The notes under the pieces: generated by a model
Told to the model about the DNA's origin: nothing
Databases searched by the model: none
What the model saw: the letters and a program-made list of their open reading frames with translations, nothing else
In this document: one piece after another, positions 1 through 64,000 of the stretch
How positions within the stretch are numbered: the stretch's first letter is position 1
Layout: every line of letters begins with the position of its first letter
Translations under genes and position numbers: made by a program
Origin: Chitinophagaceae bacterium
Lineage (GTDB): Bacteria; Bacteroidota; Bacteroidia; Chitinophagales; Chitinophagaceae
Assembly (NCBI GenBank): GCA_947447825.1
Contig: CANFLL010000004.1
Span: 1 to 64,000 of the forward strand
Direction of reading: 5' to 3'
DNA length: 64,000 nucleotides

Positions 1-14
1 AAACTCTCCATTGT
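1..14 (-). rRNA. 16S rRNA gene, extreme 5' end only
   Basis: Read on the minus strand, the first bases end in ATGGAGAGTTT, which matches the conserved 16S start that continues into the universal GATCCTGGCTCAG. Only about 14 bases are inside the window; the gene continues leftward beyond position 1. The start is set by analogy with the E. coli mature 5' end. The upstream leader and two strong Bacteroidota-type promoters support an rRNA operon transcribed leftward. Confidence 0.8.
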
Positions 15-181
15 AAATGAGTTGTTGACCTGACTGTTAATCTCAATAATTAACGGTCTATCTAATTTGTATTTTTTACGCTTTACCTTGTATGATTATC
101 GCTAATCACACCCTGTTGTTTCCTAACTTTCAAAGATCTTTATAACCACTTTTTCAGTTGCTATCCGATTATTTCGGAGTG
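15..181 (-). other. rRNA operon leader with boxA-like antitermination motif
   Basis: This is the region between the promoter-proximal element and the 16S start. On the minus strand it contains TCTTTGAAAGT (126-136), similar in position and composition to the boxA-like sequence of Bacteroidota rRNA leaders. It shows no open reading frame. The boxA assignment is by resemblance only. Confidence 0.5.
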
Positions 182-214
182 CAAATGTAGGGGTTTATTT
201 TCAATTCAAACAAA
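182..214 (-). promoter_or_regulatory. rRNA promoter, proximal (TTTG / TACATTTG)
   Basis: On the minus strand there is a perfect TAnnTTTG -7 element (TACATTTG, 182-189). Two overlapping TTTG -33 candidates lie 17 and 21 bases upstream (207-210 and 211-214), after a T-rich tract. This is the known primary sigma consensus of Bacteroidota and it points into the 16S gene. Confidence 0.7.
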
Positions 215-349
215 AAAAATTTTATTTCTTTTCCCTGAACCTTTTTGACCACTTTTTAGCAACTAGATCTCATCTCATCAAGTACTCAATTTCCTCAACT
301 CAACCGCCTAATCACAACTAAAAGAACTTCCCATTTTTTGTTGGGGGTG

Positions 350-381
350 CAAATATAGAACCCTTTACATTAACAGACAAA
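350..381 (-). promoter_or_regulatory. rRNA promoter, distal (TTTG-N20-TATATTTG)
   Basis: A second, better-spaced promoter lies about 165 bases upstream of the first: TTTG at 378-381, 20 bases, then TATATTTG at 350-357, on the minus strand. Tandem promoters are usual for rRNA operons. Confidence 0.65.
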
Positions 382-991
382 TTTAATTCTAAATTTCATT
401 CATATTTCTTAAAATATAATTCATTTTATACCTAATTCAAGGCGTTTGGTGCCTTTTAACGCTTGAAATTCCTACCCTGACAATAAAATGGCTTTCTGAA
501 ACCTCTCTTCAAGCTATATATTGTATCTACCATTTTGGTATTACTATCATAGTATTACGATAAATGACCTTGATTAATCTGAAAAAGAGAAAAAGAAAAC
601 AGGCACTGGCTTTTATTGGAGGAGTATCTTCTAAAAACTATAGAATGATACTTGATTCATGCAGAAAAGCTACAGTGAAATTTCAGCATTTAGTTGCTTT
701 AACTGCATTACTAAATATATAGGTATAAGAATAGGGTGGTTTATGGAGAAGTAAAGGGTTTCAACACATAGATTGCATAGGAATATAGAAAACATAGGCT
801 TGGTGCGGGAGAGGGTTAAGAAAAAGAACACATAGAAAATGCTACTGCGTAGCATTGACCAACATTATTCGTAATAAGTTGGATAGAAGATGTAAAGAAT
901 CGGGTGGTTTATTGGACTCTGAAGAAAGGAATGCTTGTTTGAGGACTGGAAGTATTGGAATTTATCGTAAAAAATAGGGATTAAACAATTA
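382..991. other. Gene-free stretch upstream of the rRNA promoters
   Basis: I see no supported gene here. The 61-codon minus-strand ORF at 670-855 has no recognisable domain and low-complexity hydrophobic composition, and I treat it as chance. No tRNA or clear repeat was seen. Confidence 0.5.
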
Positions 992-1020
992 GGGACCGCC
1001 TAATTTGATTAAGCAGTCCC
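992..1020. terminator. Hairpin downstream of the 305-aa gene
   Basis: The arms GGGACcGC and GCaGTCCC enclose an AT-rich loop of 13 bases. The hairpin lies about 60 bases beyond the stop codon of the minus-strand gene at 1081-1998. There is no strong T-run, so intrinsic termination is plausible rather than certain. Confidence 0.45.
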
Positions 1021-1080
1021 TTGATTAATTCTGTGTTTCTATATACATATATATAGTAGTATAGAATTCACTGCATTTAG

Positions 1081-1998
1081 CTATATAACCTGTAACAGTA
1101 TGATTGAAACTTCGTGGGTATCGCCGAGGCTGAATGTAGTTGGGATTGTTTGAGTGACATATCCTGGGCAAGAGTAGGTGACAATGTAGGTGCCTGGGAT
1201 GAATTTTTCTAATTCGGCAATGCCTAAAAGATTTGTGGTGGCGGATTTTATTAAGCCATTGATGTCTATTTCTATTAAAACGCCTAGTAGTGGCTCATTG
1301 GCAGCATTGACGATATTGGCTAAAAGAGCGGTATGCTTAGTTAATCCCCTGAGTTTTTTTGCCGAATCGAAATTGCTTATTACAGAAAGCTTTGCTGAGA
1401 CACCCGATTTGAATCGTCCAAAAATTGATTTTTCTAACAAAAGAATCGTTGAATCTACTAATTTGAAGGCTGCATCTATTTCTTCATTGGATGTTTTATT
1501 GCTGCCAATGATGGTACTTGGACTAGCTATCAGGTTTTGTGCAACTACGATGTATGCTCCAGCGGCAGTCAGTTCGGCTGCAGTAATATCGTATCCTGCA
1601 ATTAGTGCTACACTATTTGCATTTAGTGCGGTTAGTACATTTTGTGCTAGTATGGTCTGCTCAACTTCGGGGATTGAATGAAAAGCACTTTTTTCAATTT
1701 GAAAAGTAGAAAGTAAAGTCTCGCTTGCTGTATCTGCGGCAAAGAGATAGGCGCGATTGGCAAGAGATAAAATGCTATCAATCATATTGGCAAAGTCTCT
1801 GTTTTTGATGATGGTGGCAGGAGAGGATTTGGTGGCCGTGGAGGAGGGCAGTAATACTTTTAGTGCTGTGAAGGCCGCTTTAAAGTCGGTGGCAGACTTT
1901 AATAGTCTTACTAGTCCAGTGAAAAGCACTGAATACGCGAAAAGAAAGTTGACAATCCTGTTATAGGATGAGAATTTTGCTGCTTGAATCTTTGTCAT
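1081..1998 (-). CDS. Hypothetical protein with C-terminal carboxypeptidase-regulatory-like beta-sandwich
   Basis: This 305-residue protein has no signal peptide. Residues about 1-215 are largely helical and alanine/leucine-rich, including the segment ITAAELTAAGAYI. Residues about 225-305 look like a CarboxypepD_reg-type beta-sandwich (GVLIEIDINGLIKSATTN followed by IPGTYIVTYSCPGYV). Similar helical-plus-beta-sandwich proteins are common in Bacteroidota, but I know of no assigned function. The gene stands alone, with a hairpin downstream and a degenerate 21-bp-periodic region starting about 170 bases upstream. That puts it in the same context as three other small beta-sandwich genes in this window. 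The start is an ATG. Confidence 0.7.
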   Translation of the reverse strand: MTKIQAAKFSSYNRIVNFLFAYSVLFTGLVRLLKSATDFKAAFTALKVLLPSSTATKSSPATIIKNRDFANMIDSILSLANRAYLFAADTASETLLSTFQIEKSAFHSIPEVEQTILAQNVLTALNANSVALIAGYDITAAELTAAGAYIVVAQNLIASPSTIIGSNKTSNEEIDAAFKLVDSTILLLEKSIFGRFKSGVSAKLSVISNFDSAKKLRGLTKHTALLANIVNAANEPLLGVLIEIDINGLIKSATTNLLGIAELEKFIPGTYIVTYSCPGYVTQTIPTTFSLGDTHEVSIILLQVI

Positions 1999-2165
1999 AA
2001 TAGATGTTTTATTTATTAAAAATTTGAATTTGATTATTGATTTATTGAATTGAATGATATTAATGATTGATTACCTTGATTTCAATGGATTTGAGACCAT
2101 AATTTTTATGAAATAGCCGCTTTTTTTTAGTGAGATGATGGGAAATAGAGGGAAATAGATGTTGA

Positions 2166-2333
2166 TTTTTTGAAGTGTGATACAGTCTTTTTGAAGTTGG
2201 CAGGGTTTTATTCGTCAAATTGTATGCTACCCTGTCACACAAAAACGCTTCCCACGAACGTGTGTATGCTACCCTGTCAGTTCGATAAAACCTTTTTTGT
2301 GTTGTGAGTAGTTTATTTGAAGTAGAATGAGCC
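2166..2333. repeat. Degenerate 21-bp-periodic array upstream of the 305-aa gene
   Basis: Shared words recur at exact multiples of 21 bases. TTTGAAG ends in the same phase near 2171, 2192 and 2318 (steps of 21 and 126). GTATGCTACCCTGTCA occurs at 2222 and 2264 (42 apart). A small dyad, CACGaaCGTG, lies in between. Divergence is high, so this is a decayed member of the 21-bp array family or a weak relative. It sits between the 305-aa gene start and otherwise empty DNA. Confidence 0.5.
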
Positions 2334-2479
2334 AAATTTAGTAGTAATAAAACTGGCAGCGAGGTATGGGGATACATCTTTTTGACCGGATGGGTGTGCA
2401 TGAAAGCAACTAACAAAATAGATGTATATATATGTAGGACGTAAAGATGGACTATTTAATTGATAGTGTAGGTTTTATT

Positions 2480-2668
2480 TGTGGAGGGAAGGAGGGGGAA
2501 GAGATAAGGAGGAGATAGGGAAAGAGGAAAAGAGTGCTGGAGGGGATAGGAGAAGAGGAGTGGAGGAGAAGAGGGAAAGAGAAGAAAGGTAAGAAAATTG
2601 GCACAAAAGCACTATGACTAAAAGAAGGATAAGAGGGAAAGAGGGAATAGGAAAAGAGTGGTGTTTAA
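2480..2668. repeat. Polypurine tract
   Basis: About 190 bases are almost all A and G on the plus strand, built from GGGAAAGAG and GGAGATAGG-like words with few pyrimidine interruptions. I tested 21-bp spacing of repeated words and it did not hold (steps of 55, 62 and 124). The 69-codon minus-strand ORF over it is low-complexity and not a credible gene. Mirror-symmetric purine tracts can form triplex DNA; that role is inference. Confidence 0.6.
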
Positions 2669-3224
2669 AAAGAATATTAAACATTGTATTATTGTGATGG
2701 CTAATAGAACATAAACAAGTTTAAAAATATGGGATTTTGTTTACAGACATTACCAAAAGGAACACTTAGAACCTGGGTTATTTGTTTTGAAGTATTTCTA
2801 AATTCTACAACATTATTATCTTGTATCCTTTGTGTTTCCTTTGTGACCTAGGTGGTAACGTTTCTGAGTATTAAACCATTTGAAGACTCTACATCTTTGT
2901 GATTTTTGTTTTTTCCTGTTTTCCTTTGTGATTAAATATCCTGAGTTGAATTGAAACCAATAGGGTTTGGCATGTTTCAAAAATTCAGGATGGTGCATGA
3001 CGCATACTTTAGTCTCAGCACTATTTTTACCTTATTAGTATAATAGTTTGAAGAAGATACTACAATATATTAAAATAGTATTTTATTTCATTAAAATGGT
3101 TGGTTAAATATGAAAAATACCATCAGTTAGTAAGTTACTTTCATGCTTTTAATTTTTTGATTGCTGTCAATAAACGAATGACTTGATTCTTGCTCTATTA
3201 ACGATGTTATATAAAATTTTTCGA
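2669..3224. other. Gene-free stretch before the pectin operon
   Basis: There is no credible gene. Around 2820-2945 are CTTTGTG-rich words resembling one arm of the dispersed 'ttaccacaaag' hairpin family seen elsewhere in the window. The track ORF start at 3183 is a TTG; the real GH28 start is 3225. I could not pick out a convincing TTTG/TAnnTTTG promoter. Confidence 0.45.
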
Positions 3225-4841
3225 ATGAAATTTACACTTTTACTAAGCTTGTCAACGTGTTTCACGATGGCAACAATTGCCCAAAATTATTCTTGGAGTA
3301 ATCTGCCCAAAGCGGATTTGCCTACATTTAAAAAGGACACTTTCAATATACTTTCTTATGGAGCGATTGAAGGGGGCAAGAAGTTGAATAGCAAAAGTAT
3401 CAACGATGCCATAAACGCTTGCAATGCCAAGGGGGGAGGAGTGGTGCTTATTCCCAAAGGCACGTGGCTTACTGGGCCAATCGTTTTGAAAAGCAATGTA
3501 AACCTGCACCTCAATCCTTCGGCTTCATTACAGTTTACCGAAGATAAAAATGAATACAAACTGATATTGGGCGACTATGAAGGTCACCCATCGCCACGAA
3601 ACGAGTCGCCTATTTTTGGTAAAGACTTAACCAATGTAGCCATCACGGGCGAAGGAACAATTGACGGACATGGAGATGTTTGGCGAGCCATTAAAAAAGG
3701 GAAAATGTCTACTGCCGAGTGGGAAGGCCTTACTGCATCTAGTGGCGTTTTGAGTGAAAATAAAAGTACTTGGTATCCATCCGAAAGCTATGCAAGAGGC
3801 GCAGCAGAAAAAGATGCTATCGTGCTTCAACCAGGAAAAACGTTGAAAGATTATGAAGGGATGAAAGACTTTTTTCGTCCGAATCTTATTGTTTTAAATA
3901 ACTGCAAAAAGGTATTGTTACAGAATACAACGTTCAAAAACTCGCCCGCTTGGTGTTTACATATTCTTCTATGTACCGATTTAACCGTTCAAGGCGTACA
4001 CGTTGATAATCCTTGGAATGCACAAAATGGCGATGCATTGGATATAGAATCATGTAAAAATGTATTGGTAGAAAACAGCACGTTCAATGCCGGTGATGAT
4101 GGCATCTGTGTAAAATCTGGGCGTGATGCTGACGGTAGAAAGCGTGGCATTGCAACCGAAAACATGGTGGTGCGCAACTGTATAGTATATCGTGCCCACG
4201 GTGGTTTTGTGATAGGAAGCGAAATGTCCGGCGGTGCAAGGAACATTTTTGTATATAACTGTAAGTTTATCGGAACTGATATTGGTCTTCGTTTTAAAAC
4301 AACACGTGGTCGTGGTGGGGTGGTAGAAAATATTTTTATCAAGGATTTGAGTATGAAAAATATTGCGCACGAAGCTATATTGTTCGATATGTATTATGCT
4401 ACAAAAGCCAAGAAAAAAGAGACTATGCCAGTAACGGAAGGCACGCCACAATTCAAAGATTTTTATGTAAACAATGTAACCTGCGATGGTGCCGAAAGAG
4501 CATTATTGATACGTGGTTTGCCAGAGATGAGCATTAAAGGGATTCATTTAGAAAACATTACCTTGAACACTAGAAAAGGATTAGAAATAATAGAAGCGGA
4601 TGGTATTTCGTTAAAGAATATGACTGTGAACTGTGAGGAAACTAACCCATTGGTACATATAGATAATGGTAGTAACATATCGATTGACAACCTAAAATAC
4701 GGAAGTAACACTAGTTTGTTATTTGGTATTGAAGGTGATAAATCTGCGGCTATTAAAGTTTCTGGAACAGATGTTACCACCGCAAAGAAAGCCGACTTTA
4801 CTAACGGAGCTACTGAACAAGCATTGATTATTGCCAAATAA
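3225..4841 (+). CDS. GH28 family pectin-degrading glycoside hydrolase (polygalacturonase-like)
   Basis: Predicted to hydrolyse alpha-1,4 galacturonic acid links of homogalacturonan, probably on oligomers in the periplasm or at the surface. The ORF track starts at a TTG; the ATG at 3225 gives a clean signal peptide (MKFTLLLSLSTCFTMATIAQ) and 538 residues. GH28 signatures appear in order in the right-handed beta-helix: NGDALDIES, AGDDGICVKSG (the DD catalytic pair), AHGGFVIGSEMSGG (HG), and RFKTTRGRGG (the R-x-K substrate motif). It is first in a plus-strand run with CE8 6 bases downstream, so co-transcription is likely. A close paralogue lies at 20170-21798. Confidence 0.93.
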   Translation: MKFTLLLSLSTCFTMATIAQNYSWSNLPKADLPTFKKDTFNILSYGAIEGGKKLNSKSINDAINACNAKGGGVVLIPKGTWLTGPIVLKSNVNLHLNPSASLQFTEDKNEYKLILGDYEGHPSPRNESPIFGKDLTNVAITGEGTIDGHGDVWRAIKKGKMSTAEWEGLTASSGVLSENKSTWYPSESYARGAAEKDAIVLQPGKTLKDYEGMKDFFRPNLIVLNNCKKVLLQNTTFKNSPAWCLHILLCTDLTVQGVHVDNPWNAQNGDALDIESCKNVLVENSTFNAGDDGICVKSGRDADGRKRGIATENMVVRNCIVYRAHGGFVIGSEMSGGARNIFVYNCKFIGTDIGLRFKTTRGRGGVVENIFIKDLSMKNIAHEAILFDMYYATKAKKKETMPVTEGTPQFKDFYVNNVTCDGAERALLIRGLPEMSIKGIHLENITLNTRKGLEIIEADGISLKNMTVNCEETNPLVHIDNGSNISIDNLKYGSNTSLLFGIEGDKSAAIKVSGTDVTTAKKADFTNGATEQALIIAK

Positions 4842-4847
4842 CAACAC

Positions 4848-5864
4848 ATGAAATTGAGTAAATTATTTGTCGCATTTCTTTATTGCCTACTAGGTTTATT
4901 GCCAATGGCAATGGGCCAAAAGCCAACTTATCCAAGTGAGTTGGTTGTATCGCAAGATGGAAGCGGCAATTTTACGACTATTCAGGAAGCGGTAAATTCA
5001 GTTAGAGATTTGTTGCAGCAACGGGTAACCATCCACATTAAGAAAGGAATTTATCACGAGAAGCTCATCATTCCTTCATGGAAAACTAAGATTTCTTTGA
5101 TAGGAGATGACAAGGAAAACACCATCGTTACCAATAGCGATTATTCTGGCAAAGCTTTTCCTAGTGGCAAAGATGTTTTTGGCAAGGATAAGTTTAGCAC
5201 CTACACTTCTTTTACTGTTTTGGTGCAGGGCAATGACTTCATTGCAGAAAACCTCACCATCGAAAATGCTGCTGGAGCTGTTGGCCAAGCGGTGGCATTG
5301 CATGTAGAAGGCGACCGTTGCCAAATTAAAAATTGTAAACTATTAGGACATCAAGATACCTTATATGCCGCTACCGAAGGAAGCCGTCAGCTATACCAAG
5401 ATTGCTATATAGAAGGCACTACCGACTTTTTGTTTGGAGAAGCTACCGTGGTATTTCAAAATTGCACCATCAAGAGTTTGACTAATTCTTATATAACGGC
5501 AGCAGCTACTACACCTCGTCAGGCATTTGGATTTGTATTGATAAATTGCAAATTGATTGCAGATTCAAGTGTGAAAAAGGTATTTCTTGGGCGACCATGG
5601 CGGCCGTATGCAAAAACAGTTTACGTTTATTGCGAAATGGGTAGCCACATTCTTGCAGAAGGATGGAACCCGTGGAAAGGCGATGCCATGTGGCCCGATA
5701 AGGAAAAGACAGCTTTTTATGCCGAGTATGGAAATACAGGTGTAGGTGCTTCTACCGATAAAAGGGTTTCATGGTCTAAACAGCTAACAAAGGAAGAGGC
5801 GCAGAAATATACTATTAGTAATATTTTAGGAGGAGTGGATAAATGGAATCCGATGGATAAATAA
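4848..5864 (+). CDS. CE8 pectin methylesterase
   Basis: Removes methyl esters from pectin so that lyases and GH28 can act on the backbone. The 338-residue protein has an N-terminal signal peptide ending near GLLPMAMGQ. CE8 hallmarks are present in order: GQAVALHVEG, GHQDTLYA (catalytic Asp and oxyanion Gln), TTDFLFGEA (second catalytic Asp), and LGRPWRPYAKTVY (substrate Arg and Trp). Length is normal for a bacterial single-domain enzyme. It lies 6 bases after GH28 and 32 bases before the PL1 gene, consistent with one operon for demethylation followed by cleavage. Confidence 0.95.
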   Translation: MKLSKLFVAFLYCLLGLLPMAMGQKPTYPSELVVSQDGSGNFTTIQEAVNSVRDLLQQRVTIHIKKGIYHEKLIIPSWKTKISLIGDDKENTIVTNSDYSGKAFPSGKDVFGKDKFSTYTSFTVLVQGNDFIAENLTIENAAGAVGQAVALHVEGDRCQIKNCKLLGHQDTLYAATEGSRQLYQDCYIEGTTDFLFGEATVVFQNCTIKSLTNSYITAAATTPRQAFGFVLINCKLIADSSVKKVFLGRPWRPYAKTVYVYCEMGSHILAEGWNPWKGDAMWPDKEKTAFYAEYGNTGVGASTDKRVSWSKQLTKEEAQKYTISNILGGVDKWNPMDK

Positions 5865-5896
5865 TGTTTTAATACAATAATTTAATAAGCATAAAT

Positions 5897-8800
5897 ATGA
5901 AAAAAGATTACTTCAAATCAATGGTAGTTTTTGCTACCATCTTTCTCGTTGGCATTCATGCTGCCAATGCCCAATTAGTAGCTTTTCCTGGAGCAGAAGG
6001 TTTTGGCAAGTATGCCACAGGTGGAAGAATAGGAACAGTGTATCATGTTACTAATCTTAAAGATGCTGGCGCAGGTTCGCTTCGTGATGCTGTTAGCCAG
6101 CCCAACAGAATTGTAGTGTTTGATACGGCGGGTGTAATAAAAATAACGGCAAGATTGCTTGTTGGTGCTAATATTTATTTGGCTGGGCAAACAGCACCAG
6201 GAGAAGGGATTACGGTGTATGGTAATGGGTGGACGTTTACAAAGTCGAGTAACACAATATGCCGATACATGAAAATAAGGATGGGCATTGTGGGTACTTC
6301 TGGCAAAGATGCGAATGGACTTGATAATGCAACCGACGTTATTTTTGATCATTGTTCAGTTTCGTGGGGAAGGGATGAGAACTTTTCAATCAATTCAACT
6401 ACTGCACAACGTATAACCATTCAAAACTGTATTATTTCTCAAGGGTTATTGACGCACTCTGCTGGTGGATTGATACAAAATGACGGTGGCATTACACTAT
6501 ACAGAAACCTTTATGCTGATAATGGAACTAGAAATAATAAAGTAAAAGGGGTTAACCAATATGTAAATAACATCGTTTATAATTGGAGTGCTGGTGCTTA
6601 TATTATGGGAGGCGATTCGCAAGGAGAGTCATTTGTTAATGTTACGGACAACTGTTTTATCATGGGGCCACTTAAATGTGTATCACCATTTTCCAGAGCT
6701 AACTCTTTATTTCACGTATATGCTTCTGATAACATAAGTGATTCTGACAGAAACGGTGTGCTAAACACTTATCCTATTCAACAGAGTGAATATGTGGGAG
6801 GTCCAGATTTTCAATCGAAACCATATTCCTATCCTTCCTTACCTACTCTGCCTGCCTCTAGCTTGGTAGATAGTTTGTTGCCTAGTGTTGGTGCTTCTCT
6901 TCCTTGCAGAGATTTAGTAGATTATTATGTAGTAAATGAAGTAAAAACTTTTGGGAAAAAAGGAGAATTTATTGCTAGTGAAGACAGGCTTCCTTTTGGT
7001 GCGCCTACCACTTGGAAATTGTGGGGTGGAGCTAAAAGAGTAGATACTGATAATGACGGTATGCCTGATGATTGGGAAAATGCTAATGGAACAAATCCTA
7101 TTGTAGACGATGCAATGGTGATTAGTGCAAATGGCTATGCTAATATAGAAAACTACATAAATGGTATTAATACTAATAGTGCGCAAAATTATTTGAGAGC
7201 ACCTTTAAATTTAAAAGCCGATTCGGCCACTCAAAGTAGTATTTCTCTTTCATGGTTCGATTACACACAAAAAGAATTAGGCTATATAGTTGAACAAAAG
7301 ATTAATGGAAGCTTTGTACAAATAGCAGTAACAGGAATTGATACCAACTATTATAAAGTAACTGGTTTAAAACCTGAAGAAGTGGATACGTTTAGGGTTA
7401 GGGCTTTCAATGCTACAGATACTTCTGCCTATACTAATGTGTTGGTTGCTAAATCTAGACCTATCGAAGTGCCTGTTTTAGATGTAAATACTTTTGCCCC
7501 CGACTTAACCTGGAGTGGTAATGTGAGTAAAGACTGGGATTCAACATCCCTAAATTGGCTAAATGGTGCTTCTGCTGCTTTGTTTGCAGATAGTAGTAAA
7601 CTTCTATTTGGCGAGGCAGGTTCTGCAGGGCAAACAATTAACATAACAGCCCAGATGGGACCAAAAGATATTGTGGTAAACAGTTCGGGTGATTATTCCT
7701 TTACTGGTACTGGTATTATTGCTGGAAATGGATCTATAAACAAAGTAGGAAGCGGAACACTTTCATTGCTTACTGATAATAAATACAAAGGAGCTACAGT
7801 TTTGCATGAGGGTACAATCGTTATTGACAGTCTTGCTAATGGACTGAAAGCAAGTTCCATTGGCGCATCTGCAAATTATGCTTTCAATTGGGTTTTAAAA
7901 GGAGGCAAGATGTCGTACATTGGTGCAAACACGAGTACAGACAGAAGTATGTCATTAGATGCTACAAGCGAATTCAACATTACTAAGTCAACCGTAACAA
8001 TGACTGGCGTAATATCTGGATCAGGCGGACTCATCAAGTCTGGTGCAGGAAGATTGGTACTAAAAAATACAAATCCATATTTGGGTGAAACAACCATAAC
8101 TGGTGGTGTTTTAGAAATAACACCTGTTAGCAGTGCCACGTTAGCAGGAGACATAATTGATAATTGTGTGGCTATTGGTACATCGAATGTATTAAGACTA
8201 CACGGAGGTACTTTTAGAACATCAGGTGGAAGCAGTACTATTTATGAAAATTATCCTATACATATATATGTAGATGATAGTACAGTAAATGGTTTGGAAC
8301 CTTACAGAAATGCCAACTTAAGCTGCACGGTTAGTGGCAATGGCACACTTAATTATGCTATTCCTTATGTACGTGAATTAATACAGGGCGATTGGTCTGA
8401 CTTTACGGGAACATTGGTAGCAAATGGTCTTGCTGCTGGTAATATTTTAATGATAGACAATGGTATAGGATTCCCTAATAACAGAGTGGTTACTGCTGGA
8501 GGAACAAAAATTGCAACTTATCAAAATAATGAGACGCTCTATCTTGGGGGACTATCTGGGCCAGCCGGAACAATGCTATCTACTGGTGGTACTAAAACAG
8601 CTTCTTTCGGAAATGGACACACTACCTACTCTGTTGGAGCTATGGGAACTGATGAAACCTTTAACGGCGTTATAAACGATCAATTATATGGAAACACTAC
8701 CGATGCAAACGGCACTACAACCATTATTAAAGAAGGTACAGGCGTATGGAGATTAACAGGTAAAAACACATACAAGGGTACCACAACCGTTGAAGGCGGT

Positions 8801-9772
8801 TCATTGATCATTAATGGTAGTCATACTGGTACTGGTAGCATTTATGTTTCTCAAGGTATTCTTGCAGGAAAAGGAAATGTTGCTGGGGATGTGTTTGTTC
8901 AAACTGGAGGTACATTGCAATCTGGAGATAGCGCAATAGGAAACTTTACATTAAAAGGTAAGCTAGCTTTGGATTCTGGAAGCGTTGTAGATATTGACAT
9001 TAATAAGGCAAAATCTACTTGGGATAAATTAACCATAACAGGCGCAGTTTCTTTGAACGGTACATTAAAAATAAATAGTACAGATAGTTTTGCTGTAGGT
9101 GATGTGTTTAAAATTTTAGTATTAACCACTTCTCCAGCTACAGGAAACTTTACCAATTTTATTCCTGCAACACCTGGAGATGGACTGGCTTGGTCTTTTT
9201 CTCCAACTACTGGCGAACTAAGTGTTGTTTCTGCATTGCCAGTTAAGCTTATTTCTTTTAGTGGTGCTAATGATAGTAAGGGCAATTTATTGAAATGGAC
9301 AACTTCCAATGAAATTAATCTATCTTCTTACATAATAGAAAGAAGTATAGATGGAAGAAACTTTACAAACATTGGAAATGTAACAGCTAATAAAAATGCT
9401 TCTGCCAATAGTTACAGTTTTGTTGATGCAAATATTTCTGATGCAGCTACTATTTATTACAGATTAAAATCTGTTGATGCTGTTGGATTTTTTGAATACA
9501 GCAAAACCATTGCTATCACTAAAAGCATTAAAAGCTTGTTTAATGTATATCCAAACCCTGTAACCTCAACGATAAATATTTCGCATGGTAAAGCTGGTGC
9601 AAACACTGTTTGTAGACTATATGCCTTAAACGGAAAGCTTATATTAGTACAACAAGTAAAAGAAAACGCCACACAAACATCCATTGATGTATCTAGGCTT
9701 GCAAATGGAAGTTATCAATTAACATTGCTTAATGGATTAGAAAAATCAAGTACAATCATCATTAAAAAATAA
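5897..9772 (+). CDS. Multidomain PL1 pectate lyase with autotransporter-type beta repeats and T9SS tail
   Basis: Predicted secreted endo-acting pectate lyase. Residues 1-26 are a signal peptide (ends ANAQ). About 27-340 form the PL1 beta-helix (FPGAEGFGKYATGG start; VIFDHCSVSWGRDENFS). At about 381-400 there is a thrombospondin-3-like calcium motif (DTDNDGMPDDWE). About 435-520 is a fibronectin III domain. About 590-1000 contains at least three autotransporter-associated beta-strand repeats (e.g. INKVGSGTLSLL, LIKSGAGRLVLK). A further beta domain follows at about 1113-1190, then a T9SS type A sorting domain (VYPNPVTSTINI). The autotransporter-like section is unusual in a lyase and makes the protein much longer than typical PL1 enzymes. 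An intrinsic terminator follows the gene. Confidence 0.9.
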   Translation: MKKDYFKSMVVFATIFLVGIHAANAQLVAFPGAEGFGKYATGGRIGTVYHVTNLKDAGAGSLRDAVSQPNRIVVFDTAGVIKITARLLVGANIYLAGQTAPGEGITVYGNGWTFTKSSNTICRYMKIRMGIVGTSGKDANGLDNATDVIFDHCSVSWGRDENFSINSTTAQRITIQNCIISQGLLTHSAGGLIQNDGGITLYRNLYADNGTRNNKVKGVNQYVNNIVYNWSAGAYIMGGDSQGESFVNVTDNCFIMGPLKCVSPFSRANSLFHVYASDNISDSDRNGVLNTYPIQQSEYVGGPDFQSKPYSYPSLPTLPASSLVDSLLPSVGASLPCRDLVDYYVVNEVKTFGKKGEFIASEDRLPFGAPTTWKLWGGAKRVDTDNDGMPDDWENANGTNPIVDDAMVISANGYANIENYINGINTNSAQNYLRAPLNLKADSATQSSISLSWFDYTQKELGYIVEQKINGSFVQIAVTGIDTNYYKVTGLKPEEVDTFRVRAFNATDTSAYTNVLVAKSRPIEVPVLDVNTFAPDLTWSGNVSKDWDSTSLNWLNGASAALFADSSKLLFGEAGSAGQTINITAQMGPKDIVVNSSGDYSFTGTGIIAGNGSINKVGSGTLSLLTDNKYKGATVLHEGTIVIDSLANGLKASSIGASANYAFNWVLKGGKMSYIGANTSTDRSMSLDATSEFNITKSTVTMTGVISGSGGLIKSGAGRLVLKNTNPYLGETTITGGVLEITPVSSATLAGDIIDNCVAIGTSNVLRLHGGTFRTSGGSSTIYENYPIHIYVDDSTVNGLEPYRNANLSCTVSGNGTLNYAIPYVRELIQGDWSDFTGTLVANGLAAGNILMIDNGIGFPNNRVVTAGGTKIATYQNNETLYLGGLSGPAGTMLSTGGTKTASFGNGHTTYSVGAMGTDETFNGVINDQLYGNTTDANGTTTIIKEGTGVWRLTGKNTYKGTTTVEGGSLIINGSHTGTGSIYVSQGILAGKGNVAGDVFVQTGGTLQSGDSAIGNFTLKGKLALDSGSVVDIDINKAKSTWDKLTITGAVSLNGTLKINSTDSFAVGDVFKILVLTTSPATGNFTNFIPATPGDGLAWSFSPTTGELSVVSALPVKLISFSGANDSKGNLLKWTTSNEINLSSYIIERSIDGRNFTNIGNVTANKNASANSYSFVDANISDAATIYYRLKSVDAVGFFEYSKTIAITKSIKSLFNVYPNPVTSTINISHGKAGANTVCRLYALNGKLILVQQVKENATQTSIDVSRLANGSYQLTLLNGLEKSSTIIIKK

Positions 9773-9781
9773 TATCACTTA

Positions 9782-9818
9782 GCCTCTACTAGTTACGCAT
9801 TCTGGTAGAGGCTTTTTT
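9782..9818 (+). terminator. Intrinsic terminator after the large PL1 gene
   Basis: Perfect arms GCCTCTAC and GTAGAGGC are followed by six T residues, 10 bases after the stop codon. It separates the GH28-CE8-PL1 run from the next PL1 gene, which may therefore rely on read-through or its own promoter. Confidence 0.85.
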
Positions 9819-9828
9819 AAATTATACA

Positions 9829-12456
9829 ATGAATATCACTTCTACCATTTTACGCATAACACTCTCTTTATCATTACTGCTTGCATTTACACAAGTGCAT
9901 TCTCAACAGATTTCGTTTCCTGGAGCAGAAGGTGCAGGAAGGTTTGCAAGCGGCGGTAGAGGAACAGCCAAAGCTCTGACCACTGTTTTTGAAGTTACGA
10001 ATCTTACCGATAAAAACTCCGTTGGTTCTTTGAGATATGCCTGCAGCCAATCTATCAGTAAAGTTCCTTACAGAACAATCGTTTTTAGAGTTTCTGGAAC
10101 TATTCACCTCAATTCAAAGTTGCCAATACCAGCCAATACTACTTTAGCAGGGCAAACAGCTCCTGGCGATGGTATATGTCTTGCAGACTTTCCTACGGTA
10201 ATAAACGGTGACAATGTAATTATTCGTTACATGCGTTTTAGAATGGGCGACAAAAATCAGCTAAAAACAAATCGTGCAAACTGTGGCGTACCAGTAGCAC
10301 CCTTTACGGATACAACTTGTCTGCCCCTTAATGGTAGTGGAGGTGATGATGCACTTGGCGCAATAGGATCAAATAATGTAATTATTGATCATTGTACCGT
10401 TGGTTGGGGGGGAGATGAATCATTAAGTGTTTACAGGGGTGATAGCCTTACACTACAATGGAATCTAATTAGTGAAGGTTTAAATTATTCGTATCATTTC
10501 GAAACCGGAGATAAAGATTTTGAACATCATGGTTACGGTGGAATATGGGGCGGACTACATGCCACTTTTCACCATAATCTATTTGCACATTTTAAAAGTA
10601 GAAATCCGCGCTTTTCTGGTAATAGCACTTACCCAGCCGGCTCTTTCGAGAGTGCAGATTTCAGAAACAATGTAATTTACAATTGGGGTTTGTTTTCAGC
10701 TTATGGTGGCGAAGGTGGACATTACAACATGGTAAATAACTATTATAAATCTGGCCCATCCACTGGTTCTGGAACAAGATACCGCATTGTAAATGTAGAT
10801 AGTAGTGTTGCAGAGGGTTATGCACACTATTATTTGTCTGGCAATTATGTGTATGGTTCTGCAAAGATTACCAATAGCAATTGGTTAGGCGCATACATGA
10901 TGTCAGGTAAAACCGCAGATTCTGGGCGGTCTAGAGTTTCAACCCCTTTTATACCAGACTGGATTCCTTCCTACACAAACACGGCGCAAGAAGCTTACGA
11001 TACGGTTATTAAATATGCAGGGGTAACCATTCCGAGAAGAGATACCCTCGACCAACGGGTAATTAATGATGTAGAAAATAGGATTGGACGGTTGATTGAT
11101 GTACAAGGAGACTATCCGCACGCAACGCCGTATGCTCAAACTGTAAATGCTTGGCCAACACTCAATTCTGATACTGCACCAGTAGATTCAGATCATGATG
11201 GAATGCCAGATAGTTGGGAAACAGCCAACGGACTGAACCCCAATAATGCAGCAGATAGGGGTGTATTTGCTGCTAATGGATATACCAATCTGGAGAATTA
11301 TCTTAATGGTATTACCACTTCTCCCACGCCTATCACTACAAATATTGCCACTGCTACTTGGCCATTATTAACAGATCAATTACCAATCATAAAAGGAAAT
11401 ATTAGCGCTACTAATCAAGTGGTGGGTAGTGGATTAGCTGATATTAGTTATGGAAAAACTTTTGGTACTATCAACGGATGGCAAACTTTAGGAACTACTA
11501 GTTTTTTACCGAAATCCTACACTGCAAATGCGTATTTGCAATACAATGTAACCCCACTTCCGGGAAAGATATTTACGGTTAATGCCATTGGTTTAGCTGC
11601 TTTGGGTGGCGGTGGAACAGGTGTAAAAACAGCGGTGTATTACTCGCTAGATAGTTTTGCTACTGCTAACCCAATTGCAGGAGGATGTTTTTATAATGGT
11701 GCTACATCAACTGCTTTAAGTACTAGTCCTATTTCTCTTTTAAGTTCCAATTCCGCTTCTCTTGCCGGAGAACAAGCTAGTAGCTCGCCAACATCTATCA
11801 CCGTATTGCCCAATCAAACTTTGTCTTTAAGGGTTTATGTGTGGAATACAAGTACGGCAAACAGGTACTTTGCCAATCAGAATGTAACCATCAATGGCAT
11901 TACTTCCGATGCACCTCTATCCGTAAATCTTGCTGACTTATCCGCTGAAGTTATAAATGAGAAAGTAAGGCTTAACTGGAATACAGTTAATGAAACTAAC
12001 ATGAAAGCTTTTGAAGTTGAAAGAAGCACTGATGCACAAACATTCGTATTTGTAGAAAAGATTGCTGCTAAGAATTTGACAAATAATAATTATCAATTTA
12101 CGGATGATAATAAACTTGAGAACACTGTTTACTATCGATTAAAAACAATAGAAAAGGATGGCAAATATGCTTACAGTAAAATAGTGAAAGTTGTTTTGGG
12201 TAGAAATCAAATGACAGCTAAGTTGTTTCCTAATCCGGTTAATAGTCAATTAACTGTGTCATTAAATACTTTTTCGGGTAATAGGAATGCCGAGATATTA
12301 TCTATCGTAGGAAAGAAATTAATGCAGTTTACCATAGAGAATGGTGTGGTTTCTAAAACCATTGATGTATCTAAATTAGGTAAAGGGCAATATTTATTAG
12401 TAATAAAGGGAGGATTGCAAAGTGAAAGCACCACACTAAAATTCGCTAAAGAATAG
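9829..12456 (+). CDS. PL1-type pectate lyase with T9SS sorting domain
   Basis: Predicted exported lyase of 875 residues. The signal peptide is residues 1-25 (ends VHSQ). The PL1 beta-helix covers about 27-430, with NVIIDHCTVGWGGDESLSVY and the downstream HHNLFAHFKSRNPRF segment carrying the HHN and RNPRF motifs typical of this subgroup. At about 453-475 there is a calcium-type DSDHDGMPDSWE motif. About 540-690 is a beta-rich domain of unknown type. The C-terminal ~75 residues are a T9SS type A tail (LFPNPVNSQLTVSLN). It differs from the neighbouring lyase in lacking autotransporter repeats. It is the last gene of the plus-strand pectin arm; no terminator is visible downstream. Confidence 0.9.
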   Translation: MNITSTILRITLSLSLLLAFTQVHSQQISFPGAEGAGRFASGGRGTAKALTTVFEVTNLTDKNSVGSLRYACSQSISKVPYRTIVFRVSGTIHLNSKLPIPANTTLAGQTAPGDGICLADFPTVINGDNVIIRYMRFRMGDKNQLKTNRANCGVPVAPFTDTTCLPLNGSGGDDALGAIGSNNVIIDHCTVGWGGDESLSVYRGDSLTLQWNLISEGLNYSYHFETGDKDFEHHGYGGIWGGLHATFHHNLFAHFKSRNPRFSGNSTYPAGSFESADFRNNVIYNWGLFSAYGGEGGHYNMVNNYYKSGPSTGSGTRYRIVNVDSSVAEGYAHYYLSGNYVYGSAKITNSNWLGAYMMSGKTADSGRSRVSTPFIPDWIPSYTNTAQEAYDTVIKYAGVTIPRRDTLDQRVINDVENRIGRLIDVQGDYPHATPYAQTVNAWPTLNSDTAPVDSDHDGMPDSWETANGLNPNNAADRGVFAANGYTNLENYLNGITTSPTPITTNIATATWPLLTDQLPIIKGNISATNQVVGSGLADISYGKTFGTINGWQTLGTTSFLPKSYTANAYLQYNVTPLPGKIFTVNAIGLAALGGGGTGVKTAVYYSLDSFATANPIAGGCFYNGATSTALSTSPISLLSSNSASLAGEQASSSPTSITVLPNQTLSLRVYVWNTSTANRYFANQNVTINGITSDAPLSVNLADLSAEVINEKVRLNWNTVNETNMKAFEVERSTDAQTFVFVEKIAAKNLTNNNYQFTDDNKLENTVYYRLKTIEKDGKYAYSKIVKVVLGRNQMTAKLFPNPVNSQLTVSLNTFSGNRNAEILSIVGKKLMQFTIENGVVSKTIDVSKLGKGQYLLVIKGGLQSESTTLKFAKE

Positions 12457-12627
12457 ACGAGAAAACAAATATCTTTTTCATGTAAACGAGAATTGATGAT
12501 GACCTCGAAAGTACAGCGTTGTTTTGCTATGCAATATGATATTTATTGTACTTACAATTATTCTTCCTGAATATCCCAGAATGGGTTTCTATTTAAGTGA
12601 AATATGGAGGTTATAATTACTATCCCT

Positions 12628-12843
12628 TTATTTCAAGCGATTGAAAAATGTGTCTTCTTCAATTCCGATAGAAGGATTGGCTTGGTAAGATGCCAGACGT
12701 CTGATAGATTCTTCTTGATGCCAAGCAGGTATAGGTTGTTCCAGAATATCTATGGCATCCATTAGTTTTAAGTCTTCAATTATAGCCGCGGCGTATTCCT
12801 TTTTTATGGCTATTTGATAAATGTTATTATTCATAAACATCAT
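12628..12843 (-). CDS. Putative orphan antitoxin / addiction-module component
   Basis: This 71-residue acidic protein contains DAIDILEQPIPAWHQEESIRR, resembling the C-terminal half of small Bacteroidota addiction-module antitoxins. A nested ATG at 12834 is also possible. No RelE- or PIN-like toxin follows in the transcribed direction: the 170 bases down to the pectin gene are empty. It is either an orphan or a stray stabilising factor. Family membership is inferred from size, composition and context only. Confidence 0.5.
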   Translation of the reverse strand: MMFMNNNIYQIAIKKEYAAAIIEDLKLMDAIDILEQPIPAWHQEESIRRLASYQANPSIGIEEDTFFNRLK

Positions 12844-13045
12844 TTTTTCTAAATCTACCTATAAACCACCATACCCTGTTTCTAAATTATTAATTGGATT
12901 AAAAGTTAGAGAAAAGCTATCTAAGCGACTGCACACGCAAAACACGTTCGCTAGCCCTTGTAGATATTAGCGATTGACGTGGACTAGCGGAGAGATTTTA
13001 TTTCATAGGGTTACAAATCATATTCAAAAGTGTGGAATAAAAAAC

Positions 13046-13067
13046 TTTAGCTAACTAGTTAGCTAAA
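13046..13067. terminator. Perfect 22-bp palindrome at the end of the PIN toxin gene
   Basis: A perfect dyad centred on ACTAGT (TTTAGCTAAC plus its complement) spans the stop codon at 13059. On the minus strand it is followed by a short T-rich stretch (AAGTTTTTTA), so it could terminate the toxin-antitoxin transcript. It could equally be an operator or recombination site; the sequence does not decide. Confidence 0.5.
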
Positions 13068-13445
13068 ACTAAAAGGATTGATGATTTTTAAAGACCTAAT
13101 ATTTTCAAAGTCTTTCGCATTATTAGTAATCAAGGTGTAACCATAAGTTATAGCAGTGGCAGCAATAATGGCATCAGGTGTTTTTACTTTTTTGCCTTTC
13201 CGTAGTTTTATACAGTTGGCTATCACTTCTTCGTTGATGTTTAGAATATTGCTATCCGTAATAAAATCCCTGATACTTTTTTCTTTCTGTGGCGATGTTT
13301 TCCAACATAACAACTCTATTTGGGTAATAATGGAAAGATTAGGTAAGGCATCAATTACTTCATCTAGAAAATTGGTGGCATTAATGGAAAAACAATCAGA
13401 AAGATAATCGGAGATTACATTGGTGTCAATTAAATATTGTTCCAT
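13059..13445 (-). CDS. VapC-like PIN-domain toxin ribonuclease
   Basis: Predicted magnesium-dependent ribonuclease of a type II toxin-antitoxin pair. The 128-residue PIN domain starts LIDTNVISDYL (first acidic residue), then TQIELLCW (Glu), KTPDAIIAATAI (Asp) and TNNAKDFENI (Asp), giving the expected four-acid active site. Length is normal. Its start overlaps the 3' end of the upstream antitoxin by 16 bases, the usual translational coupling. It lies in the accessory island between the two pectin arms. Confidence 0.9.
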   Translation of the reverse strand: MEQYLIDTNVISDYLSDCFSINATNFLDEVIDALPNLSIITQIELLCWKTSPQKEKSIRDFITDSNILNINEEVIANCIKLRKGKKVKTPDAIIAATAITYGYTLITNNAKDFENIRSLKIINPFSFS

Positions 13446-13645
13446 TCTGTTCTCATTTGTTGGATATGCTTGGTCAAATCTTCGCCTTCTTCTTTATTTA
13501 GGATGCCCTTATACTTTTCAGATAATCTTTTGGTAGCAGGGGTCGTTGGTTCTTTTATTATCTTTATCAAACGCAGTTCTTCCAATTGTTTCAGCAAACC
13601 CCTTGCCTTAGGATTAGTTATTTGTATTTGCAGTGTGTTTACCAT
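13430..13645 (-). CDS. Antitoxin paired with the PIN toxin
   Basis: A 71-residue charged protein precedes and overlaps the PIN toxin gene. It begins LQIQITNPKARGLLKQLEEL and ends in an acidic, toxin-wrapping type of tail (EEGEDLTKHIQQM). It does not show a classic AbrB or ribbon-helix-helix signature to me, but the position and overlap make the antitoxin role very likely. No other gene lies upstream, so the pair is probably autoregulated from the 13646-13700 region. Confidence 0.75.
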   Translation of the reverse strand: MVNTLQIQITNPKARGLLKQLEELRLIKIIKEPTTPATKRLSEKYKGILNKEEGEDLTKHIQQMRTEWNNI

Positions 13646-13695
13646 AAAACAAAAGTACTATTTTATGTGCATCTTATCAATTATAGATTACTTGG

Positions 13696-13748
13696 ATAAA
13701 AATCGCTGATACTGCACGTGTACTAACTAACTTGTGGCTTCGCTACAA
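13696..13748 (-). repeat. Island boundary repeat (type B), copy 1, inverted
   Basis: Read on the minus strand this matches the start of the type B repeat (TAGCGAAGCCACAAGT, then ACACGTGCAGTATC). Together with copy 2 it makes a large hairpin with perfect 16-base arms at 13730-13745 and 13799-13814. It lies between the toxin-antitoxin pair and the restriction-modification genes. Confidence 0.6.
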
Positions 13749-13796
13749 TCAAATAGTTATAGTAAAAATGATACTGCAAAAACATTAGCAAACTAT

Positions 13797-13872
13797 CTTA
13801 GCGAAGCCACAAGTGACACACTTGCGGTAGCAGCGAGTCCGTGCGGCACCCTGATTTGACTTGCGGCAGCGA
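13797..13872 (+). repeat. Island boundary repeat (type B), copy 2
   Basis: Starts CTTAGCGAAGCCACAAGT and contains ACTTGCGGTAGCAGCGAGTCCG and CACCCTGATTTGAC in that order (each read in short blocks). The same blocks recur in reverse orientation at 15976-16028 and 17542-17611. It lies 84 bases before the methyltransferase start and forms one flank of an inverted pair around the restriction-modification genes. Confidence 0.65.
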
Positions 13873-13955
13873 GGGCTGTTATTTATAACTTCTTTTTTAA
13901 AGTAATATTAAAGACATAAATTTGTAACCCTTGTGTAAGGTTAAACAGGTTGGTT

Positions 13956-15188
13956 ATGAGTGATTATTTAACATTGGCAGAAGCTTCAGAATTTATAGGG
14001 AAGAGTAAGGAAACCCTAAGACGTTGGGATAGAGAAGGAAAGCTAAATGCTGTCCGTGAACCAATGAGCAACTATAGGGTTTACAGAAAAGCAGAAGTAT
14101 TGTCTTTGTTTTCTGACTTTGTTACGCCGGATATATCTGAATCTATTTCAAACTTTGTTCTTCCCGATCACGGATATACTGTATTGGAGTTGTTTGCAGG
14201 TGCTGGAGGGCTAGCTGTAGGAATAGAAAAAGCAGGATTGAAATGTGTTGCACTAAATGAATTGGACAAATGGGCTTGTCAAACTCTTCGGAATAATCGA
14301 CCGAATTGGAAGGTGTTGGAGGGAGATATAAAGTCCTTCAATTTTGAAGAATACCATAATAAGGTAGATGTCGTAACTGGTGGATTTCCTTGTCAGGCAT
14401 TTAGTTATGCAGGCAAAAAGTTAGGATTGGCAGATGCGCGAGGCACCTTGTTTTATGAGTTTGCACGTGTAGTGAAAGAGGTTAACCCACCAATATGTAT
14501 TGGTGAGAATGTACGTGGGTTATTGAGTCATGAAAATGGAAAAACATTGCAGGGTATGGTTTCTATATTGGACGAGATAGGTTATAATGTTGTTCCTGTT
14601 CAGGTATTAAAAGCTATTAACTATAAAGTTCCCCAAAAACGGGAACGATTAATCTTGGTAGGAATTAGAAAAGATATTGGCTTAAAATACGAATATCCTA
14701 AGCCTTATAAAATGATTTATAACCTAAAGGATGCCCTTAAAAAAGGCGAGCTATTTGATACAGATGTTCCATTGTCCGAAGGTGTAAAGTATCCTAAGAG
14801 CAAAAAAGACGTGTTAGACTTGGTGCCACCAAAAGGATATTGGAGAGACCTTCCATTACATATTCAGAAAGAATTTATGGGGGGAAGTTTTCACCTTGGT
14901 GGAGGTAAGACAGGTATTGCTAGAAGGATTGGATGGGACGAGCCTTGCCTTACCCTAACTTGTAGTCCTGCCCAAAAACAAACAGAACGTTGCCATCCAG
15001 ATGAAACAAGACCTTTTACAGTAAGGGAATACGCCCGCATACAAACCTTTCCCGACGATTGGCAGTTTCATGGTTCAATGGCTCAACAATACAAACAAAT
15101 AGGAAATGCCGTTCCTGTAAACTTAGGAAGGGAGGTTGGTTATTCTATTATCCAGTTTTTAAATGAATACTATAAGATTAAAAAGTAA
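13956..15188 (+). CDS. DNA (cytosine-5) methyltransferase with N-terminal MerR-like helix-turn-helix
   Basis: Modification enzyme of a type II restriction-modification system. The track ORF opens at a TTG; the ATG at 13956 gives 410 residues. Residues about 1-55 form an excisionase/MerR-like DNA-binding fold (YLTLAEASEFIGKSKETLRR, then KAEVLSLF). The m5C domain follows with motif I (VLELFAGAGGLAVGIE), the catalytic PCQ loop (GGFPCQAFSYAG), ENV (CIGENVRGLL), the VPQKRERLILVG motif and motif X (QIGNAVPVNLG). The DNA-binding head suggests it may bind its own promoter to set expression. The next gene is convergent and overlaps its 3' end by 11 bases. Confidence 0.93.
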   Translation: MSDYLTLAEASEFIGKSKETLRRWDREGKLNAVREPMSNYRVYRKAEVLSLFSDFVTPDISESISNFVLPDHGYTVLELFAGAGGLAVGIEKAGLKCVALNELDKWACQTLRNNRPNWKVLEGDIKSFNFEEYHNKVDVVTGGFPCQAFSYAGKKLGLADARGTLFYEFARVVKEVNPPICIGENVRGLLSHENGKTLQGMVSILDEIGYNVVPVQVLKAINYKVPQKRERLILVGIRKDIGLKYEYPKPYKMIYNLKDALKKGELFDTDVPLSEGVKYPKSKKDVLDLVPPKGYWRDLPLHIQKEFMGGSFHLGGGKTGIARRIGWDEPCLTLTCSPAQKQTERCHPDETRPFTVREYARIQTFPDDWQFHGSMAQQYKQIGNAVPVNLGREVGYSIIQFLNEYYKIKK

Positions 15189-15891
15189 ATAATGGTGAGG
15201 TTCTTATCTCATTAGCTAAATCACTACATCCTTTTTCAAAGAAATCTTGTGTATCAAGTTCCAAGATACTTAGATTCAGTGCTACAACAAGTTGATCATA
15301 GAACCTAATATATCCAGTTACCCTATGCCAAAAATCCCTACCTATCAGTACGGGATGGGCGGCATCTATTTTTCTGTAATGCATACTCAATTCAGATGGC
15401 TCACCATATAAAACACCTACAATAAAGTCCGAATTGCTAATGCCAGATAGTGCCCTGTTAGTTCTAGCTAGGTTAATTGTGTCGGTAAACTTTTTGATAA
15501 GTGGGTTAACATCTTCCGAGTTAATAGTATTAGGGCCAGATTTCAATTGACACCATTTCTTTCTTGAATCAACTTTGTCTATAAACTCAATATCCATCCC
15601 CTTTATCATTGAACCTTCAGCAATGCCTAAATCAATGAACATACTTTGAATTCTTGTTCCAAAAGAAGTATTGATAGACGTACCAAGAACCCTAGGATAA
15701 TACAATGCTTTTGCAATTCCTTCTGGACTAAACTTTCCATCCAATACCTTTGACAAGTATTTTACTACGATTGGATTTATGTTGTAGGACTTTAGTTTAG
15801 AATGTGTTTTAAGTGAAGAATTGATATGTTGTTCAAAGATATTTTCTTTAAAATATCCCACAATCTTCAGCGTAAGTTCTTGTTCTGTCAT
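15178..15891 (-). CDS. Type II restriction endonuclease (PD-(D/E)xK fold) partner of the methyltransferase
   Basis: The 237-residue protein has a PD-(D/E)xK-like core: GMDIEFIDKVDSRKKWCQLKSGPNT, with Asp-Ile-Glu and Gln-x-Lys in the expected order at about residues 99-119. The upstream SINTSFGTRIQ segment is typical of small type II nucleases. It is tail-to-tail with the methyltransferase and overlaps it by 11 bases. I cannot assign a specific enzyme family or recognition sequence from memory with confidence. The nuclease role rests on the motif and on the adjacent methyltransferase. Confidence 0.8.
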   Translation of the reverse strand: MTEQELTLKIVGYFKENIFEQHINSSLKTHSKLKSYNINPIVVKYLSKVLDGKFSPEGIAKALYYPRVLGTSINTSFGTRIQSMFIDLGIAEGSMIKGMDIEFIDKVDSRKKWCQLKSGPNTINSEDVNPLIKKFTDTINLARTNRALSGISNSDFIVGVLYGEPSELSMHYRKIDAAHPVLIGRDFWHRVTGYIRFYDQLVVALNLSILELDTQDFFEKGCSDLANEIRTSPLFTF

Positions 15892-16221
15892 TCAATAAGG
15901 TTTAATTTATTTCCTCAAATATAGTTGGATATAACTGTTATCCTTACTTGTTTTTTCCGTCTTTGTTGGTGTTCCCCGATACCGCACGTCAAATCAGGGT
16001 GTCGCTGCCGCAAGTCTGTGACTTGTGGTATGTAAGCAAGTTCCCCTACATCTCTTACTTCTACCACTCTAATAAATTTTACAAAAAAGAGGTTCTCATA
16101 AGCTGATTTCAAACGGACACTCCTTTTTCTACTTCGTAAAGATGCAGATTTATTTTGTATAACAATAAAATAAAATTGTCACGATGTGTAAATGATTGGT
16201 GCTAGAGTTTATTCGGCAACT
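15892..16221. other. Gene-free stretch with type B repeat
   Basis: Between the nuclease and the next hairpin there is no supported gene. It contains the inverted type B repeat at 15976-16028. The 65-codon minus-strand ORF at 15915-16112 runs over this repeat and is not credible. Confidence 0.5.
15976..16028 (-). repeat. Island boundary repeat (type B), copy 3
   Basis: On the minus strand: CCACAAGTCACAGACTTGCGG, then CAGCGACACCCTGATTTGAC, then TGCGG. This is the type B order in reverse orientation to copy 2, so the restriction-modification pair is bracketed by inverted copies. Confidence 0.65.
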
Positions 16222-16254
16222 AACGCTATAAGGGCTTTGAGCCCTTATAGCGTT
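16222..16254. repeat. CTATAAGGGCT hairpin, left copy
   Basis: Perfect 15-base arms (AACGCTATAAGGGCT and its complement) enclose a 3-base loop, followed by TTTT. A related hairpin with the same CTATAAGGG core occurs at 17684-17719, on the other side of the beta-sandwich gene and its palindrome array. It could terminate transcripts; the paired placement suggests a module boundary. Confidence 0.7.
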
Positions 16255-16577
16255 TTGGTGTTTTGCGTATAGATGTGGTGAAGAACGCCAACTTCGACAA
16301 ATGGAAACACCGAAAGCTTCATGCTTTCTGGAAGATGCAATAACTCTCTTCCATCTCCCTCAAAAAACTATTTCAAATTTAATTAGGTTTTATCGAACTT
16401 TCCTTTGAACCTTCACCAGAATTAAAAACTGACTAATTACTAAAACATAAAACGTTGCTTTATGAACACATTAGTAGCTTACAAATTTCTTCTTTGCAAC
16501 GTCCGAAATAGCTGCTATTCAACGGCAGTAATCATTACACAGCTTCAACTAGATGGTTAAAAGGCTTTTTTGCTTCC

Positions 16578-16761
16578 AAGAACAATATCATTCTTAGTAA
16601 GAACAATATCATTCTTGGCAAAAACAATATCATTCTTAGTAAGAATGATATCATTCTTAGTAAGAACAATATCATTCTTGGTAAGAACAAATTCATTCTT
16701 GATAAGAACAATATCATTCTTGGCAAGAACAATATCCTTCTTGGTAAGAACAATATTCAGG
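16578..16761. repeat. 21-bp array A: palindromic AAGAAnnATATnnTTCTT units
   Basis: Eight full units and a partial ninth start at 16578, 16599, 16620, 16641, 16662, 16683, 16704, 16725 and 16746, exactly 21 bases apart. Each is an 18-base near-palindrome plus a 3-base spacer (AGT, GGC, GGT or GAT). The fourth unit, AAGAATGATATCATTCTT, is a perfect palindrome. The array ends 66 bases before the ATG at 16827. Because 21 is a multiple of three the array is open in several frames on both strands; those ORFs are artefacts. Confidence 0.95.
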
Positions 16762-16826
16762 AAGGGAAAAAGTAAATTGCAATTAACCTCTTTTACATAC
16801 TCGTTTAATCATTAAATTTAAAAAAA

Positions 16827-17495
16827 ATGTCAGACAACAAACCGCTTATACCATCAACAGATGACGGCAAACATGGTTTTTACATAGTTATTGTGCCATA
16901 CATAAATCTGGCTGCCAATCAATTGCGTTTCAATACGCCCGCAGGAATTCTTTCAGCAATGAACACCAATTATGGGCTTTGGAATCCAAATTGGTTAAAG
17001 TATAAGGATGTTTCTCAGTGCACAAAGCCAGTAATTGAATTAAAGGATAGCTTGGAAATTAAGCTTGACGGTAATATTGATGATGTTTATGGGGATATTC
17101 CCGATTCTGTTTTAACGGCCAACGACAAGGCTGTATTTTTAATTTATGCCCGTAAAGCGGCAAGTTCGGCTGTGGTTTCGCCCATAGCACCGGGTTTTGC
17201 AATGGATACTGCGGGTCATTTGTGGGCTAAGTTTCTATTTCACAACACCGCCACGCCTACTAGTAAGGGTGCGCCAACGGGCAATATTGTTTATTACGAA
17301 ACCTACATTGGTGCAGCGGGCATTGCCAATGCCGATGTGGTGTTTAGCAATGGAAACGTAACATCTTCATCAATACATACTTTTCATTTTGATGAAAGTC
17401 AGGTAGGAAAAACTTGTTACGTGCGCTGTTTTTATCAAACAAAAAAAGACGAACGTAGCCCTGCAAGCGTCATTCTTAGCTTTGTGATAATGTAG
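16827..17495 (+). CDS. Small leaderless beta-sandwich-like protein downstream of array A
   Basis: A 222-residue protein without signal peptide or membrane segment. It is beta-rich and ends in a fibronectin-III-like strand pattern (THTFHFDESQVGKTCYVRCF, then DERSPAS). The layout of that C-terminal strand block resembles the end of the two paralogues at 31278 and 56802 (HSLEI..., YVFKMAA..., RRNY.AP), but overall identity looks low. Function unknown. It is preceded by 21-bp array A and bracketed by two CTATAAGGG hairpins, which suggests a self-contained module of array plus gene. Confidence 0.75.
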   Translation: MSDNKPLIPSTDDGKHGFYIVIVPYINLAANQLRFNTPAGILSAMNTNYGLWNPNWLKYKDVSQCTKPVIELKDSLEIKLDGNIDDVYGDIPDSVLTANDKAVFLIYARKAASSAVVSPIAPGFAMDTAGHLWAKFLFHNTATPTSKGAPTGNIVYYETYIGAAGIANADVVFSNGNVTSSSIHTFHFDESQVGKTCYVRCFYQTKKDERSPASVILSFVIM

Positions 17496-17541
17496 GAGGT
17501 GCTAAGTATTGTGTAAAATAAAAGAAGAGACTGCCCATTGG

Positions 17542-17611
17542 CACACGTCAAATTAGAATGTGAAACGGACTTGCTGCTACCGCACGTTTCCTCACGTGTT
17601 GATTCGCTAAG
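17542..17611 (-). repeat. Island boundary repeat (type B), copy 4
   Basis: On the minus strand it begins CTTAGCGAATCAACACGTGA and then has GTGCGGTAGCAGCAAGTCCG and TAATTTGACGTG, colinear with copy 2 but more diverged. It lies after the 222-aa gene and directly before the first type R repeat. Confidence 0.55.
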
Positions 17612-17617
17612 ATGCTT

Positions 17618-17680
17618 CACTAGACCATCAATATCCCAATAGTGCAATACTGCTCGAAAATCTGGATGCTAGAAGGGTTG
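17618..17680 (+). repeat. Cassette-end repeat (type R), copy 1
   Basis: CACTAG..., CCC, AGTGCAATACTGCTC, then GGATGCTAG. Nested complementary blocks (CTAG/CTAG, CCC/GG, GCA.T/ACTGC) would fold as an interrupted hairpin. It is colinear with the repeats at 18590, 19308 and 19999. Confidence 0.55.
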
Positions 17681-17683
17681 ACC

Positions 17684-17719
17684 AATCCTATAAGGGGCTG
17701 GCAGCCCTTATAGGATTTT
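17684..17719. repeat. CTATAAGGG hairpin, right copy
   Basis: Perfect 13-base arms AATCCTATAAGGG and CCCTTATAGGATT enclose an 8-base loop and are followed by TT. It shares the CTATAAGGGCT core with the hairpin at 16222-16254. Confidence 0.65.
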
Positions 17720-17767
17720 ATCTGCGATGTTATTCTTCTTTACCAAAATCTATAAAGACGTAATCTA

Positions 17768-17775
17768 TATATTTG
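17768..17775 (+). promoter_or_regulatory. -7 element (TATATTTG) for the ankyrin gene
   Basis: A perfect Bacteroidota -7 hexamer-plus lies 26 bases before the chosen ATG at 17802. No good TTTG -33 element is present. Its location inside the longer track ORF supports the shorter start. Confidence 0.45.
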
Positions 17776-17801
17776 TGAGAGGGAAATCGTTAGTTTTAGA
17801 T

Positions 17802-18578
17802 ATGAAATTCAAAAGCAGCATTCTTTTTATATTCACAATTTGCACATTGTATAATTGTAATTCTCAGCAAAGTGACAATATTAAGTTTCCCCTAATTTAT
17901 ACGGGCCATTATAGAGAATTAATGGAGGCTTGTGAAAAAGAGGACACCTTCCTCATAGGAAAAATAATGTACAAACACAAATTAAATCCTAATTATGTTG
18001 AATCAAAAAGCTGTATTTCTTTACTTAATTGGTGCATAATTAATCATAAAATTAATTCTACAGAAGCGTTACTAAAAATGGGGGCAGATCCAAATTGGGC
18101 AGACTCTAATTGCACATATCCTCCCCCAATAACCATTGCAACTGAAATGGAGCAACCATTAATTTTTTTAAAATTAATGGTAAAGTATAAGGGTGATGTA
18201 AATGTAAAGTCTTCTAATTTTATAGACCCTAATCCTGGACTAAAAGGTAAATCCCCACTTTACGCAGCTATATATTCTGGAGAAATGGATAAAATAAAAT
18301 TGTTAGTTGATAATGGAGCAGATATTAATTTAAGGATTGATTCTACGCCTAGTCCATTGGCATTAGCATTGCTTCATAGAAAATTAGTTACAGTAAAATA
18401 TTTATTAGATGAAGGAGCAGATTTTAAAGAGTTAAATTTTGTTACTTTAGATGGGGAAAAACTAACTATTTATGATTTTCTTGATAAAATTAAACCAATG
18501 AAAGACACAAATCAAATGGAATTAAAAAAGAAAATAATCGAATATTTAGAATTAAAAAATTACAAACGAAAACAATAG
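17802..18578 (+). CDS. Ankyrin-repeat lipoprotein
   Basis: The track ORF begins at 17727, but the ATG at 17802 gives a proper lipoprotein signal (MKFKSSILFIFTICTLYNC, lipobox Cys at about residue 19) and 258 residues. Ankyrin-type repeats are visible: ALLKMGADPNW, KSPLYAAIYSGEMDKIKLL, DNGADINLR, VKYLLDEGADF. These usually mediate protein binding; here probably on the periplasmic side of a membrane. It lies in the accessory island as a single gene and is followed 12 bases after the stop by a type R repeat, like a cassette. Confidence 0.85.
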   Translation: MKFKSSILFIFTICTLYNCNSQQSDNIKFPLIYTGHYRELMEACEKEDTFLIGKIMYKHKLNPNYVESKSCISLLNWCIINHKINSTEALLKMGADPNWADSNCTYPPPITIATEMEQPLIFLKLMVKYKGDVNVKSSNFIDPNPGLKGKSPLYAAIYSGEMDKIKLLVDNGADINLRIDSTPSPLALALLHRKLVTVKYLLDEGADFKELNFVTLDGEKLTIYDFLDKIKPMKDTNQMELKKKIIEYLELKNYKRKQ

Positions 18579-18589
18579 ACTAACTCCTT

Positions 18590-18648
18590 CTAGCTCATGA
18601 ATAACCCAACAGTGCAGTACTGCTCTAATATCGGGTGCTAGTTCATTA
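18590..18648 (+). repeat. Cassette-end repeat (type R), copy 2
   Basis: CTAGCTCATGAATAACCC, AGTGCAGTACTGCTC, then TCGGGTGCTAGTTCATTA. It contains the perfect dyad GCAGTACTGC, with outer CTAGC/GCTAG and CCC/GGG pairs. It begins 12 bases after the ankyrin gene stop, in the same orientation as the gene. Confidence 0.65.
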
Positions 18649-18724
18649 CTCCCGTTATGGACTGATTGGTTACTTGGTTTAGCATAAGTGAAATATAAAA
18701 TAAACCGCCCCACTCTGCAAAAGG

Positions 18725-18732
18725 TATATTTG
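18725..18732 (+). promoter_or_regulatory. -7 element (TATATTTG) for the ORF6N gene
   Basis: A perfect TAnnTTTG match lies 15 bases before the ATG at 18747. The -33 element is not clear. It implies a short leader for the ORF6N gene, independent of the ankyrin gene. Confidence 0.45.
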
Positions 18733-18746
18733 TATAAATACTTGAA

Positions 18747-19295
18747 ATGCAAATAATACAATCCATACAAAACAGGATATACACGATAAGGGGAGAAAGA
18801 GTAATGCTAGATTTTGATTTGGCAGCCCTCTACGAAGTAGAAACAAGGGTATTGAACCAAGCCGTGAAAAGAAACTTGAAAAGATTTCCCGAAGATTTCA
18901 TGTTCAGACTTAGTGTTACCGAGTGGCAAATGATGCAGTCACAATTTGTGACCGCATCCCCTATGTCATCACAAATTGTGATGACATACCCAAGCAAGCG
19001 ACCTTCTGCAGCTTTGCCATATGCTTTTACCGAACAAGGAGTAGCAATGCTTAGTGGCATACTAAACAGTGATAAGGCAATAAATACCAATATTGCCATC
19101 ATGCGAGCATTTATAGAAGTTCGAAAAGTATTGCTTCAACAAACTGATATGCGCGAACAACTGCGGGAAATAAAAGAGCGGATGGGCGAACACGATACCC
19201 AACTAAATCAAATATATGATGCCATGGAAAACCTGCTAGACGAAAAAGCCGCCCAAAGAAAATGGGATGAACGCCAACGGATTGGGTTTAAGTAG
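18747..19295 (+). CDS. ORF6N-domain DNA-binding protein
   Basis: The 182-residue protein has an ORF6N domain over about residues 4-95 (IYTIRGERVMLDFDLAALYE, then NQAVKRNLKRFPEDFMFRL, and ALPYAFTEQGVAML). A charged helical or coiled tail follows (REQLREIKERMGEHD). ORF6N proteins are phage- and island-borne, related to KilA-N/antirepressor proteins, and are thought to bind DNA. The cellular target here is unknown. It stands as a single-gene module with its own -7 element and a type R repeat 13 bases after the stop. Confidence 0.9.
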   Translation: MQIIQSIQNRIYTIRGERVMLDFDLAALYEVETRVLNQAVKRNLKRFPEDFMFRLSVTEWQMMQSQFVTASPMSSQIVMTYPSKRPSAALPYAFTEQGVAMLSGILNSDKAINTNIAIMRAFIEVRKVLLQQTDMREQLREIKERMGEHDTQLNQIYDAMENLLDEKAAQRKWDERQRIGFK

Positions 19296-19307
19296 TAAGA
19301 ATCCTAT

Positions 19308-19359
19308 CTAGCCCAAAAATTCAGTACTGCCCAAAAAGTGGGGGTGTTAGTTCATTAGC
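19308..19359 (+). repeat. Cassette-end repeat (type R), copy 3
   Basis: CTAGCCC, CAGTACTGCCC, AAAAAGTGGGGGTGTTAG, TTCATTAGC. It contains the dyad CAGTACTG and CCC/GGG pairs. It begins 13 bases after the ORF6N stop, same orientation. Confidence 0.6.
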
Positions 19360-19454
19360 AAGTGCTATTTTAGGCAATCAGGGAGTTGAACGAATATCAA
19401 CACAAGAAAAATAGCAACAAAACCTCTTATCTTTAACCTAAATAAAATATTGCA

Positions 19455-19679
19455 ATGAATAATAGTTCAATAAATGCACAAATTAGTTTTCCTGAATTGG
19501 TAGCAATAGTGAAAACACTATCTAATTCAGAGAAACAATTATTAACAGAAGTATTATGGGATGATAATTTTCCAGTATTTGAAGAACATCAAAAGTTAGT
19601 GCAAAACAGAATGGAAAAAGCCAAAAGACAACCAGAAAGAATGTTGAATTGGGATGCTGTTTCTAAATCCTTAGGATAA
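19455..19679 (+). CDS. RelB-like addiction-module antitoxin
   Basis: A 74-residue protein with the usual layout of the 'putative addiction module component' antitoxins: an N-terminal helical part (LVAIVKTLSNSEKQLLTEVL), an acidic middle, and a conserved tail (RMEKAKRQPERMLNWDAV). It ends one base before the toxin ATG, so the two are translationally coupled. Such antitoxins bind both the toxin and the promoter. Confidence 0.85.
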   Translation: MNNSSINAQISFPELVAIVKTLSNSEKQLLTEVLWDDNFPVFEEHQKLVQNRMEKAKRQPERMLNWDAVSKSLG

Positions 19680-19680
19680 A

Positions 19681-19992
19681 ATGAAACAAAGAAAAATTCT
19701 TATCGACATAGATGCACTATCCGACATCAACTCTTCAATGAAATGGTATGAAGAGCAATCAACAGGTTTGGGAATACGCTTTGGAAAACAAGTTCGGTCT
19801 CAAATCAATTCCCTTAAAGTTAATCCTGAAGCATATAGTGTTAGATACTTGAATGTGCGTTGCATGCTGATTAAGAAATTCCCTTTTTTAGTCCACTTTA
19901 TAATAACCGAAAATGACACAGTGAATATATTTGCAGTATTTCACACAAGTCGTAATCCAAAGATATGGGCAGGGAGAAGAACCGAAGAATAA
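19681..19992 (+). CDS. RelE/ParE-family toxin
   Basis: A 103-residue basic protein with the RelE/ParE fold signature: the DALSDINSSMKWYEEQ helix, GLGIRFGKQVRSQI, then the strand run YLNVRCMLIKKFPFLVHFII and the C-terminal VNIFAVFHTSRNPKIW. RelE members cut mRNA on the ribosome and ParE members poison gyrase; the sequence alone does not separate these here. Paired with the antitoxin one base upstream. A type R repeat starts 7 bases after the stop. Confidence 0.88.
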   Translation: MKQRKILIDIDALSDINSSMKWYEEQSTGLGIRFGKQVRSQINSLKVNPEAYSVRYLNVRCMLIKKFPFLVHFIITENDTVNIFAVFHTSRNPKIWAGRRTEE

Positions 19993-19998
19993 TTATCA

Positions 19999-20061
19999 AC
20001 TAGTCAATGAATACCCCCTACAGTACTTCTATAAAAATCGGGTTCAAGTTCATTAGCGAGT
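19999..20061 (+). repeat. Cassette-end repeat (type R), copy 4
   Basis: ACTAGTCAATGAATACCCCC, ACAGTACTTCT, AAAAATCGGGTTCAAGTTCATTAGCG in short blocks. It is colinear with copies 2 and 3 but its central dyad is shorter. It is the last repeat of the island before the second pectin arm. Confidence 0.55.
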
Positions 20062-20106
20062 AGAAAACACAATTGTCAGCAGAAATAATATCCATTTTAC
20101 AGAGGC

Positions 20107-20140
20107 AAAAAAAATAAGGAAGCAGATTACTACTTCCTTA
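20107..20140 (-). terminator. Intrinsic terminator after the minus-strand GH28
   Basis: On the minus strand the arms TAAGGAAG and CTTCCTTA are followed by eight T residues, 30 bases beyond the GH28 stop codon. Confidence 0.85.
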
Positions 20141-20169
20141 TAAACTAAACTTATCGTAATAGGTACATT

Positions 20170-21798
20170 CTATTTAGCAATAATCAATGCCTTATCTGTA
20201 GCACCTTCATTAAACGTTACTTTCTCTTTTGCTATAGATACATCGGTTTTAGATACCTTAATATCGGCAGCTTTATCGCCAGTTATGTTGAAAAGCAATT
20301 GAGTGGTATAAGGATATTTAATGTTTTCGAGCGTTATGTTTCTGCCATTATCAACTAAAACAACAGGTTTTGTATCTGTACTAATCAGGTTTACATTCTT
20401 TAGAGAAATATCTTCCGCTTCGATGATTTCTGCTCCTTTGTCTGCTTTCAAAACAAGGTTTTCTAAGTGAATGCCTTTAATGCTCATTTCGGGCAATCCA
20501 CGTATCATCAAGCCTTTTTCGGCTCCATTACAAACTACATTGTTTACATAAAAATCTCTAAACTGAGGTGTGGCTTCGGTTACAGGTTTGGTTTCTTTCT
20601 TGGCAGCTTTTACCATGTAGTACATATCAAAAAGGATGGCTTCATGAATAATATCCTTCATGCTGATGTTTTTGATGTAAATCTTTTCTACCATTCCACC
20701 ACGACCACGCGTAGTTTTAAAACGCAAACCAATATCAGTTCCGATAAAAGTACAGTTTGAAACAAAAATATTTCTAGCACCGCCCGACATTTCGCTACCT
20801 ATTACAAACCCACCATGCGCACGATAAACGATACAATCTTTAACCACCATGTTTTCGGTAGGCACACCACGCTTTCTTCCGTCTTCATCCCTACCCGATT
20901 TTACACAAATACCATCATCACCCGCATCAAAAGTGCAACCTTCTACCAATACATCCTTACAAGATTCTACATCCAAAGCGTCACCGTTTTGGGCATTCCA
21001 AGTATTGCGAACATGCACTCTTTTTACTGTTAAGTTCCTACAAAGAATAGTATGCAAACACCAAGCTGGCGTATTTTGGAAAGTGGTATTTTCTAACAGT
21101 ACGTTTTTACAATTATTGAGAACAACCATGTTTGGTCGGAAAAAATCTTTATACGGTTCATAGTCTTTCAAGGTTTTACCAGCTTGATATTTTATGATGT
21201 CTTTTATTTTAGAACCTTCCAAATAACTTTGAGACGGCAACCATTCCTTCCCATTTTCGCTTACTAAACCACCACTTGCCACTAAGTCTTTCCAATCGCT
21301 TTCTGTTAATCTTTCCCTAGCAATAGCTCTCCATACTTCACCATGACCATCTAAAATACCTTCACCCGTAATGGCAACATTTACCAAATTAATTCCAGAT
21401 ACTGGAGATTGGTTACGAGGCGAAGCATGACCTTCATACTCACCCAATACCAATGGATACTGTGTTTTATCATCCGTAAACTGCAATAAAGCTGAATGGC
21501 TAATATGAAAATTTACATTGCTTTTTAAAACTATTGGCCCAGTAAGCCATAACCCTTGAGGTACTAAAACTACTCCACCACCTTTTGCTGAACACGCATC
21601 AATAGCCGCATTAATACTTTTTGTATTTAAAGTAACGCCATCAGCAACTGCCCCATACTTTACAATATTGAACGTGTCTTTCTTAAAAGTTGGTAGAACA
21701 GCCTTGGGAAGATGATTCCAAGAATAGGTTTCTATTTGTGCAGTCAGGCTTATAACAGCTGAGAAAAATAAGGTTACAAGGCAAACAACTTTATTCAT
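20170..21798 (-). CDS. GH28 family pectin-degrading glycoside hydrolase, second paralogue
   Basis: Polygalacturonase-like enzyme of 542 residues with a signal peptide (MNKVVCLVTLFFSAVISLTAQ). It carries the same ordered GH28 motifs as the 3225-4841 enzyme: NGDALDVESCK, AGDDGICVKSG, AHGGFVIGSEMSGG and RFKTTRGRGG. Most of the chain aligns without gaps to that paralogue. The two probably come from duplication and may differ in chain length or substitution preference. It is last in the minus-strand pectin run, separated from susD by a strong hairpin, with a terminator downstream. Confidence 0.93.
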   Translation of the reverse strand: MNKVVCLVTLFFSAVISLTAQIETYSWNHLPKAVLPTFKKDTFNIVKYGAVADGVTLNTKSINAAIDACSAKGGGVVLVPQGLWLTGPIVLKSNVNFHISHSALLQFTDDKTQYPLVLGEYEGHASPRNQSPVSGINLVNVAITGEGILDGHGEVWRAIARERLTESDWKDLVASGGLVSENGKEWLPSQSYLEGSKIKDIIKYQAGKTLKDYEPYKDFFRPNMVVLNNCKNVLLENTTFQNTPAWCLHTILCRNLTVKRVHVRNTWNAQNGDALDVESCKDVLVEGCTFDAGDDGICVKSGRDEDGRKRGVPTENMVVKDCIVYRAHGGFVIGSEMSGGARNIFVSNCTFIGTDIGLRFKTTRGRGGMVEKIYIKNISMKDIIHEAILFDMYYMVKAAKKETKPVTEATPQFRDFYVNNVVCNGAEKGLMIRGLPEMSIKGIHLENLVLKADKGAEIIEAEDISLKNVNLISTDTKPVVLVDNGRNITLENIKYPYTTQLLFNITGDKAADIKVSKTDVSIAKEKVTFNEGATDKALIIAK

Positions 21799-21833
21799 TT
21801 TATTTTCTGTTTTATTAATGATTGATTATGACA

Positions 21834-21870
21834 ACAATTAAGGCTTCGCAAGTTGCGAAGCCTTAATTGT
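21834..21870. terminator. Perfect hairpin between susD and GH28
   Basis: Arms of 18 bases (ACAATTAAGGCTTCGCAA and its complement) are separated by one base. It lies between the SusD stop and the GH28 start. It may attenuate transcription or stabilise the upstream susCD message, as it lacks a long T-run. Confidence 0.7.
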
Positions 21871-21892
21871 CTAAACTGTTAAAAGTATTTAA

Positions 21893-23863
21893 TTAATAAC
21901 CATAATCTTGGGTCAATGTTTTATTGCTAGCATCTATTACAATTTGTGGTAATGGAAATAACTCACTATGGTTTGGCTTAAAGCCACTACCCAAAATAGA
22001 GAATGTGCTAACAATTGGTGGAATAGGTGTTGAAGTACTTGGTCCTGCAACCCACCCTACTTTTGTATTAATGGGCCTTGCATAAGTTTGGGTAACTGTA
22101 ATACCCAATTTTTTTCCATAAAAATTACTACCACTAACCCACAAAGTTGAATCATCAACAGCAGTTGCTTGTTGACCAGGATTTCCAGCATCTCCCGGAT
22201 AATTAAAGAACATTGATGATGGCAATGGACCAGAAATGGTATAAGAAGGCGGTGATGCCATATAACTAGTTGTTGCCATAACCAAATTGTAACCCAATGT
22301 GTTTATATTTTTCTGAGTTTCACTGATAGCAGTGCCCAAAAGTCCCCATCTTTTTAGGTCATATTTACGAACTCCTTCTCCCCCAAATTCAAGTGAGCGT
22401 TCTCTAACTATTGCCTTAAAAAATCCATCTTTATCGGTTGGGATAGTTCCTATCAATGCAGCATTACCACCAAATCCTCTTGTTCTTACGGCAGCAAAAG
22501 CATTATAAGCAGCAGAACCTGTGGCAACACCATTATTCAATTCATTATCTGCCTCCGCAAACATCAATAATACATCTGCATATCTTATCAACGGCCAATC
22601 TAATCCCCAATATAATGAACTGGAAGGGGCAGGATTAGAAACCCAGTCTGCTCTAAACTTACCATCTCGTAGAGCGGTAATTTTTGAACCCACTTTAGAG
22701 TAATCTTGCATAACATCATAAGGAGCTATCGTGACATCTCTTCTTAAATCATTAGCATCGAATAAATAAAAATAAGTAGGCAACATTAATAACGATGCAC
22801 TTCCTGATGAATAGGTTATGGTTGGCGTAGGAACACCTGTTGCATTTGGCAATACAGATGTGATTGTACCACCAAACTTTGGCCCATTATACAACCCAAT
22901 TTTGCTATCAGTAGAACCTGTTCCTCCACCCATTGCAACCTGAAATATTATTTCATTGTAAGGATCAGTAGTATGTGCGCAAATACCATTTTTAAAGAGA
23001 GACTTAAAACTTGGATTCAACTTATGTTCACCACTATTAATGATGTCATTGCACTCATTCCATGCAATTTGATAATAATCTTTATAGTGCGCTTCGTCTC
23101 TTGAAATGGTAAGATCTTTTCTTAAATCATATCCTCCTCTATACAAAGCAATCTTTGCACGTAAAGCTTTCACAGCACCTTTAGTAATTCTTTCGTCTGG
23201 CGCATCGTCAGTCAGAGCAGTAACTTGAGACCTCCAAGGTACCATCGACTCAGCTGTTAAAAGGCTATTTAAAAGGGTATCATAAATTACATTTCTATCT
23301 GTTTTGCCTATAAATAAATTTTTAGAAACCTCTGATGGCAAAAATTGTGCAGGTACGTCACCCCAGTTTCTTATTAATTCCAAATAAAATTGTGCTCTCA
23401 AGGTTAAAGCCTCACCATATAATCTTTGAAGTTCATTGTAATCTTTTCCACTACCGCTTTTAAAAAGAGGCATTCTTTGAATGTTGTAGATACAAAGGTT
23501 AGCACGCTCAATTCCTTGGTACAACTGCACATAAGGAGAATAGAGTTGTAGATTAATAGACGATGCGTTGTAATGTGCAATGTCTCCCCTGTCATTATCA
23601 CCTGCTTTGGCAGATGCAATTGTTTCATCATTATCTAATGAATAATACATGCTCAATCTAATTCCATAACCCTGATCCCCAGCTAAGTCTTGATAAATTC
23701 CCAAAACCGCCATACCAGCAGTGTACACATTACTGTAAACATCTGTAGTTGTTAACAAAGATGGCGTTTCGGGAGATAGAAACTTTTTGCAAGAACCTAA
23801 ACCCAGAACAATTGAACCAGTTACAGTGAATAATGCAATTTTTTTAAAATATTTATTTCTCAT
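21893..23863 (-). CDS. SusD/RagB-family outer-membrane glycan-binding lipoprotein
   Basis: Partner of the adjacent SusC transporter; it binds oligosaccharides at the cell surface. The 656-residue protein starts with a lipoprotein signal whose lipobox is GLGSC (Cys about residue 25), followed by KKFLSPETPSLLTTTDVYSN, typical of SusD. Helical TPR-like core segments such as GEALTLRAQFYLELIRNWGDVP and the C-terminal PLIRYADVLLMFAEADNE and RERSLEFGGEGVRKYDLKRW are hallmark RagB/SusD motifs. It starts 21 bases after the susC stop. With PL1 and GH28 around it, the likely ligand is homogalacturonan oligomers. Confidence 0.93.
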   Translation of the reverse strand: MRNKYFKKIALFTVTGSIVLGLGSCKKFLSPETPSLLTTTDVYSNVYTAGMAVLGIYQDLAGDQGYGIRLSMYYSLDNDETIASAKAGDNDRGDIAHYNASSINLQLYSPYVQLYQGIERANLCIYNIQRMPLFKSGSGKDYNELQRLYGEALTLRAQFYLELIRNWGDVPAQFLPSEVSKNLFIGKTDRNVIYDTLLNSLLTAESMVPWRSQVTALTDDAPDERITKGAVKALRAKIALYRGGYDLRKDLTISRDEAHYKDYYQIAWNECNDIINSGEHKLNPSFKSLFKNGICAHTTDPYNEIIFQVAMGGGTGSTDSKIGLYNGPKFGGTITSVLPNATGVPTPTITYSSGSASLLMLPTYFYLFDANDLRRDVTIAPYDVMQDYSKVGSKITALRDGKFRADWVSNPAPSSSLYWGLDWPLIRYADVLLMFAEADNELNNGVATGSAAYNAFAAVRTRGFGGNAALIGTIPTDKDGFFKAIVRERSLEFGGEGVRKYDLKRWGLLGTAISETQKNINTLGYNLVMATTSYMASPPSYTISGPLPSSMFFNYPGDAGNPGQQATAVDDSTLWVSGSNFYGKKLGITVTQTYARPINTKVGWVAGPSTSTPIPPIVSTFSILGSGFKPNHSELFPLPQIVIDASNKTLTQDYGY

Positions 23864-23884
23864 TTTATTATATTTATAGAAAGA

Positions 23885-26800
23885 TTAGAAATTAAGATTA
23901 ATGCCACAAACATAACCTCTACTACGAGGGTAAGCAGAATAATCAACACCGGGTGTTAATGGAGAATCACGTCTAGTGTTTACTTCTGGATCATAGCCTG
24001 TATAGCTAGTGATTACAGCTAAATTGTTTACAGTGGCATAAAAGCGCAACTTAGTAAACGTTAATTTCCGCATGAATGTAGCAGTAACTGGCACTGAATA
24101 CCCAATGGTAATATTGTTAATTCTTAAGAATGAGGCATCTTCTAAAGCCCATGAATTAGGCGAAAATGCAGAAGAAGATGAACCAACTGATGGTAACCAG
24201 ATTGAGGCATTTTTATTTATTGACTCAAGGGTTGCAGGATCTACACCTACAAGTACTTTGTTTACATATTGCTGATAAGCTACTCCATCATTATTTGTAA
24301 CCCTCCATCTGTTATTCATAACAGCTAACATATTTGCTCCTGGGGTGTAACCGCTTGTAAACTCTAATTTGTTGTCATTTACAATCTTTCCACCAATACG
24401 ATAGTTAACAAATATGCTTGCATCCCAATTTTTATATTTGAATGTTTGCGTTAAACCCCCAAAACATAAAGGCTGAGCATTTCCTAAAATGGTTCTATCA
24501 TTTACATCAACAGTACCATCACCATTTAAATCTTTATACTTTATGCTTCCTGGTTGAAGTGTGGAAGCTGTTGCAGCAGTATCGCTAACAACACCCTTCT
24601 TTAATGTATAAGTACCTAATGCTAAACCATTGCTTGTTTTTGTACCATTTGGTGTCCAATCAAAATCTTTGGTTGTATAAAAACCATCATTAACGTATCC
24701 ATACATAGATCCTACTTTCTCACCTACCTTAACTATGAAGTCCGCAAGGTTACTTGATCCTGCCCATTTAGAATTTTGTAGATAAAAGTTCTGTCTAGAT
24801 CCTAAACTCTTAATTACATTCTGATTAGCAGACACATTGAAAGTAAAACTCCAAGTAAAATCTTTTGAACGAATTATTGTTCCTGCCAATTGTAGTTCAA
24901 TGCCTCTGTTGTTAGTAGACCCAGCATTTTGAATTTGTGAAGTATAGCCTGAAGATTCTGGAACAGGAACTTTCACTAACAGTTTATTTGTGGTGTTTGA
25001 ATACAAGTCAACGGTAACTTGAAATTTGTTTCTAAATATGCCAAAATCAAATCCTAGATTTCTTGACAAAGTAGATTCCCATTGAAGATCAGGATTTGCC
25101 AAATTTGGAACATTATACCCAGAAGCAAGTAAACCACCTAAAGCATAAGAAGAAGCAGGATCAGATGATGTATAATATTGGTCAGAAAGTCCATTAGGAA
25201 TACGAGCATTCCCAACTACCCCATAGGAAAACCTAACTTTTGTATCTGAAATATATTTATTTATCCTCTCCATAAAATTTTCTTTTGAAAGACTCCAAGA
25301 AACCCCTGCCGAAGGAAATATACCCCATCTATTCGCTTCACTAAACACATTAGCAGCATCTGCTCTGACACTTGCGGTAAACTGATATTTTTGCTGTACA
25401 TTAATTTTTGCACTCGTAAAAAATGATAAAATATTTGTAGGATCTTCTGATGAAGTTGTTGAAAAACTAGGATGCAACGCATCTAATGGTCTACTATTAC
25501 CCATATTTGCTAAAGCACTTCTAGGAGTAATTCCTTTGGGCATATACAATGATTGAACAAAATTCTGAGTTGCTACATTCTGATACGTTTCTTCTCCTAT
25601 TAATAATGTAATAGGATTTTTATTAATTTTAGTTGTGTAAGTAAATACATTCGAATTGTTCAATATTACTTTCTTGTTTCTTTCAATAGAAGCACTTGGC
25701 TTACCAGCACCATTCCTCTTGGCAAAAATTGTTATAGTATCATTAAATACATTCTTTTGCACATCTGCAATATCGTAACCTACAGTCGTTCTGAAAGAAA
25801 GTGACTTTGTTAATTGTAAATTTAAATAACTATTAACTACAAAATTGTCCGTTACATTGTTTCTGTACATCTGTTTGTTTAGCAGTGAAGGATTAATTAG
25901 AAATAACCCATTACCACCTGTTAAATTCTCAAATGTAGGGTCAAATCCATCTGCACTTTCACCAGCTTTAAAAAATGGTTTGTAACGGATTATTTGGCGT
26001 AGGAAACTTAATGATTGATCACCATTTGGATCTGTTGTTCCAGATCCATCCACCGTAGTGCGATTGTAACGTACACTGAAACCTAGTTTTACATTATCGT
26101 TTGCCTTGTGGTCAAATTTAAATGTTACCAATTTTCTGTCGTATTCAGAATTTTGGAATATTCCATCCTGTGCATTATCTGTTAAGCTCAAATAATATTG
26201 TGTTTGAACGTTTCCACCAGATACACTTACATTATGTGTTTGCTGTAGCGCATTTCTTCCAAACATTTTATTCTGCCAATCAAATTTCGGAACATTTTTA
26301 AAGCTGTCTACTGTATGCCAAGTATTGCCATAAGTGGAGATTCCACTTGAATCCTGTGCTGTTGTAAAAAATTGTCTTTCATATTGTAAAAGCATAAAAT
26401 CATGAGGGTTCATCACGGCTAATTCCTTACTAAGCTGATTCAATCCAACAGAACCGTTATAAGAAACGGTCATCTTTCCTTTTGTATTCTTTCCACCTTT
26501 TGTAGTAACAACCACAACACCATTTGCTGCACGTGCTCCATAAATGGAAGTTGCAGAAGCGTCTTTCAAAACATCAATAGATTCAATGTCTTGTGGTGCA
26601 ATCAATGAAAGCCCTTCATCAGATTCTATACCATCAATTATGTACAAGGGTGCATTACTTTGAGTAACTGATCCTCCACCACGAACCTGAATTTGAACTT
26701 GCGAACCAGGAGCACCTTCGGAAGTGGTAACCTGCACGCCTGCCAATTTACCTGTTATCGCTTCTTCTGCTGAATTTACAACTACATCTTTCAAGTCCTT

Positions 26801-27187
26801 AGCCCCAATAGTTGAAACACCCCCAGGTATATCTTTTCTTTTTATAGTTTGATAGCCAATTACAACTACTTCATCACCAACCACGTCTGCACTTAGCTCC
26901 ATTTTAATAGCTAGCTTTTCATCGCCTTTAGCTTCCACCAACTGCGTTTTGTAGCCAACATAGCTTATAGTAAGGTAAACTGACTCTTTACCCACTTTTA
27001 CCTGAAGAGTAAAATCTCCTTTGCTATTTGTTTTAACGCCTTTGTTTGTTGCTTTCAAAACAACACTTGCCCCCTCTAATGGATTTCCTTTTGCATCCAC
27101 CACATTACCCTTTATTTCTCTTGACTGGGCTAAGAGAGTTGCAGAAAAAAGTAGTGGGAGAATGAATAAAAACAGAAATTTCTTCAT
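23885..27187 (-). CDS. SusC/RagA-family TonB-dependent outer-membrane transporter
   Basis: Imports oligosaccharides across the outer membrane with TonB energy. The track start is a TTG; the ATG at 27187 gives MKKFLFLFILPLLFSATLLAQ as signal peptide and 1100 residues. About 22-105 is a CarboxypepD_reg-like domain (GNVVDAKGNPLEGASVVLK). The plug domain follows with VVVIGYQTIKRKDIPGGVS and the SusC signature ATSIYGARAANGVVVVTTKGG. The remainder is a beta-barrel ending with NF. susD is 21 bases downstream. Confidence 0.95.
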   Translation of the reverse strand: MKKFLFLFILPLLFSATLLAQSREIKGNVVDAKGNPLEGASVVLKATNKGVKTNSKGDFTLQVKVGKESVYLTISYVGYKTQLVEAKGDEKLAIKMELSADVVGDEVVVIGYQTIKRKDIPGGVSTIGAKDLKDVVVNSAEEAITGKLAGVQVTTSEGAPGSQVQIQVRGGGSVTQSNAPLYIIDGIESDEGLSLIAPQDIESIDVLKDASATSIYGARAANGVVVVTTKGGKNTKGKMTVSYNGSVGLNQLSKELAVMNPHDFMLLQYERQFFTTAQDSSGISTYGNTWHTVDSFKNVPKFDWQNKMFGRNALQQTHNVSVSGGNVQTQYYLSLTDNAQDGIFQNSEYDRKLVTFKFDHKANDNVKLGFSVRYNRTTVDGSGTTDPNGDQSLSFLRQIIRYKPFFKAGESADGFDPTFENLTGGNGLFLINPSLLNKQMYRNNVTDNFVVNSYLNLQLTKSLSFRTTVGYDIADVQKNVFNDTITIFAKRNGAGKPSASIERNKKVILNNSNVFTYTTKINKNPITLLIGEETYQNVATQNFVQSLYMPKGITPRSALANMGNSRPLDALHPSFSTTSSEDPTNILSFFTSAKINVQQKYQFTASVRADAANVFSEANRWGIFPSAGVSWSLSKENFMERINKYISDTKVRFSYGVVGNARIPNGLSDQYYTSSDPASSYALGGLLASGYNVPNLANPDLQWESTLSRNLGFDFGIFRNKFQVTVDLYSNTTNKLLVKVPVPESSGYTSQIQNAGSTNNRGIELQLAGTIIRSKDFTWSFTFNVSANQNVIKSLGSRQNFYLQNSKWAGSSNLADFIVKVGEKVGSMYGYVNDGFYTTKDFDWTPNGTKTSNGLALGTYTLKKGVVSDTAATASTLQPGSIKYKDLNGDGTVDVNDRTILGNAQPLCFGGLTQTFKYKNWDASIFVNYRIGGKIVNDNKLEFTSGYTPGANMLAVMNNRWRVTNNDGVAYQQYVNKVLVGVDPATLESINKNASIWLPSVGSSSSAFSPNSWALEDASFLRINNITIGYSVPVTATFMRKLTFTKLRFYATVNNLAVITSYTGYDPEVNTRRDSPLTPGVDYSAYPRSRGYVCGINLNF

Positions 27188-27308
27188 AATCATCAATCGT
27201 TTTATAAAATTTAATAATACCTAGTTCCTTATTTGAGTTCACAAAGTTGGCGAAATTAATAGTACAACGTGCAAAACCATCACGCACTATCCTGCCAAAT
27301 TTATGTTT

Positions 27309-29354
27309 TTACTGCTTTATGAATGTTTGAGATACCTTTTTCATTCCTGCTTTATAGGTTAATATGTAAGTACCTGATGCCAATTTAGAAACATCAATCA
27401 CTTCCTCGATAGAATTTTTTGCAATGCTCTGCGTCAACAATTTTTTTCCATCAATAGAAAAAACAGTCACATCTCCGATACCATTTGTTTTCTCATGAAC
27501 TAAACTCAAGGTATTATGAGCAGGATTCGTCTTAATTCTGCAGCTACTTTTTGTGGCGTTATTCTTTACCACCAACACATTACTGTAAGTTACTGCTCCG
27601 CTTTTGTCTTGTATTTTGAGCCTATAGTATGCTGAGTTTGCTTTGCTGGATGGTGCATCGATAAACGCATAATCATTTGATTTGCTCAATCCTCCATTTG
27701 CATTTACTAAACCAATAGCATTAAATGTAAATCCATCATTACTTCTTTCAATACTAAAAGCTTCTGTGTTTAACTCATTGCTTGTTGACCAATTTAGTGT
27801 TACTTGTTGTTGTTCGTTTGCTGCAGCTTTAAAAGCAATAAGTGAAATAGGTAAAGTTTTAGGCGCAACTAATTCATTCAAATACAATTCAAGCATGGTA
27901 TATCCACTTGAGTCAACGGTGTTTCCGTCTGTTGAATCACTTGGGCTTAAACCCTTTGCTATTTCCCAAGCATCTGGAATTCCATCATGATCACTATCAG
28001 TTGGTGCAATAGCTGTAGTGTCATAAGCTGGCCATCCGCCTATTGAATCTTGCGTATCTATAATACCTATGTTTCCTTTTCCGAAGTAAGTACTTGTTGA
28101 ATTTGTGGCATGTTGAGAGGCTGTACCAGTCAATGTTTCATGAATTATTCTTCTATCAAGTGTATCTCTTTTGGGATAAGTGTCTCCCACACCTTCTAAA
28201 ACAGAATTAAATGCATCTAAAGCTGTTTGCATCACAATAGGTTCGTTTACTGTTGGAGCGGCAAGCTTAAAAGAGTCAGCATACGAAGCTGGATAATATT
28301 TTGGATTCAATCCTAAATAATTGTTTGCTGTAACGGTAGGCACGCCATAAACATAATTGCCAGACATATATGCTTTTCCTTTTAACCTAGAAGCCCATGC
28401 TGGAACATAAGCATCTGTAGCATTCCATATTATTTTACCTTTAGATGCAGGCGTTGCTGGCCCAGGTTTATAATAATTATTCATTATGTTCACCTCGGCT
28501 CTTCTCAAGGCAAAGATTGGTTTGCCTGTATCTGCAATTTCTATTTCATTCCCATAGCAACCTAAATCGCTTCCCCAATTATAGATAACATTGTTTCTGT
28601 AATCCAAATAAGCTAACGTGTCGTGGGTTCTTGAACCATTAAAACGTATGGCACGGCTATGGTGATGCGCCAATAAATTATGGTGATAAGAGGCATACTG
28701 TCCTCCCCAAACACCTGCATATCCATGGCTACCTTTTCCGTTATAAGATGCATTTAGGCTTTCGCTTACCAAACACCATTGAACGGTGGAATATTTATTG
28801 TCGTAGAATGTAGCAGCTTCTTCCATAGACCAACTCATGGAGCAATGATCTACGATAAAATTGGTTGAGTTTTCTATATCAAGTCCATAAACAGCAGGAT
28901 TATTGGTTTTAGAAACATCTCCTGGGCGAAAGTGCATATATCGGATAATCAGGTTTTTTCCATAAATCTTCACCATCCCTCTTTTCGTACAAATACCATC
29001 ACCAGGAGCGGTTTGCCCTGCAATAGTCATATTTGATCGTTGAACTTTTAGGGGAGTCAATAAATCTATTATTCCTCCTACCCTAAAAACGATGGTCAAG
29101 GGTTGTCCTGGAAAAGCATTAAAGGCCTGACGAAAACTACCCGGCCCATCATCTGCCAATGTAGTTACTTCATATACTTTACCTCCACGACCACCTAATG
29201 AATATTTTCCATATCCCTCTGCTCCAGGAAAAGCCAATTGTTGTGCCTTTGCACTACTCATCAACATTAAAAGAAAGAATAAAGTGGAATTGGTTGTTGT
29301 AACTACCTTTTTAAAGGATTTAAAAAAGGCAAACTTTGTGTGAAGTTTAAACAT
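27309..29354 (-). CDS. PL1-type pectate lyase with T9SS sorting domain
   Basis: Exported lyase of 681 residues and first gene of the minus-strand pectin arm. A signal peptide spans about 1-38 (ends SSAKAQ). PL1 beta-helix about 39-430: FPGAEGYGKYSLGGRGG, NFIVDHCSMSWSMEEAAT, and SYHHNLLAHHHSRAIRFNGS. Calcium-type motif DSDHDGIPDAWE at about 452-465. Fibronectin-like domain about 500-590, then a T9SS type A tail ending TYILTYKAGMKKVSQTFIKQ. Closely parallel in layout to the lyase at 9829-12456. It lies 121 bases upstream of susC, so it may share a transcript with susCD. Confidence 0.92.
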   Translation of the reverse strand: MFKLHTKFAFFKSFKKVVTTTNSTLFFLLMLMSSAKAQQLAFPGAEGYGKYSLGGRGGKVYEVTTLADDGPGSFRQAFNAFPGQPLTIVFRVGGIIDLLTPLKVQRSNMTIAGQTAPGDGICTKRGMVKIYGKNLIIRYMHFRPGDVSKTNNPAVYGLDIENSTNFIVDHCSMSWSMEEAATFYDNKYSTVQWCLVSESLNASYNGKGSHGYAGVWGGQYASYHHNLLAHHHSRAIRFNGSRTHDTLAYLDYRNNVIYNWGSDLGCYGNEIEIADTGKPIFALRRAEVNIMNNYYKPGPATPASKGKIIWNATDAYVPAWASRLKGKAYMSGNYVYGVPTVTANNYLGLNPKYYPASYADSFKLAAPTVNEPIVMQTALDAFNSVLEGVGDTYPKRDTLDRRIIHETLTGTASQHATNSTSTYFGKGNIGIIDTQDSIGGWPAYDTTAIAPTDSDHDGIPDAWEIAKGLSPSDSTDGNTVDSSGYTMLELYLNELVAPKTLPISLIAFKAAANEQQQVTLNWSTSNELNTEAFSIERSNDGFTFNAIGLVNANGGLSKSNDYAFIDAPSSKANSAYYRLKIQDKSGAVTYSNVLVVKNNATKSSCRIKTNPAHNTLSLVHEKTNGIGDVTVFSIDGKKLLTQSIAKNSIEEVIDVSKLASGTYILTYKAGMKKVSQTFIKQ

Positions 29355-29691
29355 ATTGCAATCATTTGAGAAGATAAAAATAGCCTTAAATGTATTATTT
29401 AAAACTTAGGTGCGAAGATATTTGGCACAAGAATAAAAACTATCCTGTTCTCTCACGCAAACAAGAAACAGCGTTTAATGATTTTTTCTTTTATACTTTA
29501 TTAAAAAGCAGGGTTTGGCTTTAATTAATTCTCTCTTTACTACTTCTTTGCGCAAAACCTTTATGGGCTTTGCGGTTAAATTGCCCTCCATTATAAAACT
29601 AAATAAAAGGGGCGTTTAGTTCAATTCGTCTACTTACGCTGTTTAAGAAAGTTTCTTTGGTTTACATCTCAATTGCTTAACTATTCTCTCA
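29355..29691. other. Gene-free stretch between PL1 and GH19
   Basis: No supported gene. On the minus strand, TATCTTCG near 29416-29423 is a one-mismatch -7 element for the PL1 gene. Words such as ctttgcgcaaaacc around 29545-29580 resemble the dispersed 'accacaaag' hairpin family. Confidence 0.4.
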
Positions 29692-30513
29692 CTATCTATA
29701 GTTACCCATTGTTTTACAATCACAGTCATCTTCCGGTGAGATGTTCATTTTTTTACAAAAAGTTTTATAAAATCCAATTCGCTCATTTCTATTATCACTT
29801 ACCTCCTTTTTGATAGTATTACATTCTAACCCCCCATTAATGATGTTAATCGTCATGCCAAAACCAGCTTTTCTGTTTAGTGCAAGGTCTTGAGGTGTAG
29901 GTATCCATTTACCACTCATTACTTCATGGCAACTAGGTTTTGGTTTCTGTGCTTTCATCCAAAACCATAAAGCCACTTCAAAAGCCACCGTACCATTTTT
30001 GCAAACTAGTTCGGGTTGCTGCACCAAGGGCAGTTTTAAATCATCGCCGGCCAATCCATAATTGTAAGTGTAGGAGAGTTGCAATGGTCCACGACCATAA
30101 TAGTTTTTGCCCGGAACTGGCTTATATTGGCTTGTGCCACCTGTGTTATAAACCGGGCAAGGCTTTTTTAAACAGTCTTGTTCTTCCTTATACACCAATC
30201 CCCAAACATAAGGTCCACCGTCAGCTTCAGGCCATCCATCGGTGGTTTCATGTGCCACATTAGCAAAAAAAGCCATTAGTTCAAGTTTGTTTTGCAACTC
30301 ATTTCCTTCGGTGGCAAATGTTGGAAACTTTAGTGTGGCAGCAACAAAAGATTCATAAGTGTAGAGTTTATCATGATGCGGAAACAATTGTTCGTACTGT
30401 TGTTTTGAGAGTAATTTTTTGATTGGATTTTCGGCAGCCAATGAATGTTGAAGTCCACAATTCATCAATAAACAAATGAAGAAGAGGAGAAATAAGTATG
30501 TACTTTTTTTCAT
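29692..30513 (-). CDS. GH19 family chitinase-like secreted hydrolase
   Basis: The ATG at 30513 gives 273 residues with a signal peptide, possibly of lipoprotein type (LLFFICLLMNCGLQ); the track start lies 14 codons further upstream. GH19 core motifs: FFANVAHETTDGW (catalytic Glu), NYYGRGPLQLSYTYNYG, QPELVCKNGTVAFEVALWFW, and INIINGGLECN. It resembles class I/II plant-like chitinases in layout and would hydrolyse chitin or related N-acetylglucosamine polymers. It lies outside the pectin operon and stands alone. Confidence 0.9.
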   Translation of the reverse strand: MKKSTYLFLLFFICLLMNCGLQHSLAAENPIKKLLSKQQYEQLFPHHDKLYTYESFVAATLKFPTFATEGNELQNKLELMAFFANVAHETTDGWPEADGGPYVWGLVYKEEQDCLKKPCPVYNTGGTSQYKPVPGKNYYGRGPLQLSYTYNYGLAGDDLKLPLVQQPELVCKNGTVAFEVALWFWMKAQKPKPSCHEVMSGKWIPTPQDLALNRKAGFGMTINIINGGLECNTIKKEVSDNRNERIGFYKTFCKKMNISPEDDCDCKTMGNYR

Positions 30514-30751
30514 GATTACTTTTTTAAGATTATGCTGCGCAATAAGGTCTTTCAAAATGCTTATTGTTCTTTCAATTCAAAAATAAAGACTATGTCATTT
30601 AAAGAAGGTTAAAAAATAGCGGGATTGGTAGGAGCAATCAAAAAGATGGAAAAATAAATTTCTTATAATAAAATGTTTTGTATAAGTATCTGCCATAAAA
30701 AAACAAGCATTCCTCTTCAAGATGTCCGCCACATTCACCATTCATCTTTAA

Positions 30752-31129
30752 TCAATAATAACCTTGTTTCATTTCTACCCAATTGATGATTGTTTCTGCT
30801 TGTTCTAAACCTGCATTACTAACTTTTACACTTAGGTTTCCATCATATCCCATTGCAAGATGCAGCGTATCATAAGCTACTCTAAAGTTTAAAAGCATCT
30901 TTCTATCCACCTTTCCCAATTCCTCCTGATACCATTCCACACTTTTTCTTCCTTTTCTCTTCAATCCAAAATAACCATCCAACGCTTCCAAAATACCAGA
31001 GTAGGCAGTGTTTCCTGCCATCTTCACATACTTTTTATCATGATAAAATCCATCTTCCTTTTGCGCTTTAGTACTCAATATTTCTTTTGCATTATCTAAA
31101 TATCGGTGCGCTTCCTCAATATGTTTCAT
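30752..31129 (-). CDS. DUF5618 family small helical protein
   Basis: A 125-residue protein, all helical by pattern, with IEEAHRYLDNAKEIL, KYVKMAGNTAYSGILEALDGYF, and AYDTLHLAMGYDGNL, which I recognise as DUF5618. The fold resembles HEPN-type helical bundles, but no catalytic motif is obvious. Function unknown. A truncated second copy of its first 15-18 codons lies at 50289, evidence of duplication or relocation. Confidence 0.75.
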   Translation of the reverse strand: MKHIEEAHRYLDNAKEILSTKAQKEDGFYHDKKYVKMAGNTAYSGILEALDGYFGLKRKGRKSVEWYQEELGKVDRKMLLNFRVAYDTLHLAMGYDGNLSVKVSNAGLEQAETIINWVEMKQGYY

Positions 31130-31212
31130 GCTGGTAAAACTAATCTATAAGTTGAAAGTCAAGAGTTGAAAGTTTAAAAGTAAAAAGTCGAAAGTCAAGA
31201 GAAGATAGTTTT

Positions 31213-31252
31213 AAAAAAGCAAAAGGCTACTCTATAAAGGGTAGCCTCTTGC
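31213..31252 (-). terminator. Intrinsic terminator after the 207-aa beta-sandwich gene
   Basis: On the minus strand GCAAGAGGCTACC pairs with GGTAGCCTTTTGC-type arms (one mismatch) and is followed by six T residues. It lies 25 bases past the stop at 31278. Confidence 0.85.
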
Positions 31253-31277
31253 TTAACTCATCATTCAAAACTCAACC

Positions 31278-31901
31278 CTAATTTGCCGCCCTTGTTATTG
31301 GTGCACTATAATTTCTTCTTGGATCTGTGCCACAAGCCGCCATTTTAAAAACATAAGGAACAAAACTTGGCAAACCATCAATTTCTAAAGAGTGAGAAGT
31401 AGTTGTTTTTGTTACCCAAACACTTGCATCCGTTGCAGGATGAGGCGTAAACAATATTTCATAAAACTTGGCCTTAGGCATTGCTTTGCAACTAGCCAAC
31501 ACCTTATTACTAGCCTGTTGCGTAACAACATTAAAACCAGTAACCACTCCAAAAGCACCAATTTTAGCTTTTGAAGCCGCTGTGTGCATTCCTGCCGACA
31601 AAATTTTTGTTTCGTCGCCACCGCTAGTCAACTGCACATACGCACACTCCACGTGAATCATACCTTCCAAAATTTTCCGTTCATCATCTTTATCAGACGT
31701 TTGCGTTGGCGTACCATTATGAGCCAATGCTAATTTTCCCTGAAATTTAATCCGCTGTGCCGTAATTACCGTTAACGCAGGCGAAGGCGTTGCGTAGGTT
31801 GCGATACTTGCCGCCATCTTCGTTTCTATACTTTCCACTTCTATCACAAACTCAGGGTCTGTGTAAGTGTCTATCGAATAATTAATTAGAACATCTGCCA
31901 T
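31278..31901 (-). CDS. Small leaderless beta-sandwich-like protein downstream of array B
   Basis: A 207-residue protein without signal peptide, closely similar along its length to the 206-aa protein at 56802. Shared blocks are YTDPEF/YTDDGL near residue 12, YVQLTSGGDETKILS, MHTAASKAKIG, VVTQQASNKVL, and LPSFVPYVFKMAA with RRNYSAPITRAAN at the end. The last ~90 residues look like a fibronectin-III-type sandwich. Function unknown. Upstream it has a 31-base leader block shared with the 56802 gene and then 21-bp array B, so gene, leader and array form a repeated module. Confidence 0.8.
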   Translation of the reverse strand: MADVLINYSIDTYTDPEFVIEVESIETKMAASIATYATPSPALTVITAQRIKFQGKLALAHNGTPTQTSDKDDERKILEGMIHVECAYVQLTSGGDETKILSAGMHTAASKAKIGAFGVVTGFNVVTQQASNKVLASCKAMPKAKFYEILFTPHPATDASVWVTKTTTSHSLEIDGLPSFVPYVFKMAACGTDPRRNYSAPITRAAN

Positions 31902-31924
31902 TTTATGATTTTTTTAAAAGAATG

Positions 31925-31955
31925 AAAATAATCCGTTGAAAGTAGTCTTATTGTA
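31925..31955 (-). promoter_or_regulatory. Leader block shared with the 56802 gene
   Basis: The block AAAATAATCcGTTGAAAGT continuing to AGTCTTATTGTA is almost identical to 57447-57476 upstream of the paralogue. It lies 24-54 bases before the start codon, between gene and array. It is probably promoter or leader sequence; no clear TAnnTTTG match lies inside it. Confidence 0.6.
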
Positions 31956-31989
31956 ACGGGTAATTAAAATTTTATTTCGTAAGAACCCT

Positions 31990-32176
31990 ATTTACTTGAT
32001 GACGAAAACCAAAAACTTCATCACTTAATCGAAAAAGTTCATCATAAAAAACATTTTCTTCATCAAATAATTATGGAACTTCATCAAAAAAACCAAAAAC
32101 TTCATCAAGTATTTGGAAAACTTCATCAAGAAAGTCAAATACTTCATCACTTTTTTCAATTACTTGATGAAGTTTT
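31990..32176. repeat. 21-bp array B: CTTCATCA-phased units
   Basis: The octamer CTTCATCA (or GTTCATCA) sits at 32016, 32037, 32058, 32079, 32100, 32121 and 32142, exactly 21 apart. At the outer phases 31995 and 32163 it is CTTGATGA instead, so the two end units are inverted. Better units read ACTTnATnAAGT, a 12-base dyad. The spacer is A-rich and less conserved. Nine units. The array starts about 90 bases upstream of the 31278-31901 gene and is followed by the divergent gene at 32246. Confidence 0.92.
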
Positions 32177-32245
32177 TGAGGATTGGTAAGCTATATTTGA
32201 CTTTCGGATATAGGAATAGGACAACATTTACAAATAATTTAGACT

Positions 32246-33172
32246 ATGGTTATCAATCAAATAAAAACTAAGAAAGGGTGCTGCTTGGTGCTTTTAATAC
32301 TGGGAATGAGTTTTTCTGTAAGAGGATTTGGACAGACAATTTACAAGGGATTTATAGGCGTGTATCCAATTGAGTTGGTTATAGATGATTTTTATGGTGA
32401 TAAAGAAATAACGGCAGTGTATTCTTACATGAAATTCTGCGACCCGATTCCAATTAATGGTGAGCATCATAAAGATTCATTAATACTTTATGAAAAGGAC
32501 AAGAATTGTAAAACATCAGCCATTCTACTATTCGATAAATATGATAAAAATGCTAAAATCATTGAGGGGACATGGAAAAATTTATCAACTAAAAAAGAGC
32601 TCAAAATAACTTTGAAAAAGGATTATGAAATTGAAGATGCTTATGCAGATAGCATTGAATGGAAGAATAGAGAAATATTGCAACCTGTTTCGCTAGAGGA
32701 TTATTATTTTAAAGTTGTTACTTCAAAAGAAAAGAATGCATACGGTGTTGTAACTGGAGTAAAAATATTTCAAAAGGGTACTGGACAATTAGTTCAAACG
32801 CTAAAGGCAGATGAATGTGAAATTAAGAGACTAAATAGCATTTATATTGGTGATTTTAATTTTGATGGGATAGAAGACTTTTCTCTTTTTCAATCTCATG
32901 CTGGTGCTGGTCCAAATACTTCATTTATGTATTTTTTGTTTAACCCCAATACAAAAAAATTCTTTGATTCAAAATTTGGGGGTACTTCATTAGAGTTTGA
33001 TTCAAAACGAAAGAGAATTTATGAAATGAATTCATGTTGTGCAGGTCATAATCAAACCACCGCAGAATATAAAGTTGTAAATAATAAAATGGTTTTATTG
33101 GAAGAACATTGCTGGATTTGGGATGAGAAAAAGCAAGATATGGTAGAAAGAAAAATGAAAGATTGCCGTTGA
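32246..33172 (+). CDS. Secreted hypothetical protein with XAC2610-like C-terminal part
   Basis: A 308-residue protein with an N-terminal signal peptide (LVLLILGMSFSVRGFGQ). The first half is a beta-rich unknown (IYKGFIGVYPIELVID). The second half contains the calcium-type loop GDFNFDGIEDFSLFQ followed by GAGPNTSFMYFLFN, a layout I associate with XAC2610-like and FG-GAP-related periplasmic proteins. No enzyme motif is visible. Single gene, divergent from the array B module. Function unknown. Confidence 0.7.
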   Translation: MVINQIKTKKGCCLVLLILGMSFSVRGFGQTIYKGFIGVYPIELVIDDFYGDKEITAVYSYMKFCDPIPINGEHHKDSLILYEKDKNCKTSAILLFDKYDKNAKIIEGTWKNLSTKKELKITLKKDYEIEDAYADSIEWKNREILQPVSLEDYYFKVVTSKEKNAYGVVTGVKIFQKGTGQLVQTLKADECEIKRLNSIYIGDFNFDGIEDFSLFQSHAGAGPNTSFMYFLFNPNTKKFFDSKFGGTSLEFDSKRKRIYEMNSCCAGHNQTTAEYKVVNNKMVLLEEHCWIWDEKKQDMVERKMKDCR

Positions 33173-33249
33173 TGTTTTATTCATATTTCCCATCCATTCG
33201 CCGTTGTTTCCTCTTTTAAGCAACAACAATAAATTCAGCGTTCATTCAA

Positions 33250-33282
33250 AAACCTGTCAGGTCTTGAAGACCTGACAGGTTT
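33250..33282. repeat. AAACCTGTCAGGTCTT hairpin
   Basis: Arms of 16 bases around one unpaired base: CCTGTCAGGTCTT and its complement, followed by TTAATT. This sequence type is scattered through Bacteroidota genomes as an intergenic hairpin. It may terminate the gene ending at 33172. Confidence 0.7.
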
Positions 33283-33338
33283 AATTGGGACATAAAAATT
33301 ATCTATTTTAGCATCTACAACTCAATAAATACGGTCTT

Positions 33339-34472
33339 ATGAAACATAAAAACGTCTTCCTATTGCTTGCTTTTGTGCCACTGTTTTTGATGGCACAAAC
33401 TAAAGACTACAACTACTATTATACTAGTGGAAACGATTTGCTACAGAAAGGAAATTGGAAAGAAGCCTTGGCCATGTTTGATAGTGCATTGTTGTTTCAA
33501 CCGAAAAGCTCGAATGCCTACATTGGCAGGGGTGGAGCTAAAGTATATAGTGATCTATTTGAAGAAGGATTAAAAGATTATGATACTGCAATATTGTATG
33601 CTGAAAAAAAAGATAAGCTAAGTTTTTACAGGAAGAAAGAAAATGCGCTTGAAAGTGAAAAGCTAAGGAATTATTATTATTTTGATCAAAAACTAGCCAT
33701 TTATAATGAGGCAATGGCTGCTTTTCCAGATTCTGCAAGTGCTTATTCGGACAGGTCATTTTTGTATTATTTTAAGGGGAAGTACGAGGAAGCCTTGGAT
33801 GATGCAAAAAAATCGATGAAAATTTGCCATACTGTTGATGGATATTCCATATTGGCGTTGGCAATGGCTAAGACAGGTGATTATTCTGAGAAAAGAATTA
33901 GGAGTGAGTATGACAAATGCATTGAAGAATTTCCAAATGATGCAGCGAGTTATTTTAACAGAGGAGTATATTTTGATGGAAAACGGAAATCATTAATGAA
34001 AAATCATCCTAATAGTGAACAAAACAAAGAAATGTTGGACTTGCAAGAGAAATCTCTTTTAGATTTTAGTAAGGCGGTTTCACTTAATCCTAATGAGTCC
34101 ATTTATCAATCCTTTTATTGTAGGTTGAAAGTAAATTCAAATAAATTTAGTAGTGATGAAATATTGAAGGATTATCAATCTTGGATAGACCATTGCCCAA
34201 CGAGTAGACAACCGTATTCTGAGAGGGCAATGTATTATGCATCGCTGAAACGATGGGAGGACGCCATTGTAGATATAGATTCTTCCACAAAGGATATTAA
34301 AAGTCCATTAGCGATTCTCTACAAAGCAAATTTTAAGGATCTATCAGGCAATTATACGCCAGAAGATATTTTGAAAGATTTGGATAAGGCGGCAGCATTA
34401 AAAGCAGAAAAAGGTTTTGTTGTCTTTAATGATGAAATGTACAAACGGCTGAAGGCTAAGTATGGTAAATAA
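33339..34472 (+). CDS. Secreted tetratricopeptide-repeat protein
   Basis: A 377-residue protein with a signal peptide (MKHKNVFLLLAFVPLFLMAQ). TPR-like helix pairs run through the chain: YTSGNDLLQKGNWKEALAMF, NAYIGRGGAKVYSDLFEEGL, SAYSDRSFLYYFKGKYEEAL, and RQPYSERAMYYASLKRWEDA. TPR proteins act as protein-binding scaffolds; the partner is unknown. Single gene with a terminator about 130 bases downstream. Confidence 0.85.
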   Translation: MKHKNVFLLLAFVPLFLMAQTKDYNYYYTSGNDLLQKGNWKEALAMFDSALLFQPKSSNAYIGRGGAKVYSDLFEEGLKDYDTAILYAEKKDKLSFYRKKENALESEKLRNYYYFDQKLAIYNEAMAAFPDSASAYSDRSFLYYFKGKYEEALDDAKKSMKICHTVDGYSILALAMAKTGDYSEKRIRSEYDKCIEEFPNDAASYFNRGVYFDGKRKSLMKNHPNSEQNKEMLDLQEKSLLDFSKAVSLNPNESIYQSFYCRLKVNSNKFSSDEILKDYQSWIDHCPTSRQPYSERAMYYASLKRWEDAIVDIDSSTKDIKSPLAILYKANFKDLSGNYTPEDILKDLDKAAALKAEKGFVVFNDEMYKRLKAKYGK

Positions 34473-34600
34473 CTTCAAAGAAAAAGTACCATTATGATAT
34501 ATTCCTGTTTTGAAACAAATCGAATATTTTGACTAGTCTTGTTTATTATATCGCTTGGTGATATTTAAGTTTCATCTTTTTTATTCAACTTATTACCAAT

Positions 34601-34628
34601 AAAAAAGGCCTCAAATTGAGGCCTTTTT
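34601..34628. terminator. Bidirectional terminator between the TPR gene and raiA
   Basis: The arms AAAAAGGCCTC and GAGGCCTTTTT enclose five bases. The A-run and T-run serve both strands. Confidence 0.88.
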
Positions 34629-34636
34629 AAAATGTT

Positions 34637-34936
34637 TTAAGCGGCAAGCTTTTCTTTTTTTCTTTTTATTTGATTAACGATAGATTCCATTGCAGAATCG
34701 AATGACTCTTCGAATGATTTAGAAGATGTCTTTACAAAAAACTCATGTTTTGGAACGTGCACCTTAATCTCTACAACCTTATCTTTAATGTTATGGACTA
34801 GGTTATCCAACTTTAAAAACACATCTACTTTTGTAATCTTATCATGAAAAGTGTTTAGCTTTTCTACTTTTTTTGAAACAAATTCTAATAACTTTTCGTC
34901 TGCGTCAAAGTGCACTGTTTGAATGTTAATGTTCAT
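34637..34936 (-). CDS. raiA: Ribosome hibernation promoting factor / RaiA
   Basis: A 99-residue protein of the short HPF/RaiA family, which binds the 30S decoding region and shuts down translation in stationary phase. Family features: INIQTVHFDADEKLLEFVSK at the start, KITKVDVFLKLD, EIKVHVPKHEFFVKTSSKSFEES, and a basic tail KRKKEKLAA. It lies downstream of xerC and rpsU, a common Bacteroidota arrangement that groups ribosome-associated genes. Confidence 0.92.
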   Translation of the reverse strand: MNINIQTVHFDADEKLLEFVSKKVEKLNTFHDKITKVDVFLKLDNLVHNIKDKVVEIKVHVPKHEFFVKTSSKSFEESFDSAMESIVNQIKRKKEKLAA

Positions 34937-35081
34937 AGCAACTCAATTTAAATTTTGAAATAATAAAGAATGTCGTGTAGTTTTCTTTACATAAGCCTTG
35001 TTATTAAATTATCACACCACTAATGTACAGAGAAAAGATTTAATAAAAAGATAATCTTGAAAAAAAATATAGCTAGGTTTT

Positions 35082-35208
35082 TTTAACCACAAGGCTCACT
35101 TAGAAATCACCAAGAACCAAAGGTTGTATGAAATCGTTACTTAGAAATTTTAATGTGGAATCAAAACCGTTGGATCCCTTGTTTTTCCCTTGTGAAGTTT
35201 GTGGTAAA
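35082..35208. repeat. 'aaccacaag' dispersed hairpin, diverged
   Basis: Imperfect inverted arms TTAACCACAAGG... and ...AGTTTGTGGTAAA lie in the gap between xerC and raiA, with matching CACCAAGAACC and CTTGTTTTTCCC stretches inside. It is a member of the dispersed family also seen at 41873, 43973, 44473 and 50130. It occupies most of the gap. Confidence 0.5.
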
Positions 35209-35227
35209 GATGCTGCGATTGAAAACC

Positions 35228-36130
35228 TTACGCTTTGGGATGCGCTTTATTAAAAACATCTTTCAATTTGTCAATTGTATTATGGGTATATACCTGTGTT
35301 GAAGCCAGACTAGAATGTCCTAAAAGTTCTTTTACCGCATTTAAGCTTGCTCCATTATTCATTAAATGGGTAGCAAAACTGTGGCGAAGTATATGCGGAC
35401 TTTTCTTTTTGATGGTTGTAATGGTAGATAAATACTGATTTACAAATGTGTAAACCTTTCGCTGCTGCAATGCCTTACCCTTTTCGTCAGTAAATAAATT
35501 GGTAATGCCTTCTATTTGAACAGATTTTTCTGCCACATATTCTTTTAACGAATCCCTCATTTCTGTGGAAATGGGCACAATCCTTTCCTTATTTCCTTTT
35601 CCCAAAACTTTTATCTGCGATTTTGAATAGTCAACATCACCTTCTTTAATAGTAATAAGTTCCGTTAACCGCATCCCTGTAGAATAAAATAGCAACAGCA
35701 CTAGGCGTTCTGTTCTTCCTTTCCAATCATCAGGAAACTCTACATGGTTAAATAAGGTTTGCATGTCATCTTCCAATACAAACTCTGGCAAACGTTTATT
35801 AATCTTGGGGGTATGCACGGTAATCATGGGACTAACTTCTAGCTTACCCATTTTCATAAGGTACTTAAAGAAAGATTTTAGAGAAGAGGCTTTTCTATTG
35901 ATTGACTTTGAACTAATGTCATCACTCTTTAACGAAGCCAACCAAGTACGAATAAAGGTGGGGAGTATTTTGGATATCTCAGGAGAATCGAATGAATCTA
36001 CTAAGAAAAGGAAAAACTGTTCCAAATCATTTCGATAGGCTTCAATAGTATGGAGAGAGTACCTCTTTTCGAACTGGAGATAATCTAAAAAAGATTGTAT
36101 TTCTGGGTGATATTGCTTAGTAATAGACAT
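35228..36130 (-). CDS. xerC: Tyrosine recombinase XerC/XerD
   Basis: Resolves chromosome dimers at dif during division. The 300-residue protein has the N-terminal SAM-like core-binding domain (FLDYLQFEKRYSLHTIEAYRNDL) and a C-terminal catalytic domain with the RKHRH-Y set: TGMRLTEL (Arg), GKGNKERIVP (Lys), HILRHSFATHL (His, Arg), LGHSSLASTQVYTH (His, Tyr). The end LKDVFNKAHPKA is XerC-like, but XerD cannot be excluded. It lies between rpsU and raiA, so it is the housekeeping enzyme, not an island integrase. Confidence 0.9.
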   Translation of the reverse strand: MSITKQYHPEIQSFLDYLQFEKRYSLHTIEAYRNDLEQFFLFLVDSFDSPEISKILPTFIRTWLASLKSDDISSKSINRKASSLKSFFKYLMKMGKLEVSPMITVHTPKINKRLPEFVLEDDMQTLFNHVEFPDDWKGRTERLVLLLFYSTGMRLTELITIKEGDVDYSKSQIKVLGKGNKERIVPISTEMRDSLKEYVAEKSVQIEGITNLFTDEKGKALQQRKVYTFVNQYLSTITTIKKKSPHILRHSFATHLMNNGASLNAVKELLGHSSLASTQVYTHNTIDKLKDVFNKAHPKA

Positions 36131-36166
36131 AAAAAAGTAGCCTAAGGTATTGAACCAAGGCTACTT
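36130..36166 (-). terminator. Intrinsic terminator after rpsU
   Basis: On the minus strand AAGTAGCCT pairs with AGGCTACTT across a 14-base loop, followed by TTTTTT that runs into the xerC start. It separates rpsU from xerC or attenuates read-through. Confidence 0.8.
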
Positions 36167-36211
36167 GAATATATTTGGGGATAAATAGTAACGTTCGAAT
36201 CTACTTGTCTA

Positions 36212-36400
36212 CTAGCTTTCGTTAGCTAGTTTTTGCTTGTAAATTGCTTTAAGAACTTGTGTACGACGAACAACACTTGGCTTAGTAAATGTTTGACGCT
36301 CTCTTAATTGCAAGAGAGTTTTGCTTTTTTCAAACTTCTTTTTGTACTTCTTTAGCGCCTTGTCAATGTTTTCGCAATCTTTTGAGTCGATTATTAGCAT
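36212..36400 (-). CDS. rpsU: 30S ribosomal protein S21
   Basis: A 62-residue strongly basic protein with the S21 pattern: an ENIDKALKKYKKKFEKS helix followed by LLQLRERQTFTKPSVVRR. Length is normal for Bacteroidota. On the minus strand TATTTTCG at 36432-36439 is a one-mismatch -7 element 31 bases upstream of the start. It heads the rpsU-xerC-raiA group. Confidence 0.95.
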   Translation of the reverse strand: MLIIDSKDCENIDKALKKYKKKFEKSKTLLQLRERQTFTKPSVVRRTQVLKAIYKQKLANES

Positions 36401-36504
36401 AATATTTATTCCTTTTTTTAAATTTGGAGTGCGAAAATAGTGGAAAAGTTTTAATTTCCAAATAAGATATTTACCGTATGCCTATTCCTTAATAAATTGC
36501 GCCC

Positions 36505-37098
36505 ATGTTTACAGGAATAATTGAGCAAATGGGGCTTGTAGAAGCCATAGAAACGACAGGAACAAATGCTACGTTTTGGATTTCATCCCCTCTTTCAGCA
36601 GAACTTAAAATAGATCAAAGCGTTAGCCACAGTGGAGTGTGCCTTACAGTAGAAGAAATAAAGGACAATAAACATAGAGTAACTGCCATAGAAGAAACGC
36701 TCAACAAAACCAATCTGGGTACATGGAAAACAGGCACTTTGGTAAACTTAGAAAGATGCATGATAATGAACGGACGACTAGACGGACATATTGTGCAGGG
36801 ACATGTAGACGCAACGGCAGTGTGCATAAAGAAGCTGACGCTGAATGGTAGCTGGGAATATACCTTTGAGTTCGACACTCAGTTTGCCCATTTGGTGATA
36901 GAAAAAGGTTCTATCTCTGTTAATGGCACAAGCCTTACCTGTTTTAATGTTACCAACAACTCTTTTACGGTTGCCATTATTCCTTACACATTCGAACATA
37001 CTAACATGAGCCAACTTGAGGAAGGGCATTACATAAATGTTGAGTTTGATATTATTGGTAAATACATTCAACGGATGGCACAATTGAAAAAAGACTGA
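36505..37098 (+). CDS. ribE: Riboflavin synthase alpha chain
   Basis: Catalyses the final dismutation of 6,7-dimethyl-8-ribityllumazine to riboflavin. The 197-residue protein has the two tandem lumazine-binding repeats: MFTGIIEQMGLVE...SHSGVCLTV in the first, and LDGHIVQGHVDATA...SVNGTSLTCF in the second, with the MFTG N-terminus that is invariant in the family. No FMN riboswitch is visible in the short upstream gap. The next gene starts 11 bases after its stop. Confidence 0.95.
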   Translation: MFTGIIEQMGLVEAIETTGTNATFWISSPLSAELKIDQSVSHSGVCLTVEEIKDNKHRVTAIEETLNKTNLGTWKTGTLVNLERCMIMNGRLDGHIVQGHVDATAVCIKKLTLNGSWEYTFEFDTQFAHLVIEKGSISVNGTSLTCFNVTNNSFTVAIIPYTFEHTNMSQLEEGHYINVEFDIIGKYIQRMAQLKKD

Positions 37099-37109
37099 AA
37101 TATAGTTTT

Positions 37110-39134
37110 ATGAAAGACAAATTTTTGGGCTCTTACAGAAACTATCTTCTATTACTATTAATTTTATTGATTGCTTATCTGCCCTTATCCAGTTTTCTGT
37201 TTGCTTTAAAAAACGATGCTTTCACAGATAACTTTCCCGATAAATTCTTCTTTAGTTCCGCTCTTCATAGTGGTCATTTGCCGCTTTGGAATCCCTACAT
37301 GAATTTTGGCTTTCCTATTTATGCCGATTTCGGCTTTGCATTCTATAATCCTATTACTTGGTTGTTTGGAATAATAGGCTACAATGCCTTCACATTTACC
37401 ATAGAGGTTTTATTGTACATCTATTTGGCAGGGGTAAACATGTATCTACTTTGCAAGTATCTCTCCTTTCAAAACCGGGTTTGCTTGGCGGTTGCTTCTA
37501 TGTTTATGTGTTCTGGTTTTTTTGTAGGAAATCTGCAACATATTAACTTCTTAACTGCGACCGCCTTTGTGCCTTTGGTAGTAAAATATTTATTGTCTTC
37601 GCTCTCAAATCCGAGTTTAAAAAACAGTTTCTATTTAGCAATAGCTTTCTTTTTTGTTATCATGGGAGGGCATCCTGCAATACCAATTGCTACAGTTTAT
37701 TTTATGCTATTTATTACTGTATCGTTTTTGATAAATCATTCAGATTTTATTTTAAAAAGAATTGGTTACTTAATATTAGCAGCGGTAATCTTTCTTTCAC
37801 TAAGTATCCAAATAATATATAGTTATCTAAATATTCTCCCTTTTTATTCGAGAGGAATGCCGGTAGCCCAAGACGATTTAGCTAATGTGGGTACATCAAT
37901 CTCCTCTCTAATTTCATTTATTTTGCCTTATTCATCAACAAAAGGAGATGCCTTTTTTGGTACAGACTTGTCCATGAGAAATTTATATCTATCAATAGTG
38001 GCAATCCTTGTTATCGTTGCCATCAAGCCCACAAAGAAGTCTTTTCCTTTTATTATTATTGGCTCAATATTTTTCCTATTTGCTTTAGGAGGAGATATTA
38101 AGCATTTGCTATATAATCATTTGCCAGGGTTAAGCTATATACGTATCAATGGTGAATTTAGAATGTTTACTATCCTTTGCTTTTGTATTGCCGGTGGTTA
38201 TAACTTAAATTATCTACTTGATAATCTCCACGTTGAAGTATTTCAAAAGCATCTTAAAATCGTCGGACGGTATTTTCTTATGGCATTAGTCGTATTCTTT
38301 TTAATAGTTCTTGGTAATACGCTTACAGATATACATTTAAAAGAATCTAGTTTTAAGGTTTCTATTTCCTCTTTAAAAGAGTTTTTACATAACCTTTCTT
38401 TCAAGGATTGTTTACTAATAAGTACAGTTATAGCCATCATATTTATATCCACTTTTCTTGTTTTAATTAAAAAGAAACTATTCCGTCTAATTCCTTTTTT
38501 AATAATTCTTGATGTTACCATTAACCTATTTATTTATATGCCCATTACTGGTGTTGGGCAAAAGAGTGTTGCGTTTGTTCAAAGTATTTACAATAGAAGT
38601 CCGAAAGGAATACCTATTCCAAGTTTAACCCCTTTAGAAAAATTAGATAGCGTTTCTACAGAAGAAAGTAGTTTAGTGGGCGATTGGAGTTATTATAATA
38701 AACAAATAGGAACGAAGAAAATTACGGATTATCCATCCTATTTCCTCTCGCTCGAAAGTTATTTTAACAGTAATAATCCTTCTACCATCAATAAAAAACC
38801 ATATTTGTTTACCAAGGCTAATGACTCAAAAATTACTGTTAATAGCTATAACCCTCAAAATATTGAGATTACTTGTTCATCATCAAATGCAGACACATTG
38901 GTATTTCTGCAAAACAATTATAAGTTTTGGAGTGCAACACTGAATGGTAAGAATCAACCAATTAGTACGGCTTACAATTCGTTTATGGCAATTCCCATTC
39001 AGAAAGGGTTGAATAAAATTCAGTTTAATTATCAAGACAAAGGGTTGCTCATTTCGTTCTTGATAAGTATGTTGTTTTTTGTATTTTACACAATGAAAAT
39101 TTTTCTGGATAAGCGCAAAGCATCTGTCAATTAA
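37110..39134 (+). CDS. YfhO-family polytopic membrane protein
   Basis: A 674-residue protein with about a dozen hydrophobic segments. The YfhO-type signature lies in the first periplasmic loop: FPDKFFFSSALHSGHLPLWN, then PIYADFGFAFYNPITW. The C-terminal ~150 residues form an extracytoplasmic beta-rich domain (NIEITCSSSNADTLVFLQ) and a final membrane anchor. YfhO members are GT-C-like proteins needed for lipoteichoic acid glycosylation in Firmicutes; in Bacteroidota the substrate is unknown. The next gene, another GT-C protein, starts 5 bases later. Confidence 0.85.
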   Translation: MKDKFLGSYRNYLLLLLILLIAYLPLSSFLFALKNDAFTDNFPDKFFFSSALHSGHLPLWNPYMNFGFPIYADFGFAFYNPITWLFGIIGYNAFTFTIEVLLYIYLAGVNMYLLCKYLSFQNRVCLAVASMFMCSGFFVGNLQHINFLTATAFVPLVVKYLLSSLSNPSLKNSFYLAIAFFFVIMGGHPAIPIATVYFMLFITVSFLINHSDFILKRIGYLILAAVIFLSLSIQIIYSYLNILPFYSRGMPVAQDDLANVGTSISSLISFILPYSSTKGDAFFGTDLSMRNLYLSIVAILVIVAIKPTKKSFPFIIIGSIFFLFALGGDIKHLLYNHLPGLSYIRINGEFRMFTILCFCIAGGYNLNYLLDNLHVEVFQKHLKIVGRYFLMALVVFFLIVLGNTLTDIHLKESSFKVSISSLKEFLHNLSFKDCLLISTVIAIIFISTFLVLIKKKLFRLIPFLIILDVTINLFIYMPITGVGQKSVAFVQSIYNRSPKGIPIPSLTPLEKLDSVSTEESSLVGDWSYYNKQIGTKKITDYPSYFLSLESYFNSNNPSTINKKPYLFTKANDSKITVNSYNPQNIEITCSSSNADTLVFLQNNYKFWSATLNGKNQPISTAYNSFMAIPIQKGLNKIQFNYQDKGLLISFLISMLFFVFYTMKIFLDKRKASVN

Positions 39135-39139
39135 AATAT

Positions 39140-40882
39140 ATGCACTCAAAACACCTCAAGCAACTCTGTCTCATTACTGTTCTACTATTAGGAAGTACGC
39201 TGTTGTCGGTGTTTTTAATTCTTTTATCCCTCGATAGAAATGAACTTATTGCGCATATCATCCGCCTAACCAATAAACCCTATTTGCTCAATCTATTATC
39301 TAATAAAATACTCACTCCGCAAAAGTTTACAATCCTAAGATACGGTTTGCAGGTCTCAATTATTCTTGATTGTATAACAATTGCCTTATTGTATCGTTTT
39401 AGAAATGGGGTATTGTCGTTACTGAATTTTATTTTTTCTACCATTAAAAATTGTTTTGGTGCTATCAGCCTTGCGCATAATACAAGAAAAGAAAATATAC
39501 TTCTACTCATCATACTGGCAATTGTATTTTTAAAAGGATTGTATTACATTCTATCATTCGATTTACAATATGATGAAATGTGGAGTTACAATTACTTCAC
39601 TTCTCGCCCCGTTTATCTTATTTTCTTTAGTTATAATAACTATCCGATTTACGAACTAAGTACGCACCTGTTTAAATGGCTGCCTTTTTCTATGAAGGTG
39701 AACCTACGATTACCCCCTTTTTTGATGGGGATATTTTGCATTTTCGTGTTATTTGGTTGCACAAAAAAGATTACGTCACACTTTCTCACCGCCCTTGCAA
39801 GCGTCGTATTATTTGCTTGCATGCCCGTTTCGGTGTTTTACATGTTGTATGCACGAGGGGTAATGTTCGAACTTTTCTTTGCCGTTACAGCATTTTTTAG
39901 TCTTGTATTTCTTGTAAAAACTCAGCAAAAGAAAAAGTATTTGTTTCTATATGTTGCCTCAAACGTGTTAGGAGCGTATTCCATGCCTACTCATTTGTAT
40001 TTCTGGGCAGTGTTTTCTTTGGTATCATTTCTTTATTTTATCCTTTATCAAAAATCAGTAATAAAGTCTATCTTACTAAGCAATTTTCTAATCCTAGCCT
40101 TAATCGTATTGTGTTATTTGCCAGTATTTTTTGGCTCTGGATTGTCGTTTGTTTTTGGTGCACTTACAGATACCTCTCAATCCACAAATCTATTTGCCAA
40201 CACAATTGCTTACACCAAAGGCATCAATAACTTCTTTACTGGCAATGTTTATGGTTTGGTAATTCTATCTTTTATGTCTTTTGTCTTTTTGTTTTTATAT
40301 AAAACAGCGGATTACAAATACCTATTTACATTGCTACTGGTTAACCTATTTATCTTTTTGCCAAGTATAATCTATCTATTTCAACGTGTATTTATCCCCG
40401 AAAGAGCTTTGGCTTTTATTGGCTTAGTAATTCCTTTTTTAGGATGCACGCTATTTTATTTTACAAAAAATTCTCTCAAACAATATCAACAGTATTGCAT
40501 TCTTGCAATTGTTTTTATTGCTGGTTGCGCCATCAGTCATCGGCATGAATACCTAAATTGGAGTGTTCAAAAAGACAAGGATGCCATTAAGCTTTCTACC
40601 CTTTTTTTAAAGAATAAAATAGAGACTTGCTATGATAATTCGCCCACTTCCGAGTTCTATTATTTCTATCCAGCTTTAGAATATTATTTTAGTCAGCAGA
40701 AAAAAACTATCAACTTTAATATGGCGGAACCTAATAGTCAGCGATATAAACCATTACTTTCCACAGATAATTTTGATTGCATTATAGATAGCATTTATGC
40801 CAATGAAGAACCAAGAAGAGTAAAGTATAAAAAGATATTTACTGATAATGCTTATGGATTTAAAGTGTGGCGGTTGAAATAA
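39140..40882 (+). CDS. GT-C fold membrane glycosyltransferase (family 39-like)
   Basis: A 580-residue polytopic membrane protein. The conserved DLQYDEMWSYNYFTSRP after the first long periplasmic loop is the acidic motif typical of PMT/ArnT-type transferases that use lipid-linked sugars. About 10-12 membrane segments follow, with a soluble C-terminus. Probably adds a sugar to an envelope glycan or protein; acceptor unknown. It is 5 bases downstream of the YfhO gene. The stop codon TAA at 40880-40882 lies at the first unit of 21-bp array D. Confidence 0.8.
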   Translation: MHSKHLKQLCLITVLLLGSTLLSVFLILLSLDRNELIAHIIRLTNKPYLLNLLSNKILTPQKFTILRYGLQVSIILDCITIALLYRFRNGVLSLLNFIFSTIKNCFGAISLAHNTRKENILLLIILAIVFLKGLYYILSFDLQYDEMWSYNYFTSRPVYLIFFSYNNYPIYELSTHLFKWLPFSMKVNLRLPPFLMGIFCIFVLFGCTKKITSHFLTALASVVLFACMPVSVFYMLYARGVMFELFFAVTAFFSLVFLVKTQQKKKYLFLYVASNVLGAYSMPTHLYFWAVFSLVSFLYFILYQKSVIKSILLSNFLILALIVLCYLPVFFGSGLSFVFGALTDTSQSTNLFANTIAYTKGINNFFTGNVYGLVILSFMSFVFLFLYKTADYKYLFTLLLVNLFIFLPSIIYLFQRVFIPERALAFIGLVIPFLGCTLFYFTKNSLKQYQQYCILAIVFIAGCAISHRHEYLNWSVQKDKDAIKLSTLFLKNKIETCYDNSPTSEFYYFYPALEYYFSQQKKTINFNMAEPNSQRYKPLLSTDNFDCIIDSIYANEEPRRVKYKKIFTDNAYGFKVWRLK

Positions 40883-41142
40883 GGCTAACCAAATGCGACA
40901 AAAGCCTAAGCAAATGCCGCATAAGGTTGAACAAATATGATATAAGGTTAACCAAATGCGACAAAAGCCTAAGCAAATGCCGCATAAGGTTGAACAAATA
41001 TGATATAAGGTTAACCAAATGCGACGAAAGGCTTCCCAAATGCCGCATAAGGTTGAACAAATGCGACAAAAGTTTAGCCTAATGCCACATAATGTTAACC
41101 TAATGCCACATAAGGTTAGCCCAATACGACACACCTTTGAAC
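40881..41142. repeat. 21-bp array D: AAGGTTAACCAAATGC units with 63-bp super-repeat
   Basis: Twelve units and a degenerate thirteenth start at 40881, 40902, 40923, 40944, 40965, 40986, 41007, 41028, 41049, 41070, 41091, 41112 and 41133, exactly 21 apart. The unit head varies around AAGGTTAACC (GGTTAACC is a dyad); the tail alternates AAATGCGACAA, AAATGCCGCAT and AAATATGATAT. The first seven units form a 63-bp super-repeat. It lies between convergent genes and overlaps the stop codon of the left one. The four ORFs in the track over it are artefacts of the period. Confidence 0.95.
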
Positions 41143-41155
41143 ATTTAAGCCTAAA

Positions 41156-41776
41156 CTATTCCTTTATCGTTTCCATCTTTTTCTTGCAAACCATTAGGCT
41201 CAGATAGATGGTAATAACAGCTATCAGCATCCCGCCTGCTATATCTCTGGGAAAATGTTCAGCCAAGTATATTCTAGAAAATCCTACTAAAGAAGCGTAA
41301 ATAAATCCAATTGAAACTATCCATCTGCCCGATATTGCCAAGCAGGCAATAAAGAAAACGGTGAAAGCGGTGGCTGTATGACCCGATGGAAAACTGTGCA
41401 CTTTGTACAATTCTACGCCAGGAACGGTGTGAATTTGATTGGCATTTGTGATGGCTTTTGTGGGGCGAGCTTGTTCGGGCAATACGTTTTTTAACCCTTG
41501 AACAAACAAAGTAGAGATTACAAAACAGGCTATCAATAACCAAATAAAATCTCTTCGGAGGGTTAAAACTAATGCTAAGGCTGTAACCCAAGGCAATACT
41601 TCGCCAAAGCGAGTGATGGTAGAAAAGAAGAAATCTGCAACCTTTCCTTGGTCTTGATTGAGTAATAAAAAGAAGGATTCTTTATTGAAAAGAAAGGAGG
41701 CAATAAGTAATAATGTGGCCACAACTGTGGTTGCAATAGTGGCTATGCTGAGATTTGAATAATTTAATGTTCGCAT
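41156..41776 (-). CDS. PAP2-superfamily membrane phosphatase
   Basis: A 206-residue protein with about five or six membrane segments and the three PAP2 motifs: KNVLPEQARP (K-x6-RP), FPSGHTATAF (PSGH), and SRIYLAEHFPRDIAGG (SR-x5-H-x3-D). Such enzymes dephosphorylate lipid phosphates, for example undecaprenyl pyrophosphate or lipid A. The substrate is not determined by sequence. Its stop lies 14 bases beyond array D. Confidence 0.9.
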   Translation of the reverse strand: MRTLNYSNLSIATIATTVVATLLLIASFLFNKESFFLLLNQDQGKVADFFFSTITRFGEVLPWVTALALVLTLRRDFIWLLIACFVISTLFVQGLKNVLPEQARPTKAITNANQIHTVPGVELYKVHSFPSGHTATAFTVFFIACLAISGRWIVSIGFIYASLVGFSRIYLAEHFPRDIAGGMLIAVITIYLSLMVCKKKMETIKE

Positions 41777-41872
41777 GTATTACCTATTAATAAACACAAA
41801 AGAAAGAAAAGGAATTGCTACCAATGATTGTTATAGGTAAAAAAGGTTTATTAAAGGGAGTAATAATTGCAC

Positions 41873-41972
41873 TTTACCACAAAGTTCACAAAGAAGAAAC
41901 ACGAAGAACACAAGGTAAAACAGGGTACACAAAGTTCTTGATAGTAATTTTACCTTGTGTTCTTTGTGGTAA
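41873..41972. repeat. 'tttaccacaaag' dispersed hairpin
   Basis: The arms TTTACCACAAAG and AACACAAGGTAAAA pair with TTTTACCTTGTGTTCTTTGT and GGTAAA. It lies between the PAP2 gene and tmk. A member of the dispersed hairpin family. Confidence 0.75.
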
Positions 41973-41985
41973 AATTTTCCTCGGA

Positions 41986-42600
41986 TTATAAATTATCTAG
42001 TTCCTTCCAAATGTCGTCGGCAATTGCGGCTACAGATTGATTGCCATTTATAAAAACAATTTTTTCTTCTCCCTTCAATTTCTCGAATGACTCTAAATAC
42101 TTTGCCTTTACTTGCTGCAAGTTTTCGAGGGTTTCATAAAGTTCTATCGTGCCTCTTGTGCTATTTAATCGCTTCATAGAAACTTCTGGATCAACATCTA
42201 TAAAGAAGTTTACATCGGGCTTCAAGGTAGCAGCACTTAGTGCATTGGCCGCAATTACCCAATCAATATCCACATGAACACCATGATAGGCATACGATGA
42301 AAAGTAATATCTATCAGAAATAACGGTGTAGCCTTCCTCCATCTTTTTCAATAATCCGTTAATCTCATTGTGCAAATGATCTAACCTGTCGGCCACATTT
42401 AGGGCGGCAATGGTTTTATGGTCGGCATTCATACGTCCCTTAAAAATGTTACGTACCAAGGAACCAATGGGGCTGTCGGTAGGTTCGAACGTAGTGTAAA
42501 CCTTATGCCCAGCAGCAATCAGCTTTTCGGTTAATAACTTCACCTGCGTGCTTTTTCCGCTACCATCAATACCCTCGAATACTATAAATAATTGTTTCAT
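41986..42600 (-). CDS. tmk: Thymidylate kinase
   Basis: Phosphorylates dTMP to dTDP for DNA synthesis. The track start is a GTG inside a repeat-like sequence; the ATG at 42600 gives MKQLFIVFEGIDGSGKSTQ, the normal N-terminus with P-loop, and 204 residues. Other motifs: FEPTDSPIG (substrate Glu/Asp region), DRYYFSSYAYHG (DR-Y), and DVNFFIDVDPEVSMKRL. Stands between hairpin repeats and the membrane protein upstream. Confidence 0.95.
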   Translation of the reverse strand: MKQLFIVFEGIDGSGKSTQVKLLTEKLIAAGHKVYTTFEPTDSPIGSLVRNIFKGRMNADHKTIAALNVADRLDHLHNEINGLLKKMEEGYTVISDRYYFSSYAYHGVHVDIDWVIAANALSAATLKPDVNFFIDVDPEVSMKRLNSTRGTIELYETLENLQQVKAKYLESFEKLKGEEKIVFINGNQSVAAIADDIWKELDNL

Positions 42601-42700
42601 GTAAGTGTGATTAAAATGATTTGTTTCTTTTACCACAAAGGTTTGTTGTCACCTTTATTCAATCCAAATCCTTGTGTTGTTTGAGGCGAATACTCTTTCC

Positions 42701-43960
42701 CTATCCCCTCTTTTTCTCTTTCCCTAATGAAGAAAAAGGAATCATAGCCACTAACGGTGTAATTAAAATGGGAAGCATCAAGCTTCTGTATCTAACAATT
42801 GCGCCTGTAAATGTTACCGTAAAGCCATCCAATAATAAAACGCTCAAGGCTAAATAGAGACAGCAAATATAAAAGGGAGGCATTAGTCTTTTGTGTTTTG
42901 CAAATATTAAAAAAGCAATTAGGATGCAAGCATTGAAAAGTGTTTCTCCAAAAGCCATCAGGTAAGCTATGTTTTTAATCTCGGAAAAGTGCGGTCTGAT
43001 GAATGCAACATCTAAAGCTGTAGGCAGGTAATGAATAACACTTTCTGTAGTAGGCATCAAGGTAGGAACATTGATAGCAGAGTTTCCCTTTAGTAGTAAA
43101 AACTCGTGCTGTTTGTTTGCCACATAAAAGAGCGCATTGTAATGGTCGCCCAAAAGTGCCACAGCCATCAATGCCAAGATGCCACCAGAGTAGACAGCAA
43201 AGAAATAAAACTGGTGCCGTTGATTGTTTCTATCGGCTAACCACCAACTAAGCACAGCCGGAAACAAGGCAATAGCTACATAACTTTTGATGAAGAAGAT
43301 AAGCAGAAAAGAAAAAGCAATCATGAGGTAGTGCTTGCTACTGCTTTCCTTTTTGATAACCCGATTGAAGCAATAGAAGAACATCCCCAAAGCAGAAAGA
43401 AGAATCCCATCTTTATGTATGCCACTCCCCCAGAATAAAAAGGAGGGCATCAAAAAAATAGGAATAAGCAATAAATACTGGTGAACATTGGTAAAAGATT
43501 TTACTAGCCAATAAAAAGCAACCAATCCAAAGAGGTGGAGGAAGTTGAAAAATAGGATGTTAGTGAAGTAATTAGTACGGCTAAATACATTACAGATAGC
43601 AAGGAATTTAATTATCAGGTTGTCTTTCAGATCGTTCCAATAAGAGTTGGATCCAGAAAACAAGCCGCCCCTTTCAGCGTAATTGCTCATAAAAAGAGAT
43701 TTTACAAACAAGAGAGGGTTGTGTAGTAGCAATTCTGTTTCGGGGAGGCTTTCTCTATAAAAGCGCCAAGTATCTGCCCCTGCCCGTTGTGCCGGAAAGT
43801 TGAAATACATGCCATAAGCCACACCAGCAAAGACTTTTAGTACAAATAAGCCCACCAGTAGCCACCAAGCAATGCCCGACTTTTTTAAAAAGGGGATGCG
43901 TGTAATGATAAAACTAAACAGCAGGAGGTATAATAAAAATGGGATGATGTCTACTTTCAT
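42701..43960 (-). CDS. Polytopic membrane protein of unknown function, possibly envelope glycan-related
   Basis: The track start is a GTG inside a hairpin repeat; the ATG at 43960 gives 419 residues (MKVDIIPFLLYLLLFSF). There are about 10 hydrophobic segments with a conserved-looking periplasmic loop (QRAGADTWRFYRE) and FWGSGIHKDGILLSALG in the middle, reminiscent of EpsG/Wzy-like or GT-C proteins. I cannot assign a family. It lies upstream of tmk with 100 bases between. Confidence 0.7.
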   Translation of the reverse strand: MKVDIIPFLLYLLLFSFIITRIPFLKKSGIAWWLLVGLFVLKVFAGVAYGMYFNFPAQRAGADTWRFYRESLPETELLLHNPLLFVKSLFMSNYAERGGLFSGSNSYWNDLKDNLIIKFLAICNVFSRTNYFTNILFFNFLHLFGLVAFYWLVKSFTNVHQYLLLIPIFLMPSFLFWGSGIHKDGILLSALGMFFYCFNRVIKKESSSKHYLMIAFSFLLIFFIKSYVAIALFPAVLSWWLADRNNQRHQFYFFAVYSGGILALMAVALLGDHYNALFYVANKQHEFLLLKGNSAINVPTLMPTTESVIHYLPTALDVAFIRPHFSEIKNIAYLMAFGETLFNACILIAFLIFAKHKRLMPPFYICCLYLALSVLLLDGFTVTFTGAIVRYRSLMLPILITPLVAMIPFSSLGKEKKRG

Positions 43961-43972
43961 TGAAGTTATTTT

Positions 43973-44055
43973 TTGCCACTGAGGCACAGAGAAAACAGAG
44001 AAGAAATATGTAGAAACATAACTTATTTTCTGTTTTCTCTGTGCCTCAGTGGCAA
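43973..44055. repeat. 'ttgccactgaggcacagag' perfect hairpin
   Basis: Perfect 27-base arms (TTGCCACTGAGGCACAGAGA plus AAACAGA and the complement) at 43973-43999 and 44029-44055, with a 29-base loop. It occupies the whole gap between the GxxExxY gene and the membrane protein. Confidence 0.9.
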
Positions 44056-44064
44056 TCTTTATTC

Positions 44065-44463
44065 TTAATAAATTACTCTTTTTATATCCAACCTAAGTTT
44101 TCCAAAATTTAATATAAGACCAACCTTACAGCCAGATATTTTCAAATAGTTGATTACTTGGGCATAATCCTCGTCCGAAATGCCACCTTCTTTTGCTTTT
44201 ACTTCAAGCACTACGATATCATCAACAATAAAATCTGCGTAGAACTTATGTGCCAAAACAATATCCTTGTATGGAATAAAGTATTCTTTTTCGCGCTCAA
44301 AAGGAATTGTATGGGCATTAAACTCATACTCAAATGCATCTTTATACACGATTTCAAGAAACCCTGAGCCAAGTGTTTTGTGAACTTCAACGCCAATACC
44401 TATTATGGTATCAGTTTCTCCTTGTAATGGATACTTGTTTTTATCAAAAATTTGCTGAGCCAT
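44065..44463 (-). CDS. GxxExxY family protein
   Basis: A 132-residue protein with the name-giving motif GSGFLEIVYKDAF, then FEREKEYFIPYKDIVLAHKF, ADFIVDDIVVLEVKA (a D...E-x-K arrangement typical of PD-(D/E)xK nuclease-like folds), and a C-terminal QVINYLKISGCKVGLILNFG. Function unproven; often on mobile or variable DNA. Here it is bracketed on both sides by 'ccacagagg' hairpin repeats, which suggests it moved or was gained with them. Confidence 0.88.
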   Translation of the reverse strand: MAQQIFDKNKYPLQGETDTIIGIGVEVHKTLGSGFLEIVYKDAFEYEFNAHTIPFEREKEYFIPYKDIVLAHKFYADFIVDDIVVLEVKAKEGGISDEDYAQVINYLKISGCKVGLILNFGKLRLDIKRVIY

Positions 44464-44472
44464 AATTATTTA

Positions 44473-44552
44473 TTTGCCACAGAGGTACGGAGAATACATA
44501 GAAAAGGTAAACTATAATTTTCCTCCACTTTTTTCTGTGCCTCAGTGGCAAA
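44473..44552. repeat. 'tttgccacagagg' hairpin
   Basis: Imperfect arms TTTGCCACAGAGGTACGGAG and CTGTGCCTCAGTGGCAAA. Same family as 43973-44055, on the other side of the GxxExxY gene. Confidence 0.8.
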
Positions 44553-44555
44553 TCT

Positions 44556-45839
44556 TTACCCCACTATCACTAAGTAATAATTCTTCTTGCCTTTTTGCAC
44601 CAAAATATATTTGCTTTGTAGTAAATCTTCTGCCGCAAGAGTTGCTTTCTCCGCACCAATCTTTACCTTATTTACAGATAGTCCACCGGCCTGCAGCATT
44701 TTCTTTGCTTCACCCTTACTTGGAAATATCTGAGAATCGGCCAAGAAAGAAACCAAATCATATCCTGCCGCCAACTGCTCTTTGCTGATGTTTACCGTAG
44801 GCACACCATCCAACACTTGCAGCAATTGTTCCTCGTTAAGCGATTGCAAAACAGACGCTGTATCATTGCTAAATAAAATCTCGCTTGCTTTCACAGCAAA
44901 ATCATACTCTTCTCTGCCGTGTACAAACACACTTAGTTCTTCGGCAAGCTTCTTTTGCAATAATCGTTGATGTGGTGCGGCTTCATGTTCAGCTATCAAA
45001 GCATCGATGGTTTCTTTAGATAAAAGTGTAAACAATTTTATCCATTTCTTCGCATCATCATCGCTTGCATTAAGCCAGAACTGGTAAAACTGATAAGGAC
45101 TTGTTTTCTTGGCATCCAACCAGATATTGCCTTTTTCTGTTTTGCCAAACTTGCCGCCATCGGCTTTTGTAACCAACGGACAGGTGAAGGCATACGCTTC
45201 GCCGCCCATCTTTCTGCGTATCAGTTCGGTGCCGGTGGTGATGTTTCCCCATTGGTCACTACCGCCCATTTGCAGTTTGCAGTTCTTGTTTTTATACAGC
45301 CAGTAAAAATCGTAACCCTGAATCAGTTGGTACGTAAACTCCGTGAAGCTGATGCCGCTTTCGCCTTCAATACGTTTGCGCACGCTATCCTTACTCATCA
45401 TATAGTTTACGGTAATATGCTTGCCCACATCGCGGATGAAACTCAGAAAGTCGATTTCCTTAAACCAATCGTAGTTGTTTACCATTTCGGCGCAGTTAGG
45501 TTTGGAAGCATCAAAGTCCAGAAACTTTTCCAGTTGCTTCTTCACTCCAGCTTGGTTGTGCAGCAGAATATCTTCGCTCAATAAATTCCTTTCCTCACTT
45601 TTTCCGCTTGGGTCGCCCACCATTCCGGTAGCGCCACCCACCAAAGCGATGGGCTTATGACCAGCCTTTTGCAAATGCACCAACAACAATATCGGCACCA
45701 AACTACCAATGTGTAAACTATCCGAAGTGGGGTCGAAGCCAATATAGGCACTCGTCATTTCCTTGTTTAATTGCTCTTCTGTGCCCGGCATTATATCCTG
45801 CAACATGCCTCTCCAACGCAGTTCTTCTATTAATGTCAT
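44556..45839 (-). CDS. tyrS: Tyrosyl-tRNA synthetase
   Basis: Charges tRNA-Tyr. The track start is a TTG; the ATG at 45839 gives [19 protein letters not shown] and 427 residues. Class I features: [18 protein letters not shown] (HIGH-type), [39 protein letters not shown], and [12 protein letters not shown] (KMSKS-type). A C-terminal S4-like domain follows ([18 protein letters not shown]). On the minus strand TACTTTTG at 45855-45862 fits a -7 element 16 bases upstream, which supports the shorter start. Confidence 0.96.
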
Positions 45840-45979
45840 CCTAATTATTTGCAACAAAAGTAACTACTTAGGCATTTCGGTGATTAATTGAAAAAAATAG
45901 ATATTGAGGGATGAGGGCGTTAATGCTATGTAGTTTTATATGATTAATGTTTGGCTTTGCGATAACCTGATTGAAATAG

Positions 45980-46222
45980 GAACCGGTTGAACATGTTTAA
46001 AAAAAGCTTTTTTAGCGTAATGTTCAGTTGAACGAGGTTTGCGTGAGGGCTTACGAAACTTCCGTTCAACTGAACTTATCTTCCGTGAGGGCTTACCGAG
46101 TTTCCGTTCAGCCGAACGAGGTTTCCGTAAAGGCTTACGGAACTTCCGTACGACTGAACATTTCCTCCGTAAGAGCTTACCGAACTTCCGTTCAATTGAA
46201 CTTATCTTCCGAAAGGCAGTAT
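45980..46222. repeat. 21-bp array E: alternating GTTCAnnTGAAC and GTAAGnnCTTAC palindromes
   Basis: Units start at 45980, 46001, 46022, 46043, 46064, 46085, 46106, 46127, 46148, 46169, 46190 and 46211, exactly 21 apart. From 46022 two palindrome types mostly alternate: GTTCAATTGAAC-like and GTAAGAGCTTAC-like, each followed by a 9-base spacer of the kind GAGGTTTCC or TTATCTTCC. The first two positions (GAACCGGTTGAA and AAAAAGCTTTTT) keep the phase and a dyad but differ in sequence. It lies between tyrS and the DUF4834 gene. The two plus-strand track ORFs over it are artefacts. Confidence 0.95.
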
Positions 46223-46313
46223 AAACTTAAAAACTAAGTCTATATTAATGAATATGATTGATTAAAAGTTTCTCTTTTCAATCAAAAATTCATCTAGCTA
46301 AAATTGAAAGCTT

Positions 46314-46550
46314 CTAATCTTTTATTTCTTCAAACTCAATGTATTCATCATTGGTAGATGTGGTGGAGCTTTTAGGCGGAACAGTTGATTGTTGGGTAGA
46401 TTGTGTTTTGGTAAACTGTTGTTGCTGTTCGTTCATTTGCGAAACGGTGGTTTTCATTTTGCTAACGGTTCTAGCAATAGGTATTACCAACTCGAAAATG
46501 AATCGGTATAATAAATATATAGCTACACCCCAGAATAAATCTTTTATCAT
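46314..46550 (-). CDS. DUF4834 family small membrane protein
   Basis: A 78-residue protein with one N-terminal membrane segment (FWGVAIYLLYRFIFELVIPI), a Gln/Thr/Ser-rich linker and a conserved acidic end NDEYIEFEEIKD, which I recognise as the DUF4834 pattern in Bacteroidota. Function unknown. Single gene; array E lies downstream of its stop. Confidence 0.78.
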   Translation of the reverse strand: MIKDLFWGVAIYLLYRFIFELVIPIARTVSKMKTTVSQMNEQQQQFTKTQSTQQSTVPPKSSTTSTNDEYIEFEEIKD

Positions 46551-46771
46551 AAGGCGGTAAAGATAATATTGAAGATTACCAAATTATTACATTTTATGTT
46601 ACTGTTAAGAATTTTAGTTATTACTCAGGATATTTTAACCACAAAATGAAAAATGAAGGATTTAATATTTCGGGTTTTATATTTTACGGATTAGTAAAGT
46701 GAATAGAAATTTAGATAATCATTAGAACCCTTTTACGAAAGTTTTTACCTTTCAGGACGTTAATACCACAT

Positions 46772-47584
46772 TCAACCTGTAACTGTCTTTCGATAGATGC
46801 TAACAAGTGTGTCCACTGCCTTTTTACCTTCAACGCCCAGATTGATTGTAAAGTTATTTACGTATAAGTCAATGTGTTTACGCATTACATCATCACTCAT
46901 TTCTTGGGCATGACATCGGATATAATCTGAAAGTTCTGGATAATTAGCAAAAGCAAACTCTACACTTTTGCGGATAAGACCATCCACCTTTACTGCAAGC
47001 TCTTTGCCAATTCGGTTATGCGCCACAATACCTCCCAACGGAATAGGCACCTTTAATTGCTGCTCCCAATAGTTGCCCAAGTCCATCAATTTCACTAAGC
47101 CTTTATCTTGATAGGTAAACCTGTTTTCGTGAATAATAACCCCAGCATCTACTTTTTCAGATAAAACAGCCTCTTCAATCTCATTAAAAACTAGAAACTT
47201 TTTGTTATTGGCATTAGGAAAAGCCATCGAGAAAAGCAAATGAGCAGTAGTGTTAACGCCTGGTACTGCAATGGTAAAATTGTTTACCGTTTTTTGCAAT
47301 TGGGCAGGATCGATTGCTTTTTTACTTATTAATAATGGTCCAACACCTTTGCCTAAAGCACCACCACTATTCAACAATTGATACTGTGAAAGCACCAATG
47401 GAAGTACGCCATAACTAATTTTGGAGAGGTCTAGTTTGCCCTCTCTTGCCCATTCATTAAGGGTTTGCACGTCTTCCAACTGCACCTCAAACCTGAGACC
47501 TTCGGTATCTATTTTATTATTTACGAGGGCATCGAAAATAAAAGTGTCGTTAGGGCAAGGAGAAAAGCCAAGGGAAAGTGTCAT
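46772..47584 (-). CDS. mqnD: 1,4-dihydroxy-6-naphthoate synthase
   Basis: Step in the futalosine pathway to menaquinone, converting cyclic de-hypoxanthine futalosine to 1,4-dihydroxy-6-naphthoate. The 270-residue protein has the periplasmic-binding-like fold of MqnD: LGFSPCPNDTFIFDALVN at the start, LDLSKISYGVLPLV, VPGVNTTAHLLFSMAFPN, and DAGVIIHENRFTYQDKGL. The mqnB gene ends 39 bases upstream on the same strand, so the two are probably co-transcribed. Confidence 0.94.
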   Translation of the reverse strand: MTLSLGFSPCPNDTFIFDALVNNKIDTEGLRFEVQLEDVQTLNEWAREGKLDLSKISYGVLPLVLSQYQLLNSGGALGKGVGPLLISKKAIDPAQLQKTVNNFTIAVPGVNTTAHLLFSMAFPNANNKKFLVFNEIEEAVLSEKVDAGVIIHENRFTYQDKGLVKLMDLGNYWEQQLKVPIPLGGIVAHNRIGKELAVKVDGLIRKSVEFAFANYPELSDYIRCHAQEMSDDVMRKHIDLYVNNFTINLGVEGKKAVDTLVSIYRKTVTG

Positions 47585-47623
47585 AAATGTTATTAAAATG
47601 AATTACAAACGTAGTACATAGAG

Positions 47624-48259
47624 TTAAATGCCATCCACAATTTCCAAAAGCACTTTGTTTGCATTCTGTACAGTTTCTTTTATCAACCATTTAGACTTGT
47701 CTCGTTCACCAATATAATTACTTAAACCACGAATTTGCAAATACGGTATGTTCAACTCGTTACACACATAATGTAATGCTGCTCCTTCCATACTTTCAAT
47801 TATTGGATTATACATAGATTTTAGTTGATTAATACGTTCAGTTCTAGTAGTTACCTCATTTACTGTTATTGCGGTAACTTCTTGTAGGTGTAGTTTATTA
47901 TAAACTGAAAGATTTTTGTTTACTAATCTTCCATTTGTAAATGGCGAATCATCTGGAGCAATGAATTTGGTTTTGAATAGATCTTTCCACTCTCCGTTTT
48001 CTTCAACACCCGTATCCCCCAATATTTCATCTTTCACTAAAACGACATTTCCCAATAGTAAAGATGTATCAAAACAACCTGCAATACCCACTTGAATAAT
48101 TAAATCGGGTTTATGGGTTAATGCCAACTTAGTTATTGATACAGCAGATGCCAACATGCCAACACCCGAAATATGAAAGGAATAATTTTGAGAAGCAATT
48201 AATTGAGCCGAAGCAAATTCAACTTCCATAAGTGTTGCTGAAACAATAAGTGTTTTCAT
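47624..48259 (-). CDS. mqnB: Futalosine hydrolase
   Basis: Releases hypoxanthine from futalosine in the menaquinone pathway. The 211-residue protein belongs to the nucleoside phosphorylase-like family: LIIQVGIAGCFDTSLLLGNVVLV, EILGDTGVEENGEW, and the late-chain SMEGAALHYVCNELNIPYLQIRG with the acidic substrate-binding residues. Directly upstream of mqnD. Confidence 0.92.
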   Translation of the reverse strand: MKTLIVSATLMEVEFASAQLIASQNYSFHISGVGMLASAVSITKLALTHKPDLIIQVGIAGCFDTSLLLGNVVLVKDEILGDTGVEENGEWKDLFKTKFIAPDDSPFTNGRLVNKNLSVYNKLHLQEVTAITVNEVTTRTERINQLKSMYNPIIESMEGAALHYVCNELNIPYLQIRGLSNYIGERDKSKWLIKETVQNANKVLLEIVDGI

Positions 48260-48325
48260 AATGGCAAATATGATTTTGATTGTTCATCAATCAATAAAAA
48301 TAAATTTTAAGGATTTAGTAAAATT

Positions 48326-48360
48326 AAAAAAGAGGCTATCCAAATTAGACAGCCTCTTTT
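48326..48360 (-). terminator. Intrinsic terminator after the oxidoreductase beta gene
   Basis: On the minus strand AAAAGAGGCTGTC pairs with GATAGCCTCTTTT across AATTTG, followed by TTTT. It lies 20 bases past the stop at 48380. Confidence 0.85.
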
Positions 48361-48379
48361 AACAGCAACATTTATCGGG

Positions 48380-49411
48380 TTAAACTATTTCCCAAACTTC
48401 CCTTCCTTTTAATAATTTATCTAAATTTCCTTTACCCTTTGTTGCAATGGCTTCTTCTATTTGCATAGCCATCACATCTTCGTAGCAAGCTCTTTCTGTT
48501 TGATAAAAAATGCCAAATGGACGAGGGAAATGTCCTTCTATCCTTGGGTCATCAAACATGCGCGTAAGTATCTGTGCCTTGTAGAAATCTTTCTCATCAT
48601 GTATCCACAAGTCGCTAGTACTTGCTCCTTCTTCTAAATCAACTACTACAGGTTTTAATCCATCAAGCTTAATTCCTTTGTTTTTAGTTGCACCGAAAAC
48701 TAGTGGCTGACCTTGCTCTAAAAATAAAACTTCATTAAGTTTACTTCCTTTCTCAGTAAATACTTCAAAAGCACCATCATTAAAGATGTTACAGTTTTGA
48801 TATATCTCTAAAAAAGAAGACCCTTTATGTAAGTGACTTCTAGTGAGCATTGTTTGTAAATGCTTAGGGTCTCTATCCATGCTGCGAGCTATAAAAGTGG
48901 CATCTGCACCCAAGGCTAAAGCCAATGGATTGAAAGGATGATCGATACTTCCTAAAGGCGTACTCTTAGTTACCTTGTTTTCTTCGGATGTAGGAGAATA
49001 TTGTCCTTTGGTTAACCCGTAAATCTGGTTATTGAAAAGCAATACATTCACATCAAAGTTTCTTCTAAGCAAATGAATGGTATGGTTACCACCAATGCTC
49101 AATCCATCACCATCTCCCGTCACAATCCAAACACTTAGTTCTGGTCGTGCAGCTTTTAATCCGCTAGCCACAGCAGTAGCACGTCCATGAATGGAGTGCA
49201 TGCCAAATGTGTTCATATAATAAGGGAAACGGCTACTACAACCAATTCCACTAATGATTACTATGTTTTCTTTTGGAACGCCAATAGATGGCATTATCTT
49301 TTGTACTTGTGCCAAAATGGAATAATCGCCACAACCCGGACACCAACGAACCTCTTGATCTGTAGCAAAATCTTTAGCGGTAAGTACTGGTGTATCTAAT
49401 GTTTCTGTCAT
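48380..49411 (-). CDS. korB: 2-oxoacid:ferredoxin oxidoreductase, beta subunit
   Basis: Thiamine-diphosphate-binding subunit of an oxoacid:ferredoxin oxidoreductase, probably acting on 2-oxoglutarate in the citric acid cycle. The 343-residue protein has WCPGCGDYSILAQVQK, SGIGCSSRFPYYMNTFG, and the TPP motif VTGDGDGLSIGGNHTIHLLRR with NNQIYGLTKGQYSPTS. The alpha subunit is not adjacent in the window. A perfect -7 element, TATCTTTG (49455-49462, minus strand), lies about 44 bases upstream. Confidence 0.88.
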   Translation of the reverse strand: MTETLDTPVLTAKDFATDQEVRWCPGCGDYSILAQVQKIMPSIGVPKENIVIISGIGCSSRFPYYMNTFGMHSIHGRATAVASGLKAARPELSVWIVTGDGDGLSIGGNHTIHLLRRNFDVNVLLFNNQIYGLTKGQYSPTSEENKVTKSTPLGSIDHPFNPLALALGADATFIARSMDRDPKHLQTMLTRSHLHKGSSFLEIYQNCNIFNDGAFEVFTEKGSKLNEVLFLEQGQPLVFGATKNKGIKLDGLKPVVVDLEEGASTSDLWIHDEKDFYKAQILTRMFDDPRIEGHFPRPFGIFYQTERACYEDVMAMQIEEAIATKGKGNLDKLLKGREVWEIV

Positions 49412-49454
49412 AATGGAGAGTTATAAACCCCTTTTAAAATTGCAAAAAGGAGCG

Positions 49455-49462
49455 CAAAGATA
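49455..49462 (-). promoter_or_regulatory. -7 element (TATCTTTG) for korB
   Basis: A perfect TAnnTTTG match on the minus strand, but no matching TTTG about 20 bases further upstream. Assigned by position only. Confidence 0.4.
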
Positions 49463-49642
49463 ACAAACACACTTTTATTATAAAAGGTTTTATACAATTG
49501 CAATGTTTCGGCAAAGGATATTATTAGAATATTTTGTTTTGAAAAGGGTTGTAGTCAAAATAATTTGAGCAATATGAAGCTAAATGCTAAGTCCTTTTGA
49601 CTTAATACCTACAACTTATTACTTGCAACTTCTAAAGCGCAC

Positions 49643-49957
49643 TTATTTGTATTGCTCGATAAGTTTTTTTAGTTGAGAGGCTGGTATTACACCACTTTGT
49701 CTCCACAATACTTTACCATTTTTAAAAATGATAAACGTAGGCACGCCTTGTATTTGGTATTGTGCTGCCACGGCAGGGTTTTTATCTACATCCACTTTTA
49801 TGATGGTAGCAGCATCCCCAACCATTTGCTTTACTTCTTTCAGTATGGGAGCCATTGTTTTGCAAGGCCCACACCAAGTGGCAAAAAAGTCTACCAAAAC
49901 TGGCTTACTACTATTTATCGTATCTGAAAATGATTTGCTTATTCCTTCTGTTTGCAT
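49643..49957 (-). CDS. trxA: Thioredoxin
   Basis: A 104-residue thiol-disulfide reductase with the standard active site [19 protein letters not shown], then [30 protein letters not shown] with the cis-proline before the Thr. Cytoplasmic, with no signal peptide. Single gene upstream of korB. Confidence 0.95.
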
Positions 49958-50288
49958 TTTACTTTTTTATGAAATTAAACAATTAAGATAACTTCCCAAA
50001 TAATTGAACGATTAATAAGAAACTTGGGAGGTTGAAAATAAAATATTGAGAATCTAGTTTCAACCAACAAAAACACATTTCACGCATCAAAAGATTTCAT
50101 AAACTATTCATGAATATTTGTACTATTAGGAACACTAAGGTTTCACCAAGAAAACAAGGACAATTTGGTAAAATTAGCTTACAATAACCAACATGAACCA
50201 TAAAACTTACTGTTTTTAGTGGTCTTGGTGGTAAACTTCTTGAGTAATGAACCTTTTTGTTTTCGACTTAACTCCTCGTTTTTCCAAC
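49958..50288. other. Gene-free stretch with dispersed hairpin
   Basis: No gene is supported. Between about 50130 and 50235 are inverted words TTTCACCAAGAAAAC and GTCTTGGTGGTAAA, a diverged member of the 'accacaaag' hairpin family. Confidence 0.45.
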
Positions 50289-50374
50289 ATGAAACATATT
50301 GAGGAAGCACATCGATATTTAGAAAATGCTAAAGAACTTTCATAGTGCTCAATACACAACCAGATGGAGTGAAA
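50289..50374 (+). pseudogene. Truncated DUF5618 copy
   Basis: Begins ATG and reads MKHIEEAHRYLENAKEL before a stop at codon 19; this matches the start of the intact DUF5618 protein at 30752-31129 almost residue for residue. Beyond a short deletion, scattered matching DNA words (AGTGCT..., AGATGGA) continue to about 50374 in another frame. The rest of the gene is missing. A broken duplicate, on the opposite strand to its parent. Confidence 0.75.
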
Positions 50375-50409
50375 TAAGAGAGGTTGTATAAAATTGTAGT
50401 GGTGTGATT

Positions 50410-51330
50410 TTAAAAAAAGAGTTGAAACAAAGAACGTTTCTTTTTCACAGGCTCTGGCCTTCTAATGTTTAGTCCACATACATCATTTAATTTATCAATC
50501 ATGTAGCCAGATATTTCAGGGAAATTTTGTTCATCTTGTAAGTGCATAAAAAAATAAATTTCCTCAATTCCATTGTCAATCCAAAGTTTTATTCTATCAA
50601 TCCATTCGTCAATCCTAGTATAATCTGATGAATGCGTTCCATTGCCCACATACCGAATAAAAGCTTTAGATACTGTAAGTTGCATGTGCAAACAATCTCT
50701 TCTTCCACTGGTATCAGTAATTATCAATCCTATTTTATTCTCTTTCAAAAAAGTTATCAACTCATTTCTCGCAGCCTCATTTGTAAACCATTCTGAATGG
50801 CGGATTTCTACAAAAAATTGATATTTGGTAGGTAAACTTTTTAAATAATCAAAAAGCTCATTTATTTTCTTTGGACTGAACGATTCATTTAATTGAATCA
50901 ATATTGGTCCTAACTGCTCTTCAAATGCTGCTATTCCGGCAATAAAATTATCTGTTATATGCTTTTTTCCATAAAGGGATCCTTCATGAGTTATTTCCTT
51001 GAACATCTTTGGACAATAAACAAAATTTTGTCTACTTGTTTTTTCAGCCCATTTGCCAATAGTTCTCGAACTATGAATTTTATAATGCGTAGTGTTTAGT
51101 TCTATGCCATTGTAGCATTTAGCATAATTTTCTAGGTAATCTTTCTCTTCTGTTTTGTAAGGAAATATTTTTCCTATCCATTCGCTACGTCCCCATTTGG
51201 AACAACCAATATGTACTCTTGGTGAATTTATTTTTCTCCCTATCAAAAAACTATTGTTTGATGAAGGGTCTTTTGGTAATTTAAAATCTATATGGCTAAG
51301 TAATCGTTCAGAAACACGTCCAAATTCCAT
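50410..51330 (-). CDS. DUF72 family protein
   Basis: The track start is a TTG; the ATG at 51330 gives 306 residues. The DUF72 pattern is clear: VHIGCSKWGRSEWIGKIFP, NYAKCYNGIELNTTHYKI, FVYCPKMFKEITH, FFVEIRHSEWFT, and the late YFFMHLQDEQNFP. The family has a TIM-barrel-like fold of unknown biochemical role. It has a longer N-terminus than most members. Single gene. Confidence 0.88.
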   Translation of the reverse strand: MEFGRVSERLLSHIDFKLPKDPSSNNSFLIGRKINSPRVHIGCSKWGRSEWIGKIFPYKTEEKDYLENYAKCYNGIELNTTHYKIHSSRTIGKWAEKTSRQNFVYCPKMFKEITHEGSLYGKKHITDNFIAGIAAFEEQLGPILIQLNESFSPKKINELFDYLKSLPTKYQFFVEIRHSEWFTNEAARNELITFLKENKIGLIITDTSGRRDCLHMQLTVSKAFIRYVGNGTHSSDYTRIDEWIDRIKLWIDNGIEEIYFFMHLQDEQNFPEISGYMIDKLNDVCGLNIRRPEPVKKKRSLFQLFF

Positions 51331-51420
51331 TCTGATGAATTTTGTGTTGATAATTTCCAAAATTAAGGAAATTTTAATGTTAAGAACCTCTTCAAAGAAT
51401 TATTAAATGTAAAAAATAAT

Positions 51421-51939
51421 CTAATCCTTACTTACGGGCTTTTTATAAATAGGAACTGTACTACATGGTTCACCATACATGATGCTTTTGGCAATAGGCC
51501 GTAGCTTGGCTGTCATTTCTACATAGGCACTTTCTGGTATGGATACTTCTCCACATCCTTTTATTACGACCCTTTTATCAGTGTATTCTTCCACATTCAA
51601 TCCAGTTAATTTTCTGGTAATTACAGTAGATATTAGTTGAGTTTCATTTCCAAAAACAAGCTCTTTTGCCACAGGTTGCAAATAGTTAGCCGCCAACATA
51701 TATGCCCACATAGGTATTACTGCATCGGCAGTACAAGTAATGGCAACATATTTACCTTGATACTTTGCCCAGTCGGTAGTTTGCAAAGCAGTCCTATAGT
51801 CCTTCTCTTTTAATATTAATCCCATGAAAAGATATTCTTTCAAGTCAAAAACCACTATTTCTCCTTTAGGATAAAAATCTGCTAGGTCTAATGTTATTAT
51901 ACCACTTTCGGCTACCTTATTTACAATTGTTGCTTCCAT
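51421..51939 (-). CDS. DUF2480 family protein
   Basis: A 172-residue protein typical of Bacteroidota DUF2480: SGIITLDLADFYPKGEIVVF, DWAKYQGKYVAITCTADAVIP, MWAYMLAANYLQPVA, VVIKGCGEVSIPESAYVEMT, and the Cys-containing C-terminus. The conserved cysteines could bind metal, but that is inference. Function unknown. Upstream gap is short; no operon partner is visible. Confidence 0.85.
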   Translation of the reverse strand: MEATIVNKVAESGIITLDLADFYPKGEIVVFDLKEYLFMGLILKEKDYRTALQTTDWAKYQGKYVAITCTADAVIPMWAYMLAANYLQPVAKELVFGNETQLISTVITRKLTGLNVEEYTDKRVVIKGCGEVSIPESAYVEMTAKLRPIAKSIMYGEPCSTVPIYKKPVSKD

Positions 51940-52044
51940 TATTAATCTTATGATTGAAACTTATCTGAATAAATGAAATGATTTTCTATCAATACGAAAA
52001 TACAATTCTGATTCTATTTTTTGTTTTCGCTATTTGCAAAAACA

Positions 52045-52077
52045 AAACAGCCGCTCCTTTAAAAAGGGCGGCTGTTT
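52045..52077. terminator. Terminator after the PpiD-like gene
   Basis: The arms AAACAGCCGC and GCGGCTGTTT pair around a short AT loop (one mismatch), between the DUF2480 start and the PpiD-like stop. Confidence 0.82.
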
Positions 52078-52127
52078 AAATATTTACTCTTTTATACTCT
52101 CCTTATCTTCCTTTAGGGGATAGCGGA

Positions 52128-54227
52128 TTAATAAAACTTACTTCTATAATCTTTTATAGTTGCAGACTTACGCAAAGCATCTCCACCCCTGTAGAAAGCA
52201 GTACGTTGTTGTTGTTGCATTGACTGTTTTAGTTGTTGTGCATCTGTTGCACTTTGTTTTGCACCAATATTTTCTACACGGATTGCATACACACCAGACT
52301 GACCATTGATTGGCTCGCTAACTTTTCCTTTTAAATCTTTATTGAATGCAGCACCAACTACTTTGTTTTCCATGCCCAAACCAGGAATAAAAGCATTTGC
52401 AAAACTTATACTATCAGCTTTCACTACTGGAGTGCCTGTGCTTTTGCTTAAAGCTTCTAGTGTGGTAGCGGTAAATTTACCTTCTATAATTTGTTTTGCT
52501 TTTTTATCATTACGAGCTAAAGTTTCTACTTGCTGGCGTAATACAGAAACATCTGGTAAACCAGCTTTATTAATACTAGTTTCGATAGCAACTACATATT
52601 TTTCACCAATTTCAAATGGCTCAGAAACATCGCCTTTACTATGTTCATAAACCCATCTTACTAATTGACGTGCTTGCCCTAAAGCATTAACATAACTGTC
52701 GTTCTCCTTAATTTCAGCAGCAGGCAAAGCCAATTTTTTTAATTTTTTAGCATTGTCTTGAAAATCTTGTAAAGTCTTATTAGTTGCAGAAAATTCAGCA
52801 GCGGCAGTACTTGCAGCAGAAACTGTTTCAGAACTTGCTATAATAGGTTTAGCCAAATAAGCAATCTTATAAGCAGTCTGAGGATTCTTTTGTCCCAATA
52901 CTTCTATATAATGATATCCATATTCTGTTTTTACTACGCCCTTACTACCAACTGGTTTATCGAAAGCAAAATCATTGAAAGTACCTACCATTTGTCCTTG
53001 AGGAAAGAAATCGTAAACACCACCTTTGTCTTTACTGCCTGGATCGTCAGAATATTTCTTACAAAGCTCTTCGAAATTTGCACCAGCCTTAATAGCAGTT
53101 TCTATACTATCAGCCAATTTCTTTCCTGTGCTATCTTCTTTAATTTGTTGACCACTTTTTGGATCCATAGTAGCTATCAAGATATGACGAACCTTAGCAC
53201 TATCAGGCCACTGTTTTGTTCCAATCAATTTAGCAATAACAAAATTGTTTCCATCAAGATAAGGACCAAAAGTTTGTCCGGCAGCTAATTTAAACAGTGT
53301 ATCTTTTTTAGCAGACTCCACTTTTGTTTTAGAAAAATAACTTTCTTTATAAGGAGTTTCAGTACCTACTTTACCTAAATAAGCTTTTTCATCTTTTGTG
53401 GCAGCAAAGTCAGCTTTCAATCCATCTAATTGACTCAAAACAGCTGCACTATCAGCACCACTTGGTGTTGCATCAAAAGGAACATAAGTGATACCTCTCG
53501 TTTCTTCGTCCTTATCATATTCTTTATGATGCTTTTGGGCGTAAGCCATAATTTCATCATCAGATACTTTAATAGTAGAATCTACAATAGTTCCATAAGG
53601 AACAGCCACATAACTAATAGTAGAGATAGCATTATTGTCGGCTTGTGATTTTTCTATTAACCATTTAGGAATGTAAACAGACTGTTGCAACAAATCATTG
53701 TATTTGCTACGAAGTTTTTGCTGAATAGTTGGTTTCAGGTATGCTTCGTTAATCATTTCAATTTGTTCAGCGTTCTTGCTCTTTTTTACTTGAGCAATAA
53801 TTTGCTTTGCCTTGTTAACATCAAACACACCTGTTTTTTCATCAGTAAATTCTCTTTTTAATGGAGACTGTTGAGGATCGAACAAAATATCTGATAATTC
53901 TTTATCACTTACTACCAAGCCAAGTTTATCATACTCTTGCTCGTTAATAATTCTTTCTACTTCCTGATTCCAAACATTTGGAATCAATTGTTCACGATTA
54001 CCAGCTTGCTGACCATACATTTTTTGCATCATGCTCAACTTGGCTTCAAAATCGACTCTTTCTATCGATACACCATTTATCTTACCTAATGTAGTAGTAT
54101 TAGTAAAAATACCACCTCTTCCTCCACCGAGTGCCCTATCCTGAAGAATAAAAGAAATTAAGGCAATAGCAATTAGCCCAAACATTATCCAGGCTCCTTT
54201 GTCACGAATTTTTTGAATAACAGACAT
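52128..54227 (-). CDS. PpiD/SurA-like membrane-anchored peptidylprolyl isomerase
   Basis: Periplasmic folding factor for exported proteins. The 699-residue protein starts with one membrane anchor (GAWIMFGLIAIALISFILQD), then an N-terminal SurA-like helical domain (about 35-210) and a rotamase PpiC domain at about residues 340-455 (VRHILIATMDPKSG, then ELCKKYSDDPGSKDKGGVYDF and GYHYIEVLGQK). A C-terminal helical part follows. With many T9SS and TonB substrates in this genome, a client role in outer-membrane or secreted protein folding is likely. Confidence 0.9.
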   Translation of the reverse strand: MSVIQKIRDKGAWIMFGLIAIALISFILQDRALGGGRGGIFTNTTTLGKINGVSIERVDFEAKLSMMQKMYGQQAGNREQLIPNVWNQEVERIINEQEYDKLGLVVSDKELSDILFDPQQSPLKREFTDEKTGVFDVNKAKQIIAQVKKSKNAEQIEMINEAYLKPTIQQKLRSKYNDLLQQSVYIPKWLIEKSQADNNAISTISYVAVPYGTIVDSTIKVSDDEIMAYAQKHHKEYDKDEETRGITYVPFDATPSGADSAAVLSQLDGLKADFAATKDEKAYLGKVGTETPYKESYFSKTKVESAKKDTLFKLAAGQTFGPYLDGNNFVIAKLIGTKQWPDSAKVRHILIATMDPKSGQQIKEDSTGKKLADSIETAIKAGANFEELCKKYSDDPGSKDKGGVYDFFPQGQMVGTFNDFAFDKPVGSKGVVKTEYGYHYIEVLGQKNPQTAYKIAYLAKPIIASSETVSAASTAAAEFSATNKTLQDFQDNAKKLKKLALPAAEIKENDSYVNALGQARQLVRWVYEHSKGDVSEPFEIGEKYVVAIETSINKAGLPDVSVLRQQVETLARNDKKAKQIIEGKFTATTLEALSKSTGTPVVKADSISFANAFIPGLGMENKVVGAAFNKDLKGKVSEPINGQSGVYAIRVENIGAKQSATDAQQLKQSMQQQQRTAFYRGGDALRKSATIKDYRSKFY

Positions 54228-54809
54228 AATAGAAAAATATTAATAAAAATTTTTGGATGGCAAAAATAGGGGGAATATATGTTTGAAACATATTGTGGAA
54301 AAATGCTTCAAACTCAATAGGCACCTACTGTTTATTATGTTAACAAAAACTACACACTATTTTATCTTTTAATGAGAATGAAAAATCAATAAAATCCAAA
54401 AAAACTATTCCCCATCTACCCTGTTAATAACCTAAATTTTAGGGGGATAACCTCTCTTTTTTCCTTTTTAAAAGGGGATAGTTATAGAACAAATACCTCA
54501 AAAAAATCTACCAAAAAGCTTATGTAGCAAATTTTTATCCTTTCTTATCCATGTTAAACCAATATTAATTTCGTGTTAACTACTAAATGTTATTATTGCG
54601 TTTAACAACCTATCTTTCTGTTCAAAAACTATTAAAACCCTTACTGATAAAGGATTTTATTTTGTGCATTAAATGTTAGAACACGTGGATAAGCCCTAGT
54701 TTATTAACTTCGCTGCTTGTGTACAACTTAGTTTTCCCGATATCCACAGCCGTAATAGTAGTATTGGGTTATATAAATAATGTATTATTAAAAGTATATT
54801 ACAAGAGTT
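54228..54809. other. AT-rich gap with DnaA-box-like sites: candidate oriC
   Basis: A 580-base gap between divergent genes, with no ORF. It holds three DnaA-box-like sites with 8 of 9 consensus bases: TGTGGAAAA (54294-54302), CGTGGATAA (54684-54692, reverse orientation of TTATCCACG), and ATATCCACA (54740-54748). A weaker TTATCCATG lies near 54545. AT-rich runs surround them, for example TTATATAAATAA just before nadA. It may also contain the two divergent promoters. Confidence 0.5.
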
Positions 54810-55817
54810 ATGAACATTGAAATAGCAAAAGAAAAAATTTTAGAAAATGGATTCCTTAATCTCGAACTAGATCCTTCTTTGGATTTATTTGCTGAGATAG
54901 AAAAATTGAAAAAAGAAAAAAATGCAATAATTCTTGCACACTTCTATCAGGAACCCGACATTCAGGATATTGCAGATTATATTGGGGATAGCCTCGGACT
55001 CGCACAAAAGGCACAAAGCACCAATGCGGATATGATTATTTTTGCCGGTGTACATTTCATGGCAGAGACGGCAAAAATTCTGAATCCTTCAAAAAAGGTT
55101 CTATTGCCCGATTTAAACGCTGGATGTTCTTTGGCAGATTCTGCACCAAAAGATTTGTTTAAAGCCTTTAAAGAGAAGCACAGCGACCATTTGGTAATAT
55201 CCTACATCAATTGCTCGGCAGATATTAAAGCCCTCAGCGATATTATCTGTACCAGTAGCAATGCAGAGGCTATTATTAACAGTGTTTCACCAGATCAGCC
55301 CATCATTTTTGCGCCCGATAAAAACTTGGGTGCATGGCTCAATAAAAAGACGGGCAGAAATATGTTGTTATGGAATGGTGCCTGTATGGTTCATGAGATT
55401 TTTAGTTTAGAAAAGATAACCAAGCTAAAGATTCGTCATCCCGAAGCACTAGTATTGGCGCATCCAGAATGTGAGGATGCAATATTGAGAATTTCAGACT
55501 TTGTAGGAAGTACCACACAGATACTAAAATATGCGGTTACTTCTAGTTGTAACACTTTTATTGTGGCTACAGAAACGGGTATTCTGCATCAAATGCAAAA
55601 AGATGCCCCAAATAAGACGTTTATTCCTGCTCCCCCTACCAATAATTGTGCTTGCAACGATTGTCCGCACATGAAGCTAAATACGCTAGAAAAACTATAC
55701 TTGTGTATGAAGTATGAACTCCCCGAAATTACAATGGATGAAAACCTGCGTATTGCCTCTAAAAAACCGATTGATAGAATGTTGGATATTAGTAGGACTG
55801 CGGGACTGATTGGATAA
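54810..55817 (+). CDS. nadA: Quinolinate synthase A
   Basis: Condenses iminoaspartate and dihydroxyacetone phosphate to quinolinate for NAD. The 335-residue protein has the NadA triplicated fold with the three [4Fe-4S]-binding cysteines expected around [33 protein letters not shown] and [12 protein letters not shown]. Also [22 protein letters not shown] at the start. nadB and nadC are not in the window. Shares a bidirectional terminator with the next gene. Confidence 0.95.
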
Positions 55818-55840
55818 ATAAAATAAAACATTAGATAAAT

Positions 55841-55882
55841 AAAAAACCTCTTTTTTCCTGTAAGGGAAAAAAGAGGTTTTTC
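55841..55882. terminator. Bidirectional terminator after nadA
   Basis: The arms AAAAACCTCTTTTTTCC and GGGAAAAAAGAGGTTTTT enclose a 5-base loop. It serves nadA (plus) and the convergent gene ending at 55902. Confidence 0.88.
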
Positions 55883-55901
55883 TTATAAAAAGAATATATT
55901 T

Positions 55902-56459
55902 TTAGAAAGCTTCTTTATTTTCAGTTTTTGGTTTAGCATTGTTTATTCCAGCCATAAATTTTAGTGCCTTCAATAATCGTTGTTCAATATTATCTTCTTT
56001 AGTAAATTCTGTACCAGATACAAACCAAATTTTTGTGCGTACATGGTCTATATAATATGGACTCTGTGGCTCGTTTGTTTTGCTGTTAATTTGCCTAAGT
56101 ATAACCTTGTTTTTATAAGTTTTAAAATCATAAACATCATTACTTCCCGACATATTGCTTACATCTGTTAAATCGCTAATTTTAAAAGTGTAAACGTTAG
56201 TAATATTTTTGCCACCTGTTAATACACGTGTTTCTTGTATTTTAACCGTATCGCCCCCATAGTAAAAGGTTTTATACTTAATAGATGACTCCGTTGCTCC
56301 CTTTGATTGCGGCTTGTACGTTGCTTCAGTACCACCGTATTTTTCAATTTTCTGTCTAATCCAATCTTTAGTACTTTGTTCAGTTTGGGCGTTTACATTT
56401 AGAGATAGCACCATCAGCGATACTCCTGCTACAAGTTGCGAAATTTTTTTTGTTATCAT
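55902..56459 (-). CDS. Secreted hypothetical protein
   Basis: The ATG at 56459 gives 185 residues with a signal peptide (KISQLVAGVSLMVLSLNVNAQ). The longer track start adds a 29-residue hydrophobic extension that spoils the signal sequence. The mature part has VYTFKISDLTDVSNMSG and YYIDHVRTKIWFVSGTEFTKEDN, a beta-rich pattern without a motif I recognise. Function unknown. Convergent with nadA. Confidence 0.65.
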   Translation of the reverse strand: MITKKISQLVAGVSLMVLSLNVNAQTEQSTKDWIRQKIEKYGGTEATYKPQSKGATESSIKYKTFYYGGDTVKIQETRVLTGGKNITNVYTFKISDLTDVSNMSGSNDVYDFKTYKNKVILRQINSKTNEPQSPYYIDHVRTKIWFVSGTEFTKEDNIEQRLLKALKFMAGINNAKPKTENKEAF

Positions 56460-56801
56460 TGTTGTTATTGTTTTAAGTGAGAAAATTTTAATGAAAAATG
56501 TGTAGTAATAAGTATAAATTATAGATAAATCAATACAATAATTCATACTAAACTACACAAAGAACCTTTACTTCTCAAAAATAGGGAGATTTTGTATAAA
56601 AAATTTAATATTAAAACAAAAAGAATCCCTAAATAAGGTAGAAATATCAAATGGTAATATAAATATGACCGTATACTAATATTTCAAGGTATTTGGGAGA
56701 CTGGACTATTAGGAAAATAGGAAATTTGAATAGGCTATTGATAGTTGTTAGATATAAATTTTCAAGCCTTTTAACCTCTAAAAATAATACCTATCATCTA
56801 G

Positions 56802-57422
56802 TTAGTTCGCAGCTCTCGTTATTGGTGCGCAATAGTTTCTTCTTCTATCAGATCCACGAGCTGCCATTTTAAATACATAAGGAACAAAGCTTGGTAAATT
56901 TTCTATTTCTATGGAATGACTGGTAGATGTTTCAGAAATCCACACACTTGTAGCTATTGCTGGATAAGCGGTGTACAATACTTCATAGAAACCAGCTTTT
57001 GGCATAGGATTGCAACTGCACAACACTTTATTACTTGCTTCTTGTGTTACTACTTTAAAATTAGTTACTACTGCAAATACCCCAATTTTAGCTTTAGAAC
57101 CTGCTGTGTGCATTCCTGATGATAATATCTTGGTTTCATCACCACCACTTGTAAGTTGAATGTACGCACCCAATACGTGCATTTGCCCTTCTATAACAGC
57201 CCTTTTATCATTCTTATCAGAAGTGTCTGTTGGTGTTCCATCTTTAGCCTTTGCCACAGCAGTCTGAAACAATATACGCTCAGTAGTTATTGCTGCAACT
57301 GCGGGCGATGGTGTTGGAAAGCTTGAGTTGGGTGAAAGATGCGTCTCAATACTTTGCACTTCAGTTATTAATCCATCGTCAGTGTAAACGTCTCTTGAAT
57401 AATCAACCAGTACTTGTGACAT
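56802..57422 (-). CDS. Small leaderless beta-sandwich-like protein downstream of array C
   Basis: A 206-residue paralogue of the 31278-31901 protein (shared YIQLTSGGDETKILSSGMHT, SKAKIGVFAVVTNFKVVTQ, ENLPSFVPYVFKMAARG, and NYCAPITRAAN). No signal peptide. The C-terminal half looks like a fibronectin-type sandwich. It has the same upstream layout: a conserved leader block and then 21-bp array C. Unlike its paralogue it keeps Cys residues CSCNPMPKAGF in the middle. Function unknown. Confidence 0.8.
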   Translation of the reverse strand: MSQVLVDYSRDVYTDDGLITEVQSIETHLSPNSSFPTPSPAVAAITTERILFQTAVAKAKDGTPTDTSDKNDKRAVIEGQMHVLGAYIQLTSGGDETKILSSGMHTAGSKAKIGVFAVVTNFKVVTQEASNKVLCSCNPMPKAGFYEVLYTAYPAIATSVWISETSTSHSIEIENLPSFVPYVFKMAARGSDRRRNYCAPITRAAN

Positions 57423-57446
57423 GACATTAATGATTTAATAAATGAA

Positions 57447-57476
57447 AAATAATCGGTTGAAAGTAGTCTTATTGTA
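57447..57476 (-). promoter_or_regulatory. Leader block shared with the 31278 gene
   Basis: AATAATCgGTTGAAAGTAGTC then TTATTGTA, nearly identical to 31925-31955. It lies 24-54 bases before the ATG. Conservation at this place, when the arrays beyond it differ, points to a promoter or leader function. Confidence 0.6.
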
Positions 57477-57532
57477 TCTAGCAATACTAGTTAGTTTACC
57501 AGAACAGGCATTTCAGACGTAAAATGGTTATA

Positions 57533-57735
57533 ATAATCACCAATATTATCAATATCTGTATCAAGATTATCATAATCGGTATACCGATGGAAACAATCTG
57601 TATAAAGATTGCCATCATCTGTATACAGATAGTCACCATATTCATACAGATGATGGCAATCGGTTGAAAGATATTGATGATATTGATACCGATTATCGCC
57701 ATCGGTATGAAGATATCCATAATCGGTAAGCCGAT
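57533..57735. repeat. 21-bp array C: ATCGGTATACCGAT units
   Basis: Nine clear units begin at 57554, 57575, 57596, 57617, 57638, 57659, 57680, 57701 and 57722, exactly 21 apart, plus a degenerate one at 57533. The unit is a 14-base dyad of the kind ATCGGTATACCGAT or ATCTGTATACAGAT (both perfect palindromes), plus a 7-base spacer. Its inner edge lies 111 bases from the 56802-57422 gene. The track ORF at 57496-57720 is an artefact. Confidence 0.95.
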
Positions 57736-57931
57736 ATTGGCTTTAGTTATTGATTGGATAATAAAAGATGACTTTATATTTTATTATCCATAGAAGAGGA
57801 AGGAAAAAGGTTTAAAAATATTTAAGTATATGATTATCAATAAATTAATATCAAATAAAGGTTATTGTACAGTTTATTTAATAGTTGTAATGTTTAGATA
57901 GATTAGCAGATATGGAAAGATTATGTTTGAT

Positions 57932-57969
57932 AATAAAAAAGCATTCAATCATTTGAGTGCTTTTTTATT
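57932..57969. terminator. Bidirectional terminator after the two-gene membrane module
   Basis: The arms AATAAAAAAGCA and TGCTTTTTTATT with inner TCAA/TTGA pairing. It lies 15 bases past the stop at 57985 on the minus strand. Confidence 0.8.
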
Positions 57970-57984
57970 AATACGAAGAGACAC

Positions 57985-58323
57985 TTATTTATCAGATTTT
58001 ACTTTATTAGAACCAAAGTATAAACCTAAAACTAGGGATACAATGGAGTTAAGAATAACTTTAGAGTATTCCCAAACGTCTTTAACACCAGAATTATCAG
58101 TACAATCGTTACTGTAGAATACCCTTAATAATGCGAGACCAACATAAATAAAAGCAGCAATTCCTAAAACCCAAGCTGCTAAAACATAAATATCATATGA
58201 ATTAACATCTGTTTTATCGTCTTTCCTGAAGACAGAAAATTTGGAAGTAGAAGATGATGGATTATTTGTGACATCACCAAAGTTTATTGGTTCATCAGGT
58301 ACTGTAGATTTTGTATCTGCCAT
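57985..58323 (-). CDS. Small two-helix membrane protein
   Basis: A 112-residue protein with a soluble Ser/Thr-rich N-terminus and two hydrophobic segments (YVLAAWVLGIAAFIYVGLAL and ILNSIVSLVLGLYFGSN). I recognise no family. It starts 2 bases after the stop of the 74-aa gene, so the two are coupled. It lies between array C and mnmG. Confidence 0.65.
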   Translation of the reverse strand: MADTKSTVPDEPINFGDVTNNPSSSTSKFSVFRKDDKTDVNSYDIYVLAAWVLGIAAFIYVGLALLRVFYSNDCTDNSGVKDVWEYSKVILNSIVSLVLGLYFGSNKVKSDK

Positions 58324-58325
58324 TT

Positions 58326-58550
58326 TTATATTTTTATATTATCGTTAAGTTTAAGTAGTTGTTTAGAACCATCCTTATTTTCTATATAGATTTTACCACC
58401 ATTTTGAATAGTTTTGATAAGTTCATCTGTTAACTCTAAAGATGTTACAATTAATTGTGCTCCACTTGTTGCTCCAGTGATTGCTGTCATATTATTTATT
58501 AATTGAACTGTTTCTGGTTTTAGTGTCATTTCAACTCTTTGACTTTCCAT
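58326..58550 (-). CDS. Small hypothetical protein coupled to the membrane protein
   Basis: A 74-residue soluble protein (VEMTLKPETVQLINNMTAIT at the start, ENKDGSKQLLKLNDNI at the end). No known motif. Translationally coupled (2-base gap) to the two-helix membrane protein, so the pair probably acts together. Function unknown. Confidence 0.65.
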   Translation of the reverse strand: MESQRVEMTLKPETVQLINNMTAITGATSGAQLIVTSLELTDELIKTIQNGGKIYIENKDGSKQLLKLNDNIKI

Positions 58551-58602
58551 AATTTTTAATTTAGTAATGTCAAAAATAGCAATATTTTTCTAATCTATTC
58601 CA

Positions 58603-60471
58603 TCATCTTCCCATAAACACCATCAATATCTGGATATCGCTTGGGCTTACACCACTAATTCTGCTTGCTTGACCAAGCGTACGTGGCCTAACCTTCTTAA
58701 ATTTTTGTTTCGCTTCACTAGAAATGGCTGTTAGTTTTTCAAAATCAAATGTATCTGGTATAACTAATTTTTCTAAATGACTCACTTTTTCTACCAAGTC
58801 TTCTTCTTTACGTATATAAGTTTCGTATTTAACCTGAATTTCCGCTTGTTCAAGGCTATCTTGATCATAGTCTTCTAATGAAGCAGCCAACGTAGGAATG
58901 GCTTGTAGCATACCATCTAGGGTTACATTAGGGCGAAGTATAATTTTAGAAGCCTTTTGTTTATCCTCAATAATAGAAGACTCTATTGTTTCGAAATAAG
59001 GGTTTATATCTTCTGGTTCTACATTATATACACTCAGTATCTTCTTTATTTCAGCTACGTTCTTCTGTTTACTTTCTACCTTATCCAATCGTTCCTGCGA
59101 AGCTAATCCTATCTTATTACTCAAAGCAGTAAGGCGTATGTCAGCATTATCTTGTCTTAACAACGTACGAAATTCTGCTCTGCTGGTAAACATTCGGTAA
59201 GGTTCATCAGTACCCTTGCTTATCAAATCGTCTATCAAAACACCAATATAGGCTTCGTTTCTTTTAATAATAAATGGTTCTTCTTCCTTCACGGCAAGAT
59301 GCGCGTTAATACCAGCCATTAAGCCCTGACAAGCTGCTTCTTCATAACCAGTAGTACCATTTATCTGCCCAGCAAAGAATAGGTTCTTTATAAGCTTCGT
59401 TTCCAATGTATGGGTTAATTGAGTTGGCTGAAAGAAGTCGTACTCAATTGCATAACCAGGACGGAAGAATTTACAGTTTTCAAAACCAGGTACTTTACGC
59501 AAAGCTTTTACCTGAACATCTTCTGGAAGAGAGGTAGAAAAACCATTTACATATATCTCAACTGTGTTCCAACCTTCTGGTTCTACAAATATTTGGTGAC
59601 GTTCCTTATCTGCAAACCTATTTATTTTATCCTCTACACTTGGGCAATAGCGAGGACCGCGGCCTTCTATCCTTCCTTGAAACATAGGGCTTCTATCAAA
59701 ACCAGTCTTCAATAACTCATGTACTTCCTTATTTGTGTAAGTTATATGGCAGCTACGTTGTTGTTCTGGTTTAATTAAAGGAAGGTCTAAATAAGAGAAT
59801 CCTGTTATCACATCATCCCCTTTCTGCTCTTCCATCTTGCTATAATCAAGACTCCTACTATCTACCCTTGGTGGAGTTCCTGTTTTTAGTCTATCTGCTT
59901 CAAAGCCATATTCTACTAATTGTTCAGTAATTCCTGTTGCAGCCTTCTCACCCACTCTACCACCGCCTAATTGTTTTTCACCAATATGAATAATACCATT
60001 CAGGAAGGTTCCACTGGTTATAATCACACTTTTAGCTTTAATCTTATTCCCTAAACCTGTTATTACACCACACACCTTTCCATTTTCTATTATTAGAGAA
60101 CTAACCATATCCTGATAAAAATCTAGGTTATTGGTATGTTCTAGCATTTCTCTCCATTTTGCAGCAAATAGCATCCTATCATTCTGTGTTCTAGGGCTCC
60201 ACATGGCAGGTCCTTTACTTTTATTAAGCATACGGAACTGAATCATTGTCAGGTCTGTAACTATGCCGCTATATCCTCCTATTGCATCTATTTCTCGCAC
60301 TATTTGTCCTTTAGCAATACCACCCATTGCTGGGTTGCAACTCATCTGACCAATGGTTTGCATATTCATTGTAATCATCAAAGTTTTACTACCCATATTA
60401 GCAGCGGCAGCGGCAGCTTCAGAACCTGCATGACCTGCACCAACTACTATAACATCATATTCTTGAAACAT
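58603..60471 (-). CDS. mnmG: tRNA uridine 5-carboxymethylaminomethyl modification enzyme MnmG (GidA)
   Basis: FAD enzyme that, with MnmE, modifies the wobble uridine of certain tRNAs. The 622-residue protein has the FAD motif YDVIVVGAGHAGSEAAAAAA, then SCNPAMGGIAKGQIVRE, GRVGEKAATGITEQL, GRGPRYCPSVEDKINRF, and FRPGYAIEYDFFQPTQLTH. Length and layout are typical. mnmG is often close to the replication origin. On the minus strand TATCTTTG at 60494-60501 is a perfect -7 element 23 bases upstream. Two parS-like palindromes lie just beyond it. Confidence 0.96.
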   Translation of the reverse strand: MFQEYDVIVVGAGHAGSEAAAAAANMGSKTLMITMNMQTIGQMSCNPAMGGIAKGQIVREIDAIGGYSGIVTDLTMIQFRMLNKSKGPAMWSPRTQNDRMLFAAKWREMLEHTNNLDFYQDMVSSLIIENGKVCGVITGLGNKIKAKSVIITSGTFLNGIIHIGEKQLGGGRVGEKAATGITEQLVEYGFEADRLKTGTPPRVDSRSLDYSKMEEQKGDDVITGFSYLDLPLIKPEQQRSCHITYTNKEVHELLKTGFDRSPMFQGRIEGRGPRYCPSVEDKINRFADKERHQIFVEPEGWNTVEIYVNGFSTSLPEDVQVKALRKVPGFENCKFFRPGYAIEYDFFQPTQLTHTLETKLIKNLFFAGQINGTTGYEEAACQGLMAGINAHLAVKEEEPFIIKRNEAYIGVLIDDLISKGTDEPYRMFTSRAEFRTLLRQDNADIRLTALSNKIGLASQERLDKVESKQKNVAEIKKILSVYNVEPEDINPYFETIESSIIEDKQKASKIILRPNVTLDGMLQAIPTLAASLEDYDQDSLEQAEIQVKYETYIRKEEDLVEKVSHLEKLVIPDTFDFEKLTAISSEAKQKFKKVRPRTLGQASRISGVSPSDIQILMVFMGR

Positions 60472-60493
60472 TCTTTATTCTATTATTAGCTTA

Positions 60494-60501
60494 CAAAGAT
60501 A
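60494..60501 (-). promoter_or_regulatory. -7 element (TATCTTTG) for mnmG
   Basis: A perfect TAnnTTTG match on the minus strand, 23 bases before the start codon. No clear TTTG at the usual distance. Confidence 0.45.
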
Positions 60502-60539
60502 ATCTTGCAGCCAATGATACACTTATGTTTTTCTAAATT

Positions 60540-60555
60540 CGTTCCACGTGGAACA
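60540..60555. promoter_or_regulatory. parS-like site 1
   Basis: CGTTCCACGTGGAACA: a 14-base perfect palindrome GTTCCACGTGGAAC matching the bacterial parS pattern TGTTnCACGTGnAACA except the first base. ParB binds such sites near the origin in most bacteria. Confidence 0.65.
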
Positions 60556-60583
60556 TTTAGTATTAATGTTAGGGGTCGAATAA

Positions 60584-60617
60584 TTTGTAGGGACTGAAAA
60601 TTTTCAGCCCCTACAAA
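60584..60617. repeat. Long palindrome between the two parS-like sites
   Basis: Near-perfect 34-base dyad (TTTGTAGGG..TGAAAATTTTCA..CCCTACAAA) with one mismatched pair. It lies exactly between the parS-like sites, whose ends abut it on the right. It may be a terminator for ybeY, which ends at 60638 on the minus strand. Confidence 0.7.
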
Positions 60618-60633
60618 TGTTTCACGTGGAACA
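60618..60633. promoter_or_regulatory. parS-like site 2
   Basis: TGTTTCACGTGGAACA: an excellent match to the parS consensus TGTTnCACGTGnAACA with one asymmetric base pair. 78 bases from site 1. Confidence 0.7.
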
Positions 60634-60637
60634 TTTT

Positions 60638-61066
60638 TTAAAGAGATAAATATTGATTAATGTAGTAATCCTCTTTTTCTCTCATTAACTTAATATCCCC
60701 TTTTTTTTTATCTAAGTAACCACATAAATGAAGGCTTCCATGAAATATTACCCTAAGATTTTCTTCTAATACAGATGTTTTATGGGTAGCTGAATTATCC
60801 TTAACTCTATCTAGGCTAATATAAATTTCTCCAATAACAGGATTACCCTCTTCTGCTAACGAAAAGGTAATTATATCGGTGTAATAATCATGATTTAGAT
60901 GGTCTTTATTAATTTGAAGAAGGTAATCATCTGAGCAGAATATATAGTTCAGCTCATCCAATTCAGTATTTTCTTGTTCAAATAGAGAAATAATAAAATT
61001 TTTAAGTTTGTTTTTATCGGTTAGAGATAGCTTTCTATCCGCATAATTAAATTTTACGCTTGCCAT
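60638..61066 (-). CDS. ybeY: Endoribonuclease YbeY (rRNA maturation factor)
   Basis: Single-strand endoribonuclease for 16S rRNA 3' maturation and ribosome quality control. The 142-residue protein has YYTDIITFSLAEEGNPVIGEIYIS and the metal motif FHGSLHLCGYLDKKKGD. The first two metal-binding histidines are in place; the third His of the H-x3-H-x5-H signature is replaced (Asp/Lys-rich), which is usual in Bacteroidota YbeY as far as I recall. Divergent from feoA. Confidence 0.92.
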   Translation of the reverse strand: MASVKFNYADRKLSLTDKNKLKNFIISLFEQENTELDELNYIFCSDDYLLQINKDHLNHDYYTDIITFSLAEEGNPVIGEIYISLDRVKDNSATHKTSVLEENLRVIFHGSLHLCGYLDKKKGDIKLMREKEDYYINQYLSL

Positions 61067-61176
61067 AATTAGTATTTACTTTTGCAACTTCAAAAATCGT
61101 AATAAAAGAGAGACTACACCGGTTTATTTTTGCTACAGAAAAACTATGGATAGTATTTTCTTAATAAAGAATTGAA

Positions 61177-61398
61177 ATGAGAAGATTGAGTGAGTTAGGG
61201 ATTGGTCAAAGAGCAGTGATACATTCATTTGAAAAGGATGATATTTTTATTAAACTAATGGAAATGGGTTGTGTTCCAGGTGAAGAAGTTAAGGTAATTC
61301 AGGTTGCACCATTAGGAGATCCAATTTCAATTGCAGTTGCAGGATATAATCTTAGTTTGAGATTGAGTGAGGCGAGTAGTATTTTTTTAGAGGGTTAA
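61177..61398 (+). CDS. feoA: FeoA-type SH3-like protein
   Basis: A 73-residue protein with the FeoA fold: LSELGIGQRAVIHSFE, MEMGCVPGEEVKVIQVAPLGDP, and YNLSLRLSEASSIFL. FeoA is a cytoplasmic partner of the FeoB ferrous iron transporter. No feoB follows: the next gene is nadD, 16 bases downstream. It may work with a distant feoB, or have another role. On the plus strand TATTTTTG at 61125-61132 fits a -7 element. Confidence 0.88.
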   Translation: MRRLSELGIGQRAVIHSFEKDDIFIKLMEMGCVPGEEVKVIQVAPLGDPISIAVAGYNLSLRLSEASSIFLEG

Positions 61399-61414
61399 GC
61401 TTAAATGTTGCTAA

Positions 61415-61987
61415 ATGAAAATTGGTTTATACTTCGGTTCCTTCAACCCTATACATATTGGACACCTAATAATTGCTAATCATGTTGCCAATTTTACAGA
61501 TGTGGAACAAGTATGGTTTGTTATTAGTCCGCAGAATCCATTAAAACCATCGTCGGAGCTTTTAAATGAATACCATAGGCTTCACTTAGTTCAAAAAGCC
61601 ATAGAAGATAATCCGAAACTTAAAGCTTCAAATGTGGAGTTTAAACTATCTAAACCTTCTTATACAATAGATACACTTACTCATTTATCAGAAAAATATC
61701 CAAAACATCAGTTTAGTGTAATTATGGGAAGTGATAGTTTTACCAACCTTCCTAAATGGAAGAATTTCCAAGAAATACTAAATAACTACCCACTAATTAT
61801 TTATAAACGACCGTTATTTGAAGTAGATAATTCAAAATTGAATACTTTGGTTACAATATTAGAAGCACCTTTATTGGAAATATCTGCCTCTGCTATTCGT
61901 AAGAGTATTAAGATTGGAAAAAGTATTCAATATCTTGTTCCAGAGGTTGTAAATAAAGAAATTAAGGATAACGGATATTATAAGTAA
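61415..61987 (+). CDS. nadD: Nicotinate-nucleotide adenylyltransferase
   Basis: Transfers AMP from ATP to nicotinate mononucleotide in NAD synthesis. The 190-residue protein has the nucleotidyltransferase motif GSFNPIHIGHLIIANHV and the ISAS-type C-terminal motif LEISASAIRKSIKIGKSIQYLVP. Other family points: WFVISPQNPLKPSSELLNEY and IMGSDSFTNLPKWKNF. Likely co-transcribed with feoA. Confidence 0.94.
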   Translation: MKIGLYFGSFNPIHIGHLIIANHVANFTDVEQVWFVISPQNPLKPSSELLNEYHRLHLVQKAIEDNPKLKASNVEFKLSKPSYTIDTLTHLSEKYPKHQFSVIMGSDSFTNLPKWKNFQEILNNYPLIIYKRPLFEVDNSKLNTLVTILEAPLLEISASAIRKSIKIGKSIQYLVPEVVNKEIKDNGYYK

Positions 61988-62040
61988 GAGGTATATAAAA
62001 TGCATTACTTACCGCATCTTTGCATCTTGTTTTATTGGCT

Positions 62041-64000
62041 ATGTCTGAATCTGCACAAATTTTTCAAACTACTAACCCTTCCCGTTGGCAAAGGCTAAAA
62101 TGGGGTTCACGTATTGTAATTTTTCTTTTAATATTTGCGATTGCTGTAATTACATTAACACTTAGAAGTGTATCAAAATCAAATGATAAAATTCCTCTTG
62201 ATGTTAGAGCTATAAAAAAAGTCCTTTCTGGTAGTGTGCCTACAGTTGATAAAGAAAGCAGTATTAGTAAATATAACAAAGGATTTAAATATTATATACA
62301 CAATCAATGGGTTGAGGGAAAAGGTGTAGGACAAAAAGATACAGTTTTAAACCTTTCTAATTCATCATTATTTAGTGATAGTTTAGGTATACGAGCTGCT
62401 TTCTATATGCCATGGGATCCTCAGTCATTATTTTCATTGAGAAGAAATGTAAAAAAAGTAAATCTTGTATTGCCAGAATGGTTTTTTATTGACCCTAAGG
62501 CAGATACTTTAATTGTACATATTGATAAGGAAGCTTATGATATAGTTAAGGGGGCAGGTGTTAAGATGATGCCTATGTTGTCTAATTCATACAACGATAA
62601 ACCAACTATTGATGCATTAGCTAGAATTATTGATAATCCAATAAAAAGAGAAAACCTAATAAATAGCCTCTTAAAACAGTTGAGTAGATTAAAGTTCATT
62701 GGTATTAATTTGGATTTTGAAGATATTCAAATAAAGAACAAAAAAGATATTTGGTCTTTTCAAAAAGATTTGTACTCAAGATTGCACGAAAATAATTTTT
62801 TAGTTACTCAAAATGTTTCTCCTTTTACAGAGTTTAATTATAATCATTTAGAAAAGGATAACGATTATGTTTTTTTGAAAGCCTACGATGAACATTCAAA
62901 TTATACTAATAGTGGTTCAATATCAAGCCAAAAGTGGATTGAAGAAAGAGTAGATGCATTAGCTAAGTATGTTTCTCCTTCTAAAATAGTTGTTGATTTA
63001 GCAGCTTATGGTTATGACTGGGGTAATGCAAAAGATACAGTAAGACCGCTTTCTTATCAGCAAGCATTGGTTACGGCAAGAGAGAGTGATGCAGTAGTAG
63101 ATTTTGATAATGATACTTATTGTACTCACTATCAATATTATGATGAAAAAGATGTTCTTCATAATGTAAATTTTGTAGATGCCGCTACAAATTTTAATGC
63201 TATCAGATTTTCAACTGAATATGGATTAGCAGGAACAGCTCTTTGGAGACTTGGTTCGGAGGATAGTAGAATTTGGGAATTCTATCACTTGCCAATGACC
63301 AGATCGGCTTTGAAAAAGTTTGATTTTGCAGGATTTAATAAAGTAGAGGGAAGTAGAACTGTTGATTATACAGGAGCTGGGGAAATTTTAGATGTGTTAG
63401 CGTCACCTACGAATGGAAGAATTACTACAGAAATTGACACATTTAGCATGTTGATTAGTGAGGAAAAATATGTTTCTCTACCCTCATCGTATGTTGTTCG
63501 TAAGTTTGGGAAGACTTCTAAGCCAAAACTTGTTCTTACTTATGATGATGGTCCTGATCCAAAATATACCAAAGAAATATTAGATACTCTTGCTTATTAT
63601 CATGTTCCTGCCACATTCTTTGTTGTAGGATTAGAAGCTGAAAATAACATACCCCTCATAAAAAGAATACTCAGAGAAGGTCATGAAATAGGAAATCACA
63701 CATTTACTCATCCAGATATGAGTAAGGTTAGTAGAGATAGGGCACTATTAGAAATGGATGCTACTAAGTTATTAATAGAATGTATTACTGGTAGAAGTAT
63801 GTTAATGTTTAGGGCTCCATTTAATGCAGACAGTGAGCCAGAAAAGAATGAAGAACTTGTACCTGTTGCTTTGAGTAGAACGAGAAATTATATCACAGTT
63901 GGGGAAAGTCTTGACCCTGAGGATTGGCAAAAAGGAGAAATAGAAAATTTTAATGCTGATACAATTGTAAGTAGGGTTATTAAAGAATATGAAAGAAATC
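62041..64000 (+). CDS. GH18-like / CE4 polysaccharide deacetylase fusion membrane protein (3' end outside window)
   Basis: Absent from the ORF track because it runs off the window; the ATG at 62041 opens at least 653 codons without a stop. One N-terminal membrane segment (IVIFLLIFAIAVITLTL). About 60-460 is GH18-like: KFIGINLDFEDIQ carries the D-x-E catalytic core but Asn in place of the first Asp, and YGYDWG and GLAGTALWRLGSED follow. From about 495 there is a CE4 deacetylase domain: LTYDDGPDPKYT and HEIGNHTFTHPD (D and H-x-x-H metal ligands). Such proteins usually continue into a membrane GT2 glycosyltransferase (Pga/BcsA-like), which would lie beyond the window. Likely role: synthesis or trimming of an N-acetylglucosamine exopolysaccharide. 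Confidence 0.88.
   Translation, partial: MSESAQIFQTTNPSRWQRLKWGSRIVIFLLIFAIAVITLTLRSVSKSNDKIPLDVRAIKKVLSGSVPTVDKESSISKYNKGFKYYIHNQWVEGKGVGQKDTVLNLSNSSLFSDSLGIRAAFYMPWDPQSLFSLRRNVKKVNLVLPEWFFIDPKADTLIVHIDKEAYDIVKGAGVKMMPMLSNSYNDKPTIDALARIIDNPIKRENLINSLLKQLSRLKFIGINLDFEDIQIKNKKDIWSFQKDLYSRLHENNFLVTQNVSPFTEFNYNHLEKDNDYVFLKAYDEHSNYTNSGSISSQKWIEERVDALAKYVSPSKIVVDLAAYGYDWGNAKDTVRPLSYQQALVTARESDAVVDFDNDTYCTHYQYYDEKDVLHNVNFVDAATNFNAIRFSTEYGLAGTALWRLGSEDSRIWEFYHLPMTRSALKKFDFAGFNKVEGSRTVDYTGAGEILDVLASPTNGRITTEIDTFSMLISEEKYVSLPSSYVVRKFGKTSKPKLVLTYDDGPDPKYTKEILDTLAYYHVPATFFVVGLEAENNIPLIKRILREGHEIGNHTFTHPDMSKVSRDRALLEMDATKLLIECITGRSMLMFRAPFNADSEPEKNEELVPVALSRTRNYITVGESLDPEDWQKGEIENFNADTIVSRVIKEYERN

Follow-up and report, generated by a model that had tools for sequence, protein, structure and literature searches.

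Array A of a Chitinophagaceae bacterium belongs to a set of intergenic 21-bp minisatellites found throughout its genus

Array A, a tandem palindromic repeat in a window of 64,000 nucleotides from a Chitinophagaceae bacterium (contig CANFLL010000004.1 of assembly GCA_947447825.1), is one member of a genus-wide, noncoding and intergenic minisatellite system whose sequence is not conserved. No description of these arrays was found in the literature searched. The patterns detected are best read as minisatellites acting at the level of DNA, their dyads phased by two helical turns; an architectural nature is plausible, and so is a merely mutational one. A putative architectural or topological role is favored, with a probability of about 0.45, and a purely mutational origin is a serious contender. 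The original prediction, made from the letters of the window, of an array of palindromic units was confirmed, and its reading as units that could fold into hairpins was partly supported.

Results

Array A extends from 16578 to 16756 (no strand is assigned to it or to the other arrays and flanking motifs below), with a period of 21 bp, 8.5 copies, 87% matches, 0% indels and a TRF score of 274. TRF, the unit listing and the dyad test together resolve it into eight full units and one broken copy, with the consensus AAGAACAATATCATTCTTGGT. The ninth unit is interrupted after AAGAACAATATT, so that the array predicted to reach 16761 is real but its end lies nearer 16756, the earlier figure overshooting by a few bases. 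The sole perfectly palindromic unit, AAGAATGATATCATTCTT at 16641-16658, forms 9/9 pairs, while six of the remaining seven full units form 7/9 and one (16620) forms 6/9. Mean pairing across the dyad was 0.79 compared with 0.59 ± 0.07 for column-permuted copies (p = 0.02), bearing out the prediction of a 21-bp array with 18-bp palindromes, one of them perfect. C6 and A7, numbered within the unit, had been described as recurring in most units and do so in 7 of 8 full units, i.e. all except the one at 16641. They lie opposite A13 and C12, where the + strand has mismatches (C.A and A.C) and the - strand has wobbles (U.G and G.U).

Predicted folding of array A goes far beyond that of dinucleotide shuffles, as RNA for the + strand (-59.8 kcal/mol, z -9.0) and the - strand (-78.2 kcal/mol, z -11.7) and also as DNA (z -8.6 and -8.8). 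The original prediction held that either strand could form a run of hairpins; the optimal RNA fold of both strands is instead one long rod in which array A folds back to pair with itself. The two strands also differ, since C6/A7 make C.A mismatches on the + strand and G.U pairs on the - strand. In the RNA folds the rod is closed by CTTCC immediately left of the array (16573-16577) and the complementary GGAAG immediately right of it (16760-16764). CAGGAAGG occurs to the right of the sister array on contig C148 too, and terminal complementarity over all arrays was slightly raised (11.39 vs 10.29 ± 0.25). An Rfam search of array A gave nothing near gathering score, only sub-threshold microRNA-type and thermometer matches on the repeat.

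The slot occupied by array A lies between a 32-aa small ORF on the + strand (16462-16560; MNTLVAYKFLLCNVRNSCYSTAVIITQLQLDG, ending ..RNSCYSTAVIITQLQLDG), which stops 17 nt before the array, and a + strand gene for a 222-aa protein (16827-17495) that is conserved in the genus and has no family match. The small ORF had no NCBIfam match; its DNA block is 73–90% conserved among sister species, where the reading frame is recognizable, and a degenerate copy (CTATTCAATAGCAGTAATGGTTACACAG) precedes another array at G006:C129. Also near the slot are a hairpin, CTATAAGGGCT..AGCCCTTATAG, that is present twice (16229-16256 and 17689-17717) and resembles a dispersed terminator-type element, short dispersed repeats at about 15972-16067, 17544-17613 and 18587-18675 that match many contigs of the genus, and at 13950-15891 a Type II restriction-modification pair consisting of a C5-cytosine methylase with a MerR/HTH-like N-terminus and an EcoO109I-like endonuclease.

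Array A is accompanied in the window by further arrays. TRF detected a 21-bp array at 32005-32149, in a divergent intergenic region, in each unit of which a core of 9 bp, ACTTCATCA, is fixed and the other 12 bases vary; either strand can be read as leucine heptads, and coding evidence for the array was not found. A convergent intergenic region holds a 21/63-bp array at 40875-41131 (dyad p 0.03; 92–93% conserved in genome G004), followed by a 21/42/84-bp array of alternating palindromes at 46022-46216 (93% conserved in G004, 74% in G003) and, again by TRF, a short degenerate 21-bp array at 57541-57630 (91% conserved in G004).

Within the approximately 0.9 Mb of the same genome on which counts are based, a period of 21, 22 or 42 was present in 64 of 108 tandem arrays, those of the system lying almost wholly in intergenic DNA and belonging to many sequence families; the density of about 7 per 100 kb extrapolates to about 330 arrays. 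Other sampled genomes of the genus (0.8 Mb for G004) had 6–20 arrays per 100 kb, with the top densities coming from small loci chosen for family A matches, while other genera had 0–1.3 per 100 kb except for one 34-kb sample with two 2-copy matches. Arrays across the genus are roughly 100–340 bp long, and some have 22-bp or mixed 21/22 periods. The genus genomes are drafts, at least one of them assembled from a metagenome; gene prediction followed simple ORF rules, and TRF thresholds disfavor degenerate arrays and indels. Autocorrelation, which compares noncoding DNA with a copy of itself shifted by a given lag, has no detection threshold, and at lag 21 it gave z = 15, 17 and 8.6 in G000, G004 and G007 compared with at most 2.7 in six other genera; in the genus the signal partly remained after detected arrays were masked. 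Lags 7 and 14 were likewise in excess in the genus, as were intergenic arrays of 7- or 14-bp units (e.g. L023:2057-2094, L042:4827-4926 and L065:14369-14565). When 98 genomes from 97 genera of Chitinophagaceae were sampled, three contained the family A sequence itself: two belong to this genus, and the third, outside it, gave a weak 37-bp match. A phage or plasmid origin was rejected, array A having no match in phages, plasmids or viral contigs.

Palindromic units were detected in 57 of 114 noncoding arrays at p<=0.05, where about 6 would be expected, and in 32 of 114 at p<=0.01 (an earlier, smaller run gave 32/68 at p<=0.05), and the other half of the noncoding arrays fails the dyad test. Compensation is visible in units of locus L052, where CTGTACAG is replaced by CTCTAGAG. 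In the family A set of 60 distinct units from 11 arrays in 5 genomes, standard pairs made up 72.6% of cells compared with 70.1 ± 1.2% after partner shuffling and 33–55% with the dyad shifted by 1–3 columns. Both-sided changes numbered 33 compared with 25.3 ± 3.4 after the same shuffling, and each of the two observed values was reached in 11 of 500 shuffles. Thus changes in the relatives, among which the original prediction proposed to look for compensation, do not break the dyad at random, but covariation within family A is modest. Dyad pairing in family A is undiminished at the center, where a hairpin loop would sit. Although 515 of 527 units stay in register, the scarcity of indels was dropped as proof of phase selection because arrays of other periods give the same ratio under TRF and the pattern may be a product of TRF selection. 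Strong curvature was also rejected, predicted curvature being barely above that of dinucleotide shuffles (mean z 0.32, SE 0.12).

Nearly all arrays are intergenic and without orientation preference, their gene flanks being 38 tandem, 13 divergent and 8 convergent compared with 188, 63 and 40 for background gaps; a terminator or promoter function was rejected because flanking orientation is the same as background. In the one genome assessed for spacing (G004, 33 intervals), arrays were more even than a random pick of intergenic gaps (CV 0.61 vs 0.84 ± 0.10, p = 0.008).

Slot comparisons cover few loci, among them the slot of array A and the kdpC-kdpD gap, and at these two most sister species have a differing 21-bp array that is usually dyad-symmetric. 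The flanks of the array A slot are 86–90% identical in G004, and the slot in G004, in G006 and at two paralogous loci of G010 contains 21-bp arrays of other sequence (TCATCTTGGTAAAAGGACACG, CAAATAAAATATTTGATACAC, AATTTGAAATCCTAAATTGGC and TCAAAAAGTAATTACTTCCTA). BLAST between the window and G004 showed no array similarity at this slot; a short stretch, ATATCAT-CTTGGTAA, is matchable by eye between the two arrays, which leaves room for in-place divergence. Array A of the window is 92% identical to the C148 array, and its counterpart in the G004 slot clusters with arrays from elsewhere in G004.

Tandem repeats occur between kdpC and kdpD in ten genomes of the genus (one degenerate and below TRF detection, one with 1–2 units). 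Those of G000 and G006 are related in sequence, and those of G004, G001/G010, G003, G002, G009 and G011 have other sequences. At the same site G010 has 1–2 units and G001 has 11, a difference of 210 bp or ten units, and in G008 kdpC and kdpD overlap and the array is absent; given this and its near loss in G010, the array is dispensable at the site. The kdpC-kdpD arrays of G003 and G009 (L208 and L211) end in an inverted unit that makes a terminal hairpin (CTCCTAGAATcATTCTAGGAG in G009), and those of G001/G010 are bracketed by GACGG..CCGTC. Among the other slots, sequences have diverged with lengths equal at L058/L200 and L060/L185, and sequences are similar with lengths differing at L021/L024, L053/L170 and L162/L160; copy number at shared slots changes by whole units. 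In all, 94 arrays fell into 59 families, of which 19 comprise two or more arrays when orthologous pairs are counted, and unrelated slots can hold arrays of one family.

Discussion

Slots are kept in related species with different sequences, which points to the form of the DNA or its turnover, rather than its letters, as the thing to be explained. The constant features are the 21-bp period, i.e. two turns of B-DNA, the length of roughly 100–340 bp and, for half of the arrays or more, dyad symmetry of the unit. Slippage together with ectopic copying or conversion may be the engine of turnover, and what is retained would then be a property of the double helix, namely its two-turn phase and dyads. 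Dyads two turns apart would all lie on one face of the DNA, which would suit a putative dimeric architectural DNA-binding protein of low specificity; another putative role is the absorption of supercoiling through hairpin extrusion, with an array about every 13.5 kb. A bolder version is doubtful, namely that slots about every 13.5 kb constitute a sequence-independent signal of chromosomal architecture, kept purely for 21-bp phase and dyads while exchange between slots rewrites the letters.

The mutational alternative, which may quite possibly be correct, is that a genus-specific bias in slippage or recombination makes and spreads 21-bp repeats, that palindromic units gain from the slippage their hairpins promote, and that selection merely excludes the repeats from genes. 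Intergenic placement with background gene orientation, shifts in copy number by whole units, and the near loss of the kdpC-kdpD array in one species and its absence from another are all consistent with this, and the excess at lags 7 and 14 agrees with the idea of heptanucleotide slippage, attributed to Mrazek et al. 2007 in PMC4679880. This would not account clearly for a period of 21 (or 42 or 63) instead of 28 or 35, for non-palindromic arrays with the same period, or for the even spacing, and the same slots have been retained over large divergence. An architectural role is placed ahead, tentatively. A function as RNA, with hairpins or long rods in array transcripts stabilizing, terminating or sequestering mRNA, is unlikely in spite of the very strong predicted folding of both strands and the position of arrays inside an operon (kdpC-kdpD) and between the small ORF and the downstream gene. 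G.U pairs, which a structured RNA should tolerate on the transcribed strand, are not enriched there in tandem contexts (159 vs 151), and the co-directional strand, both in the kdp operon and upstream of the gene at 16827, is the one with C.A mismatches. In addition, arrays have no orientation bias, the array center is as symmetric as the stem, and Rfam offered no match near gathering score. The wobble counts, the undiminished pairing at the center and the lack of orientation preference likewise leave the folded-strand or hairpin reading of the original prediction not favored.

Two further explanations have very little probability. Movement of REP/BIME-like elements by a Y1 (RAYT) transposase would fit palindromic, intergenic families at several loci, and the genome of the window has 5 Y1_Tnp matches, but such matches also occur in G013 (1), G014 (1), G024 (9) and G031 (5), and the samples of G013, G014 and G024 contained no arrays; Y1_Tnp numbers do not follow the arrays, and a link with the transposase is doubtful. 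The arrays are, moreover, strictly head-to-tail at 21 bp with dozens of unrelated families, and single copies of unit A were not found in the genome of the window. Even less credible is the idea that array A encodes a heptapeptide-repeat protein (21 bp being seven codons; KNNIILG), even though the coding frame is open through the array and an in-frame ATG or TTG is present in some of the sister arrays. The frame in the window has no ATG, GTG or TTG start, 22-bp arrays exist, and slots are conserved while their peptides are unrelated; since at least one open frame was present in 81 of 101 arrays compared with 79.2 expected from column permutation, open frames are no commoner than chance and coding was rejected.

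The arrays are a clean natural case in which sister species share the position, period and symmetry of repeats but not their letters, so that selection acting on the form of DNA can be told apart from selection acting on its sequence. They could reveal an element of the bacterial nucleoid or of supercoiling, or alternatively a mutational bias that is peculiar to the genus and works in steps of two turns.

Comparison with known repeat systems

REP, BIME and REPIN elements are short intergenic palindromes, many per genome, with proposed roles in supercoiling or mRNA stability (PMC3733652, PMC3116915). The present arrays resemble them in having palindromic intergenic units and families at many loci, but differ in a fixed 21-bp head-to-tail period and dozens of unrelated families per genome; where REP/BIME elements are scattered singly or in pairs and share a few families, family A was found only as arrays in the genome of the window, and 94 arrays comprise 59 families. 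Intergenic heptamer direct repeats are reported from Beggiatoaceae, Cyanobacteria and some Bacteroidetes, with mainly one heptamer (TAACTGA), which in the genome of the Guaymas Maribeggiatoa usually lies directly ahead of a start codon (PMC4679880). These are similarly tandem, intergenic and patchy among lineages, and 7- and 14-bp arrays exist in this genus too, but the 21-bp dyads described here have many different sequences and show no preference for a position relative to genes. CRISPR arrays also have tandem, partly palindromic repeats, but array A is without spacers or repeat-spacer alternation, its units being adjacent with a variable junction of only 3 bp. With bacterial VNTR minisatellites the arrays share head-to-tail units and whole-unit copy variation at a fixed site, as between G010 and G001 at kdp; unlike ordinary VNTRs, they have one dominant period across genome and genus, dyads, and slots shared among species with different sequence.

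Follow-up and report, generated by a model that had tools for sequence, protein, structure and literature searches.

The four repeats in the window (the whole stretch of 64,000 nucleotides that was analysed) can be explained as one repeat family plus decay: most of them are worn copies of a mobile repeat of about 95 bases, and a single-strand DNA transposase with its gene elsewhere in the same genome appears to serve this repeat. We consider it probable (roughly 0.8) that this repeat is a non-coding, REP-like mobile element of about 95 bp that belongs to a Bacteroidota RAYT (REP-associated tyrosine transposase), an HUH-type Y1 enzyme. RAYTs are described as transposases that have been domesticated and are associated with REPs. 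The repeat is probably a sequence type of RAYT-linked REP-like element for which no description was found in the literature consulted. The fold originally proposed for it is corrected here.

Window copies and the dispersed family

As originally predicted, four similar repeats lie in the same orientation, all on the plus strand, with CTAG at positions 17620, 18590, 19308, and 20000. The repeats and the genes between them are arranged as follows.

17530..17613, plus strand: one element from a second REP-like family (GCTACCGCACG..CGTGTTGATTCGCTAAG), directly adjoining copy 1
17615..17672, plus strand: copy 1, left part only (CTAG at 17620, second CTAG at 17669)
17727..18578, plus strand: ankyrin-repeat protein gene (Pfam Ank_2), its stop 11 bp ahead of copy 2
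18585..18677, plus strand: copy 2, the sole complete element in the window (left CTAG at 18590, right CTAG at 18638)
18747..19295, plus strand: ORF6N-domain gene (Pfam), which with copy 2 forms a recurrent unit (element-ORF6N)
19303..19362, plus strand: copy 3 (CTAG at 19308), left side shortened and right hairpin arm missing
19455..19679, plus strand: putative antitoxin gene, without a Pfam match, assigned from its position and its conservation with the toxin gene
19681..19992, plus strand: ParE/RelE-type toxin gene (Pfam), which with the antitoxin gene and copy 3 forms a recurrent unit (element-toxin/antitoxin)
19995..20060, plus strand: copy 4 (CTAG at 20000), right hairpin arm missing

Three of the repeats had been placed 7 to 13 bases past stop codons, and the measured gaps between stop codon and CTAG are 11 bp for the ankyrin gene (stop at 18578), 12 bp for the ORF6N gene (stop at 19295), and 7 bp for the ParE-type toxin gene (stop at 19992). 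Copy 1 lies more than 100 bp past the preceding ORF. The series of motifs that all four repeats were said to share is complete in copy 2 and incomplete in the other three: copy 1 has GCAATACTGC and lacks TTCATTA, copy 3 has TCAGTACTGC and TTAG, and copy 4 has ACAGTACTTC and CAAG. Copy 2 carries a 9-bp hairpin (18641-18662) and a terminal TTACT (18670-18674). Both the right arm and TTACT are absent from copies 1, 3, and 4, and what follows the truncated copy 1 is an unrelated strong hairpin (about 17685-17720). The three degraded copies are probably no longer substrates for transposition. The second REP-like family, whose element abuts copy 1, resembles repeats beside other RAYT genes (contigs C125 and C64) and is also repeated inside or next to copy 2 in genome G011.

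The genome-wide search that had been proposed was run with a sequence model seeded with the four window copies and six copies elsewhere in the genome, and it revealed a dispersed family. All copy counts are those of model searches. The model has 35 matches in the genome at E ≤ 10, among which the ten seed copies match by construction, and 24 at E < 0.01. At E ≤ 0.001, the same model finds matches in 9 of the 13 genomes of the genus, including 43 in G011. The window repeats are not due to chance: family matches occur across the genome and the genus, and the ends of the element are sharp.

A complete element of about 95 bp reads CCCAW-CTAG-CCCATGAATA...GGGTG-CTAG-TTCATGACTCCCGTCATGGACT...GTTACTAA, and the consensus of 30 copies is CCCATCTAGCCCATGAATA.CCAA..AGTAAAGTACT.CTCGAAAATCGGGGTGCTAGTTCATGACTCCCGTCATGGACTT...GGTTACTA. 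When copies are aligned at the left CTAG, conservation stops beyond CCCAW-CTAG, which marks a sharp left end; the right end is sharp at GTTACTAA in an alignment anchored on TTACT itself. The distance from CTAG to TTACT is modally 86 nt in most stand-alone copies and 103-104 nt in copies linked to the RAYT gene. Two CTAG heads stand in direct orientation, each followed by a similar arm (CCCATGAAT and TTCATGACT), and the hairpin is formed by the arm of the right CTAG only, the left CTAG having half a stem arm. The right part is thus composed of CTAG, the 9-bp hairpin with a TCCC-type loop, and TTACT. In nearly all copies, the head tetranucleotide is CTAG or CTGG. Many copies consist of the 95-bp element alone, and their homology stops at TTACTAA. 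No Rfam family scores above threshold for the element.

The hairpin and the linked RAYT gene

The fold of the original prediction, built from CTAG, CCC, and GCAGTACTGC, did not survive comparison of the copies. Covariation is absent over 30 copies, and 444 of 500 shuffles reach the score of the alignment; 67% of cells are paired overall, with 52% for CCC/GGG and 40-50% for the inner palindrome pairs. Single copies are likewise no better than shuffled sequence, their folding being equaled by 41 to 164 of 200 shuffles. Because CTAG is self-complementary, two direct copies of it always resemble an inverted repeat. As for the GCAGTACTGC palindrome, it represents a local variant of AGTAAAGTACT and was rejected as a core: its exact 10-mers elsewhere fall in unrelated sequence, with the exception of contig C118. 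The structure actually present is the 9-bp hairpin on the right, which shows strong covariation both in the 30 whole elements (93.7% of cells paired, 30 two-sided changes, 0 of 500 shuffles) and in 27 hairpins from the genome and its relatives (93.4%, 41 two-sided changes, 0 of 500 shuffles). A G-T/T-G wobble, third from the foot of the hairpin, is swapped between families.

Matches to Y1 transposases fall in five regions of the genome. The gene at positions 1087-1725 of contig C103 encodes a RAYT, as judged by its score of 97.4 bits against NCBIfam NF047646 (REP_Tyr_transpos; cutoff, 80), its score of 20 bits against the IS200 transposase model (cutoff, 55), and a match to Pfam Y1_Tnp over the cutoff. 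The protein has the motifs NHFHL, FWQ, and YLHENP, and has no sequence match among solved structures at E < 0.01. Two tandem copies of the element stand directly 5′ of this gene. An inverted hairpin lies 16 bp 3′ of its stop codon, and the two hairpins that flank the gene are inverted relative to each other. This arrangement agrees with the REPtron layout published for RAYTs (PMC2817692, PMC6006769).

The link between hairpin and enzyme extends to related genes. Among outside relatives of the RAYT, the closest (L047; 78%) carries the same CTAGTTCATGACTCCCGTCATGGACTGCACGTTACT on the 5′ side of its gene and on that side only, and the more distant relatives L048 to L051 have CTGG- or CTAG-headed hairpins with a TTACT end both 5′ and, inverted, 3′ of the gene (all 37 nt). 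Given the copies beside the RAYT gene and the hairpin at its relatives, the repeat is best read as a RAYT-linked REP-like element and not as attC. Within the genus, RAYT relatives are present in all 13 genomes, the closest being in G011 (78% and 77%) and G007 (78%). G011 combines such close relatives with by far the most copies of the element. We propose that the RAYT would recognize the element as a folded single strand, by means of both its CTAG/CTGG tetranucleotide and its hairpin, and that it would cut near CCCAW and TTACT and paste the element elsewhere. In Stenotrophomonas, a change from GTAG to CTAG reduces cleavage but does not abolish it (PMC8266576).

Several observations count against a REP-like element of a RAYT. 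The head is CTAG/CTGG rather than GT[AG]G, the copy number of about 30-40 is low for REPs, and the copies are mainly not inverted doublets. G003 has 10 copies without a close RAYT (the best full-length match has 28% identity), while G001 has a RAYT relative at 71% and no match to the repeat model. Finally, no clean empty site was found among the compared loci, where the rows are self-repeats or tandem copies.

Placement behind stop codons and module borders

We found that the copies are preferentially located, or kept, immediately past stop codons and in the same direction as the gene. The placement set consisted of 66 elements from seven genomes, with an identical pair counted once, at loci chosen around elements and with mechanically called ORFs of at least 75 amino acids. 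In 17 elements, no more than 25 bp lie between the left end and a same-strand stop codon upstream of it, about four times the number expected from random intergenic placement at the same loci (4.2 ± 1.9; 0 of 2,000 placements as high as 17). A few elements of the set share the downstream ORF6N unit, though their upstream genes differ. With the window excluded, 14 of 62 elements are still behind a same-strand stop codon. The other arrangements are rarer (start codon to the left, 2; convergent stop to the right, 1; start to the right, 1) than the expectation of about 4 each. Many copies are far from any gene end, and the downstream genes are neither consistently close nor consistently on the same strand.

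The genes adjoining the elements encode PIN domains, Gp49/RelE, ParE, an MNT-type nucleotidyltransferase, zeta toxin, DUF5618, YobI-ATPase, and ORF6N, along with a weak Imm44 match; ordinary genes, such as those for a CDP-alcohol transferase and a response regulator, also adjoin elements. Given their preference for positions just behind stop codons, the elements mark borders of toxin-antitoxin, immunity, and defense modules in accessory regions.

Modules differ at the repeats between related genomes, the comparison of which had been put forward as a check. G011 conserves the pectin utilization genes that surround the window (94-96% for GH28), and at the syntenic locus about 100 bp of other sequence stands in place of the block 19304-20101, which holds copy 3, the toxin-antitoxin genes, and copy 4. 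A different gene precedes the ORF6N element there. G003 has three element-ORF6N units behind three different genes, one of the ORF6N genes being internally deleted. It also has an element-toxin/antitoxin unit, which follows a repeat belonging to the second REP-like family. The element-ORF6N unit thus follows at least four different upstream genes, and the element-toxin/antitoxin unit occurs in two contexts. The first 141 bp of the G003 contigs C313 and C462 are exactly shared; a gene duplication, or an overlap of strain variants in the assembly graph, could account for this. The two outcomes named beforehand as contrary to a cassette system, copies at random relative to gene ends and modules that never move, are thus not what we observed.

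In pairwise comparisons of flanks, long stretches of sequence are shared downstream but not upstream, beginning at the left end of the element. Integron cassettes, in which the gene has a 3′ site, predict homology on the upstream side; upstream-only sharing is limited to stretches of 70-180 bp, except for one pair that is identical in two genomes. Because part of the downstream sharing consists of RAYT remnants and minisatellites, any inference of cassettes rests on the ORF6N unit (five contexts) and the toxin-antitoxin unit (two contexts). At the 3′ border of ORF6N, a full element is present in this genome only; G003 C347 has a left fragment (CTAGCCCATGAATAG), and in G011 and in G003 C313 and C17 no element is recognizable.

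Modules may be exchanged at the borders of elements either through recombination between copies or through co-mobilization of the gene next to an element. It is quite possible, though short of likely, that ordinary homologous recombination or deletion between dispersed copies produces the module differences, the elements being passive. A single genome offers many similar copies, a crossover inside two of them would yield the same junctions, and mosaics with the second REP-like family are seen. Against this, many copies make poor substrates, being only about 75-87% alike over about 90 bp, no element stands at the 3′ borders in G011 or in G003 C313 and C17, and the strand-specific placement behind stop codons is left unexplained.

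The second route would be a RAYT-driven cassette system, in which the RAYT moves whole units of an element and the following gene as single strands, and REP-like elements form the ends of mobile units that carry toxin-antitoxin, immunity, and accessory genes. We regard such a system as unlikely. It would account for homology that starts at the left end without a shared upstream flank, both for element-ORF6N (its own genome; G003 C347, C313, and C17; and G011) and for element-toxin/antitoxin (its own genome and G003 C462), and that stops within about 15 bp past the stop codon of the gene. The three ORF6N cases without an element at the 3′ border would not result from recombination between repeats alone. 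In addition, adjoining genes are often toxin-antitoxin or defense-like, and both the window and G011 C16 have modules enclosed by consecutive elements. However, many copies stand alone with homology ending at TTACTAA, the downstream genes are inconsistent in distance and strand, no conserved right-end signal is recognized behind ORF6N or the toxin-antitoxin genes, several other downstream-only homologies are RAYT remnants or minisatellites, and REPtrons reportedly do not transpose as whole units (PMC6006769).

We think it improbable that the element is kept behind genes as a signal of mRNA 3′ ends, a terminator or stabilizer whose orientation would follow from its RNA function. Placement on the same strand within 25 bp past stop codons and a hairpin conserved with G-U-compatible pairs would suit such a role, but the hairpin is short and has no T run, many copies are distant from gene ends, the copies adjacent to the RAYT gene are 5′ of it, and Rfam offers no family above threshold.

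The original prediction noted that the attC core GTTRRRY is missing; by inspection, RYYYAAC and GTTRRRY are indeed absent from the consensus, with GTTACTA failing at the second R. It also held that there is no integrase in the window. A tyrosine recombinase gene is in fact present (35228-36130, minus strand), and it scores highest as XerC/XerD. Of the 13 Phage_integrase matches in the genome, this is the one that lies within the window. Alongside copies of the element, no integron integrase was found. Although the succession of a gene and then a similar repeat, both in one orientation, recalls integrons, it is barely conceivable that the repeats are attC sites or a relative of them, as they have neither the cores nor a conserved fold bringing two ends together, the proposed fold lacks covariation, and just one tyrosine recombinase gene, XerC/D-like, was found on any contig with strong copies.

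The suggestion of a different cassette system is therefore half right: the repeats are not integron sites, and the many copies without a cargo gene mean that there is no regular cassette array, yet the copies are strand-specific behind genes and the modules change there. If a RAYT-driven cassette system were real, its units would be stacked in one direction behind stop codons in parallel to integron cassettes, with an HUH transposase and hairpin guides in place of a tyrosine integrase and attC. REPs would gain a part in shaping accessory regions from a Bacteroidota RAYT element that has a CTAG/CTGG head, sits strand-specifically behind stop codons, and marks borders of exchangeable toxin-antitoxin and defense modules; such an element would also offer a system for testing co-mobilization of genes by RAYTs.

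Comparison with known systems

Like integron cassettes, the repeats have one orientation and separate genes, their cargo is toxin-antitoxin-like, and modules vary between relatives; unlike them, the element has no attC cores, no conserved attC-like fold, and no integron integrase found with its copies, and it often stands alone. IS200/IS605 derivatives and palindrome-associated MITEs share with it a Y1 HUH enzyme, a subterminal hairpin with a guide tetranucleotide, and short non-coding copies, but the enzyme here scores as a RAYT (97 bits) and not as an IS200 transposase (20 bits; cutoff, 55). REPINs and BIMEs are likewise composite units derived from REPs, in which the REPs are paired in inverted orientation, whereas the two heads of the element are direct.

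The REPtrons of REP/RAYT systems resemble the element in having a repeat that flanks a RAYT gene, dispersed extragenic copies, a tetranucleotide before a hairpin, and a single-strand logic. They differ in their canonical GT[AG]G head, which is CTAG/CTGG here, and the element is in addition two-part, 95 bp long, directly oriented, and strand-specific behind stop codons. Subclass 2.6 of TnpA_Y1 is mostly found in Bacteroidetes, is flanked by “atypical secondary structures” with genomic copies, and has the motifs NH[LIV]H, WQ, and YIH[QN]NP (PMC6006769). By its description, this subclass fits the RAYT in kind; the NHFH, WQ, and YLHENP of the RAYT do not exactly match the published motifs.

Accessory island and its repeats

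The pectin-utilisation locus contains an accessory island, and repeats distinct from the ~95-bp RAYT-linked REP-like element lie within it:

Window 13059-20062: accessory island
Window 16225-16260: partial relative of the AATCCTATAAGGGGCTGGCAGCCCTTATAGGATT hairpin, at 16232
Window 16557-16790: minisatellite, 21-bp unit AAGAACAATATCATTCTTAGT, 8 overlapping copies
Window 17530-17613: second REP-like family, pattern GCTASCGCACG..CGTGTG..TTCGCTAAG (also L014, about 1245-1320, and L016)
Window 17680-17720: strong hairpin AATCCTATAAGGGGCTGGCAGCCCTTATAGGATT, after element copy 1

The island encodes a PIN toxin, a C5 methylase with an EcoO109I-like nuclease, ankyrin and ORF6N proteins, and a toxin-antitoxin pair; at its place, congeneric genome G011 carries a 306-aa gene of unassigned family. 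Further minisatellites come after elements in G009, G010 and G011. The second REP-like family splits the element before ORF6N in G011 and adjoins the other RAYT genes (contigs C125 and C64). Hairpins of the AATCCTATAAGGGGCTGGCAGCCCTTATAGGATT type, similar to one also found on the RAYT contig C103 (L006, about 2010-2045), are possibly a third repeat family.

Transposase gene surroundings

L012 (C114:9573-12130): further Y1 transposase gene, 94.9 bits
L006 1-850 (C103): Rhs-like C-terminus (YHYAADDPITNVDEDG), adjoining RAYT fragments

The L012 gene is set amid ~210-bp tandem units with CCTCCAGCTAAAGCTAGGAGG and CCACTAGATTTATCTAGTGG palindromes. The Rhs-like C-terminus beside the RAYT fragments suggests a polymorphic toxin/immunity region on C103.

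Shared segments between contigs and species

Two genomes from different species share, at 100% identity, a segment of ~2 kb that holds an element together with a PIN gene (L254, G009:C531; L239, G011:C27), reflecting either recent transfer or binning contamination. Within G003, the ends of two contigs share exactly 141 bp (L267 1-141; L252/L179), past which one continues as gene-element-ORF6N and the other as second repeat-element-toxin/antitoxin, a divergence that could be a strain-variant branch.
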